Positions 1 to 45,034 of a stretch of DNA of 45,034 bases are shown here, piece after piece. The notes under the pieces are model-generated. The model saw only the letters and a program-made list of their open reading frames with translations. It was not told the origin of the DNA and did no database searches. The DNA is from Gammaproteobacteria bacterium (GTDB taxonomy: Bacteria > Pseudomonadota > Gammaproteobacteria > SZUA-140). Position numbers and translations under genes: made by a program. Location: contig JACREF010000020.1 of NCBI GenBank assembly GCA_016218365.1, positions 1 through 45,034 on the forward strand, in the 5' to 3' direction. Each line of letters opens with the position of its first letter. Within the stretch, counting starts at the first letter, position 1.

Positions 1-132
1 GGAAGCGAGAAGAGGATGAGTGGGTATTCGAAAGAGCGACGGGAGTGGGCGGTTGCGCAGATGCTGCCGCCGCAGAGCCGGAGGGTTCCGGAGCTGGCGA
101 AGGCGAGCGGCATCTCGGATGTAACGCTGTAT

Positions 133-154
133 AATTGGCGCCTAATTGGCGCCT
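133..154. repeat. 11-bp tandem duplication at transposase break point
   Basis: The unit aattggcgcct occurs twice in a row exactly where the transposase-like reading frame loses similarity. It looks like a slippage or repair scar at a recombination junction. Confidence 0.5.
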
Positions 155-157
155 CTC

Positions 158-170
158 AGGGTCAGACTCG
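158..170. repeat. 13-bp inverted repeat, left copy
   Basis: agggtcagactcg is the perfect reverse complement of the sequence at 1408-1420. The pair encloses the transposase-remnant segment and the BRO gene. The gggtcagactcg core resembles palindromic sequence found near REP-associated tyrosine transposases, which fits the RAYT remnant inside the interval. Confidence 0.55.
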
Positions 171-256
171 ATTGAAACGCCCTGTTGAATTACACTAGAT
201 GCCATCAGGCATGGATGCCTGACAGCTTGGAGGATTACGCTACAAGGAGGTGGCCA

Positions 257-346
257 ATGCCGCGATTACCCCGTCATGTTCTGCCCGGACAGCCGCAGCA
301 TGTTATTCAAAGAGGTAACAACCGCTGCCCGATCTTTATTGAATAG
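257..346 (+). pseudogene. Remnant of REP-associated tyrosine transposase (RAYT / Y1 family)
   Basis: A 29-codon frame begins with ATG at 257 behind a good Shine-Dalgarno (aaggagg at 243-249) and encodes MPRLPRHVLPGQPQHVIQRG followed by NNRCPIFIE and a stop. The start is the typical N-terminus of single-strand Y1/HUH transposases of the REP-associated type, in which a PGxPxHVxQRGNNR motif precedes the HUH histidines. The catalytic HUH and tyrosine are absent, so this is a 5' fragment. Such transposases are known to mobilise REP palindromes, and this window is rich in REPs, so the remnant may record the activity that spread them (inference). Confidence 0.75.
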
Positions 347-367
347 GGTGAAGGTGAATAGTGAATC

Positions 368-386
368 GGGGGCGGAAGGATTAAAC
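368..386. repeat. 19-bp direct repeat, copy 1 (left of BRO gene)
   Basis: gggggcggaaggattaaac matches 18 of 19 positions with 1374-1392 in the same orientation. A weaker copy starts at 6351, just past the SIR2-like gene. The copies lie at junctions of the accessory island and may be insertion boundaries. Confidence 0.5.
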
Positions 387-494
387 TTTAAGCAATCCCC
401 CGGAGAGAGAGGCGAGGGTGCACTTTGGTGTTATGCAGTCTGATTGCGTGTTCGATATCGGCTTGCTTTTGAAAAGGGAGACCGGGGCCCATTC

Positions 495-1433
495 ATGAAG
501 ATTCAGCCTGCCCTGTTTGAGACTCACGCCATACGCCGCGTGTATGATGAGGAAACCGAAACCTGGTGGTTCTCGGTGGTCGACATTATTCAGGTGCTGA
601 CCCAGCAGCCGGATTATCAGGCGGCGAGAAATTACTGGAAGGTGCTGAAAAATCGCTTGGCCAAGGAAGGCAGTGAGTCGGTTACAAACTGTAACCGACT
701 GAAATTGCCTGCTGCCGACGGCAAGAATTACCTCACCGACGCCGCCACCGCCGAAACCCTGCTGCGCCTGGTGCAGTCCGTGCCCAGCCCCAAGGCGGAG
801 CCGATCAAGCTGTGGCTGGCGAAAGTGGGCTACGAGCGGATGCAGGAGATGGCCGATCCGGCGTTGTCGCTGGATCGCGCCCGCGAGACCTGGCAGCAGC
901 ACGGGCGCAGCGAGAAGTGGATACAGCAGCGCATGACCGGGCAGGAGACACGCAACAAGCCTGTCCTGAGCATGGTCGAAGGGTTGACCGATTACTGGGC
1001 GAACCACGACATCAAGCAGGGCGAGGAATTCGCGATTCTCACCAACATCATTCATCAGGAATGGTCAGGGGTGAGCGTAAAGGTGCACAAGACGATGAAG
1101 GGCTTACAGGATCATAACCTGCGCGATCACATGAGCGAGGCGGAGCTGATTTTCACCGCGCTGGCTGAGCTGTCGACGCGGCAGATTGCTGAAACGGATG
1201 ACGCGACCGGGATGACCGAAAACAAGGTGGCGGCAAAGAAAGGTGGCGCGATCGCCAAGCAGGCGCGCAAGGCGCTGGAGGCCAAAACCGGTAGGCCGGT
1301 GGTGTCTGGCGATAACTTCTTGCCGCCGGGCAAGGCGTCGCGCCCCAAGGCAGTGAAAAAAGGCAGGGGGAAAGGGGGCGGAGGGATTAAACACTTCTCA
1401 AGACCTCCGAGTCTGACCCTTTTGACCTGCTGA
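495..1433 (+). CDS. BRO-family N-terminal domain protein (phage antirepressor/DinD-like)
   Basis: The 312-residue product starts MKIQPALFETHAIRRVYDEE and carries a BRO-N domain (about residues 1-110, including WWFSVVDII and the region around YLTDAATAETLLRL). A C-terminal region follows that resembles DNA-damage-inducible protein D and phage antirepressor-like proteins (GRSEKWIQQRM, ILTNIIHQEW, GLQDHNLRDHM). Such proteins bind DNA, and several act in phage or SOS-type regulation; the role here is unknown. I chose ATG 495 because it begins the family-like N-terminus; the in-frame ATG at 444 would add 17 unrelated residues, and a gggag at 476-480 is the only weak ribosome site. Two oddities: eight residues (PVLSMVEG, from 960-983) are a REP palindrome inserted in frame between RNK and LTDYW, and the last 25 or so residues derive from repeat-like DNA at 1374-1420. 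It is flanked by direct and inverted repeats, consistent with a transferred gene. Confidence 0.8.
   Translation: MKIQPALFETHAIRRVYDEETETWWFSVVDIIQVLTQQPDYQAARNYWKVLKNRLAKEGSESVTNCNRLKLPAADGKNYLTDAATAETLLRLVQSVPSPKAEPIKLWLAKVGYERMQEMADPALSLDRARETWQQHGRSEKWIQQRMTGQETRNKPVLSMVEGLTDYWANHDIKQGEEFAILTNIIHQEWSGVSVKVHKTMKGLQDHNLRDHMSEAELIFTALAELSTRQIAETDDATGMTENKVAAKKGGAIAKQARKALEAKTGRPVVSGDNFLPPGKASRPKAVKKGRGKGGGGIKHFSRPPSLTLLTC
960..983. repeat. Mini REP palindrome inserted in frame in the BRO gene
   Basis: The 24 bp read in reverse complement start cccttcgacc and end ctcaggacagg. These are the two outer arms of the larger REP elements in this window (compare cccttcgatacg and ctcaggacagg near 24205-24243) joined by a short loop. 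The length is a multiple of three and adds eight codons without a stop. Confidence 0.8.
1374..1392. repeat. 19-bp direct repeat, copy 2 (3' end of BRO gene)
   Basis: gggggcggagggattaaac is the same-orientation partner of 368-386 with one mismatch. It lies inside the last codons of the BRO gene, so the normal C-terminus was probably replaced by repeat sequence. Confidence 0.5.
1408..1420. repeat. 13-bp inverted repeat, right copy
   Basis: cgagtctgaccct is the perfect reverse complement of 158-170. It marks the right side of the segment holding the RAYT remnant and the BRO gene. Confidence 0.55.
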
Positions 1434-1485
1434 TAGCTAGGTGTGAATCCGCGGTCTGAGCTGCCCCGGATTTTCGCTGATGATG

Positions 1486-1528
1486 CCGTTCACCCTGAGT
1501 AGCGGCGCCAGCCGCATATCGTAGGGTT
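1486..1528. repeat. Degenerate REP element
   Basis: The stretch ccgttcaccctgagtagcgg followed by gccgcatatcg is a diverged copy, in reverse orientation, of the REP arms found at 11990-12080, 17464-17662 and 24205-24504. Confidence 0.55.
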
Positions 1529-1632
1529 CTTAGCAAGGCGGGATGGCAGAGTTCAGCTTGCGTAGTGATCAACTCTTTGATAGCCTTCAAATCTCTCCTC
1601 TTTTCCCTATAAATTGCGCAAAGGAAAGCACC

Positions 1633-2187
1633 ATGAGAAGAACAGCTTTGCTCGCAGCCTTGTGTTTTGGGTATTGCGCCCTCGCGTTTGCGGAGAAGCC
1701 GGCGGATCAAGCGGCTCCTAAAACGAAGCTGGAGGCTTTCGAAAGCCAAACGGGAAACGTGATCGTTCGCGGGTTTTCGAGAATTGCCGTGATCCCCGGC
1801 GAGTACGGCGCAGTTACCGTGGAGAGTAAGGAATTCACGAACGCCGGAACGGGCAGAAAGGAGTACGGCGTTACTCTCGAAGTCCAGCGTAGCGCCGAGC
1901 GGAAGAACACATCCTTCATTGACTACGACGAGATCGATGCTCTCTTGGCGGGCATCGACTACATCTCAAAGCTGGACAGGACCGCGACCAGGTTTGACAA
2001 CTTTCAGGCAGACTACAGAACGAAGGGAGATCTCGAATTCTCGATATTCAGTGAGGATAACGACGTAATGCTTGCTGTGTCCAGCGGCACGATTGGAAAG
2101 GTGACAGCGTATTTCAAGGTCAAAACTCTCGCGCGAATCCGGCAAGCGATCGCCGATGCGAAAACGAAAATCGACGGCCTCAAGTGA
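1633..2187 (+). CDS. Orphan exported protein of unknown function
   Basis: The 184-residue product begins MRRTALLAALCFGYCALAFA, a clear Sec-type signal peptide with likely cleavage after AFA, so the mature protein (about 164 residues) is expected in the periplasm. ATG 1633 is preferred over an in-frame ATG at 1543 because it starts the signal peptide and follows aaaggaaag at 1619-1627. The mature part is soluble, mixed alpha/beta in character, with no cysteines, and ends with a basic helix (RIRQAIADAKTKIDGLK). I do not recognise a family. It sits alone between the BRO gene and the helicase-SIR2 pair, in the same direction; membership in that module is possible but unsupported. Confidence 0.65.
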   Translation: MRRTALLAALCFGYCALAFAEKPADQAAPKTKLEAFESQTGNVIVRGFSRIAVIPGEYGAVTVESKEFTNAGTGRKEYGVTLEVQRSAERKNTSFIDYDEIDALLAGIDYISKLDRTATRFDNFQADYRTKGDLEFSIFSEDNDVMLAVSSGTIGKVTAYFKVKTLARIRQAIADAKTKIDGLK

Positions 2188-2311
2188 AAAATAGGAAAAA
2201 TAGGGACGGTTCATTTTCACCCTAGGTAGGGAAAGAGGGTGAGATAATACAAAGCCCATGGGTATTGTTATGGGTCAGTACTCCTCTATGCTGACCCCGG
2301 TTTCTTGACAC

Positions 2312-5290
2312 ATGACTCCAAAACACTCATCAGCTAGTCGGATATTAAGCACCGGCCTCTTCGACGACTTGATTTCCTTCGATGACATCGAAGCCAGAAT
2401 TTCTGCGTTGCCCGGCAACAAGGAGCGTGGCGATGCCTTTGAGATGTTTGCTGAAGCCTATCTCGCCACCCAAAAAATCGCGCAGGCACATCAAGTGTGG
2501 CCGTTCGAGGCGATGCCGCTGGAACAGCGTAAGTTCCTTTCGCTCGACACCGGGCGTGACATGGGAGTGGACGGCACTTATCTGACCATTGATGGTGAGT
2601 TGCGGGCTTATCAGGTCAAATTTCGTAGCAATCGGCCAGCGCTCACTTGGGATGAGCTTTCCACCTTTATGGGTCTGACCGACCAAGTTAGTCAGCGGGT
2701 CCTGTTTACCAACTGTGAGGTGCTGCCCAGTCTCATGCAAGACCGCAGTGGTTTCATCCCTATTCGGGGCAGTGACCTAGACAGACTTACGGCAGAAGAC
2801 TTCGAGGCCATGCGGCAATGGTTGCGCAGCGGCCAAATAAAGTTGCCGCGCAAGCAACCGAAGCCACACCAACAAGAGGCATTAACTGCAATTGCTCGCG
2901 GTTTGGAAGAGAACGACCGCGCTACTATCGTCATGGCCTGCGGTACGGGGAAATCACTGGTTGCCCTGTGGGCGGCAGAGCAACATGACTGCAAAAAACT
3001 GCTGGTGCTGGTGCCGTCACTGGCACTGGTGCGCCAGCTGTTGCATGAGTGGTTGAAAGAAACGGCCTGGGAACGATTCACCTTTATGTGCGTTTGCTCC
3101 GACCCCACGGTCGCCAAAGGCGCGGACGACCTGATTGTGCATCAGGCTGACCTGGATTTTCCGGTAACGACTGAAAGCGCTGTCGTCAGCCAGTTTCTCA
3201 GCAAGCCATTTGATGGCGTCAAGATAGTGTTCTCCACCTATCAGTCGGCACAGGTTGTGGCCGCAGGCTTGCCAGTCGACGTGGATGGGATGGTGCAGCC
3301 ATTCGATTTAGGCGTTTTCGACGAAGCCCATAAAACCGCCAGCCGGGAGGGAACCCGTTTCAGCTTTGCCCTGGGAGACGCCAATTTGCCGATTCGCAAG
3401 CGGCTGTTCTTTACGGCGACCCCACGCCATTATGATATCCGAAAAAAGGACAAGGAAGGCGACAACACGCTTGTCTATTCTATGGACAAGCCTGAAATTT
3501 ATGGGCCCGTTATTCATACCCTGAGTTTTGCCGAGGCGGCACGGCGCGGCATCATCTGCGATTACAAGGTCGTCATCTCAGTAGTGACTTCAGAAATGGT
3601 CAATGACCACATGCTCCAGCACGGCGAAGTGATCATCGATGGCGATGTAGTCAAAGCGCGCCAGGTGGCGTTGCAGATTGCCCTGCAAAAAGCGGTCGAT
3701 AAATACGGCGTGAGCCGCATCTTTACCTTTCATGGCTCGGTTGCAGCAGCACGTTCATTTACGTCCGGGGATGGCGAAGGTATTCGAAATCACCTGCCAG
3801 AATTCACCACGCTGCACGTCAGCGGGGAAATGCCCACGGCCCGGCGTGAAGACCAGATGAAGACATTCCGTCAGGCTAAAAAAGCCGTGATGTCGAACGC
3901 CCGCTGCCTGACCGAAGGTGTGGACGTGCCTGCCGTGGACATGGTCGCCTTCATCTCCCCACGCAAAAGCAAGGTGGACATTGTGCAGGCCACGGGCCGC
4001 ACCATGCGCAAATCACCCGGCAAGGAATTTGGTTATGTGATGGTGCCGTTGTTTGTCGAGCAAGCTGCCAATGAGTCCATCGAAGAGGCGTTACACCGTA
4101 CCAGCTTCGTTGATATCTGGGATTTGCTCGGCGCAATGAAGGAGCAGGATGACGTACTCACTGACATCATCCGCCAAATGCGCGAGGACAAGGGCAGGAC
4201 GGGCGGTTACGACGAAAACAGATTCAGTGACCGCGTGGAAGTGCTGGGGCCGAGTGTGTCGCTGGAGACGATACGGGGGGCGATTACGGCGGAGTGTTTG
4301 GAGTCCCTTGGCGTTTCATGGGATGAACGGTTTGGAGAGTTGTTGGCGTATAAGAAGGAGCATGGACATGTCTCTTCGCTGCCTAGAACAGGTTTGTCAT
4401 CATGGGCATCTAATCAGAGAGCACGCCGGATGAATGAAACACTCTTACCTAAAAGGAGGGAAAGACTTGATGAAGTTGGTTTTGACTGGGATCCTATGGA
4501 ATCTCAATGGGAGAGCATGTACAACGAGTTATTAGCTTACAAGGCTACTCATGGGCATACGAATGTGCCACGGGATAGTTCAGCATACTTGGGCGCATGG
4601 GTCGGCATCCAAAGAAAGGCTTTTAACCGTGGCAATATTTCGCCAGATAGAAAGGAAAAACTGGATGAAATTGGTTTTATATGGAGTGCATTGGATTCAA
4701 AATGGGAAGATAGGTTTAATGAACTGGCTGCATATAAATCAGAATATGGGGATGTCAACGTTTCTCAGAATTGGCCAACTTCTTTAGCAAAGTGGATAAG
4801 TACACAACGAGGTTTAGAAAAAATCGGGGGGCTTTCATCTGAACGAAAAATAAGATTAGAAGAGCTTGGCTTCGTGTGGGATTCTTTTGAATCAAAGTGG
4901 GAGTTGAAATTTAATGAGCTTGTTGCATACAAGGCTGAGCATGGAGATACAAATGTTCCTCGTGAATATCTAAACGGTCTAGGGGTGTGGGTGAAGACGC
5001 AAAGGGCATTATTAATTAAAGGTGAGTTTCCCACTGAGAGAAAAATTAGGCTTGAGGGAATTGGCTTCGTATGGGATCCTTTTGAAAAATCATGGGGAGC
5101 GAAATTCAACGAGCTACTTACGTATAAAAATAAGTATGGGAATGTAAATGTTCCTAACTCCTGGCACACAGGATTAGGTGGGTGGGTAGGTCAACAAAGA
5201 GTATTTAAAAAGAGGGAGATACTTAATGCTGATAGGGTTCGGCGACTCGAAGAAATTGGCTTCGAATGGGGCCGGAAGAACAAGAAATGA
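2312..5290 (+). CDS. Nuclease-domain SF2 helicase with five helicase-associated (HA) repeats
   Basis: The 992-residue protein has three parts. Residues about 35-150 look like a PD-(D/E)xK restriction-endonuclease fold: ERGDAFEMFAEAYL, then GRDMGVDG and YQVKF supply the expected acidic and Q-x-K elements. Residues about 185-600 are a superfamily 2 helicase with motif I ACGTGKS (209-215), DEAH (337-340), FTATP as motif III (near 370) and QATGRTMR as motif VI (559-566). Residues 670 to the end hold five HA-type repeats, with tryptophans at 670, 733, 798, 863 and 928, each followed by a pattern like F-NELLAYK-x-x-HG. The N-terminal two thirds are like type I restriction or Hachiman-type helicases in plan. 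No clear Shine-Dalgarno precedes ATG 2312. The last four bases overlap the SIR2-like gene (ATGA), so the two are translationally coupled. By eye the HA part is much richer in A+T than the helicase part. Predicted role: DNA-sensing or degrading partner in phage defence (inference). Confidence 0.85.
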   Translation: MTPKHSSASRILSTGLFDDLISFDDIEARISALPGNKERGDAFEMFAEAYLATQKIAQAHQVWPFEAMPLEQRKFLSLDTGRDMGVDGTYLTIDGELRAYQVKFRSNRPALTWDELSTFMGLTDQVSQRVLFTNCEVLPSLMQDRSGFIPIRGSDLDRLTAEDFEAMRQWLRSGQIKLPRKQPKPHQQEALTAIARGLEENDRATIVMACGTGKSLVALWAAEQHDCKKLLVLVPSLALVRQLLHEWLKETAWERFTFMCVCSDPTVAKGADDLIVHQADLDFPVTTESAVVSQFLSKPFDGVKIVFSTYQSAQVVAAGLPVDVDGMVQPFDLGVFDEAHKTASREGTRFSFALGDANLPIRKRLFFTATPRHYDIRKKDKEGDNTLVYSMDKPEIYGPVIHTLSFAEAARRGIICDYKVVISVVTSEMVNDHMLQHGEVIIDGDVVKARQVALQIALQKAVDKYGVSRIFTFHGSVAAARSFTSGDGEGIRNHLPEFTTLHVSGEMPTARREDQMKTFRQAKKAVMSNARCLTEGVDVPAVDMVAFISPRKSKVDIVQATGRTMRKSPGKEFGYVMVPLFVEQAANESIEEALHRTSFVDIWDLLGAMKEQDDVLTDIIRQMREDKGRTGGYDENRFSDRVEVLGPSVSLETIRGAITAECLESLGVSWDERFGELLAYKKEHGHVSSLPRTGLSSWASNQRARRMNETLLPKRRERLDEVGFDWDPMESQWESMYNELLAYKATHGHTNVPRDSSAYLGAWVGIQRKAFNRGNISPDRKEKLDEIGFIWSALDSKWEDRFNELAAYKSEYGDVNVSQNWPTSLAKWISTQRGLEKIGGLSSERKIRLEELGFVWDSFESKWELKFNELVAYKAEHGDTNVPREYLNGLGVWVKTQRALLIKGEFPTERKIRLEGIGFVWDPFEKSWGAKFNELLTYKNKYGNVNVPNSWHTGLGGWVGQQRVFKKREILNADRVRRLEEIGFEWGRKNKK

Positions 5291-6327
5291 CACAGACAAA
5301 TGATATCGTTGAATGGAGTGATATTGCTGACGAATTCGGAGATACATTGCTTATTGGAAATGGTGGAAGCATTGCTCTCTCGAATAATTTTTCCTATACA
5401 AACCTCTATAAGTTTGGTGTTGAACGTGGGGAAATTAACTCTTGCATTCAGGATATATTTCAAGAGTTTTCTAAAGTCAGAGACTTTGAGAAACTACTAA
5501 GGAGGCTGTGGGAGGCTGACTTTATAAACAAAAAATTTGATATTGCCGAGACAGAGCAAGCTAAAGTAAGAAAACCATACACAGATGTTCGTCGTGCCTT
5601 GATCAATACCGTAAAAGATATTCACCCAGATCAAGAACAGCTTGCAGAAAGTTTATCTAACATCAGTAAATACTGCTCGAGATTCTCAAAGATTTTTACA
5701 TTAAATTACGATTTGACTTTGATTTGGGCCATAGAATCCAGCAACAAAATGGCCGTAATGCCAAAAAAATTTAGCGATGGTTTTTCCTCACAAAAGATGA
5801 ACACGAAATTGAACTCTTTTACATATGACGGGCGTATCGAACATAGCGTTATTAGTGTTTATTACTTGCACGGAAATCTGTGTCTATGCCAAACCAAAGC
5901 AACGAGGGAGGAGAAAAAACTTGCCGCAGAGGACGTAGGCGGCTCACTACTCAAGCAATTAACAGACTATTGGGCCAAGAATGATGTGCAGCCATTATTT
6001 GTTTGCGAGGGTGGTTCGCGAGAGAAGCTCTTATCAATTACTCAGAGTAATTATCTTTATACCGCTTATGAAAATCTGGAATTAGACCGTAGTGAGTCGT
6101 TGGCAATTTATGGATGGTCAATATCCGATGGGGACCAGCATATATTGGATGCTATAAAGAAGAATCGCTCTCTTAAGCGAGTTGCTGTTTCTGTATACAA
6201 AGACGATAAAAAATTTCAAGATAAAGCAAAGCAGGCATTAAGAGAAATTGGAATTGAGTCTATCCGTTTTTTTGACTCAGAAAGCTCGGGGTGTTGGGCT
6301 AATCTGGAGCAACTTTTACCAATATGA
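5287..6327 (+). CDS. SIR2-like (DUF4917-type) putative NAD-consuming effector
   Basis: The 346-residue product shows the landmarks of a SIR2-like fold: an N-terminal glycine-rich turn LLIGNGGSIA (residues 21-30), FTLNYDL (137-143), YYLHGNL with the candidate catalytic histidine (192-198) and IYGWSISDGDQHI (274-286). This pattern is shared by SIR2-type defence effectors that hydrolyse NAD+ and by DUF4917 proteins. No membrane segment or signal peptide is seen, so it should be cytoplasmic. ATG 5287 overlaps the helicase stop codon, and that coupling decided the start; an in-frame ATG at 5266 lies deeper in the helicase gene. The DNA is visibly A+T rich compared with flanking housekeeping genes, a sign of transfer. 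Likely role: abortive-infection effector triggered by the helicase partner. The fold is read with fair confidence; the activity is inferred. Confidence 0.75.
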   Translation: MTQTNDIVEWSDIADEFGDTLLIGNGGSIALSNNFSYTNLYKFGVERGEINSCIQDIFQEFSKVRDFEKLLRRLWEADFINKKFDIAETEQAKVRKPYTDVRRALINTVKDIHPDQEQLAESLSNISKYCSRFSKIFTLNYDLTLIWAIESSNKMAVMPKKFSDGFSSQKMNTKLNSFTYDGRIEHSVISVYYLHGNLCLCQTKATREEKKLAAEDVGGSLLKQLTDYWAKNDVQPLFVCEGGSREKLLSITQSNYLYTAYENLELDRSESLAIYGWSISDGDQHILDAIKKNRSLKRVAVSVYKDDKKFQDKAKQALREIGIESIRFFDSESSGCWANLEQLLPI

Positions 6328-6350
6328 AATAAAATGGAAAATTGGAAAAT

Positions 6351-6369
6351 GGGGGCGGAGAGATTATAA
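6351..6369. repeat. Weak third copy of the island direct repeat
   Basis: gggggcggagagattataa shares its first ten bases exactly with the repeat at 1374 and is similar further on. It lies 24 bp past the SIR2-like stop codon, at the right edge of the accessory island. Two-way similarity is partial, so this may be chance. Confidence 0.3.
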
Positions 6370-6429
6370 AGTAGCCAATCTGTTATATGGCGAGCGAACA
6401 ATCCCTCCGTTCTTTCTATCTCTCGAAGA

Positions 6430-9231
<2,802 letters not shown>

Positions 9232-9286
9232 CGTCAGCCTTGAGGTTCCGGAAGGGCCGGCGTCCCCGGTCGCCGGCAATCGGGCC

Positions 9287-9292
9287 ATTATA
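9287..9292 (-). promoter_or_regulatory. Candidate -10 box for acnA
   Basis: A perfect TATAAT on the minus strand lies 55 bp upstream of the acnA start codon, just inside the gap after the cytochrome gene. No good -35 box is seen at 16-18 bp, so an activator may be needed. Confidence 0.4.
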
Positions 9293-9348
9293 ACCACAGT
9301 TGCTGTGCGGCGCCTCCCCGGTGGTGGTGAGACCTGTCAGCGCGGTGA

Positions 9349-9376
9349 AAAAAAGCCCGCTCGGATTGAGCGGGCG
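9349..9376 (-). terminator. Rho-independent terminator of the cytochrome gene
   Basis: On the minus strand the perfect 8-bp stem gcccgctc/gagcgggc with a 5-nt loop is followed by seven Ts. It lies 27 bp past the stop codon of the haem-porin gene and separates it from acnA. Confidence 0.9.
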
Positions 9377-9403
9377 CGGATTACAGCGGGAGTACCGGCG
9401 GTG

Positions 9404-10720
9404 TCAGAACGCCACCGCCAGGTTGACCGAGGTCAGCTGGTCGCCGCCGCCAGTGGCGCTGATTGGCAGCGGGCCGCCGGGTTTGCTGGCATCATGGGCG
9501 TCGCCGAGATAACTGGTGTGCAGGATCGAAACTTGTGAATTATATGAAAACAGGTAACTGGCACCGATGGTCAGCGCATCGTCGTTGCTCATCGTCGCGG
9601 TGCCGTCATCGGCCTGGCGGTAGGCCAGCTGCAGCGTGCCCCGGCCCTCGTTGAAGGCGCCGAGCTCGGCGGTCAGTGTCAAGGCCTGCTTGTCATTCGG
9701 GTTGGGGTTATAGAGATTCGGCACGTCACCCGGCGCGGTCTTAGGCGCCGTCGCAACACTCAGATAGATGCCAAGCGGCATGTTGGAGACACTGCCCTGC
9801 AGCTGCGCATCGACGGCATAGGCCTCGGTGCGCACCCGGTCCATCGGTGCGCCGGCACGTGTTGAGGTCCCGCCCATGTACTGCAGGCCGAGACCCAGGT
9901 CGAAGCCTTCATATATCGGTGTCCATGCAGCGCGCAGATAATTCGACGTGAGATGGCCGGTGGCCGCGGTATCGGAATTCAGCGAGATGTGATTCGGCGA
10001 CCATTTGGCCGCGGTGACAAAATAGCTGTTGTTGGCGACGAACGCGCCCACACCCTCGGCATCGCCACCGTAGTCATTGTAGGTGGTGCCGGCGCCGACC
10101 TGGATATATTGCTGGGCCGAGACCTCGGTGGGATGGACCAGCGTCAATAGATGGTTGCCCACGGCGCCGGTGTTGAGCGTTTCATAGGCATAGGCGGGTC
10201 CGAGGCCGGAGGTGAAGGGCACGAAGCCGGCCGTGGTTGAGCTATTGATGGCATGGATGACTGGAATCTTCAGGCTGGCCAGGAAGCCGGCACCGCCTGC
10301 GGCGCCCGCGCCGCCGACATCCCCTTCCATCAGCGCCCCGGTATGGTCGTTGACACGGCCGGCGACAAACAGCGAGGTTTCACCGGGGATCACCCATTCG
10401 CCATCATCCGAGGTGGCGGCACCTGGTGCAGCCGTGCCGTTGGTCTGCTGGAAGCGGATATTGGTAAACATCGCCATGTTCAGGTTCACAGGCAGCGAGA
10501 AATGATCGGCCTCGATCGTCGGCGTGACGTCCATGGTATAACCGCTGGCCTTGAAGGCGCGACCGAAATTGTTCAGCAGCGGGAAATGCTGGAAGTGGCA
10601 ACTGCTGCAGCTCATACCCATCTGCCGGGCGAAGGCCGGCACGGCCTCGGCGCCACGGGGCAGGATTGCTGAGATGATCACTGCCAATGGCAGCAGCACA
10701 TAAGTTAACGATTTACGCAT
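9404..10720 (-). CDS. Single-haem cytochrome c with predicted outer-membrane barrel (Cyc2-like)
   Basis: The 438-residue precursor starts MRKSLTYVLLPLAVIISAIL and is cleaved probably after AEA. Right behind the signal comes VPAFARQMGMSCSSCH, with one haem c motif at residues 38-42, then HFPLLNNFGRAFKASGY. The remaining 370 or so residues are rich in alternating polar and hydrophobic strands, aromatic girdle residues, Gly, Ser, Thr and Asn, and end in VNLAVAF with a terminal phenylalanine, as outer-membrane barrels do. A short one-haem head fused to a barrel of this size is the architecture of Cyc2 iron oxidases and related porin-cytochromes. The protein could pass electrons across the outer membrane; the donor cannot be told from sequence. 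ATG 10720 was chosen because it begins the signal peptide and follows ggga. It is monocistronic with its own terminator. Confidence 0.7.
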   Translation of the reverse strand: MRKSLTYVLLPLAVIISAILPRGAEAVPAFARQMGMSCSSCHFQHFPLLNNFGRAFKASGYTMDVTPTIEADHFSLPVNLNMAMFTNIRFQQTNGTAAPGAATSDDGEWVIPGETSLFVAGRVNDHTGALMEGDVGGAGAAGGAGFLASLKIPVIHAINSSTTAGFVPFTSGLGPAYAYETLNTGAVGNHLLTLVHPTEVSAQQYIQVGAGTTYNDYGGDAEGVGAFVANNSYFVTAAKWSPNHISLNSDTAATGHLTSNYLRAAWTPIYEGFDLGLGLQYMGGTSTRAGAPMDRVRTEAYAVDAQLQGSVSNMPLGIYLSVATAPKTAPGDVPNLYNPNPNDKQALTLTAELGAFNEGRGTLQLAYRQADDGTATMSNDDALTIGASYLFSYNSQVSILHTSYLGDAHDASKPGGPLPISATGGGDQLTSVNLAVAF

Positions 10721-10847
10721 GCTATATTCCCAATTGTTATCAGGTTGACCGGTTCGTGTGTTAATTAAGGACAGCACCCATCCGTTTGCATCATCGGCCA
10801 CATGATGAGGGGGCTTAATATTATTTTAATAAAAAAGAAATATTCAA

Positions 10848-10869
10848 TTACTGCCTGTAAAGTCAGTAA
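10848..10869. promoter_or_regulatory. Imperfect 22-bp palindrome upstream of the cytochrome gene
   Basis: The site begins ttactgcctg and ends agtcagtaa; 18 of 22 positions are symmetric. It lies 128 bp ahead of the cytochrome start in an A+T-rich gap of 280 bp that has no gene, so it could be an operator. No regulator family is recognised from it. Confidence 0.3.
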
Positions 10870-11000
10870 GGAATATCCATATTTTTTGATAAACACTGAT
10901 TCAGGATGGGGCTGGATATTTCGGCAGAGACTGGGTGGCATCCCATCCAATCCAGCGCTGAACAGTGTAATGGCCAGATGAATGGGTGGTCGGAGACTGA

Positions 11001-11843
11001 TCAGCGCCCTTCGATCTTCGAGGCCCGGCGCAGTACCCGATCCATCGCCCGGTAGCTGAGCAGGTGGCGCAGTGTTGCGAATAGCCAGGTTGGAAACGTC
11101 ACATAATAACGGATCTTTGGCCGCGGGCTCTCCAGCGCGTGGATGACCCGGTCCAGCACCGCCTCGGGCGGCAGCGTGAACGGTGCCGCCGGTCCGGCCT
11201 TGGTCAGGCGCTGCACCATGCGCACATAGGCCTCGCGGTGGACGCTGGTCTCCGGGTCGATATTCAGCAGATAGGCGGCGTGGGCGTTGTCACGGAAACG
11301 GCTGATGATCGGTCCGGGTTCGATCAGCGAGACATGGATGCCGCTGCCGGTCAGTTCGAGGCGCAGCGTGTCGGCCAGACCCTCGAGCGCGAACTTGCTG
11401 GCGTTGTAGGCGCCGCGGTACGGCATCGCGACCAGACCGAGCAGCGAACTGTTGAAGATGATGCGGCCATGGCGCTGGCGGCGCATCGCCGGCAATACCC
11501 GGTTGGTCAGCTCCAGTGTGCCAAACACATTGGTCTCGAATTGGGCGCGGATGACATCGCGCCGCAGATCCTCGACCGCACCCGGCTGGCCATAGGCGCC
11601 ATTGTTGAACAGCGCATCGAGCGTGCCGCCGGTACGCTGCAGGATCTCGTCGACGGCCCGTGCGATGGACGCAGGGTCATTGAGGTCCAGTTGCAGGCTC
11701 TCAAAACCCAGACCCGACAGCGTTTCCACATCGTGCTGCAGCCGGGCGGTGGCGAACACCCGCCAGCCGCGCGCCTGCAGGCCGTGGGCCACGCAATGGC
11801 CGATGCCGCTGGAGCAGCCGGTGATCAGGATGGTCTTTTCCAA
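11001..11843 (-). CDS. Short-chain dehydrogenase/reductase
   Basis: The 280-residue protein is a classical SDR: cofactor loop TGCSSGIG (residues 8-15), an NNGAYG motif where most members have NNAG, the serine of FNSSLLG and the catalytic YNASK pair. Substrate specificity cannot be read; the family oxidises or reduces alcohols and ketones with NAD(P). The first in-frame start is TTG at 11843; a stop lies two codons upstream, so no longer ATG start exists. The C-terminal helix region (YVTFPTWLFATLRHLLSY) is hydrophobic and may touch the membrane. Its neighbours on both sides are separated by gaps rich in repeats, so it is probably transcribed alone. Confidence 0.85.
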   Translation of the reverse strand: MEKTILITGCSSGIGHCVAHGLQARGWRVFATARLQHDVETLSGLGFESLQLDLNDPASIARAVDEILQRTGGTLDALFNNGAYGQPGAVEDLRRDVIRAQFETNVFGTLELTNRVLPAMRRQRHGRIIFNSSLLGLVAMPYRGAYNASKFALEGLADTLRLELTGSGIHVSLIEPGPIISRFRDNAHAAYLLNIDPETSVHREAYVRMVQRLTKAGPAAPFTLPPEAVLDRVIHALESPRPKIRYYVTFPTWLFATLRHLLSYRAMDRVLRRASKIEGR

Positions 11844-11904
11844 GGGTCAGGGTCCGTATTCAAATGATAATGATGATCGATGCTAGGGCCGCAGTGCCGC
11901 GCTG

Positions 11905-11952
11905 TCAATTTCCGCATTCACCCATTTCCCTCTTCCATAAATGGGAGAGGGG
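11905..11952. repeat. Small hairpin repeat, copy 1
   Basis: caatttccgcattcacccat followed by a ccctct...agaggg hairpin. A similar unit lies at 12111-12152, and the two bracket the REP pair between them. Confidence 0.5.
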
Positions 11953-11989
11953 GGCGTCGAACAAGCTGCTCAGGAAGAATGGGGGGAAA

Positions 11990-12080
11990 CCGTTCGTGGT
12001 GAGTAGGCGCAGGGCGCCGTATCGAACCATGGACGGCCCTTCGATACGTGCTGCTATGCAGCACTACTCAGGACGAACGG
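11990..12080. repeat. Paired REP element (BIME)
   Basis: Two REP copies face each other: ccgttcgtggtgagtagg at the left and ctactcaggacgaacgg at the right, each with an internal gtatcgaacc or cccttcgatacg arm. The outer ends are reverse complements. This is the most compact example of the main REP family of the window. The 311-bp gap between the SDR and HD-GYP genes holds only these repeats. Confidence 0.85.
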
Positions 12081-12110
12081 GGGGCTGTGCTAATGACATC
12101 CTGTCGCGTT

Positions 12111-12152
12111 GCCAATTTCCTCATTTACCCATTTCCCGCGTGCGGGAGAGGG
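12111..12152. repeat. Small hairpin repeat, copy 2
   Basis: gccaatttcctcatttaccc then cccgcgtgcggg and agaggg. It corresponds to 11905-11952 and ends three bases before the HD-GYP stop codon, so it could also serve as that gene's transcription end. Confidence 0.5.
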
Positions 12153-12154
12153 CG

Positions 12155-13291
12155 CTAGCCGGGATCCGTTTCCCGAAAGCGCTGCTGGATCTCCTCGATC
12201 TCGCTGCGGTGTTTCAGCAGCGCCTCGACACACAGCGGATCGAGTTTGTAGCCGGCAAGGTTGCGCAGCATGACAAAGGCCTCATCATTGGGCCAGCGCT
12301 GTTTGTAACTGCGGTCACTGGTCAGCGCGTCAAAGACATCGGCGACGGCGATGATCCGGGCCTCGATCGGGATCTGCTCGCCGTTCAGGCCATGCGGATA
12401 GCCGTGGCCATCGACGGCCTCGTGATGATATTCAGCGATGTTGCGCAGCACCTCGATATGCGGCAGCGCCTCGAGCTCGACATCCTTGATGATCGAGTCG
12501 ATGATCTCGCGGCCCTTGGTGACATGCTGCTGCATGATATGGAATTCGTCGGCCGACAGCGTGGTCGGCTTTTTCAGGATTGCATCGGGGATGCCGACCT
12601 TGCCGATGTCGTGCAGCGGCGAGAACAGGAAGATGTGATGGATGTATTCATCAGTGAAGTTGCAGCGCTCGGCCAGCTCCTCGGCGATCAGCCGCGAGTA
12701 ATGCGCCATGCGCTCCAGGTGGGCGCCGGTCTCCATGTCACGCACCGTGGTGATATGGCGCGCGGTGTGCAGCGTCGCCAGCATCGCGCGGATCTTGGTC
12801 AGTTCATGGGCCACCGCCAGCGAGATCATGTGGCCGTACATGTCGAGCTGGGCCAGGGTCTGATCACTGAAGGCATCAGCCTGACGCGAATTGAAGAAGA
12901 TGAAGCCGATGAAGGTATCATCGACCTCGATTGGCATCGTATAGCTGGAGTGAAAACCGCTGCTGCTCAGACGCTGGGTGTGTATGGCCTGGCTGTCATG
13001 TGCGGCGGCGTACAGATCGAGGTCGCGGATCAGCCGCGGTCGGCCGGCGGCCAGGATCTCCTGCAGTGACGGGACATCCTGCAGGCGTGCGCGGTAGTTG
13101 CGCAACGGGTTGTTATCACCGGAGCTGGCGACGAAGGTCGACAGCAGATCGGTCTTTGGATTGTACAGGATCACCGCAATGCGGTGGATGAACGGAAAGG
13201 TCTGCTGCACCGTGTCGTGCAGAAAGGCCAGCTTGTCGGTCAGCGGGCCGCGGTGGTTGAGCTCGGCAAAGGTGTCTTCATGGTCAAACAT
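12155..13291 (-). CDS. GAF / HD-GYP cyclic-di-GMP phosphodiesterase
   Basis: This 378-residue cytoplasmic protein has an N-terminal GAF-like sensor (about residues 20-160, with IHRIAVILYNPKTDLLSTF and TFIGFIFFNSR) and a C-terminal HD-GYP domain. The metal-binding HDIGK (227-231), the HHE motif (289-291) and the defining HGYP (296-299) are intact, followed by ADVFDALTSDRSYK. It should therefore hydrolyse c-di-GMP and lower its level, gated by a ligand of the GAF domain that I cannot name. No membrane segment is seen. ATG 13291 is the first start and matches the domain boundary. It is transcribed alone between two repeat-filled gaps. The window holds a second c-di-GMP enzyme at 39397-42318. Confidence 0.93.
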   Translation of the reverse strand: MFDHEDTFAELNHRGPLTDKLAFLHDTVQQTFPFIHRIAVILYNPKTDLLSTFVASSGDNNPLRNYRARLQDVPSLQEILAAGRPRLIRDLDLYAAAHDSQAIHTQRLSSSGFHSSYTMPIEVDDTFIGFIFFNSRQADAFSDQTLAQLDMYGHMISLAVAHELTKIRAMLATLHTARHITTVRDMETGAHLERMAHYSRLIAEELAERCNFTDEYIHHIFLFSPLHDIGKVGIPDAILKKPTTLSADEFHIMQQHVTKGREIIDSIIKDVELEALPHIEVLRNIAEYHHEAVDGHGYPHGLNGEQIPIEARIIAVADVFDALTSDRSYKQRWPNDEAFVMLRNLAGYKLDPLCVEALLKHRSEIEEIQQRFRETDPG

Positions 13292-13329
13292 GGTCCACAG
13301 ATCCGGTCACTGGTAATAGCCTCAGGAAA

Positions 13330-13706
13330 CTCTGATTAATTCAAAAATTACCACAGCCGTCATTCCCGCGAAAGCGGGAATCCATCATTGGGCCCCTGGT
13401 TTATCAAATATGGATTCCGGGTCGCAGCGTGGCTGCGCCCGGAATGACAGTCAAGGAGATCTTGTCATGCCCGCCCCCGATCGGGGACGAGGGCAGGCTG
13501 CAGCGGGCATCCATCATTGAGTCCCTGGTTTATCAAAATATGGATTCCAGATCGCCGCGTGGCTGCGCCCGGAATGACGGTTAAGGATATTTTGTCATTC
13601 CCGCGCAAGCGGGAATCCAGGTCTTGCAGGTCGTTATGGATGTCCACGGGAGCCCACCCCCGACCCGATCGGGGATGGGCATGACGACTATACGAATTAA
13701 TCAGAG
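13330..13706. mobile_element. MITE-like 377-bp element bounded by 13-bp inverted repeats
   Basis: The ends are ctctgattaattc (13330-13342) and its perfect reverse complement gaattaatcagag (13694-13706). Inside are palindromes of a second REP family (gtcattcccgcg, ggattccagatc, cgcccggaatgac) arranged as two tandem copies with a 129-bp period (ccatcattg at 13382 and 13511). There is no gene inside. Terminal inverted repeats without a transposase fit a miniature non-autonomous element, or a composite of REPs. This explains most of the 516-bp gap between the HD-GYP and bcp genes. Confidence 0.6.
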
Positions 13707-13750
13707 CCTCCCTCAGTATACCCGTGGTCATCATGGTAAAACGGCGCGAG

Positions 13751-13777
13751 GCAGGGTGTGGGGCTGGCACACCCTGC
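13751..13777 (-). terminator. Hairpin downstream of bcp
   Basis: A perfect 10-bp stem (gcagggtgtg/cacaccctgc, 7-nt loop) lies 30 bp past the bcp stop codon. On the minus strand only four Ts follow at some distance, so termination by this hairpin is plausible but not certain. Confidence 0.5.
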
Positions 13778-13807
13778 ATCCATGGATACCGGTGGCCCGG
13801 TTCTGCA

Positions 13808-14275
13808 CTATTTCAGCTGACTGACGCGTTGCAGCATCGCCTGGGCATGGCCGTCGGGATTGACGCCGTACAACGCCTCTTCGATGATGCCCTGTTTGTT
13901 GATGATGAAGGTCGAGCGCACGATGCCCATCTTTTTGACGCCGTCCTTTTCCTTCTGCTGCCATACGCCGTAGTCCTGGCACAGCCGGCCGTCGCTGTCG
14001 GCCAGCAGCATGACGCCGAGCTGGTACTTTTCGATGAAGGCCTGATGGCTGTCGCACGAATCCTTGCTGACGCCGAGTACCACGCTGTTGGCGCGGGCGA
14101 ACTCCCCGGCCAGCGCGGTGAACTGCCGGGCCTCGATGGTGCAACCGGGGGTGTCATCCTTGGGGTAGAAATACAGGATCACGTGATTGCGGCCTTTATA
14201 GTCGGCGAGGTTGATGGTCTGGTGGTGCTGGTTGGCGACGCTGAACGCGGGCGCGCTGTGTCCTTTCATTAACAT
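13808..14275 (-). CDS. bcp: Peroxiredoxin, Bcp/PrxQ family
   Basis: The 155-residue thioredoxin-fold protein reduces hydrogen peroxide and organic peroxides. The peroxidatic cysteine is in TPGCTIEA, preceded by VILYFYPKDD; SKDSCDSHQAF and the FIINKQG strand are typical of Bcp. Many Bcp proteins carry the resolving cysteine five residues after the first (TPGCTxxAC); here that position is arginine, so the enzyme is of the one-Cys type or resolves through the cysteine in SKDSCDS or an external thiol. A strong ggagg five bases ahead of ATG 14275 fixes the start. It is separated from the methyltransferase by 51 bp, in the same direction, so cotranscription is possible. Confidence 0.93.
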   Translation of the reverse strand: MLMKGHSAPAFSVANQHHQTINLADYKGRNHVILYFYPKDDTPGCTIEARQFTALAGEFARANSVVLGVSKDSCDSHQAFIEKYQLGVMLLADSDGRLCQDYGVWQQKEKDGVKKMGIVRSTFIINKQGIIEEALYGVNPDGHAQAMLQRVSQLK

Positions 14276-14326
14276 GATGGCCTCCGGTGTGGCGTTGTCA
14301 GTGAGGTGTCAGTGAGCTGTCAGTGA

Positions 14327-15154
14327 TCAGGGGCGCAGGCCGCTGGTGTAGTGCACATCCACCTGCAGCCACATGCCGTTGGCAGTCTTCAACGTGTCGA
14401 TCTCGGCCAGGTGTTCGCGCCGGTAGTCATCGAGGCGGTCGCCGAGTTGCGCCACCAGGCCACGAAAACCGGCATTCCACATCACGTCCCACCAGCCCTC
14501 GCTGGTGATGTAGTAACCCAGCGATTTATTCACGATCTGGATGTCTGTCAGGCCGGCCGCATCGAGCAGCGCATGCAGCTGCTCCGGTTCGGCCATCCGT
14601 TTCCAGCCGAACGGCTGCTCCGGCACCGCGATGCCATAGCGGCGCAGGCGATCGAGCGCCAGGGTTGCCTGCGGCATGAACGAGTCACCGCAGAAACCGC
14701 TGATCATGACCCGGCCGCCGGGCCTGACCTTGCTGGTGATATGCCGCAGCAGCCCGGCCATGTCGTCGACGAAGAACAGGCCGAAGGCGCAATTGGCATG
14801 ATCGAAGTGATGGTCCGGGAACGGCAGGGCGGTCATGTCGGCGACGCGGAAATCAACATTGCGCAGCCCCTGGCTGACCGCGCGCGCCTCGGCCTGCGCC
14901 AGCATGCCGGTCGAGAAGTCGATCGCGGTGACGCGGCCGCGGCGCAGCCGCTGCGCCAGCGGGATCGCGACCGCGCCGGTGCCGCTGGCGACATCGAGAA
15001 TCTGCTCATCGCCGTTGAGCGCGTGCAGCGTGGCCATGGTCTGGCCGGCACTGTGGAAGAAACGGCAGCCGCCATGGCCATAGGCGTCGGCGACGCTGTC
15101 AAAGGTCTGGCGGATCGCCGCCTTGCGCTGTTGTTCATTGTTTTCCTGGGCCAT
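14327..15154 (-). CDS. SAM-dependent class I methyltransferase (UbiE-like)
   Basis: The 275-residue protein has a Rossmann methyltransferase core: motif I ILDVASGTGAVAIPLA, then VTAIDFSTGML, FRVADMTALPFPDHHFD and VRPGGRVMISGF. The order resembles UbiE/COQ5-type and related small-molecule methyltransferases, but the C-terminal half (ITSEGWWDVMWNAGF) does not let me name a substrate. ATG 15154 is chosen because MAQENNEQQRKAAIRQTFD fits the family start; an earlier start at 15217 would add 21 low-complexity residues. It follows the MFS gene by 79 bp and precedes bcp by 51 bp on the same strand. Confidence 0.85.
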   Translation of the reverse strand: MAQENNEQQRKAAIRQTFDSVADAYGHGGCRFFHSAGQTMATLHALNGDEQILDVASGTGAVAIPLAQRLRRGRVTAIDFSTGMLAQAEARAVSQGLRNVDFRVADMTALPFPDHHFDHANCAFGLFFVDDMAGLLRHITSKVRPGGRVMISGFCGDSFMPQATLALDRLRRYGIAVPEQPFGWKRMAEPEQLHALLDAAGLTDIQIVNKSLGYYITSEGWWDVMWNAGFRGLVAQLGDRLDDYRREHLAEIDTLKTANGMWLQVDVHYTSGLRP

Positions 15155-15233
15155 GTTGCAGTGTAGCGCTGCCGCCGCTACGGATAAAGCCCCGGCAGCG
15201 CTGCCGGCAGATGACACGTTTCCGGCAGGGGTT

Positions 15234-16460
15234 TCAGATGGCGCCGAGTCGGGTGCGGGTCAGTGTCAGCCCGAGCAGCGCCAGGGCCGCAAACAGCGCG
15301 CCGGCATAGAAGGTCACCGCGGCAGCGAAGGCGCTCCACAATGCGCCGGCGATGACGCTGGCCAGCAGCACGGCCACGCCTGTGGTCAGACCGACGATGC
15401 CAAAGGCGGTGCCGCGCATCTCGACTGGCACCGCGTCGGCGACCAGCTTGGACAGCAGTCCCTGCGTCAGTCCCATATGCAGCCCCCACAATGCAGCGCC
15501 GATGAGCGCCGTCAGCGGAGTGGCGGCGACCGCCAGCAGCAGATCAGCGGCGATCAGCATCACCAGACCGCAGGCCAGCAGCCAGCGTGGACTGATCCGG
15601 TCGGCGGCGGCACCGGCCGGGTAGGCACTCAGTGCATAGACGACATTCATGGCGATCATCACCACCGGCACATAACCGAGCGCCAGCCCGACATCGTGGG
15701 CGCGCAATACCAGAAAGGCATCGCTGAAGCGCGCCAGCGTGAACACGACGACGAACAGTATGATCAGCCAGTAGCGGCGAGGCAGCCGCCGCAGCGTGGC
15801 GGCGTTCAGTGAGCGCGGCAGTCTGGCGCGGTCTGCCGCCGGTGGCGGTTCATGGACGCCGAACACCAGCAGGGCGACGGCGATCAGCGCCGGCAGCAGC
15901 GCGATCCACAGCACGGCGCGGAGGTCATTGGCCAGCCACAGCATGCACAGCACCGCCAGCAGCGGGCCGACGAAGGCGCCGATCGAATCCAGCGACTGGC
16001 GCAGGCCATAGGCGGCGCCCCGCAATGCGGCCGGGGCGAGGTCGGCGACCAGCGCCTCACGCGGCGCCTCGCGGATGCCCTTGCCGATGCGGTCGATGAA
16101 ACGCGCGGTGAACACCCAGCCGATCGTCGTTGCCAGCGCAAACAGCGGTTTGCTGAGTGTTGCCAGGCCGTAGCCCAGCACGGTCAGCCCCTTGCGCCGC
16201 CCGAGGCGATCGCTGAGCGCACCGGAGAACACCTTGATGATCATGGCGGTCGATTCGGCAACACCTTCGATGACGCCAATGGTCATCATCGATGCGCCGA
16301 GTACCGTGGCCATGAACAGCGGCAGCAGGCTGTGGATCAGCTCGGACGAGATGTCCATCAGCAGCGACACCACACCCAGCACCCAGATGCCCGTGGGCAG
16401 GGCGCGCAGGCGTTGCCACGCGCTGGCAGCGACAGCGGGAATGTCAGAGGGGGTGTTCAA
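15234..16460 (-). CDS. MFS transporter
   Basis: The 408-residue protein has about twelve hydrophobic segments and the major-facilitator signature between TM2 and TM3 (GALSDRLGRRKGLTVLGYG), plus a second-half copy DRISPRWLLACG. It is an inner-membrane secondary transporter; the substrate is not evident. The start appears to be TTG at 16460 (encoding MNTPSDIPAV), with two CTG codons and then a stop just upstream; no Shine-Dalgarno is obvious. It lies 26 bp behind the DmeF-like gene on the same strand, so the two are likely cotranscribed, which hints at a role in metal or drug export. Confidence 0.88.
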   Translation of the reverse strand: MNTPSDIPAVAASAWQRLRALPTGIWVLGVVSLLMDISSELIHSLLPLFMATVLGASMMTIGVIEGVAESTAMIIKVFSGALSDRLGRRKGLTVLGYGLATLSKPLFALATTIGWVFTARFIDRIGKGIREAPREALVADLAPAALRGAAYGLRQSLDSIGAFVGPLLAVLCMLWLANDLRAVLWIALLPALIAVALLVFGVHEPPPAADRARLPRSLNAATLRRLPRRYWLIILFVVVFTLARFSDAFLVLRAHDVGLALGYVPVVMIAMNVVYALSAYPAGAAADRISPRWLLACGLVMLIAADLLLAVAATPLTALIGAALWGLHMGLTQGLLSKLVADAVPVEMRGTAFGIVGLTTGVAVLLASVIAGALWSAFAAAVTFYAGALFAALALLGLTLTRTRLGAI

Positions 16461-16486
16461 CAGCAGTGATCACGGCGTGTCTGCGC

Positions 16487-17416
16487 TCATTCGCCGGCTT
16501 TGGGATTAACCTCGATGATCAGGTGCGACAGCTGCGGGATCCTGGCCAGCCGGTGTTTGTAATGTTCCGGCGGTTGCGGCGCAGGCGAGACGATGGCGAG
16601 CGTGGCCGAGAGCTGGCGCGGGCTGACATACCAGACATGCAGGTCGACGATGCGGTCAGGGCTGTTGTGTTCGATCGCGGCGCGGATGGCGGTGTGGGTT
16701 CGCTCGTCGACGGTGCCATCGAGCAGGATGTGGCCGGTGTCGCGGACCAGTCCATATGACCAGCGGGTGATCACCGCCGCACCGACCAGGCCCATGACCG
16801 GGTCGAGCCAGACCCAGCCGAAATATTTGCCGGCCACCAGCGCGATGATCGCAAACACCGAGGTCAGGGCATCGGCCAGCACGTGCAAATAGGCGGCACG
16901 CAGGTTGTGATCATGATGGTGGTGCTCGTCATGAGGGTCATCATCATGATCGTGATGGTCATGGTGACTGTGCAGGATCCAGCCGCTGGCCAGGTTGACG
17001 AGCAGGCCGACGACGGCGACAGCGATCGCCTCGTTGAAGTGGATGGCCTGCGGTTCGAGCATCCGCAGCACCGATTCCAGCGCCATCACCAGCGCAATGA
17101 CGGCCAGCGCAATGGCGCTGGCAAAGCCGCCGAGCACGCTGACCTTGCCGGTGCCGAAGCTGTAGCGCGGATTGTCGGCATGGGTGCGCGCATAGCGGTA
17201 GGCGAACAGCGCGATGCCGAACGCGGCGACATGGGTCGCCATGTGCCAGCCATCGGCCAGCAGCGCCATTGATCCATACACCGAGCCGGCGATGATCTCG
17301 ATCACCATCATCAGCGCCGTCAGTACCATGACCAGTGTGGTGCCTTTTTCGGCGCGCTCGTGATCGACGCCGAAGTCATGGGAATGGCGCCAGTGCTCAG
17401 GGCTGTCAGTGGACAT
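16487..17416 (-). CDS. dmeF: CDF-family divalent metal efflux protein, DmeF-like
   Basis: The 309-residue protein is a cation diffusion facilitator that exports divalent metals from the cytoplasm in exchange for protons. The start MSTDSPEHWRHSHDFG and the sequence GSMALLADGWHMATH are typical of the DmeF (Co2+/Ni2+) branch. Metal-site residues D and H in ADGWHMATH and HVLADALTS are intact. A histidine-rich cytoplasmic loop sits between TM4 and TM5 (HSHHDHHDHDDDPHDEHHHH), and a short C-terminal CDF domain follows. Six membrane segments are apparent. ATG 17416 follows ggag with 8-bp spacing. It heads a probable operon with the MFS gene. No DmrR-type repressor gene is adjacent. Confidence 0.88.
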   Translation of the reverse strand: MSTDSPEHWRHSHDFGVDHERAEKGTTLVMVLTALMMVIEIIAGSVYGSMALLADGWHMATHVAAFGIALFAYRYARTHADNPRYSFGTGKVSVLGGFASAIALAVIALVMALESVLRMLEPQAIHFNEAIAVAVVGLLVNLASGWILHSHHDHHDHDDDPHDEHHHHDHNLRAAYLHVLADALTSVFAIIALVAGKYFGWVWLDPVMGLVGAAVITRWSYGLVRDTGHILLDGTVDERTHTAIRAAIEHNSPDRIVDLHVWYVSPRQLSATLAIVSPAPQPPEHYKHRLARIPQLSHLIIEVNPKAGE

Positions 17417-17463
17417 CAGATATTCTCCGGAGGTGTGGCGTAATGATAGCAGAATCTGCTTGG

Positions 17464-17662
17464 GACGGGCTCCTTCGGTACGCAGCCAGGGTTGCTACTC
17501 AGGGCGAACGGGGGGGTGGTCCGAATGTGGTGAGTAGGCACAGAGTGCCGTATCGAACCATACGCGCTGCTTTGCAGCGCTACTCAGGGCGAACGGGGGG
17601 GCGGTCCGAATGTGGTGAGTAGCCCTTCGGTATGCGGCTGACGCCGCTACTCAGGACGAGCG
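17464..17662. repeat. REP cluster, three to four degenerate copies
   Basis: Successive REP arms appear: ccttcggtacgcagccaggg, ctactcagggcgaacggg (twice), gtggtgagtaggcacagagt, and a final ctactcaggacgagcgg. Part of a 585-bp gap without genes between the DmeF-like and ABC genes. Confidence 0.8.
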
Positions 17663-17671
17663 GAGAGGATT

Positions 17672-17868
17672 CCGTTCGTGGTGAGTAGGCGCGAGAGCAC
17701 AGCAACATGCCGTTCGTGGTGAGTAGGCGCGAGAGCACAGCAACATGCCGTTCGTGGTGAGTAGGCGCGAGAGCACAGCAACATGCCGTTCGTGGTGAGT
17801 AGGTGCGAGAGCACAGCAACATGCCGTTCGTGGTGAGTAGGTGCGCAGCACCGTATCGAACCATGGGC
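17672..17868. repeat. 38-bp tandem array of REP half-units
   Basis: The unit begins ccgttcgtggtgagtagg and repeats with an exact 38-bp period at 17672, 17710, 17748, 17786 and 17824. Four units are complete; the fifth runs on into cgtatcgaaccatggg and so ends as a normal REP. Units differ by a single C/T change. It is an amplified REP half rather than a set of unique spacers. Confidence 0.9.
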
Positions 17869-17876
17869 GGCAGGTC

Positions 17877-17918
17877 CTATGGATTCCAGATCACAGCGAT
17901 GCTGGCCCGGAACGACGA
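17877..17918. repeat. Fragment of the second REP family
   Basis: atggattccagatcacagcg followed by gctggcccggaacgacg is a diverged copy of the arms found at 13540-13580 in the MITE-like element. The remaining sequence up to 18001 holds no gene that I can see. Confidence 0.5.
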
Positions 17919-18001
17919 ATACAGGTTGGGAGAGCCGTTTTCGCGCGGCCCGATATGTTGGGCTGGTCCGGCAATGCCGGGCTGCGCGCCTGCAATTCCC
18001 G

Positions 18002-19777
18002 TTATACGATGACGGCCTTCTGTTCGTGCTGCTGCAGCTGCCACATCCGCGCGTAAAAACTGTCGGCGGCCAGCAGTTGCTGGTGGGTGCCGTGCTCGAC
18101 CAGTTGGCCGTGGTCGAGCACCAGGATGCGGTCGGCATCGACGATCGTCGACAAGCGGTGGGCGATGACCAGCGTGGTGTGATTGGTGGCGACATCGCGC
18201 AGCGCATCGAGGATTGCCTGTTCCGATTTCGAGTCCAGCGCCGACGTCGCCTCGTCAAAGATCAGGATCGGCGTGTCCTTGAGGATGGCGCGGGCGATGG
18301 CGATGCGCTGCTTCTCGCCGCCGGAGACCTTGAGGCCGCGTTCACCGACCAGGGTCTCATAACCGTCCGGCAGCCGGGCGATGAAGTCGCCGAGGTGCGC
18401 CAGCTCGGCGGCGCGTAACACCTGCTCGCGCGGCGCCTCCGGCCGGGCATAACTGATGTTGTAATAGATGGTGTCGTTGAACAGTACCGTGTCCTGCGGC
18501 ACGATGGCAATCGCGCGGCGCAGACTATGCTGATCGACCGCGCGGATGTCCTGGTCGTCGATGACGATGCGGCCGCTGGTGACATCATAGAAGCGGAACA
18601 GCAGCCGCACCAGCGTTGACTTGCCGGCGCCGCTGGCACCGACCACCGCGACCTTGGTGCCGGCCGCGATGGTGAAGCTGACATCGTGCAGGATGGCGCG
18701 CTCGGCCTGGTAATGGAAGGCGACCTGTTCAAAACGGATCTCGCCGCGGCTCACGGTCAGCGGCGCGGCGCCGGGCTGATCGCGGATATCCGGTGCGACT
18801 TCGAGCAGGTTGAACATCTTTTCCAGGTCGGCCAGTGAATGCTTGATCTCGCGATAGACGAAACCGAGGAAGTTCATCGGGATGAACATCTGGATCAGAT
18901 AGGTGTTGATCATCACCAGATCGCCGAGCGTCATGGTGCCGGCGGCGACACCCTGCGCCGCCATCAGTGTCAGCAGCGTGATCGCCAGCGCGATGATCGC
19001 CCCCTGGCCGATGTTCAGCGACGCCAGCGAGGTCTGGTTGCGGACCGCGGCGCTCTCCCAGTGCTGCAGGTTGTCATCGTAACGCCGCGCCTCGTGCTCC
19101 TCGTTGCCGAAATACTTGACGGTCTCGTAATTCAGCAGGCTGTCGATGGCACGGGTGTTGGCGCGCGAGTCCATCTCATTCATCTGGCGCCGGAACTTCA
19201 TCCGCCATTCGGTGACCAGCAGTGTGAAGGTGATATAGATCGCGGCGGCGGCGAACGGCAGCGCCGCAAACCAGATGCCGAAGTTGTAATACAGGATGCC
19301 GGCGATCAGCAGGATCTCGATCAGCGTCGGCAGGATGTTGAACACCATGAAGTTCAGCAGGAAGCTGATGCCGCGGGTGCCGCGTTCGATGTCGCGTGAC
19401 ACCCCGCCGGTCTGGCGGCCGAGGTGGAACTGCAGGCTCAGTGCATGCAGGTGGCGAAACACCCGCAACGCCACCATCCGGATCGCCCGCTGCGTGACCC
19501 GGGCGAACACCGCGTCGCGCAGTTCGCCGAACAATACGCCGCCGAGTCGCAGCAGGCCATAGCCGGCGACCAGCGCCAGCGGCACGATCAGAGCCGGGTG
19601 GCGGCTGGCATCCAGCGCATCGACGATGTGCTTGAGCACCATCGGTACCGTGACCAGCGCCAGCTTGGCCAGCACCAGGCAGCTGATCGCCAGGATCACC
19701 CGCCCCTTGTAGATCCACAGATAGGGCAGCAGCGTGCGCAGTGTCTGCCAGTCGGAGCGTTGGCGGGTCGGATTCAT
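18002..19777 (-). CDS. ABC exporter, Atm1/ABCB7-like (fused permease-ATPase)
   Basis: The 591-residue half-transporter has six N-terminal membrane segments (about residues 25-320) and a C-terminal nucleotide-binding domain with Walker A GASGAGKST, signature VSGGEKQR, Walker B ILIFDEATSALD and the H-loop IAHRLST. VSRDIERGTRGISFLLNF in the membrane domain is typical of the Atm1/ABCB7 branch, which exports glutathione-linked or sulfur-containing compounds and confers heavy-metal tolerance. It should work as a homodimer in the inner membrane. ATG 19777 (MNPTRQRSDWQTLRTLLPYL) fits family starts; a longer frame to 19915 would overlap the promoter of the divergent fmdB gene and is rejected. A metal-export neighbour, the DmeF-like gene, lies beyond the repeat gap on the same strand. 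Confidence 0.9.
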   Translation of the reverse strand: MNPTRQRSDWQTLRTLLPYLWIYKGRVILAISCLVLAKLALVTVPMVLKHIVDALDASRHPALIVPLALVAGYGLLRLGGVLFGELRDAVFARVTQRAIRMVALRVFRHLHALSLQFHLGRQTGGVSRDIERGTRGISFLLNFMVFNILPTLIEILLIAGILYYNFGIWFAALPFAAAAIYITFTLLVTEWRMKFRRQMNEMDSRANTRAIDSLLNYETVKYFGNEEHEARRYDDNLQHWESAAVRNQTSLASLNIGQGAIIALAITLLTLMAAQGVAAGTMTLGDLVMINTYLIQMFIPMNFLGFVYREIKHSLADLEKMFNLLEVAPDIRDQPGAAPLTVSRGEIRFEQVAFHYQAERAILHDVSFTIAAGTKVAVVGASGAGKSTLVRLLFRFYDVTSGRIVIDDQDIRAVDQHSLRRAIAIVPQDTVLFNDTIYYNISYARPEAPREQVLRAAELAHLGDFIARLPDGYETLVGERGLKVSGGEKQRIAIARAILKDTPILIFDEATSALDSKSEQAILDALRDVATNHTTLVIAHRLSTIVDADRILVLDHGQLVEHGTHQQLLAADSFYARMWQLQQHEQKAVIV

Positions 19778-19822
19778 CCCCGGCACGCTAACAGAAAGGG
19801 GGTGGACAGTGCAATTTTCGAG

Positions 19823-19828
19823 TATAAT
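19823..19828 (+). promoter_or_regulatory. Candidate -10 box for the fmdB-DUF502-aspS operon
   Basis: A perfect tataat lies 80 bp upstream of the fmdB ATG in the divergent gap. A tggaca at 19803 is only 14 bp away, too close for a standard -35, so the upstream element is unresolved. Confidence 0.4.
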
Positions 19829-19908
19829 CGACAGCTTGTCAGATCTTGAATTCCACCCGGCCGGCCTTATGTTGACCGGGACAGCTACTGATATATTGAG
19901 GGTGAAGC

Positions 19909-20181
19909 ATGCCAATTTATGAATACCGTTGTGACGGCTGTGGCCACGACCTCGAGGCGCTGCAGAAGATGAGTGATGCCGACCTGACTGACTGCCCGTC
20001 CTGCGGCCAGCCGCAGTTGCGCAAGCTGATCTCGGCCTCCGGCTTTCAGCTGAAGGGCTCCGGCTGGTACCAGACCGACTTCAGCGGCAAGAAGAGCGCC
20101 GCCCCGGCGGCCGAGGCCCCGGCCTGCGCCCCGGGCGGGTGTGCCGCGGCCGGCTGTCCGGCAATCAATAATAGCAACTGA
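19909..20181 (+). CDS. fmdB: FmdB-family zinc-ribbon protein
   Basis: The 90-residue protein starts MPIYEYRCDGCGHDLEALQK and has two CxxC knuckles (C8/C11 and C29/C32) forming a small zinc ribbon. The C-terminal third is an Ala/Gly/Pro-rich tail with three more cysteines (APACAPGGCAAAGCP). The family is a putative regulator; its biochemical role is unknown. The order fmdB-DUF502-aspS is a conserved gammaproteobacterial arrangement, and the three genes here are spaced closely enough to be one operon. Confidence 0.93.
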   Translation: MPIYEYRCDGCGHDLEALQKMSDADLTDCPSCGQPQLRKLISASGFQLKGSGWYQTDFSGKKSAAPAAEAPACAPGGCAAAGCPAINNSN

Positions 20182-20194
20182 CCGGCCTGTAACC

Positions 20195-20860
20195 ATGCCA
20201 CAAAAACAACGGCATCTGCGCCGTTACCTGATCGCCGGCCTGTTGATCTGGCTGCCGCTCGGCGTGACGCTGCTGGTCATCCAGTTCCTGGTCAATACCA
20301 TGGACGGACTGCTGCTGCTGTTGCCGGCGCAGTACCATCCCTCTGAGCTGCTCAGTGTCCATATCCCGGGGCTCGGGGTGGTGCTGGCGGCCGCGATCGT
20401 GCTGCTGACCGGTATGATCGTCGCCAACTTTTTCGGCCGCCGGCTGATCGCGCTGTGGGAATCGCTGCTGCAGCGCATCCCGCTGGTGCGCTCGATCTAT
20501 GGCAGCGTCAAGCAGCTGGCCGAGACGCTGTTCTCGACCGGCGGCAACTCGTTCCGCAAGGTGCTGCTGATCGAATATCCGCGGCGTGGCATCTGGACGC
20601 TGGCGTTCCAGACCGGCAGTGCCAGCGATGAGGTCCAGGCCAAGACCGGCCAGCGGCTGGTCAACGTCTTCGTACCGACCACGCCGAATCCGACCTCGGG
20701 GTTCTATCTGATGCTGGCGCAGGAAGAGGTCATCGAGCTGGACATGAGCGTCGACGACGCGCTGAAGACCATCATCTCGATGGGCGTCATCATGCCGCCG
20801 CCCCGGAAGGCCGAGGCGGCCCCGTCACTTGAACAGCAGGCTGGCAAACCGGTACCATAG
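20195..20860 (+). CDS. DUF502 membrane protein
   Basis: The 221-residue protein has two strong N-terminal membrane segments (YLIAGLLIWLPLGVTLLVIQ, and a second around VVLAAAIVLLTGMIVANFF) followed by a soluble domain with RIPLVRSIYGSVKQLAETL and VFVPTTPNPTSGFYL, both hallmarks of DUF502. Its function is not established; it is an inner-membrane protein that habitually precedes aspS. ATG 20195 is chosen for the fit of MPQKQRHLRRYL as a positively charged start and lies 13 bp past the fmdB stop codon. Confidence 0.92.
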   Translation: MPQKQRHLRRYLIAGLLIWLPLGVTLLVIQFLVNTMDGLLLLLPAQYHPSELLSVHIPGLGVVLAAAIVLLTGMIVANFFGRRLIALWESLLQRIPLVRSIYGSVKQLAETLFSTGGNSFRKVLLIEYPRRGIWTLAFQTGSASDEVQAKTGQRLVNVFVPTTPNPTSGFYLMLAQEEVIELDMSVDDALKTIISMGVIMPPPRKAEAAPSLEQQAGKPVP

Positions 20861-20920
20861 ACGGTTCAGTCTCGCGGTTGCTGCCGCGGTTTTTCATCTA
20901 CTCAAGCAAGGTTGATTGCT

Positions 20921-22720
20921 ATGCGCACCCATTATTGTGGTCAGGTCACCGAGGCCTGTGATGGCCAGGACGTCGAGGTCTGCGGCTGGGTCCATCGCCG
21001 TCGTGACCATGGTGGCGTGATCTTCATCGACCTGCGTGACCGCGAGGGTCTGGTGCAGGTGGTGTTCGCGCCGGGTGAACGCGACAGTTTTGCGCTGGCC
21101 GAGAAGGTGCGCAGCGAATTCGTGCTGCGGGTCGCCGGCCGGGTACGGCGCCGTCCCGAGGGCACGGTGAATGCCAATCTGCCCACCGGCCAGATCGAGA
21201 TCGCCGCGACGCGGCTCGAGATCCTCAACAGTGCCCGGACACCGCCGTTTTCGATCGACGATGAAAACTTCGATGTCAACGAGGACAACCGGCTGCGCTA
21301 CCGCTACCTCGACCTGCGCCGGCCGCAGATGCAGGCGCGGATGCGGCTACGTTCGCGGGTCGCCAGCACGGTACGCCGTTTCCTCGATGACAACGGCTTC
21401 ATGGAGATCGAGACCCCGATCCTGACCAAGTCGACACCGGAAGGCGCGCGCGACTATCTGGTGCCGAGCCGCACCCATCCCGGCAGCTTCTTTGCGCTGC
21501 CGCAGTCGCCGCAGCTGTTCAAGCAGCTGCTGATGATGGCCGGCATGGACCGCTATTACCAGGTGGTGCGCTGTTTCCGCGACGAGGACCTGCGCGCCGA
21601 TCGCCAGCCTGAATTCACCCAGCTCGATATCGAGACCTCGTTCCTGAGCGAGGAGCAGATCATCACGCTGATGGAACAGATGATCCGCGAGTTGTTCAAT
21701 GAGGTGCTCGGCGTCCAGCTGCCGAACCCGATGCCGCGCATGACCCATGCCGAGGCGGTGCGCCGCTTTGGCATCGACCGTCCCGACCTGCGCATCCCGC
21801 TCGAACTGGTTGATGTCGGCGACCTGATGCAGGGTGTCGAGTTCAAGGTGTTCTCGGCCCCGGCCATCGATCCGCATGGCCGCGTCGCGGCGTTGCGGGT
21901 GCCGCAGGGTGGCGACAGACTGAGCCGCAAGGAGATCGATGACTACACCAAGTTTGTCTCGATCTACGGCGCCAAGGGTCTGGCCTATATCAAGGTCAAT
22001 GACCGGGCCGCCGGCCGTGACGGCCTGCAGTCGCCGATCCTCAAATTCCTGCCGGATGCGGCCATTGAAGGCATCCTGCAGCGCACCGGCGCCGGCAACA
22101 GTGACCTGATCTTCTTCGGCGCCGACAAGGCGAAGATCGTCAACGAATCGCTGGCGGCGCTGCGCATCAAGATCGGTCACGACCTCGGTCTGGTCAAGCA
22201 GGGCTGGCAGCCGCTGTGGGTCGTCGATTTTCCGATGTTCGAATGGGACGAGGGCAACCAGCGCTGGGCCTCCTTGCATCATCCGTTCACGCGGCCGCAG
22301 GTTCAGGATGTCAGCGAGCTGGTGGCCGATCCCGGCAATGCCAAGTCATACGCCTATGACCTGGTGCTGAACGGTACCGAGCTCGGCGGTGGTTCGATCC
22401 GTATCCATAATGCCGAGATGCAGGCCGAGGTGCTGAAGCTGCTCGGTATCAATGATGACGAGGCGCAGCAGAAGTTCGGCTTCCTGCTCGAGGCGCTGCA
22501 ATACGGTTGTCCGCCGCACGGCGGGCTGGCCTTTGGTCTCGACCGGCTGGTGATGCTGATGTCCGGTGCGACGTCGATCCGCGAGGTCATTGCATTCCCG
22601 AAGACCCAGACCGCGGCCTGTCTGCTGACGGCAGCGCCGAGTGAGGTCGACGACAAGCAGTTGCGCGAGCTCGGTATCCAGCTGCGCAAGGTAGCGGTGG
22701 TTGCCAAGACCGGCGCCTGA
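20921..22720 (+). CDS. aspS: Aspartate-tRNA ligase
   Basis: The 599-residue class II synthetase charges tRNA-Asp (and in many bacteria lacking AsnRS also tRNA-Asn) with aspartate. It has the N-terminal OB-fold anticodon domain ([20 protein letters not shown]), motif 2 around [20 protein letters not shown], the bacterial GAD insertion (about residues 290-420) and motif 3 [12 protein letters not shown] near the end. Length and order match bacterial AspRS. ATG 20921 follows aagg with 9-bp spacing. It is third in the fmdB-DUF502-aspS group. In many relatives yebC comes next; here nadA does. Confidence 0.98.
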
Positions 22721-22778
22721 TCAGCGTGTGTCGCAATGCGCCCGGCGCGGCGGCGGGGTGATGCGGGAGGAGGTAGTC

Positions 22779-23879
22779 ATGTCGAACGTTGCGGTCATTG
22801 AACAACTGTCGCCTCTCAGCGACGACGAATGTCAGGCGCGCATTGTTGCCGCCAGGCAGGCGCTGGGCGCGCGCGTCGTCATCCTCGGTCATCACTATCA
22901 GCGCGAAGAGGTGTTCCGTCACGCCGACTACAGCGGCGACTCGCTGCAGCTGTCGCGCTGGGCCGCGCAGTCACAGGCCGATTACATCATCTTCTGCGGC
23001 GTGCACTTCATGGCCGAGGTCGCCGACATCCTGTCGCGGCCGCAGCAGATCGCGATCCTGCCCTCGCTGGCCGCCGGTTGTTCGATGGCCGACATGGCCA
23101 ATCTTGCCAAGGTCGAGCGGGCGTGGCGTGAACTTACCGAGGTGCTGGGTGCCGCTGATCAGCGCGTGACACCGGTGACCTATATCAACTCGGCGGCCGA
23201 CCTGAAGGCCTTTTGCGGCCGCCATGGCGGCATCGTCTGCACCTCGAGCAATGCCCGCGCGGTGCTGGAGTGGTCGTATGGACGGCGTGACAAGGTGCTG
23301 TTCTTCCCCGACCAGCATCTGGGCCGCAACACCGCCTATCGGATGGGCATGCCACTTGAAGACATGGTGGTGTGGGATTTCGAGTTGCCGTATGGCGGCC
23401 TGACGCCAGAGCAGATCCGCGCCGCGCGGCTGATCCTGTGGAAGGGTTTTTGTTCGGTGCATCAGATGTTCCGTCCCGAACACATCGACCGCTTCAAGCA
23501 GAAATTCCCTGACACCCTCGTCATCGCGCACCCCGAGGCCAGCTTCGAGGTGTGCCAGCAGTCCGATTACGTCGGTTCAACCGAGTTCATCGTCAAGACC
23601 ATCGCGGCCGCTGCGCCGGGCACGCGCTGGCTGGTTGGTACCGAGCTGAATCTTGTCAACCGGTTGCACGATCAGTTCAAGGCCGACGGCAAACACGTGC
23701 ATTTCATGTCGCCGACGGTATGCATGTGCTCGACGATGTTCCGCACCGACCCGCCGTCATTGCTGCGGGTGCTCGAGGGCCTGATCGAAGGCACGGTCAT
23801 CAACCGCATCACGGTAGCGGAGCGCGATGCCGAGCAGGCGCGGCTGGCATTGCAGCGGATGTTTGACGTGTCTGTCTGA
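22779..23879 (+). CDS. nadA: Quinolinate synthase A
   Basis: The 366-residue [4Fe-4S] enzyme condenses iminoaspartate with dihydroxyacetone phosphate to give quinolinate, the second step of de novo NAD synthesis. Cluster cysteines are expected in FCGVHFMAE (C73), GIVCTSSNA and MCSTMF, all present; ILGHHYQ, HPEASFEV and YVGSTEFIV are further family motifs. The strong ggaggagg ahead of ATG 22779 decides the start over the in-frame ATG at 22761. It lies 58 bp after aspS on the same strand. No nadB or nadC is in the window. Confidence 0.97.
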   Translation: MSNVAVIEQLSPLSDDECQARIVAARQALGARVVILGHHYQREEVFRHADYSGDSLQLSRWAAQSQADYIIFCGVHFMAEVADILSRPQQIAILPSLAAGCSMADMANLAKVERAWRELTEVLGAADQRVTPVTYINSAADLKAFCGRHGGIVCTSSNARAVLEWSYGRRDKVLFFPDQHLGRNTAYRMGMPLEDMVVWDFELPYGGLTPEQIRAARLILWKGFCSVHQMFRPEHIDRFKQKFPDTLVIAHPEASFEVCQQSDYVGSTEFIVKTIAAAAPGTRWLVGTELNLVNRLHDQFKADGKHVHFMSPTVCMCSTMFRTDPPSLLRVLEGLIEGTVINRITVAERDAEQARLALQRMFDVSV

Positions 23880-23908
23880 TCGAACAGGGCGCAAAGGCAC
23901 TGCCTCGT

Positions 23909-24118
23909 TTACTCCTTGCGGCCGCCAAACAGGCTGCGCAGCCAGCTCCACAATGACAGCTTTTCCTTGGGCCGCAGGAAACGGGCCTTGCGGTGCGGGA
24001 TCACCCGGCCATCGGCCGACGGGATGAACGAGCCGTGTTTTTTACTGGGCCGGAACGCCTGGTGTCCGCCGTCCGCATCCTTGTGTCTCTTCGGGTCCTG
24101 CGGCGGGTCGTTGCTCAT
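23909..24118 (-). CDS. Small basic hypothetical protein
   Basis: A 69-residue frame encodes a hydrophilic, Lys/Arg/Pro-rich protein starting MSNDPPQDPKRHKDADGGHQ and ending WSWLRSLFGGRKE, a short amphipathic tail that could bind membrane. It is convergent with nadA (29 bp apart). ATG 24118 begins the region that looks like protein; upstream codons overlap repeat-flanking DNA. I recognise no family. Its codon use resembles the neighbouring genes, which supports it being real. Confidence 0.5.
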   Translation of the reverse strand: MSNDPPQDPKRHKDADGGHQAFRPSKKHGSFIPSADGRVIPHRKARFLRPKEKLSLWSWLRSLFGGRKE

Positions 24119-24204
24119 CGTAGTTCGCTGATCTGGGAGTGAAAGCGGCTGGGGTCTTGCATCCACTACTATATATAGGTCCAGGGTGGGGGACGTCAAC
24201 CTGG

Positions 24205-24504
24205 CCCTTCGATACGCAGCCCAGGCTGCTACTCAGGACAGGCCCTTCGATACGCGGCCAGGGCCGCTACTCAGGGCGAACGGGGTGTGGTGGGGGTCCG
24301 TTCGTGGTGAGTAGCGCTGCGTAGCAGCGCGTATCGAACCATACGCAGCCCAGGCTGCTACTCAGGACAGGCCCTTCGATACGCGGCCGATGGCCGCTAC
24401 TCAGGGCGAACGGGGTGTGGTGGGGGTCCGATCATGGTGAGTAGCGCTGCGTAGCAGCGCGTATCGAACCATACGCGACCACGGTCGCTACTCAGGGCGA
24501 ACGG
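24205..24504. repeat. REP cluster with 129-bp tandem duplication
   Basis: Six or more REP arms alternate in direction (cccttcgatacg, ctactcagggcgaacggg, ccgttcgtggtgagtag, gtatcgaaccatacgc). Two copies of a composite unit start at 24213 and 24342, exactly 129 bp apart and nearly identical; the start of a third differs. It fills most of the 452-bp gap before ruvC, which holds no other feature that I can see. Confidence 0.88.
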
Positions 24505-24570
24505 AAAGAGGTACCTGCCCAGTCCGGCGCCAAAGTGCTAGACTGCCACAAAGCATTCAGGCAGGGGTGT

Positions 24571-25077
24571 ATGTCACGCATACTGGGGATCGATCCGGGC
24601 TCGCGGCTGACCGGCTTTGGTGTCATCGAGCGCCAGGGCCAGGCATTGCGTTATGTCGTCAGCGGTTGTATCCGCATGACCGCCGACGACCACCCGGGGC
24701 GGATCCGCGAGATCTTTACCGGTCTGAGCCAGGTGGCCGATGAGTATCGGCCGGATGAGGTGGCGATCGAAAAGGTCTTTGTCAGCCGCAGTGCCGATTC
24801 AGCGTTGAAGCTTGGTCAGGCGCGCGGCGCGGCGCTGAGTGCCGTGGTCATCCGTGAGCTGCCGGTTCATGAATACACGACGACCCGCATCAAGCAGGCG
24901 ATCGTCGGCCGTGGCCATGGCGACAAGCAGCAGGTGCAACATATGGTGATGGCGTTGCTGAAGCTGCCGGCTTTGCCGCAGGCCGACGCCGCCGACGCAC
25001 TGGCCTGTGCATTGTGCCACGCCCATTTCGGCCAGACGCTGGGGCGGATGCATGCGGCGCTGCAGGCGATACGATGA
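24571..25077 (+). CDS. ruvC: Holliday junction endonuclease RuvC
   Basis: The 168-residue nuclease resolves Holliday junctions by symmetric cuts. The catalytic acidic residues sit in ILGIDPGS (D8), the VAIEKVF stretch and the C-terminal QADAADALACALCHA pair; the RNase H-like order is complete. ATG 24571 is the family start (MSRILGIDPGSRLTGFG), behind aggggtgt; the longer frame from 24535 adds 12 unlike residues. The stop overlaps the ruvA start as ATGA, so translation is coupled. The usual upstream partner yebC is missing and the REP cluster lies in its place. Confidence 0.97.
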   Translation: MSRILGIDPGSRLTGFGVIERQGQALRYVVSGCIRMTADDHPGRIREIFTGLSQVADEYRPDEVAIEKVFVSRSADSALKLGQARGAALSAVVIRELPVHEYTTTRIKQAIVGRGHGDKQQVQHMVMALLKLPALPQADAADALACALCHAHFGQTLGRMHAALQAIR

Positions 25078-25685
25078 TCGGCTATCTGCGCGGCCGTATC
25101 CTGTCCTGCCAGCCGCCACAGCTGTTGCTCGACGTCAACGGCATCGGCTACGAGATCGAGGCGACCATGGCGACCTTTGGCCGGATGCCCGAGGTCGGCG
25201 CCGAGTTCGGCCTGTACACGCATCTGATCGTCCGCGAGGATGCACAGCTGCTGTATGGTTTTGCCAGCGACACCGAGCGCAGCCTGTTCCGCAGCCTGAT
25301 CCGCATCACCGGCGTCGGGGCGCGCATGGCGCTGACGGTATTGTCCGGCATGTCGGTCGCTGATTTCACCCGCTGCATCCTCGACAAAGATGTCGCGATG
25401 CTGACGCGGCTGCCCGGGGTTGGCAAGAAGACCGCCGAACGGCTGATCGTCGAGATGCACGACCGCCTGCCGGACAGTAACGCGGTGCTGCGCAGCGCGG
25501 TCTTGCCCGGTGCCCGCGCCGCCGCCGCGCTTGCCGACCCGGTCGCCGATGCCGTCAGTGCGCTGATCTCACTGGGCTACAAGCCGCAGGAGGCCAGCCG
25601 CATGGTGCGCGCCGTGGAGACCGAGGGCCAGGGCAGCGCGGCGCTGATCCGTGCCGCGCTGCAGTCGGTGCTGGCGAAAGGGTAA
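25074..25685 (+). CDS. ruvA: Holliday junction branch-migration protein RuvA
   Basis: The 203-residue DNA-binding subunit forms tetramers on four-way junctions and loads RuvB. The OB-fold N-terminus (MIGYLRGRILSCQPPQLLLD), two helix-hairpin-helix motifs (ITGVGARMALTVLSG and LPGVGKKTAERLIVE) and the C-terminal RuvB-contact domain (AVSALISLGYKPQEASRMV) are all visible. ATG 25074 overlaps the ruvC stop. The last codons (ctggcgaaagggtaag) are duplicated 141 bp downstream, showing that an element entered right at the stop codon without damaging the protein. Confidence 0.97.
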   Translation: MIGYLRGRILSCQPPQLLLDVNGIGYEIEATMATFGRMPEVGAEFGLYTHLIVREDAQLLYGFASDTERSLFRSLIRITGVGARMALTVLSGMSVADFTRCILDKDVAMLTRLPGVGKKTAERLIVEMHDRLPDSNAVLRSAVLPGARAAAALADPVADAVSALISLGYKPQEASRMVRAVETEGQGSAALIRAALQSVLAKG

Positions 25686-25827
25686 GCGGGCATAAGCGGG
25701 GCATAAGCGGGGACAGACCAGAATGGCACTTACTTAAAGAGGTAGCCGGCGGGTAGCCTGGGTTGAGCGACAGCGAAACCCGGGTTTCACTCCGTTCAAC
25801 CCAGGCTACCTCTGGCGAAAGGGTAAG
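25671..25827. mobile_element. REP-type insertion that duplicated the ruvA 3' end
   Basis: The 16-bp sequence ctggcgaaagggtaag occurs at 25671-25686 (end of ruvA) and again at 25812-25827. Between them lie tandem cataagcgggg units and a perfect 15-bp-arm palindrome at 25752-25810 (ggtagcctgggttga and its complement). The arrangement looks like an insertion flanked by a target duplication, or slippage during copying. Confidence 0.6.
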
Positions 25828-25832
25828 TGGGG

Positions 25833-25865
25833 ACCACGGTTTTCCTGGCGACAAAAAACCGTGGT
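25833..25865. repeat. Palindrome ahead of ruvB (RAYT-type REP)
   Basis: 11-bp arms accacggtttt and aaaaccgtggt surround an 11-nt loop; outside them ggggac and gtcccc also pair partly. It is 32 bp ahead of the ruvB start and could attenuate readthrough from ruvCA. The related ggggacagacca at 25709-25720 is another half. Confidence 0.6.
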
Positions 25866-25897
25866 CTGTCCCCTGTTCACTCGTTATCATAGAGACC

Positions 25898-26956
25898 ATG
25901 ATCGAAACTGACCGCATGATGGCTGCAACCGTGCAGCGCGATGAAATCGTCGTTGACCGCGCGATCCGTCCGGTTTCGCTGGCCGACTACGTCGGTCAGA
26001 CGGCGATGCGCGAGCAGATGGACATCTTTATCCGTGCCGCGCGCCAGCGCGGTGATGCGCTCGATCACACGCTGATCTTCGGTCCGCCGGGCCTGGGCAA
26101 GACCACGCTGGCGCATATCATCGCCAACGAACTGGGCGTCAACCTGCGCCATACCTCGGGACCGGTGCTGGAGAAGGCCGGCGATCTGGTGGCGCTGCTG
26201 ACCAATCTCGAACCGCGCGATGTGCTGTTCATCGACGAGATCCATCGCCTGAGCCCGGTGGTCGAAGAGGTGTTGTATCCGGCGCTTGAGGATTACAAGC
26301 TCGACATCATGATCGGCGAGGGACCGGCGGCGCGTTCGATCCGCCTTGATCTGCCGCCGTTCACGCTGGTTGGCGCGACCACCCGCGCCGGGCTGCTGAC
26401 CTCGCCGCTGCGCGATCGCTTTGGCATTGTGCAGCGTCTGGAGTTTTATTCGGTCGATGAGCTGGCGCTGATCGTCGCGCGCTCGGCGGCGATCCTCGGC
26501 ATGGACCTCGACAGCGACGGCGCCCTGGAAGTGGCGCGCCGCGCCCGCGGTACGCCGCGCATCGCCAACCGGCTGTTGCGCCGGGTGCGTGATGTCGCCG
26601 AGGTCAAGGCCGGTGGCCGGGCCAGCGGCGAGGTCGCCGATTTTGCCCTCGGCATGCTCAACATCGATGGCAATGGTTTTGATGCCTTCGATCGCCGGCT
26701 GCTCAGCATCATCATCGAGAAATTCGATGGCGGCCCGGTCGGCGTCGATGCGCTGGCGGCGGCGCTGGGTGAGGAGCGTGACACCATCGAGGATGTCATC
26801 GAGCCCTATCTGATCCAGCAGGGCTACATCATGCGCACGCCGCGCGGCCGGATGGCGGCGCGTAGCGCCTACCAGCATTTCGGACTGCTGCCTCCGGCGA
26901 CGCCGTCGACCGGTGATGCCGCGGCGGTTGTTGATGACCTGTTCGCACGTTTCTGA
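25898..26956 (+). CDS. ruvB: Holliday junction helicase RuvB
   Basis: The 352-residue AAA+ motor drives branch migration with RuvA. Walker A GPPGLGKT (62-69), Walker [11 protein letters not shown], the sensor region [20 protein letters not shown] and the C-terminal winged helix ([17 protein letters not shown]) are intact. ATG 25898 ([16 protein letters not shown]) is preferred; the in-frame start at 25763 would translate through the REP elements. The 212-bp gap to ruvA is unusually long for this operon and consists of inserted repeats, so ruvB may depend on readthrough. Confidence 0.97.
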
Positions 26957-26975
26957 ATCCCGGGGCCGTTGATCG

Positions 26976-27449
26976 ATGGTCTTTCTGTGGCCGGTGCGCG
27001 TCTATTATGAAGATACCGACAGTGGCGGTGTCGTCTATTATGCCAATTACCTGAAATTTCTCGAGCGCGCGCGCAGCGAATGGCTGCGTGCCCTCGGTTT
27101 TGAACAGGATCAGTTGCTGGACCAGTACGGGGTGATCTTCGCGGTGCGTCGCGTCGAGCTTGAGTATTTACGCCCTGCGCGGTTTAATGACCAGCTGCAT
27201 GCCACCGTCGAGGTCATGGAACTTGGCGGGGCCTCGCTGACGTTTAAGCAGCAGGTGGTGCGCCTTGAGCAGCCCGTGCCGTGGGCGGGTGCCGCTCACA
27301 AAATAACCACTTCTGAGCTTGAGCAGCAGGGCTTTACCAGGGTGTGTTCAGGTGTGATCCAGATCGCCTGTCTGGACGGTCAGCGGCTGCGTCCGCGCCG
27401 GCTGCCCGGGCATGTGGCCGATCGTTTGTCTGTGGAGAATCGTGCGTGA
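26976..27449 (+). CDS. ybgC: Tol-Pal-associated acyl-CoA thioesterase YbgC
   Basis: The 157-residue hotdog-fold thioesterase hydrolyses short-chain acyl-CoA and is the standard first gene of the tol-pal operon. The catalytic motif RVYYEDTDSGGVVYYANYLK with its aspartate is intact, followed by FLERARSEWLRALGF. A stretch around QPVPWAGAAHKITTSELE is an extra 18 or so residues that usual members lack, set between the last two strands (QQVVRL and VCSGVIQIACLDG). The gene overlaps tolQ by four bases (GTGA). The start has only weak ribosome-site support (ttgatcg), but the N-terminus MVFLWPVRVYYED fits the family. Confidence 0.93.
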   Translation: MVFLWPVRVYYEDTDSGGVVYYANYLKFLERARSEWLRALGFEQDQLLDQYGVIFAVRRVELEYLRPARFNDQLHATVEVMELGGASLTFKQQVVRLEQPVPWAGAAHKITTSELEQQGFTRVCSGVIQIACLDGQRLRPRRLPGHVADRLSVENRA

Positions 27450-28117
27450 AAGTCGACCTGTCATTTATCCATCTGTTTCTCGGCGCCAGCTTCCTGGTGC
27501 AGCTGGTGATGCTGTTGCTGCTGCTGGCATCGATCGTGTCCTGGGCCTATATCTTCCGCAAGAGCCGCGAGCTTGGCCGCGCCGGCGAGAACGCCACGCG
27601 CTTCGAGTCGCGGTTCTGGGCCGGCGGCAGCATCGCCGACATGTATCGCCAGCTGACAGCGCGACCCAGTCGCTATCATGGCCAGGCCGGGATCTTTGTC
27701 GCCGGTTACGGCGAGTATCTGAAATTGCGGGAACGGCTGGGCGCCGCCAATGAGGCCGTGGTCGACGGCACGCGGCGTGCGATGCGCGTCGCCTTGAATC
27801 GCGAGATCGACCGGCTGGAAAAGAACCTGCCGTTTCTGGCCTCGGTCGGTTCGGTCAGCCCGTATGTCGGGCTGTTTGGCACGGTGTGGGGGATCATGAA
27901 TTCGTTCCGCGCCCTCGGCAATGTCAACCAGGCGACGCTGGCGATGGTAGCGCCGGGCATCGCCGAGGCGTTGATCGCCACCGCGATGGGATTGTTTGCC
28001 GCGATCCCGGCGGTGGTGGCCTATAACCGCTATACCACCGAGGTCGAACGGTTGATCAACCGCTACGACAACTTCCTCGAGGAAGTGGCCGTGGCCTTGC
28101 AGCGCGAAGCCGTGTGA
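27446..28117 (+). CDS. tolQ: Tol-Pal proton channel subunit TolQ
   Basis: The 223-residue inner-membrane protein forms the proton-conducting motor with TolR that energises TolA during outer-membrane constriction. It has an N-terminal membrane helix (LVQLVMLLLLLASIVSWAYI) and two more in the ExbB/MotA-like core (LASVGSVSPYVGLFGTVWGI and ALIATAMGLFAAIPAVVAYN). The start is GTG at 27446, overlapping the ybgC stop as GTGA; ggag at 27433-27436 gives correct spacing. Longer upstream frames lack these features. Confidence 0.96.
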   Translation: MKVDLSFIHLFLGASFLVQLVMLLLLLASIVSWAYIFRKSRELGRAGENATRFESRFWAGGSIADMYRQLTARPSRYHGQAGIFVAGYGEYLKLRERLGAANEAVVDGTRRAMRVALNREIDRLEKNLPFLASVGSVSPYVGLFGTVWGIMNSFRALGNVNQATLAMVAPGIAEALIATAMGLFAAIPAVVAYNRYTTEVERLINRYDNFLEEVAVALQREAV

Positions 28118-28134
28118 GCTGACGGACCCGCCGG

Positions 28135-28563
28135 ATGAACCGCCGTCACCGCCGCCGCCCGATGTCACAGATCAACGTCGTGCCGTATATCGACGTGATG
28201 CTGGTATTGCTGGTGATCTTCATGATCACGGCACCGTTGTTGTCACAGGGCGTCAAGGTCGAGCTGCCGAAGGCGGCCTCGAAGGCGATCGAGCGTGAGG
28301 CCGACGAGCCGCTGATCGTGACCGTCGATCGCAAGGGCCACTATTTCCTCAACATCGGCGACAAGACCGACAAGCCGATCGATCATGATGTGCTGGTGCA
28401 AAAGGTGGCGGCGGTGATGCGTTACAAGCCGCAGATCCAGGTGCTGGTGCGCGGCGATCGTGATGTCAACTATGGCGCGGTGGTCACGGCGATGGCCTTG
28501 TTGCAGAAGGCCGGCGCACCCAGCGTCGGCCTGCTGACCGAGACCCCGGGGCGCAAGCCATGA
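28135..28563 (+). CDS. tolR: Tol-Pal subunit TolR
   Basis: The 142-residue protein has one N-terminal membrane helix carrying the essential aspartate (INVVPYIDVMLVLLVIFMIT) and a periplasmic domain, as in ExbD/TolR. The short basic leader MNRRHRRRPMSQ is typical. It lies 17 bp after tolQ. The ribosome site is weak, in keeping with translational coupling in this operon. An internal ATG at 28162 would leave almost no cytoplasmic leader and is less likely. Confidence 0.96.
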   Translation: MNRRHRRRPMSQINVVPYIDVMLVLLVIFMITAPLLSQGVKVELPKAASKAIEREADEPLIVTVDRKGHYFLNIGDKTDKPIDHDVLVQKVAAVMRYKPQIQVLVRGDRDVNYGAVVTAMALLQKAGAPSVGLLTETPGRKP

Positions 28564-28615
28564 TGCTCAGATGTTTCTGCCGGCCGGTGTCCCGATATGA
28601 CATGACGTGGTGGTC

Positions 28616-29530
28616 ATGGCTGCGCTGATCAAGTGGTTCAAGGACGTGATGGACTGGGAGGGCTGGCGCGGCCAGACCCGTTACCTGAATTATTCGCTGT
28701 TGCTGCATCTGGCGCTGCTGCTGGTGTTCATCATCAGCTTCGGCTGGATGGCGAAATCACAGTTGCAGCAACCGGTCGAGGTCAATGTGGTCGATGCGGT
28801 GGCGGTCGACGAGGGCCGGGTGCTGGCCGAGCTCGACAAGCTGCGTCAGGCCGATGCCAAGCGGCGCTCCGATGAGGATGCGCGCACCCGGCAGCTTGAG
28901 GAGCAGGCCAACCAGGCGCAGCACCGGCGCGAGCAGGAAGAGCAGCGGCTGAAAGAGGTCGAGAAGCAGAAGCAGCAGGAACAGCAGCGGGCCAAAGAGC
29001 TGTCGCTGCAGAAGCAGCAGGAGACCGAGCGTCTCGAGAAGATGAAGCAGGAGCAGGCCGATGTCGCCAAACAGCGCGAGGCCGAGCAGAAACGCCTGCA
29101 GGATCTGGAACAGAAGAGCAAGGCCCAGCAGGAACGGCTCAACAAGCAGGAAGAGGAGCGGCGCCGTCTCGACGAGGCGCAGCGGCGCAAGGAGCTGATG
29201 GCCGAGGAAGAGCGCCGCATCAAGGCCGCCAATGACAGGCAGGCGCAGGGCGAGGTCAACAAATACATCGCGATCATCAAACAGAAGGTGACACGCAACT
29301 GGTTGCGGCCCGCCGCCTCGCAGGCCGGGCTGTCGTGTCTGGTGGCCGTCAAGCTGGCGCCGGGCGGCGACGTGCTCAGCGTCCGGGTCGTCAAGGGCAG
29401 CGGTGATCCGCAGTTCGATGCCTCGGTGGAGCGTGCGGTGCTGAAGGCCGCGCCGCTGCCGTTGCCAGCGGACCCGGCGCTGTTTGACCGGTTCCGTGAC
29501 CTGCGTTTTGAATTTAATCCGGAGGGATGA
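28616..29530 (+). CDS. tolA: Tol-Pal linker protein TolA
   Basis: The 304-residue protein spans the periplasm between the TolQR motor and Pal/TolB. A membrane helix (YSLLLHLALLLVFIISFGWM) is followed by a long charged coiled coil, residues about 50-210, rich in Gln, Glu, Lys and Arg, and a C-terminal TonB-like domain from about residue 215 (INNYIAII-like region VNKYIAIIKQKVTRNWLRP, CLVAVKLAPGGDVLSV). It is somewhat shorter than E. coli TolA. ATG 28616 was chosen; GTG 28607 is possible. The coiled coil gives long spurious frames on the opposite strand. Confidence 0.95.
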   Translation: MAALIKWFKDVMDWEGWRGQTRYLNYSLLLHLALLLVFIISFGWMAKSQLQQPVEVNVVDAVAVDEGRVLAELDKLRQADAKRRSDEDARTRQLEEQANQAQHRREQEEQRLKEVEKQKQQEQQRAKELSLQKQQETERLEKMKQEQADVAKQREAEQKRLQDLEQKSKAQQERLNKQEEERRRLDEAQRRKELMAEEERRIKAANDRQAQGEVNKYIAIIKQKVTRNWLRPAASQAGLSCLVAVKLAPGGDVLSVRVVKGSGDPQFDASVERAVLKAAPLPLPADPALFDRFRDLRFEFNPEG

Positions 29531-29536
29531 CCTGCG

Positions 29537-30829
29537 ATGCGGCGCTGTGGTGCGATATTTCTCATGAGCTGGTTGATGCTGGTGCGGCCGGCCGCGGCCG
29601 ACCTGACCATCGAGATCACGCAGGGCGTCGACGGTGCATTGCCGATCGCCGTCGTGCCGTTTGCACTCAGCGGCAGCACTGAAGCGGATACCTTTGTCAC
29701 ATCGATCATCAACGCCGATCTGGCGCGCAGCGGCCGGTTCACACCGCTGCCGGGCCGGGACCTGCTGGCCCAGCCGCACCGCGCCAGTGATGTCGATTAC
29801 CGGACCTGGCGCACCATCAATGTCGAGGGTCTGGTGGTCGGGCGGATCCGTGTCGAGGCCGGTGTCTACAACATCCAGTTTGAGCTGTTTGATATCGTGC
29901 GCGGCGTGCAGATGAAGGGCTACACCGTCAAGGCCGCCACCCGGGACCTGCGCCAGACCGCGCACCAGATCAGCGACCTGATCTATGAGGCCTACCTGGG
30001 CGAGAAGGGGGCGTTTGCGACCCACATCGCCTATGTCACCGAGATCCGTGGCAAACAGGGCAAACGTTATTCATTGCAGGTGGCTGATGCCGACGGCTTC
30101 AACCCGAAGACGGTACTGGATTCGGTGCAGCCGCTGATGTCGCCGGCCTGGTCGCCTGACGGCAAAAAGCTGGCCTATGTGTCGTTTGAAAACCAGCGCC
30201 CGAACATCTACATCCAGGAGCTGGCCACCGGCACGCGCAGCCTGGTGTCGAGTTTCCCCGGCCTGAACGGCGCGCCGGCCTGGTCGCCCGATGGCAAGCG
30301 GATGGCGCTGGTGCTGTCGCAGACCAGCGGCAATGCTGACATCTACATCATGAATCTGGAGACCCGGCAATTGAGTCGATTGACTGATAATTACGCAATC
30401 GACACCGAACCTGTTTGGACTCCGGACGGAGCTGCGGTACTATTTACCTCTGATCGCGGCGGCGGCCCGCAGTTGTACCGGGTGGCCAGCAGCGGCGGGA
30501 CCCCGGAGCGTCTGACGTTTGACGGCAGCTACAACGCGCGTGCAGCGATCGCGCCCAACGGCCGGACCGTGGCCTTTGTCCATGGCGAGGGCAATGTGTA
30601 CCGGATCGCGGTCCTGGACCTGGAGACGGGCAGCGTGCAGGTGCTGACCGACTCCCGTCTCGACGAGTCGCCGAGCTTTGCACCCAACGGCAGCATGATC
30701 CTGTATGCGACCAATGACAAGGGCCGGGGGGTGATGTGCGCCGTATCGGTCGACGGCAAGGTGCGACAGCGCCTGGCACTGCAGGAAGGCGATACCCGGG
30801 AACCGGCCTGGTCGCCCTACAAAAAATAA
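29537..30829 (+). CDS. tolB: Tol-Pal periplasmic protein TolB
   Basis: The 430-residue precursor starts MRRCGAIFLMSWLMLVRPAA and is exported, probably cut after AAA. An N-terminal domain (about residues 25-160) precedes a six-bladed beta-propeller, seen as repeats of the type SPAWSPDGKKLAYVS, GAPAWSPDGKRMALV, EPVWTPDGAAVLFTS and SPSFAPNGSMILYAT. TolB binds Pal and TolA. A ggaggg overlapping the tolA stop supports ATG 29537. Spacing of 6 bp to tolA fits one transcript. Confidence 0.97.
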   Translation: MRRCGAIFLMSWLMLVRPAAADLTIEITQGVDGALPIAVVPFALSGSTEADTFVTSIINADLARSGRFTPLPGRDLLAQPHRASDVDYRTWRTINVEGLVVGRIRVEAGVYNIQFELFDIVRGVQMKGYTVKAATRDLRQTAHQISDLIYEAYLGEKGAFATHIAYVTEIRGKQGKRYSLQVADADGFNPKTVLDSVQPLMSPAWSPDGKKLAYVSFENQRPNIYIQELATGTRSLVSSFPGLNGAPAWSPDGKRMALVLSQTSGNADIYIMNLETRQLSRLTDNYAIDTEPVWTPDGAAVLFTSDRGGGPQLYRVASSGGTPERLTFDGSYNARAAIAPNGRTVAFVHGEGNVYRIAVLDLETGSVQVLTDSRLDESPSFAPNGSMILYATNDKGRGVMCAVSVDGKVRQRLALQEGDTREPAWSPYKK

Positions 30830-30859
30830 ATTGTATGATGTGATAACGAGGAGAATGGT

Positions 30860-31435
30860 ATGGTCAAGCAAGGGTTGAAGAGGGTAACGATGGCGCTGCT
30901 GCCGGTGTTGGTACTGGCGGCGTGCTCCAGTGCGCCGAAGAAGGGGGATACCTCAGGCGCGGAGCAATCGGCCCCGTCTGCTGCGGCTGACGAGTCGACG
31001 CCGGCGCAGACCCGTGCGCTGGATTCCGCCCCGGTCGCCCAGCCCAAGGCCATCAGCGAAACCCCGGCCGCGGTGACCAAGGGCGGTGATGCCGCGCTGC
31101 CGGCCACCCGCGTCATCTATTTCGATTATGACGATGCAACCATCAGGGCCGAGTTCCGCGAGGTGCTGGCGGCACACGCCCGCTACCTGGCCAGCCATCC
31201 GAATGTCCGCATCACAGTACAGGGCCATTGCGACGAGCGCGGCACCCGTGAATACAACATGGGACTGGGCGAGCGTCGCGCCAATGCCGTGAAGAAGTTC
31301 CTGTCATTGCAGGGTGCCGGCGGCAAGCAGATGGAGGCCGTCAGCTTTGGCGAAGAGCGGCCGGTTGACTCCGGGCATGATGATGCCGCATGGGCCAAGA
31401 ACCGTCGCGTCGAGATCGTCTACTCCGGCCGTTGA
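30860..31435 (+). CDS. pal: Peptidoglycan-associated lipoprotein Pal
   Basis: The 191-residue lipoprotein has a lipobox LAAC with the lipidated cysteine at residue 22 and an OmpA-like peptidoglycan-binding domain (VIYFDYDDATI, ITVQGHCDERGTREYNMGLG, ERRANAVKKFL). It anchors the outer membrane to the wall and is recycled by TolQRAB. A linker of about 60 Ala/Pro/Ser-rich residues separates lipid and domain, a bit longer than in E. coli. gaggag ahead of ATG 30860 gives a good ribosome site. Confidence 0.97.
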   Translation: MVKQGLKRVTMALLPVLVLAACSSAPKKGDTSGAEQSAPSAAADESTPAQTRALDSAPVAQPKAISETPAAVTKGGDAALPATRVIYFDYDDATIRAEFREVLAAHARYLASHPNVRITVQGHCDERGTREYNMGLGERRANAVKKFLSLQGAGGKQMEAVSFGEERPVDSGHDDAAWAKNRRVEIVYSGR

Positions 31436-31440
31436 TCCGC

Positions 31441-32223
31441 ATGAAACGCTGTGGCCTGCTGTCCATTGGCCTGTTGTTGAATGTGGCACTGAGCGCGGTG
31501 ACGGCGGATGCCGTCGCCGCCGAGCCGGCGCTGCCGCCGATCAAGGAATCCCAGCCGAGCCGCGACTCCGATGGCGTGTCGGCGTCGGCGCGGGCAGCGC
31601 TGGAGGCGCGGATCACGCAGCTTGAGCAGGCGCAGGGCAGCCAGGCGCTGACCGAGATGTTCACCCGCGTCGAGGAGCTGCAGGCCGAGGTGCAGCGGCT
31701 GCGTGGGCAGGATGAGGAACTGACGCACCAGCTCGAGGTGCTGAAGAAGCAACAGCGCGACATGTACCTCGACATCGACCGGCGTTTGCAGCAGGCCCCG
31801 GCGGCGCGGCCAGATGCTACTGACGGTCAGGACAGCGGCTCCGAACAGGACGCCTACCAGTCCGCCTTCAGCCTGATCAAGGATGGCAAATATGAAGAGG
31901 CGGTGCGCGGCTTCAAGGCCTTTCTGGCTTCTTACCCGAAGGGCAGTTATGCCAGCAATGCCCATTACTGGCTCGGCGAGGCCAATTATGTGCTGAAGCG
32001 CTACCCGGCGGCGCTGGAGGAATTCGGCATTGTCGCGAAGCGTTATGCCGACAGCCCGAAGGTCGCCGATGCCTTGCTGAAGATGGGCTACACCCATTAC
32101 GAGCTCGAGCAGTGGGAGCAGGCGCGCGCCGTGCTCGCTGATCTGGTCAAGCGTTTCCCAAAGTCCGATTCGGCGCCGCTGGCGCAGAACCGGCTGAACC
32201 GCATGGACCTCGAAGGTCATTGA
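31441..32223 (+). CDS. cpoB: Cell-division coordinator CpoB (YbgF)
   Basis: The 260-residue periplasmic protein links Tol-Pal to septal peptidoglycan synthesis. Signal peptide MKRCGLLSIGLLLNVALSAV is followed by an N-terminal trimerising coiled coil (about residues 55-115, EELQAEVQRLRGQDEELTHQ) and three tetratricopeptide repeats (SAFSLIKDGKYEEAVRGFKA, SNAHYWLGEANYVLKRYPAA, DALLKMGYTHYELEQWEQAR). Only five bases separate it from the pal stop. ATG 31441 begins the signal peptide; the earlier in-frame start lies inside pal. Confidence 0.96.
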   Translation: MKRCGLLSIGLLLNVALSAVTADAVAAEPALPPIKESQPSRDSDGVSASARAALEARITQLEQAQGSQALTEMFTRVEELQAEVQRLRGQDEELTHQLEVLKKQQRDMYLDIDRRLQQAPAARPDATDGQDSGSEQDAYQSAFSLIKDGKYEEAVRGFKAFLASYPKGSYASNAHYWLGEANYVLKRYPAALEEFGIVAKRYADSPKVADALLKMGYTHYELEQWEQARAVLADLVKRFPKSDSAPLAQNRLNRMDLEGH

Positions 32224-32245
32224 CGCCGCAGCAGGCGGAGACACA

Positions 32246-32923
32246 ATGAGCAGTCAGACAGCGCAACGCAGCGCAGGCGCAACGCCGCAGCTGCGCATCA
32301 CCGAGATCTTCCATTCTCTGCAGGGCGAGACCCGCAGCGTCGGCCTGCCGACGGTATTCATCCGTCTGACCGGCTGTCCGCTGCGCTGCGTCTACTGCGA
32401 TACCAGCTACGCCTTCCAGGGCGGCACGACGCTGAGCCTGCCGCAGATCCTGGCGCAGGTCGCGCAGTGGCGGGTGCAGTATGTGACGGTGACCGGTGGC
32501 GAGCCGCTGGCGCAGCGCGATTGTCTGCCGCTGCTGACGGCCTTGTGCGACACCGGCTACCGGGTGTCGCTGGAGACCAGTGGCGCGCTCGATATCTCCG
32601 CGGTCGATCCGCGTGTGGCGCGCATCGTTGACTTAAAGACGCCGGGCTCCGGCGAGCAGGCGCGCAACCGCTATCAAAACATCCCGTTGCTGACGCCGCA
32701 CGACGAGGTCAAGTTCGTCATCTGTGACCGCAACGATTATGACTGGGCATGCGCCCGGCTTGATGAATATGATCTGGCGACACGCTGCGAGGTGCTGTTC
32801 TCGCCCAGTGCCGGCGTGCTGACGCCGCGCACGCTGGCCGACTGGATCCTTGCCGATCAGCTGCCAGTACGTCTGCAGCTGCAGCTGCACAAGCTGCTGT
32901 GGGGCGATGAACGTGGCCGCTGA
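32246..32923 (+). CDS. queE: 7-carboxy-7-deazaguanine synthase
   Basis: The 225-residue radical-SAM enzyme converts 6-carboxytetrahydropterin to 7-carboxy-7-deazaguanine in the pathway to preQ0 and queuosine. The cluster motif CxxxCxxC lies at C44, C48 and C51 ([15 protein letters not shown]), and [11 protein letters not shown] is the glycine-rich SAM segment. gcggag ahead of ATG 32246 supports the start. Its 3' end overlaps queC by 17 bp. The placement of queE/queC behind tol-pal-cpoB is common in Gammaproteobacteria. Confidence 0.96.
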
Positions 32924-33599
32924 CCCCGCCACTGCCCGGCCGCGCGCCGTGGTGCTGGTGTCCGGCGGGCTCGATTCGGCCACCGCGCTGGCGATCGCCC
33001 GCGATGCCGGTTATGCCTGTTATGCGCTGAGCTTTGACTACGGCCAGCGCCATGTCTCCGAGATCGATGCCGCGCGGCGGATCACGGCCATGCTCGGTGT
33101 CGAGGAGTTCCGGCTGTTCCCGTTGCAGATCGGCAGCTTCGGCGGCTCGGCATTGACCGACAACGCGATCGCGGTACCTGAATCGCCCTCCGCCGGCATC
33201 CCGGTCACCTATGTGCCGGCGCGCAACACCGTGTTCCTGGCGCTGGCCTGGGCCGAGGTGCTCGGGGCGCAGGACGTGTTCATCGGCGTCAACGCCGTCG
33301 ACTTCTCCGGCTACCCGGACTGCCGCCCCGAGTACATCCAGGCCTTTGAACGCATGGCCAACCTCGCGACCCGCTCCGCGGTCGAGGGCCAGCCGTTCCG
33401 TATCCACACCCCGCTGATCGACCTCAGCAAGGCCGATATCATTCACCGCGGCCGGGCGCTCGGCGTCGATTACGGCCTGACGGTGTCCTGCTACGCGGCC
33501 GACGCGCAGGGCCGGGCCTGCGGCCGCTGCGACTCGTGCCGGCTGCGCCGCGACGGCTTTGCCGCCGCCGGCGTCACTGACCCGACCCGCTATCTGTGA
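32907..33599 (+). CDS. queC: 7-cyano-7-deazaguanine synthase
   Basis: The 230-residue ATP-dependent enzyme makes preQ0 from the product of QueE. The pyrophosphate loop SGGLDS (residues 19-24), DYGQRH and a C-terminal zinc site with four cysteines ([18 protein letters not shown]) are present. ATG 32907 lies inside the queE 3' end and begins [20 protein letters not shown], which fits family starts; the longer frame from 32850 is entirely within queE. Coupled translation is likely. Confidence 0.96.
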
Positions 33600-33600
33600 T

Positions 33601-33630
33601 TTGGCAAGATGGGGGGTTTTCCCCTAGAAT
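33601..33630 (+). promoter_or_regulatory. Promoter of tRNA-Lys
   Basis: ttggca (33601-33606) and tagaat (33625-33630) are five-of-six matches to the -35 and -10 boxes with an 18-bp spacer. The sequence after the -10 (aggcgctcctcgcgg) is GC-rich, as in growth-regulated stable-RNA promoters. It would give a leader of about 30 nt ahead of the tRNA. Confidence 0.6.
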
Positions 33631-33668
33631 AGGCGCTCCTCGCGGTGCCCCGGCACCGATCCTGTCTT

Positions 33669-33744
33669 GGGCCGTTAGCTCAGTCGGTAGAGCAGCGGAC
33701 TTTTAATCCGTTGGTCCCGCGTTCGAGTCGCGGACGGCCCACCA
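33669..33744 (+). tRNA. tRNA-Lys (TTT)
   Basis: The 76-nt gene has a 7-bp acceptor stem (gggccgt/acggccc), a D-arm with tagctcagtcggtagagca, anticodon TTT in gacttttaatc, the T-arm with gttcgagtc, and an encoded CCA end. It decodes AAA and AAG lysine codons. Its place behind the tol-pal operon matches lysT in E. coli (recalled synteny). tRNA genes are common integration sites, and foreign or broken genes follow directly. Confidence 0.97.
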
Positions 33745-34021
33745 TTTTCAATTGCTTGCTATATGTCACCCCGGCCTGTGGGAAGGCACCTAATGCGTTG
33801 CTGAGCGAAGTCCGGCGCCGCCTCTGGCAGGGATTAATTCTTGATAACGTCGGATGAGCGCGCCTTGTTATGGTTTTGATGGTTATGGCATAGTCAGGAG
33901 ATTATGTGTACATATCGCCAGGGAAGTAATGCCGCCCAACAAGGGGAAGTTGGGAGCCAGAGTGACACTGTGTGTCTGAGGAAATAACCATGCACCGGGT
34001 TTGCTCTGGAGGATAATAAGG

Positions 34022-34165
34022 ATGCAGCAGCAAAATATTCCAATTAGCACCCTCGTAGATATGTATAAGCGGGGCGAGTTGCGCCTACCTGAGATCCAGC
34101 GCCATTATGTTTGGCGAGCCACGCGAGTTCGCGGTATTAGGCGGAAACAGACTATGCGATTTTAA
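34022..34165 (+). pseudogene. Truncated DUF262 (GmrSD-type) gene
   Basis: A 47-codon frame behind ggagg reads MQQQNIPISTLVDMYKRGEL, then RLPEIQRHYVWRATRVR, which is the N-terminus of DUF262 proteins such as the GmrS-like half of type IV restriction enzymes. After VR the sequence becomes unrelated and ends at TAA 34163-34165. That stop codon overlaps the ribosome site of the DUF4160 gene, so the break is where the next cassette begins. DUF262 proteins normally run to several hundred residues, so this is a remnant. Confidence 0.75.
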
Positions 34166-34177
34166 GGAGTTCTGTCT

Positions 34178-34444
34178 ATGCCAATTATTTCCATGTTTTA
34201 CGGGATTATCATTCGCTTGTATCTTCTTGATAATAAGCATCACCATCTGCCGCATATCCACGCGAAGTACGCTGAGTTTGAGGCATCCATTGGCATCGGA
34301 GATGGCGAGATTCTCTCTGGCGATTTGCCCCGCAAGCAGTTGCGGCTGGTGCAGGCATGGATCGAGCTTCACCGCGATGAGCTGATAGCCGATTGGGAGC
34401 TGGCGGTCAGTGGTGAGAATCCCTACAAAATCGATCCCCTGTGA
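34178..34444 (+). CDS. DUF4160 protein
   Basis: The 88-residue protein reads MPIISMFYGIIIRLYLLDNK and HHHLPHIHAKYAEFEASIGI, with the HxPHIHA motif typical of DUF4160. aaggag with 8-bp spacing precedes ATG 34178. The family nearly always sits next to DUF2442, as here, in loci that look like toxin-antitoxin modules; no activity is established. It is cytoplasmic and has no membrane segment. Confidence 0.85.
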   Translation: MPIISMFYGIIIRLYLLDNKHHHLPHIHAKYAEFEASIGIGDGEILSGDLPRKQLRLVQAWIELHRDELIADWELAVSGENPYKIDPL

Positions 34445-34453
34445 GGTGATGTC

Positions 34454-34741
34454 ATGTACTGGGATGTCAAAACTGTTAAGCCGCTGCCGGACTATCGTAT
34501 CTATGTCGAGATCGAGGATGGGCGAAAGGGAGTTTTTGATCTGAAGCCTTATCTTGATCATGGCGTGTTTCGCGAGCTTCGGGATGTGCATTACTTCAAT
34601 CAGGTAGGCATCCTGTTCGGCGCGGTCACTTGGCCTCACGAGCAGGATATTGCGCCGGAGACTGTGATCGCCGGCATGGTTCCCCTTGATCCAAGCATCT
34701 CGTCTGACATTGTAATGAACAGAGGCCAGATTAATAAGTGA
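34454..34741 (+). CDS. DUF2442 protein
   Basis: The 95-residue protein starts MYWDVKTVKPLPDYRIYVEI and contains the GRKGVFDLKPYLDHGVFREL and AVTWPHEQDIAPETV segments of DUF2442. It is the habitual partner of DUF4160 and begins 9 bp after it, with gaggtgatgtc as ribosome site. The pair is inferred to act together, possibly as a small regulatory or toxin-antitoxin unit. Its stop codon (TGA 34739-34741) abuts the frameshifted gene that follows. Confidence 0.85.
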   Translation: MYWDVKTVKPLPDYRIYVEIEDGRKGVFDLKPYLDHGVFRELRDVHYFNQVGILFGAVTWPHEQDIAPETVIAGMVPLDPSISSDIVMNRGQINK

Positions 34742-35040
34742 TTGCTGGAAAGCAGATCTATAAGCGCGAAAATCAAATACACTGACGAGCCAATGGGCCC
34801 TTTGAGGGTTGTGCCGGATTTCCTGCCTGCACCAGAGGGGCTGGTATTTAAGGAAGATACCGTAAAGGTTACGATCGCCCTGAGCAAGGAAAGCGTGGGT
34901 TTTTCAAGGATCAGGCTGAAAAGCATCATACCCAATACCAGAAGATGATCCGTCGGTTATTGGATGCATATACGCTGGCTCACAAGCAACTGCCAGCAAG
35001 GCGTTCCGGCCGACGCAAAAGGCGCGCGGCTGAGCGCTGA
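34742..35040 (+). pseudogene. Frameshifted CopG-like antitoxin gene
   Basis: The first frame gives IKYTDEPMGPLRVVPDFLPA and VKVTIALSKESVGF, then goes astray at a run of five Ts (34900-34904). One extra T would restore FFKDQAEKHHTQYQKMIRR and LLDAYTLAHKQ up to TGA 35038-35040. This is a ribbon-helix-helix (CopG-like) antitoxin family that ends in a helix with KHHTQYQxMIRRLLDAY. There is also no ATG: only TTG at 34742, and an ATA occupies the place where the usual start would be. No toxin gene is adjacent. It is a decayed remnant unless the frameshift is a sequencing error. Confidence 0.65.
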
Positions 35041-35143
35041 GCGTATGGTTTTATTGGACGGCTTGTTGCCCTTTTGTTGCAGTCCGTTCTGCCAGGATGT
35101 CCTCTCCCGCATGCGGGGTGATGGTGTGATGAGCGGTTTCGGT

Positions 35144-35911
35144 TCAGCGCCGCGCCAGCAGATGCACATAGCGGCCGAGCGAGGCGAAGGGCTCCTGACG
35201 CGCCAGTTGCTGTTCCAAGAGCAGCACATCCTCCAGCGGGCGGGTGTTGCGGGCATCCGGCCACATCATGTCATAGAAGAAACGCACACCGCTCTTGCGG
35301 ATGATGGTCATGCCGGCGCCCTCCAGCCAGCCGCGCACCTGATCGGGGTCGAGCGGGCGGGTCGGTGTCAGGCTCTGGCGATCGCCGCGGATCTCGCCGG
35401 CCGCCACCTTGCGCAGATTGCCCTTCAGCAGATTGAAATAGGCCAGCGCGTTGCGGTTGTAGAACAGCAGTGACAGTGCCGCGTCCGGCCGGCCGTAACG
35501 CAGCACGGTCTGCAGTGTGGTCTCGGGGTCGGCCAGCCATTCCAGCACGGCGTGGAACAGCACCAGATCAAACTGACCGTCGACGTGCTCATGCAGTCTT
35601 TGCACCGGGGCATGGATGAAACGGACCTTGGCGTCCGGCAGCTCCTCGGTGAAACATTGCTGCGCCAGCTTCAGCATCTCGCTGGAGTGGTCACACAGCA
35701 CCACCTCGTGGCCCAGTCTGGCCAGACGCAGCGCGATCTGGCCGATGCCGGCGCCGGCGTCGAGGATGCGCAGCGGTGGCCCCTGCAGCTCCGGCAGCGA
35801 CTCGATCAGATCCTGCCACACCACCTCGAGGCGGATGATCCCTTTCGGGCTGTCATAGATCTTGCGCTTGAATTTGTGCGACAGGTCGTCGAAATTGCGG
35901 TCTTGGCTCAT
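35144..35911 (-). CDS. cmoM: tRNA 5-carboxymethoxyuridine methyltransferase CmoM
   Basis: The 255-residue SAM-dependent enzyme methylates cmo5U at the wobble position of tRNAs. The whole protein follows the CmoM plan: QDRNFDDLSHKFKRKIYDSP, motif I LDAGAGIGQIALRLARLGHE, LFHAVLEWLADP, LSLLFYNRNALAYFNLLKGN and the C-terminal RQEPFASLGRYVHLLAR. ATG 35911 (MSQDRNFDD) is the family start. Spacing to other genes suggests a monocistronic gene. The 102 bp downstream to the CopG remnant hold nothing recognisable. Confidence 0.96.
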   Translation of the reverse strand: MSQDRNFDDLSHKFKRKIYDSPKGIIRLEVVWQDLIESLPELQGPPLRILDAGAGIGQIALRLARLGHEVVLCDHSSEMLKLAQQCFTEELPDAKVRFIHAPVQRLHEHVDGQFDLVLFHAVLEWLADPETTLQTVLRYGRPDAALSLLFYNRNALAYFNLLKGNLRKVAAGEIRGDRQSLTPTRPLDPDQVRGWLEGAGMTIIRKSGVRFFYDMMWPDARNTRPLEDVLLLEQQLARQEPFASLGRYVHLLARR

Positions 35912-36168
35912 GGGTGTGTTGCTGTTTCCATCTGCTTGAAATGTTATCAGTCCATGGCATCATCGCCCCGCCACGGGGCTGTTGATCGATGCGAACGGTC
36001 GCCTGATTGTAAATCATTGCTGTCAAAATATCCGGTGTGGCATATGGGTATGGCGTGGGCCCGAGGGTTTCAGGTTTGATTGTGCGGTTTCATCTACCCC
36101 CTGTTATTGCTTCGCGCTATGCTGGTATGCGCCAAGCACGTACCCGCCATCAGCAGGGATGGGTTCCA

Positions 36169-36570
36169 ATGAAATCAACGACGATCTCCATGTTTATTGA
36201 TGCGCCACCGGCGCGGGTGTATGCCTTTGCAGCGAACCCGGTCAATCTGCCGCTGTGGGTGCCGTCATTCTGCACGTCGGTGGCGTTTGTCAACGGCGAG
36301 TGGGTGGTGCAGTCACCGGACGGCCCGGTCGTTTTTGCCTTTGTCGAGGCCAATCAACTGGGTGTGCTCGATCACACGGTGACCTTGCCGTCGGGCCTGC
36401 GGCTGACCAATCCGATGCGGGTGATCGCCAACGGCCGTGGCAGCGAGCTGCTGTTCACGCTGTTCCAGCATGACGGCATGTCGGATCAGCAGTTCAACGA
36501 TGATGCTGTATTGGTGCGCAGTGACCTGGATACGTTGCGGCGGGTGCTGGAGGGCGGGCAGCAGCGTTGA
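36169..36570 (+). CDS. SRPBCC-fold (START/polyketide cyclase-like) protein
   Basis: The 133-residue cytoplasmic protein starts MKSTTISMFIDAPPARVYAF and AANPVNLPLWVP, the usual beginning of SRPBCC lipid-binding proteins: strand, D-A-P-P-x-x-V, helix, then a tryptophan. The rest is one continuous domain ending RSDLDTLRRVLEGG. No substrate can be named. ATG 36169 follows aggga; a longer frame to 36037 has no family resemblance. The 257 bp upstream hold no other gene that I can see. Confidence 0.75.
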   Translation: MKSTTISMFIDAPPARVYAFAANPVNLPLWVPSFCTSVAFVNGEWVVQSPDGPVVFAFVEANQLGVLDHTVTLPSGLRLTNPMRVIANGRGSELLFTLFQHDGMSDQQFNDDAVLVRSDLDTLRRVLEGGQQR

Positions 36571-36588
36571 GTGCCGCTGCCCGTGCTA

Positions 36589-37449
36589 TCACTGGGCGAG
36601 CGCCAGCGGTGTCTGCTGGATGCCGGCGATGGTCCAGTTGCCATCACGTTGCCGGGCATGCTGCACATGCCAGATCTCATCAAAGGCGGACGCGGGTTCG
36701 TCGGCCTGTTCGCGGATCTGACCGGTGTAGCGGACGCTGGCGACGACGCGATCATCCTCGGTGACCAGCTCCAGCAGCCGGGCATCGACAGACACGACCT
36801 CGGTCTGCTGCGGCGTCGTGCCACGTTCCTGCAGCTGCAGGCTGATCTCGGCAAACACCTCCGGTGTGGTGTATTCGCGGATGTCGCGCAGATCGCCGCG
36901 GTCGTGGGCGGCCTGCAGCCGGATGAAGTGGGCCTTGGCGTCGCGGATGAAGCCCTGTTCATCGAACCACTGCGGACGCGGCACGACGGTGTCATCGTGC
37001 GTTGCCTCAGAACCGGCGCCGCCGCCCGCAGACGGCGCTGCATGGCCGGGATAGTGCCCGGCGTAGTGCATAGACCCGGTGGCCGCGGCCGGTTGCGGCC
37101 GGCGCAACGCCCGCAGCACAAAGAACACGGCGGCGGCCAGCGCCAGGATCATCAGGATGTCGAGCGGCTTGATGCCGTCGAAACCGTGGCCCATGAACAT
37201 CGAGGCCAGCAGACCCCCGGCGGCCAGACCGGCCAGCGGGCCGAGCCAGCGATTGCCGGTGGCCGGGGCGGCTGGCGCAGTGGCGGCCGGCTTCGCAGTT
37301 GTTGCCTGCTTCGGTGCCGTCGCATAACTGGAGCCCTGGCGCTGGTAGCCGAAGCTCTTGCCGCCGCCAAAGCGCCGGGCCTCGGCCTCGGTGACCAGCA
37401 GTGTGCTGGCAAGCAGCGTGATCAGTGACAGTTTGATGATTCGATACAT
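36589..37449 (-). CDS. Tim44-like domain membrane protein
   Basis: The 286-residue protein starts with a signal sequence or membrane anchor MYRIIKLSLITLLASTLLVT, then EAEARRFGGGKSFGYQRQGS. Two hydrophobic segments (LGPLAGLAAGGLLASMFMG, and a second around ILMILALAAAVFFVLRAL) come before a C-terminal NTF2/Tim44-like domain (about residues 165-286: FIRDAKAHFIRLQAAHDRGD, IREYTTPEVFAEI, DEIWHVQHARQRDGNWTIAG). This architecture is common in proteobacteria near transporters; its function is not known. ATG 37449 begins the signal; the long upstream frame is discarded. It is convergent with the SRPBCC gene. Confidence 0.85.
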   Translation of the reverse strand: MYRIIKLSLITLLASTLLVTEAEARRFGGGKSFGYQRQGSSYATAPKQATTAKPAATAPAAPATGNRWLGPLAGLAAGGLLASMFMGHGFDGIKPLDILMILALAAAVFFVLRALRRPQPAAATGSMHYAGHYPGHAAPSAGGGAGSEATHDDTVVPRPQWFDEQGFIRDAKAHFIRLQAAHDRGDLRDIREYTTPEVFAEISLQLQERGTTPQQTEVVSVDARLLELVTEDDRVVASVRYTGQIREQADEPASAFDEIWHVQHARQRDGNWTIAGIQQTPLALAQ

Positions 37450-37594
37450 GATGAGGTCCAGGTTGGATGTCGCGGGTATTCTAGCATTCATGACAGCGGA
37501 GATCAGCAGACATTGGTGCTGCCTCCCGGCAGATTTTGTGGGTATGATGTCCGTCAACGGGCCGGACAACCGTGTTGATTGCAGGAGTGACCCT

Positions 37595-37987
37595 ATGAAA
37601 AAAACAGTACTGGCGATCATCGCCGCTGGCACCTGGATGAATCTGTCCGAGTTTGTCCGCAATGAATGGTTGCTGAAACAGGTCTGGCATGACGGGTTCC
37701 AGCACCTGGGCCTAGTCTTTCCGGCGGCGCCGCTCAACGGCATCATGTGGGTCGTCTGGTCATTTATCTTTGTCACGGTGCTGGCCCTGCTGACGCCACG
37801 GCTCGGCGTGTTGCTCAGCGCGCTGAGTTGCTGGGTGCTGGGCTTTGGGCTGCTGTGGATCGCGATGTGGAATATGGGGACACTGCCGGCGGGTTTGTTG
37901 CAGTGGGCGGTGCCATGGAGCTTGGTCGAGGTGGTGGTGGCAGCCTATCTGTGCATGCTGATCATCAACGTCAAGAAGACGGGATAG
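37595..37987 (+). CDS. Small four-helix membrane protein
   Basis: The 130-residue protein begins MKKTVLAIIAAGTWMNLSEF and has about four hydrophobic helices (for example IMWVVWSFIFVTVLALL and LSALSCWVLGFGLLWIAMWN). aggag at 37583-37587 supports ATG 37595. I recognise no named family. It is divergent from the Tim44 gene and lies 104 bp ahead of copC in the same direction. Confidence 0.75.
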   Translation: MKKTVLAIIAAGTWMNLSEFVRNEWLLKQVWHDGFQHLGLVFPAAPLNGIMWVVWSFIFVTVLALLTPRLGVLLSALSCWVLGFGLLWIAMWNMGTLPAGLLQWAVPWSLVEVVVAAYLCMLIINVKKTG

Positions 37988-38006
37988 CGTACGATAACAC
38001 TCAGGC

Positions 38007-38038
38007 TTGACATCGCCAGTATTACAAAATAATATAAT
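38007..38038 (+). promoter_or_regulatory. Promoter for copC-copD with long spacer
   Basis: Perfect ttgaca (38007-38012) and tataat (38033-38038) are 20 bp apart, as in MerR/CueR-regulated promoters. An alternative -10 taatat (38030-38035) would give 17 bp. No clear CueR palindrome is seen in the spacer. Confidence 0.55.
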
Positions 38039-38091
38039 TTCATACGGCGCGGATGTGCGGGCAGGGCATGGTCAATCAACGGGAGGTGTGT

Positions 38092-38451
38092 GTGTATAGA
38101 ACTATTATGGCGGCCATATTCGGCATGGTGATGAGCGGCTGGCCGCTGCTGGCCCAGGCCCATATCCATATGGAGCACTCCACGCCGGCCAAGGATGCGG
38201 TATTGACCGTGGCACCACAGACGGTGCAACTGTCGTTCAATGGCAAGATCTCGGCCGAGTGGGCCAAGATCGAGGTCACCGACGCGCAGGGCCGCCGCGT
38301 TGACGATGGCAAGGTGATCAACAGCGATGATCCGAAGCAGATCCAGATCGGTCTGCCGGGCATCGCTGCCGGTATCTACGAAGTGAAGTGGAGTGCCGTG
38401 TCCGGCGACGGCCATCGCGTCAAGGGTACGTTCACCTTTACTGTCAAATAG
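38092..38451 (+). CDS. copC: Copper-binding periplasmic protein CopC
   Basis: The 119-residue precursor is exported (MYRTIMAAIFGMVMSGWPLL-AQA) and the mature chain begins HIHMEHSTPAKDAVL, so an N-terminal histidine is available for Cu(II), as in CopC. The rest fits the beta-sandwich: VQLSFNGKISAEWAKIEVTD and VSGDGHRVKGTFTFTV with the second copper histidine. I chose GTG 38092 because gggagg at 38081-38086 lies five bases ahead; ATG 38107 would remove the positive residue of the signal peptide. It precedes copD by 7 bp, and the two take up or buffer copper in the envelope. Confidence 0.9.
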   Translation: MYRTIMAAIFGMVMSGWPLLAQAHIHMEHSTPAKDAVLTVAPQTVQLSFNGKISAEWAKIEVTDAQGRRVDDGKVINSDDPKQIQIGLPGIAAGIYEVKWSAVSGDGHRVKGTFTFTVK

Positions 38452-38458
38452 CATCCTG

Positions 38459-39400
38459 ATGTCTGACGGGCTGCTTGCTGTCATCGTCGCCACATTCAAT
38501 CTGGCGGCGCTGGCAACGATCATCGGCGCCACCGTGGGCTGGGTCGTGCTGGTGCCGCGCAGTACACAACACACGGTAGACTGGGCCCGTGACCCGCAGT
38601 GGCTGATCATGGTGGCATGGCTGCTGTTGCTGCTGACCGGCGGCGGCGAACTGTTGCTGCGCAGCGCGGCGCTGGCCGATGTGTCCTTGCAGCAGGCCTG
38701 GCACGAGATCCCCAGGGTGCTGGTGCGCAGCGATTATGGCGTATGGTGGCAGGTGCGTATGGCGCTGTGGATGATGATAGGGGTAGTGCTGATCACGACC
38801 TGGCGGCGTGGCTGGCAGCGGATGGGCTGGGCGTGTTATCAGCTGTTGGCTGGCGCGGTGCTCATCGCATTCATCAGCAGCGCCACCGGTCATGCCGGCG
38901 AGGAAGGCGCGTTTACCACGGCGAATCTGGTCAATACGCTGCATGTCGTCAGTGGTTGTCTGTGGGGCGGCGCAGTGCTGGTATATGTGATGTCGATGCT
39001 GCCACGGTTGCGCCAGCAGCACGCACGACCATTGATCGCGCAGACCGCCAACCGGTTGTCCGGGGTGTCGGCGCTGGCGCTGTCTGGTGTCATGGCCTCC
39101 GGTGTGTATAACGCGGTGCATCAGCTCGACAACCTGGGCCAGCTGACGGCGAGCGATTATGGGCGAGTGCTGCTGCTGAAGCTGGCTGTCGTGGCGGTGA
39201 TGGCAGTGATCGGTGCCACCAATCTGCTGGTGGTTGTGCCGCGGGTGGTGCGCTGGGCGGGGTCTGACACGGCGCCGGGGACGCCGGACATGGCGCAGCG
39301 CTTGCTGGCCATCCTGCGCACCGATACCGTGATCTTCGTCGGCATCCTGATCTGCGCCGCCGTGCTCGGTATCCAGTCACCGCCGGGCCACGCCGGTTAG
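38459..39400 (+). CDS. copD: Copper-resistance membrane protein CopD
   Basis: The 313-residue protein has about eight membrane helices and CopD features: FISSATGHAGEEGAFTTANL, VNTLHVVSGCLWGGAVLVYV and SGVMASGVYNAVHQLDNLG. Histidines in GHAGE and LHVVS are the likely copper ligands. It is the inner-membrane partner of CopC, presumably moving copper to the cytoplasm. ATG 38459 is 7 bp past the copC stop. Its 3' end overlaps the convergent EAL gene by four bases, in which the single ttag holds both stop codons. Confidence 0.9.
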   Translation: MSDGLLAVIVATFNLAALATIIGATVGWVVLVPRSTQHTVDWARDPQWLIMVAWLLLLLTGGGELLLRSAALADVSLQQAWHEIPRVLVRSDYGVWWQVRMALWMMIGVVLITTWRRGWQRMGWACYQLLAGAVLIAFISSATGHAGEEGAFTTANLVNTLHVVSGCLWGGAVLVYVMSMLPRLRQQHARPLIAQTANRLSGVSALALSGVMASGVYNAVHQLDNLGQLTASDYGRVLLLKLAVVAVMAVIGATNLLVVVPRVVRWAGSDTAPGTPDMAQRLLAILRTDTVIFVGILICAAVLGIQSPPGHAG

Positions 39401-42318
39401 CCGCGTTGCTGTGCGGCCTGTTGCTGGCGCGACAGGATCGCGAATGCCTCATGCGGGGGCTGGGGACGGCCGAGGAAGAAACCCTGGGCATAATCGATCT
39501 GGTATCTGCTCAGCAGCCGCAATGCCTGGTCATTATCGACGAATTCGGCGACGGTCTTCTTGCCGAAGCTGCGGGCGACCTGGGCCAGTGCCTGGACCAG
39601 GATCTGATCATCCGGGTTTTCGTGCAGGTTGCGGATAAACGAGCCATCGATCTTGATGTAATCAACCGGCAGTTGCTTCAGCGAATAGAATGATGAGAAG
39701 CCAACGCCGAAATCATCGAGTGAGAATCGGCAGCCCAGCTCCCGGATCGCCTGCATGTAGTCACGGGCCGCGGCAAAGTCCGAGACCGCGGCGGTCTCTG
39801 TGACCTCGAAGATCAGTTTGGACGCATCAAACCTGCCATGTCTGACCCGCTCCTTGATCAGCTCGAATAGATCGGGGTCGTTGAAGGCATGCGCAGACAG
39901 GTTGATGGAAAAGATGGGATGCAGCGAATCGGCGTGCAGCTGCTCGATCTGGTCAATGGCCTTGCTGACCACCAGCCTGTCGATACGATGGATCATCCCG
40001 GCGGATTCTGCGATCTGGATGAAGGCGCCCGGTAGCGTCAGCGAGTCATCGTCGTTCTTCAGGCGGATCAGTGCCTCGAAATGCGTGGTCAGTCCGGAAG
40101 AGATGTCGACGATCGGCTGGTAGTGCAGGACAAACCGGTCCTCGATCAGCGCCTGTTCCAGCCGATCCTTCCAGTAGATGCGCTGCTGCAGCTGTTCGCG
40201 GATGTTGTTGTCATCTGAAAAGAGATGCCAGCGCCCGCGCCCGCCGCCCTTGGCCTGATACATGGCGATGTCGGCATTGGCCAGCAGGTCATACACCGAT
40301 TCCCCATGCTGCGGGAACAGCGCGATGCCGATGCTGGCGGAGATGCGGTGGATGCGTCCGGAGGCGGGGAGTGCGATATTCTTCAGCTGGGCCTCGATCT
40401 GCTTGGCCGTCTCGATGGCCTGTTCGCGGGTCGCCCGCGGCACGACGATGGCGAATTCATCACCGCCCAGCCGGGCGATGACCTCATCGTTTTGCAGCGT
40501 GCTCCCCAGACGCTCGGCGATATTCTTTAGCAGTGCGTCACCGGCATGGTGGCCGCTGCTGTCATTGACATCCTTAAACTGGTCTATGTCCAGATACAGT
40601 AACGCCCCGCTCTGCTGGTCGCGCACCGCCAGATTGATGAGTCTTCCTAATATGGTTTGCAACTGCCTGCGATTGGCCAAGCTGGTCAGCGAGTCATGTT
40701 GGGCCAGCCAAGAGAGTTTGGATTCGGCGATCTTGCGGTCAGTGATGTCGATGCCGACAGACAGCACTTCAGATCCCTCGTTTTCATGCTGAGGAGGCCG
40801 TGAGTGATACCAGGCGATGTAGCGCAGAGTGCCGTCCTTGCACAGCATGTTCAGCTCGTGGTTCAGGTGGCTGCGCCGCCCGGCTACCAGATCGAATATA
40901 TCCTTGAACGCATCCGAGGTGATATCCGTTTGTGAGATATGATTTGCAAACGGACTGCCCAGCAACTCGTCGCTCTGGTATCCCAGCAGTGCTTCACCGT
41001 ACTGGTTGATCATGGTGATCTCGCCACGACTGTTTTGGGTAATGATGATGGCCTGCGCGGTATCGAGCAGGTTGGTGACAAAATCCTTCTGCCGCGAGAT
41101 CTCGTCGGCACGTCGGGCAAGGTCCAGCGTGTAGTCACTGCCGGCCTTTTCGAGCGCTTCAAGCTGGTGAGAGAGCGAGATCGCCGTGTCATTCAGGATG
41201 TCAACTTCATCATCAAGATGATTGGTATCCCGGTTCATTGCCAGTATCGATCGGGCGCGGTCAAATTCCCGGTTTGACAGCAGTGGCAGGCTCGATGCGG
41301 TCTTTTTAAGTCGCGACATCGGCGACCACAGAAAGGCCAGCAGCAGCAGGACCGAGATGGCCAGTCCGGCGGCGGCGGTAATCAGGCTTTCCTTGATGTC
41401 GGCATTGATGTGGGCGATGTCATCGGTGACATCGGTGATCACCACCAGCAGGGTCTTGCTGTTAACAACTCCTCTGAGGGGCAGCGCCTTGGTCTCGTAG
41501 ATACGATCATTGACAGGGATCTGAAGTTCCTGGCCGCTATCAGTACCCAGTGGTGTGTTCAAGGTGGCGCGGGCCAGTATCTGCTGGGATTTTTTCGGAC
41601 TGGTGATGGCAACGATACGATATGTGCTGTTGCCCACCTTCACTGCATTGACATTGCCGTTATGGTTTTGTACTGAATCGTCCTGGACTGCGACCCCGAT
41701 ATCCGTCCCGGACACCTTCTTGAAATCGAGAATGACCTCGGCCAGCGAGCGTCCCAATAGCACCGCGCCAACATTCTGGCCATTGGCCAGCAGCGGGACG
41801 ATCGCATACTGGATACAATCCTGCGAGCAGTCCAGCGTTGATGTCGGGGTTTCATTTTCGTTGACCTTCCATACCCAGCCCAGGATCGGACTGGGTATGG
41901 TTGCAGAGCGCAACGTCCCGTCGCCCCATGATCCCAGCAGCTGGTTGGACTTTGAGTAGATCCGCAACAGGTTGATACCCACATTGATCTGCAGGCCGGG
42001 CCAGTGTTGATTGAGGCTGCCGGTCACGCGCCGTGCATCACGGCTCAGCAATGCGGCATCCATGCCCGACAGTGACGGAATGATGCCGCCAATCTGCAGC
42101 AAGCGCTGGGCCGAGCGGTCAATCAGTCCTTCGGCATGGACGGCGTATTGCTGATAGACCTTTTCATGCTGCTCCTGATACTGGTGGCTCAGGTTGAGGT
42201 AATTCAGCGCTGATAATGAGCCAGCGATGATGAAGGCGATGATCACGGAAAGGATGATAGCCTTCCATTTCAGACTGAAAAACGGTCGCGATCGCGCTTG
42301 GGGTGTCCGTGTCGTCAT
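39397..42318 (-). CDS. Membrane sensor with PAS-GGDEF-EAL domains
   Basis: The 973-residue protein has one helix at about 20-40, a periplasmic sensor at 41-310 that resembles a double CACHE fold (with a CSQDC pair at 164-168), a second helix at 311-332, a helical linker, a PAS domain (about 412-530), a GGDEF domain with intact GGDEF (618-622) and an EAL domain with intact EAL (748-750), DDFGVG and YIKIDGSFI. Both a c-di-GMP cyclase and a phosphodiesterase activity are possible; the net sign cannot be read. MTTRTPQARSRPFFSLKWKA is the cytoplasmic start. It follows the porin gene by 33 bp on the minus strand, so it is the last gene of the four-gene cluster. Confidence 0.95.
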   Translation of the reverse strand: MTTRTPQARSRPFFSLKWKAIILSVIIAFIIAGSLSALNYLNLSHQYQEQHEKVYQQYAVHAEGLIDRSAQRLLQIGGIIPSLSGMDAALLSRDARRVTGSLNQHWPGLQINVGINLLRIYSKSNQLLGSWGDGTLRSATIPSPILGWVWKVNENETPTSTLDCSQDCIQYAIVPLLANGQNVGAVLLGRSLAEVILDFKKVSGTDIGVAVQDDSVQNHNGNVNAVKVGNSTYRIVAITSPKKSQQILARATLNTPLGTDSGQELQIPVNDRIYETKALPLRGVVNSKTLLVVITDVTDDIAHINADIKESLITAAAGLAISVLLLLAFLWSPMSRLKKTASSLPLLSNREFDRARSILAMNRDTNHLDDEVDILNDTAISLSHQLEALEKAGSDYTLDLARRADEISRQKDFVTNLLDTAQAIIITQNSRGEITMINQYGEALLGYQSDELLGSPFANHISQTDITSDAFKDIFDLVAGRRSHLNHELNMLCKDGTLRYIAWYHSRPPQHENEGSEVLSVGIDITDRKIAESKLSWLAQHDSLTSLANRRQLQTILGRLINLAVRDQQSGALLYLDIDQFKDVNDSSGHHAGDALLKNIAERLGSTLQNDEVIARLGGDEFAIVVPRATREQAIETAKQIEAQLKNIALPASGRIHRISASIGIALFPQHGESVYDLLANADIAMYQAKGGGRGRWHLFSDDNNIREQLQQRIYWKDRLEQALIEDRFVLHYQPIVDISSGLTTHFEALIRLKNDDDSLTLPGAFIQIAESAGMIHRIDRLVVSKAIDQIEQLHADSLHPIFSINLSAHAFNDPDLFELIKERVRHGRFDASKLIFEVTETAAVSDFAAARDYMQAIRELGCRFSLDDFGVGFSSFYSLKQLPVDYIKIDGSFIRNLHENPDDQILVQALAQVARSFGKKTVAEFVDNDQALRLLSRYQIDYAQGFFLGRPQPPHEAFAILSRQQQAAQQRG

Positions 42319-42351
42319 CCGGTGACTGCCTGTTGGGTGGTGGATGTGTTA

Positions 42352-43578
42352 TCAGAAGCGGTAGGAGATCAGCACGGATAACATGTCCCAGCCGCGGGTT
42401 GTCGGCTGCAGATTATCCAGTGCCGGCAGCCAGGCCGTGCCGTCCACATGATGCCATTCGCCGCGCAGCAACAGCGACGGGGTGATAGTGTAGCCTGTAC
42501 CGAGTGTGAGGTCCTTGGCGTAACGTCGGTGCGCCGGTGTGCTGGGGTTCAGCGTCGCGTATTGTTCCCCGTTGCGATCGGAGCGGTCGACGACGGTTGT
42601 ATCATAGCGCGCGAAGATATCGTGCCGGCTGCTCAGCCGATAGCTGCCCTGCAGATAATAGCTGTCGCCAGTGAGGCTGGTGTTGATGGCAGGGGAGAAA
42701 TTGGCGTATTTGAAATGTCGCAGGGCGTACTCCGAGGTCAGGCTCCATGACTCACTGTTGTATTGGGCCGAGACGATGGTAGGTTCGAAGGTGATGTCTC
42801 CGGCGGGGACAGGATCTATGGCGCCCGGGGCATAACTGATATTGGCCTGGATGGTGCTCAGTGCCAGGCGTACCTCGCCGCCATTGTGTTCCCATAATAC
42901 CCGGCCTAGGAATGAGGTGTTGGCCTCGAGGCCGCCGGGGAGATCGGTTCTGAGCAAGGCAACCTCAATCTCCTTGTTGTCCACCCTGGGCGCCGCTGCT
43001 CCAAGTTGCCATTGCAGTTCATCACTGTTCCAGCGCCGCTCGCCATACAGCTGGAAGCCATCTGATGAGATGGCAAGGTCGCGGGTGCGATCAAAATAGA
43101 TTGATTGCGGCAGCAATATGCTTGGCCGGGTAAAGGCCATGTCGCGGGTTTCATTATAGAAGCCGAGCGGATTCAGGATCCGGCCGGCCCTGACACCCAG
43201 ACGCTGGTTATCTGTGGTCAGCATTGTATAGTCGATCAGGCCGTAATCCAGTCGTGCGCGGCCATTATCACTTTCTCCGGCGCGACGCAGCAATAGCTGT
43301 CCGGCCAGGCGCAGGCGTGATGAGGTGGTGGTCGTGGAGCCATTCAGGCCCAGTTCGGTAAAACCAAAATTATCGTTGCTGCTGGTTTCACCGAAGAAAT
43401 TGTTGTCCGAGGTGGTGATGAATGACTGGCTGGCAAAGCCGTGCAGCTGCAACAGGTTGCTGCTGTCCAGCGCCAACGCCGCAGGGCCAGACAGGACCAT
43501 CCCGGCCAGCAATGCCAGGCGTAGCATCGTCAGGCGACAGCTGCGATTAATTAATGGAGATTTCGATGACATGATCAT
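42352..43578 (-). CDS. Outer-membrane porin-like protein
   Basis: The 408-residue precursor has a signal peptide (LRLALLAGMVLSGPAALA) and a mature part of alternating amphipathic strands with many Tyr, Arg, Asn and Ser, ending in DMLSVLISYRF with a terminal phenylalanine recognised by BAM. LDYGLIDYTMLTTDNQRLGV and VRAGRILNPLGFYNETRDMA resemble phosphate- or anion-type porins. ATG 43578 was chosen because aggag lies eight bases ahead; in-frame ATGs at 43572 and 43527 are possible. The start lies 32 bp inside the preceding mini substrate-binding gene, so their translation is coupled. I infer a barrel serving the same signal or solute as the neighbour. Confidence 0.85.
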   Translation of the reverse strand: MIMSSKSPLINRSCRLTMLRLALLAGMVLSGPAALALDSSNLLQLHGFASQSFITTSDNNFFGETSSNDNFGFTELGLNGSTTTTSSRLRLAGQLLLRRAGESDNGRARLDYGLIDYTMLTTDNQRLGVRAGRILNPLGFYNETRDMAFTRPSILLPQSIYFDRTRDLAISSDGFQLYGERRWNSDELQWQLGAAAPRVDNKEIEVALLRTDLPGGLEANTSFLGRVLWEHNGGEVRLALSTIQANISYAPGAIDPVPAGDITFEPTIVSAQYNSESWSLTSEYALRHFKYANFSPAINTSLTGDSYYLQGSYRLSSRHDIFARYDTTVVDRSDRNGEQYATLNPSTPAHRRYAKDLTLGTGYTITPSLLLRGEWHHVDGTAWLPALDNLQPTTRGWDMLSVLISYRF

Positions 43579-43993
43579 TTATCAAGCTCCTCTTGATGTA
43601 GCCGATCGCCCCTGGTGTGGCGGCTATCCTTGCCAGCATCTCCTCTTCACTGGCCACCTGGATGGGCGCCTGGCCGGTCCCTGAAAACACCAGTCTGTCC
43701 CACGCCCAGCGCAGCTGATACGGGAACATCCCCAGCACCTCCTTGGAAAATTTGATATGGGCGGGTTGATTGTCGGCCAACACATACACTCTGACCGGTA
43801 GCTTATTGTTCCAATATTGCAGGCGCATGCCGAAGATGGTGCGTGCGGTACTCAACGAGACCTGTTTGATGTTGATCTGAGGATTGGCGATGATGGCGTA
43901 TTCGCTGCTGTCGGCGCGTGCGATCAGTGGAAGGCACAGCAGGACGATCAGGCTGGCCAGTACTGCTCCAATGATCTTTGGTGGAGGATTCAT
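43547..43993 (-). CDS. Mini periplasmic binding protein (PstS/PBP-like half)
   Basis: The 148-residue precursor starts MNPPPKIIGAVLASLIVLLC and is exported. The mature part is one lobe of a periplasmic binding protein: NIKQVSLSTARTIFGMRLQY, SKEVLGMFPYQLRWAWDRLV and IAATPGAIGYIKRS match small phosphate-ABC-transporter-type binding proteins. A full PstS is about twice as long, so this looks like the small, single-lobe kind seen next to sensors rather than a transport component; no permease or ATPase is present. It overlaps the acyltransferase gene as ATGA and the porin gene by 32 bp. Confidence 0.85.
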   Translation of the reverse strand: MNPPPKIIGAVLASLIVLLCLPLIARADSSEYAIIANPQINIKQVSLSTARTIFGMRLQYWNNKLPVRVYVLADNQPAHIKFSKEVLGMFPYQLRWAWDRLVFSGTGQAPIQVASEEEMLARIAATPGAIGYIKRSLINDHVIEISIN

Positions 43994-44829
43994 CGGGTTC
44001 TGTGGAAGCTCTTGTACTCGATTGCGGTGCGGTGTCCCGATATTTTATTGAATGCTGCCGGGCCGATGATGTTATGCAAACGGGTGGCAGCCGGCGCCCT
44101 CCATAATGTCCCGCAATCGGTGAACAGCTCCCACAGCTCACGGTTCTGGGAATAGATCGCCGACAGGATCTGGTCGACATTTCCGAGATAGGGGCGGCGA
44201 TTGCCATGATAGTTGACGATCGGACCGATCGGATTCATGACGATGCCGAACTTTTTCAGCCGCGTGCACAACGCTGGCTCCATGCCAGCATACCAGTGGG
44301 TGATGTTATGTTCGGACGTCATGCGCATGATGGCCGTGAGCAAGCCCAGCAACGGGTGAGGGTAGCCGCGTCGTATCTTGCCCCGGGTGGCGGGATCTCC
44401 AGCATTGCCATACAGCGTGGCCTGTTCGCCACGGCGTTTTCTGAAATCCTGGATCAGGGACAATCTCGATATCTCTGCAATGCGCCGGCGATCCGGTTGT
44501 TCAGTACGGACGATGCCATGGTTGATGGTGCTGGCGGTGTATTTCTCTACCGGGAATGGCAGGGCGGCGTTGCTCGGATCGCTGAGGATCAGTCGCACGA
44601 TACCGACGTAGCGGTTTGACGGCCGATGCAGCAGCAGGCACTGGACAGAGTGCTGATCATATTCATCGGATTCGATCTGGCGCGGGTATTTCTGCAGATC
44701 AAAATCCGGCACCTGCTCCTCGACACAGTAGATCTGATAGCGAAGTTTATAGGCCTGTTCGATCAGCGCCGGTGTGGTGGCAGGCACCACCCGGAAATAG
44801 TCATTAACCTCAGCAATAAGTTTGTTCAT
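43990..44829 (-). CDS. PEP-CTERM/exosortase-associated acyltransferase
   Basis: The 279-residue cytoplasmic protein is a LuxI-like/GNAT-fold N-acyl amino acid synthase of the type found with exosortase systems. AYKLRYQIYCVEEQVPDFDL is the conserved N-terminal loop, RIAEISRLSLIQDFRKRRG carries the E-x-SR motif, and the C-terminal half (MTSEHNITHWYAGMEPAL, LHNIIGPAA) is also typical. Such enzymes join acyl chains to amino acids, which can serve as signals. ATG 44829 (MNKLIAEVNDYFRVVPA) is the start. No PEP-CTERM or exosortase gene is in the window. The gene heads the minus-strand cluster; a TATAAT at 44864-44869 may be its -10. Confidence 0.85.
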   Translation of the reverse strand: MNKLIAEVNDYFRVVPATTPALIEQAYKLRYQIYCVEEQVPDFDLQKYPRQIESDEYDQHSVQCLLLHRPSNRYVGIVRLILSDPSNAALPFPVEKYTASTINHGIVRTEQPDRRRIAEISRLSLIQDFRKRRGEQATLYGNAGDPATRGKIRRGYPHPLLGLLTAIMRMTSEHNITHWYAGMEPALCTRLKKFGIVMNPIGPIVNYHGNRRPYLGNVDQILSAIYSQNRELWELFTDCGTLWRAPAATRLHNIIGPAAFNKISGHRTAIEYKSFHRTR

Positions 44830-44863
44830 GTATAGTTAGCTGCGATATGGTTATTATTTAAGC

Positions 44864-44869
44864 ATTATA
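44864..44869 (-). promoter_or_regulatory. Candidate -10 box for the acyltransferase cluster
   Basis: A perfect TATAAT on the minus strand lies 34 bp ahead of the acyltransferase ATG in an A+T-rich leader. No convincing -35 box is visible at 16-18 bp. Confidence 0.4.
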
Positions 44870-44953
44870 TGCATTTCTTGTTTTTAACCCACACGGGGAA
44901 GACTGAATCTGGAAATGAAAAGTTCCTCGGATAATCTTTCATTAATCGTCAGG

Positions 44954-45023
44954 CCCCTGATGCGATGGGTGCGCAGGAGTATGGACGTAGCAGTACGCCT
45001 CTAGGGACGTCCCGATCAGGGGC
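44954..45023. repeat. Long-range hairpin near the right edge
   Basis: gcccctgat (44954-44962) and atcaggggc (45015-45023) are perfect complements enclosing 52 nt. It could be a small structured RNA, a repeat or a terminator of an unseen neighbour. The window ends 11 bases later, so context is missing. Confidence 0.3.
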
Positions 45024-45034
45024 GGCAGGGTGAC

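Follow-up and report, generated by a model that had tools for sequence, protein, structure and literature searches.

Results

The window analyzed here comprises the whole of contig JACREF010000020.1 (45,034 nt) from a 2.26-Mb gammaproteobacterial genome and carries four open frames on its minus strand in one tight run (44829-43990, 43993-43547, 43578-42352, and 42318-39397). These encode, in order, an acyltransferase of 279 aa, a small exported relative of periplasmic binding proteins of 148 aa (hereafter mini-PBP), a predicted porin of 408 aa, and a membrane c-di-GMP sensor of 973 aa. The acyltransferase and mini-PBP genes overlap by 4 bp, the mini-PBP and porin genes by 32 bp, and the porin and sensor genes are separated by a gap of 33 bp, a layout that agrees to the base with the one given in a preliminary description of this DNA. 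The 32-bp overlap (43547..43578) is of exactly this length in 42 of 69 relatives, as computed from longest-frame starts, and likely couples the translation of the two genes. The preliminary description had also proposed a single transcript, a view that we share because of the gene overlaps and the conserved gene order, although a promoter scan upstream of the acyltransferase gene gave no sigma-70-like site. A TATAAT hexamer is found on the minus strand upstream of this gene (44864-44869), with no full promoter match. On the other flank of the unit lies a convergent copD gene, which belongs to a CopC-CopD pair (38053-39400) and shares 4 bp with the end of the GGDEF-EAL gene. Within the window, which ends 205 bp upstream of the acyltransferase gene, genes for an ABC permease or ATPase were not seen beside the mini-PBP gene.

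The acyltransferase (43990..44829, minus strand) scores 245 bits against TIGR03694, far above the cut-off of 112 for membership in this family, and is the sole TIGR03694 match in its own genome. Residues R30, D55, D58, R79, E119, S121, and R122, which correspond to the LuxI/NAS signature R, D, D, R, E-x-S-R, are kept in 68-70 of 70 relatives. Judging from these features, the protein is likely an N-acyl amino acid synthase, which accords with its earlier designation as a signal-type acyltransferase. What bacterial N-acyl amino acids do in nature is still described as unclear (PMC4897644).

The mini-PBP (43547..43993, minus strand), the mature lobe of which would comprise residues ~30-148 (43906-43550), yields a weak match to Pfam PBP_like_2 (E 0.015) and a profile match to PstS at E 1.6e-10. 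Its AlphaFold model (pLDDT 93.6) aligns with residues 80-188 of the 241 residues of PstS 4q8r at a Z of 16.3 and an rmsd of 1.5 over 105 residues, and both the profile and the structural matches indicate common ancestry with PstS. In the model, lobe 2 (the middle lobe) stands alone, and lobe 1, with which it would form a cleft, is missing. Furthermore, the PstS phosphate loop REDGSGTRD has been replaced by LADNQPAHI in the profile alignment, such that D-x-x-P-x-H is aligned where the anion-binding S-G-T-R would be expected. Since the protein is a single lobe devoid of the phosphate loop, flytrap-type ligand binding is unlikely, and the lost loop makes PstS-like phosphate sensing less likely as well. 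The preliminary description had correctly recognized a one-lobe binding protein with no transporter beside it, but its suggestion that a small molecule is bound in the periplasm is disfavored, because only lobe 2 of PstS is present, its anion loop has been replaced, and its steadiest partner is a barrel. These same three features suggest that the mini-PBP serves as a protein-protein relay part. No match was obtained to the YfiR family PF13689 at E values up to 10; YfiR entries were also absent among the matches listed in the structural comparison, an absence that excludes nothing.

When examining the neighborhoods of mini-PBP genes, we found a barrel-like gene adjoining on the same strand for 89 of 100 close members and 13 of 23 distant ones, compared to 25 of 944 (2.6%) other long frames, the rule for calling barrel-like genes being a crude one. 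The transducer neighbor varies between GGDEF/EAL proteins, chemoreceptors (MCP), which are found beside many of the relatives, and histidine kinases. It is evident that the barrel is the steadiest partner of the mini-PBP, whereas the output is the variable part. The genome under study encodes three further mini-PBPs, one of them in a metabolic setting: one lies beside a chemoreceptor and a 387-aa gene (L035:4767-8382), one next to a barrel-sized gene of 385 aa (L036:5697-7304), and one next to genes for a histidine kinase and an NtrC-type regulator (L037:6444-10335). Other genomes encode many mini-PBPs (G122 and G253, with up to ten in G122). At L212:1109-4265, the mini-PBP lobe forms the end of a 674-aa protein that combines a hydrophobic helix with a long linker of low complexity and is encoded adjacent to a 368-aa barrel-like gene; this protein looks like a TolA/TonB-style bridge and would fit an envelope-spanning part.

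The porin (42352..43578, minus strand) matches no Pfam or NCBIfam family, and no relatives were found in the PDB by sequence. Its AlphaFold model (pLDDT 91.1) is a barrel of 16 strands, in keeping with the outer membrane barrel proposed previously, and its nearest Foldseek matches are Omp32, DcaP, OmpT, and OprP/OprO, with OmpF-type general porins scoring similarly. In porins, the loop after strand 5 forms the constriction. The predicted loop at this L3 position, between strands 5 and 6 (residues 136-170; 43069..43173), is the best conserved segment of the protein (mean column conservation 0.80 vs. 0.34-0.71 in all other segments) and contains the invariant residues R145 and R166. Both the strand number and the placement of this loop are those of a porin, as far as the model is concerned.

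The last gene of the unit (39397..42318, minus strand) encodes a putative inner membrane c-di-GMP enzyme with the Pfam domain order dCache_3-PAS-GGDEF-EAL, thereby confirming the membrane GGDEF/EAL sensor of the preliminary description. Hydrophobic helices at residues ~12-43 and 310-335 flank the dCache_3 domain (residues 49-301; 41416..42174; E 1.3e-22), a predicted periplasmic sensor. The G-G-D-E-F signature of the GGDEF domain (residues 539-695; 40234..40704) is intact and kept in 68-70 of 70 relatives, while the catalytic residues of the EAL domain (residues 718-952; 39463..40167), i.e. E, N, E, DD, K, E, and Q, are intact and kept in 69-70 of 70. With both catalytic sets intact and a sensor domain placed between two helices, the protein resembles a bifunctional, MbaA-like enzyme and could be able to both make and break c-di-GMP. 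The dCache domain is its least conserved domain (mean identity 0.36 vs. 0.63 for GGDEF), so it may have different partners or ligands in different lineages.

An alignment of close mini-PBPs was scanned against 84,980 species genomes, which yielded 445 relatives, the best 80 of which were used for locus comparisons. Among these 80, there are 69 loci having both a mini-PBP and a porin; in 55 of the 69, the gene immediately upstream, on the same strand, encodes an acyltransferase, and a GGDEF-EAL protein follows the porin in nearly all. Most of the loci come from Nitrosomonas, Nitrosospira, and Nitrosovibrio, joined by Nitrotoga, Methylophaga, Halochromatium, Thiodiazotropha, Halomonas, Billgrantia, Nitrospirota, and one Desulfofustis. 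The mini-PBP-porin-GGDEF/EAL core is found across Gammaproteobacteria, Nitrosomonadaceae, Nitrospirota, and Desulfobacterota, its order (mini-PBP-porin-dCache/GGDEF/EAL) is kept in nearly all close relatives, and it often occurs without the synthase. The preliminary description had staked its proposal upon at least three of the genes recurring together elsewhere, which is far exceeded by an order and spacing that recur in dozens of genomes. Some loci depart from this pattern. At L166, two mini-PBP-porin pairs stand in tandem (7641-9531 and on), followed by one dCache/GGDEF/EAL gene, and at two other loci (L089:7557-9911 and L142), two acyltransferase genes lie in a row ahead of the mini-PBP gene. 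At L071:7247-12205, where a GGDEF-EAL gene was not seen, an acyltransferase gene is followed by genes encoding an amidotransferase of the WbuX type, a fatty-acid ligase, and a thioester reductase, and the locus looks like a small biosynthetic cluster. A possible synthase fusion within a 1379-aa frame of another genome (G080) is not claimed, since that genome has overlapping long frames on the two strands.

We also relied upon a sample of 369 genomes spread over the class. A close mini-PBP is encoded by 30 of them, 20 of which also hold the acyltransferase, and the two genes lie within 6 kb of each other in 12 of these 20 genomes, against 0.1 expected. The Fisher test of co-occurrence took 41 of the 47 synthase genomes, with six weaker or split matches left out. 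Merely incidental neighbors are ruled out by the recurring gene order and by these 12 adjacencies. Four arrangements of the synthase gene occur: it is upstream in the same orientation, divergent, or placed after the GGDEF-EAL gene in the same orientation, and in one case the end is inverted; in most loci it is the first gene of the unit. On the acyltransferase tree, linkage to the core requires ~7 changes, and well-supported branches force at least 2. The porin tree agrees, both being quick trees built without bootstrap. Because of these forced changes, we conclude that the synthase joined the core, or was lost from it, more than once and at least twice.

NCBI names the TIGR03694 acyltransferase “exosortase system-associated,” and N-acyl amino acid synthases were reportedly tied to PEP-CTERM/exosortase by Craig, Cherry and Brady in 2011 (J Bacteriol 193:5707). 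Such a name implies that the family occurs only together with an exosortase, which is not what we observed. Among the 12 genomes with a linked acyltransferase, an exosortase (PF09721) is present in 5 and absent from 7, two of the latter being closed genomes, whereas all 8 genomes with the acyltransferase elsewhere encode one (one-sided hypergeometric P ~0.01). In addition, three Halomonadaceae with the order mini-PBP-porin-GGDEF/EAL-acyltransferase have acyltransferases that all score above the TIGR03694 cut-off and no exosortase (PF09721). This result questions the name of the family, rather than the membership of the protein in the window. Since 7 of the 12 linked genomes have no exosortase, “exosortase-associated” is misleading for the linked subgroup, and, taken with the three Halomonadaceae, these genomes indicate that the tie between synthase and sensor is independent of protein sorting.

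Discussion

The current study identifies four genes that are a real conserved unit, and several inferences can be made regarding their function. In our estimation, there is about an even chance (probability ~0.5) that the unit is an envelope relay in three layers, through which c-di-GMP is set and to which a signal-type synthase is attached. The relay reading is in keeping with the steadiness of the lobe and porin as a pair and the variability of the output. An input pair would be constituted by a selective outer membrane porin of 16 strands and the secreted PstS lobe in the periplasm, with the lobe presumably moving back and forth between the porin and the dCache domain carried by the inner membrane GGDEF-EAL protein. 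Binding or release of the lobe would then shift the balance between c-di-GMP synthesis and breakdown, in a manner similar to that of YfiR, which acts between YfiB and YfiN, and the output might be matrix or biofilm. The complete circuit envisaged by the preliminary description survives as one functional unit, but not as an obligate one: the core often lacks the synthase, and consequently the product of the synthase cannot be the sole cue to which the core responds.

Several other explanations merit consideration. In a classic acyl-signal circuit, the product would exit the cell, re-enter via the porin, be bound by the mini-PBP, and be sensed by dCache, such that c-di-GMP tracks cell density. 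The LuxI signature residues of the synthase and its repeated recruitment beside the sensor, also outside exosortase genomes, would be in accord with such a circuit, yet it appears rather unlikely for a mini-PBP that has neither lobe 1 nor the PstS anion loop and for a core that so often occurs alone. Moreover, an acyl amino acid with a long chain would have difficulty traversing a 16-strand porin, the eyelet of which is ill-suited to long acyl chains. An unlikely scenario is also the sensing of a nutrient anion, in which a small anion enters through the porin and the lobe, either dimeric or together with dCache, forms a complete binding site to report an oxyanion or carboxylate. The PstS ancestry of the mini-PBP, the invariant basic residues R145 and R166 of the porin loop, and the similarity of the porin fold to a set including the anion porins Omp32, DcaP, and OprP/OprO are consistent with this scenario; conversely, the phosphate-coordinating loop has been replaced, and general porins such as OmpF score similarly in Foldseek.

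It is plausible, though less likely than not, that the synthase is no signal source but an output of the relay or a partner regulated together with it; the relay would sense an outside solute or the envelope state while the synthase supplies a matrix amphiphile or surface lipid made together with EPS. The existence of the core without a synthase is compatible with this possibility, as is the Nitrosomonas unit, which sits directly behind PrsR, TIGR03098, TIGR03099, and a TIGR03108-like gene, i.e. PEP-CTERM/EPS genes; likewise, an annotated relative of the synthase is required for a polysaccharide band in Methylomonas LW13 (PMC11072679). Both the locus position and this mutant provide an indirect link between the unit and polysaccharide. 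However, the link between synthase and sensor persists in Halomonadaceae and other exosortase-free genomes, and the synthase gene comes first in most loci. We consider it highly improbable that the synthase is an ordinary PEP-CTERM/exosortase component that belongs to protein sorting and has incidental neighbors. Such an assignment is suggested by the family name, by the exosortase that adjoins PrsR on another contig of the genome under study, and by the exosortases of all 8 genomes having the synthase elsewhere, but it would leave the exosortase-free linked genomes and Halomonadaceae, as well as the excess of adjacencies, unaccounted for.

A relay of the kind we favor would have precedents, since both the coupling of a PBP to a GGDEF/EAL protein (NspS-MbaA) and relays from the outer membrane to a cyclase (YfiBNR) are already known. 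NspS, a polyamine-binding protein, has the full set of two lobes, and to our knowledge the NspS-MbaA pair includes neither a porin nor an acyl synthase. NspS of Vibrio cholerae is a PBP without its own transporter that acts on the membrane GGDEF-EAL sensor MbaA, thereby setting c-di-GMP and biofilm (PMC8967002, PMC5646818). The unit described here seems to share this pairing of a transporter-less PBP with a membrane GGDEF-EAL sensor. Much like our unit, YfiBNR of Pseudomonas aeruginosa encodes in one operon an outer membrane part, a small periplasmic single-lobe part, and an inner membrane c-di-GMP enzyme. YfiN is not known to have an EAL domain. YfiBNR further differs in having no synthase and an OmpA-like lipoprotein as its outer membrane partner, rather than a predicted 16-strand porin. 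YfiR, which acts between an outer membrane protein and a membrane cyclase, is a single lobe of the type I PBP fold (PMC4655355) and belongs to PF13689, unlike the PstS lobe of the mini-PBP. For this reason, the resemblance is probably one of design and not of descent.

As for the synthase, the acyltransferase is by score a TIGR03694 protein like the N-acyl amino acid synthases of PEP-CTERM/exosortase systems, but its partner here is the mini-PBP-porin-GGDEF/EAL core, which it also accompanies in the absence of an exosortase. Similarly, its signature residues are those of LuxI-type quorum sensing, whereas the unit has no LuxR and its readout would pass from the envelope to c-di-GMP. The earlier statement that no system of this composition has been described holds for the open-access literature searched, in which we found no paper on these genes together and no description of a single PstS lobe, a dedicated porin, or a recruited acyl synthase in such a role; it should be tempered in that two systems of this kind, NspS-MbaA and YfiBNR, have already been described.

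It is conceivable, if doubtful, that the relay exemplifies a widespread type of envelope receptor not described so far, with a single PstS lobe and a dedicated porin as an input pair that can be exchanged among outputs of the GGDEF/EAL, chemoreceptor, and histidine kinase kinds. The LuxI-type synthase would have been recruited several times, and its own acyl amino acid would set c-di-GMP, thus amounting to c-di-GMP-based quorum sensing at the envelope in nitrifiers and their relatives. A single PstS lobe and a porin are, in any case, found with three kinds of output, as would befit a reusable input pair. Genome order also ties a member of the N-acyl amino acid synthase family to a receptor with a defined output, and as the unit is present in the well-studied Nitrosomonas europaea, the question of its role is directly testable.
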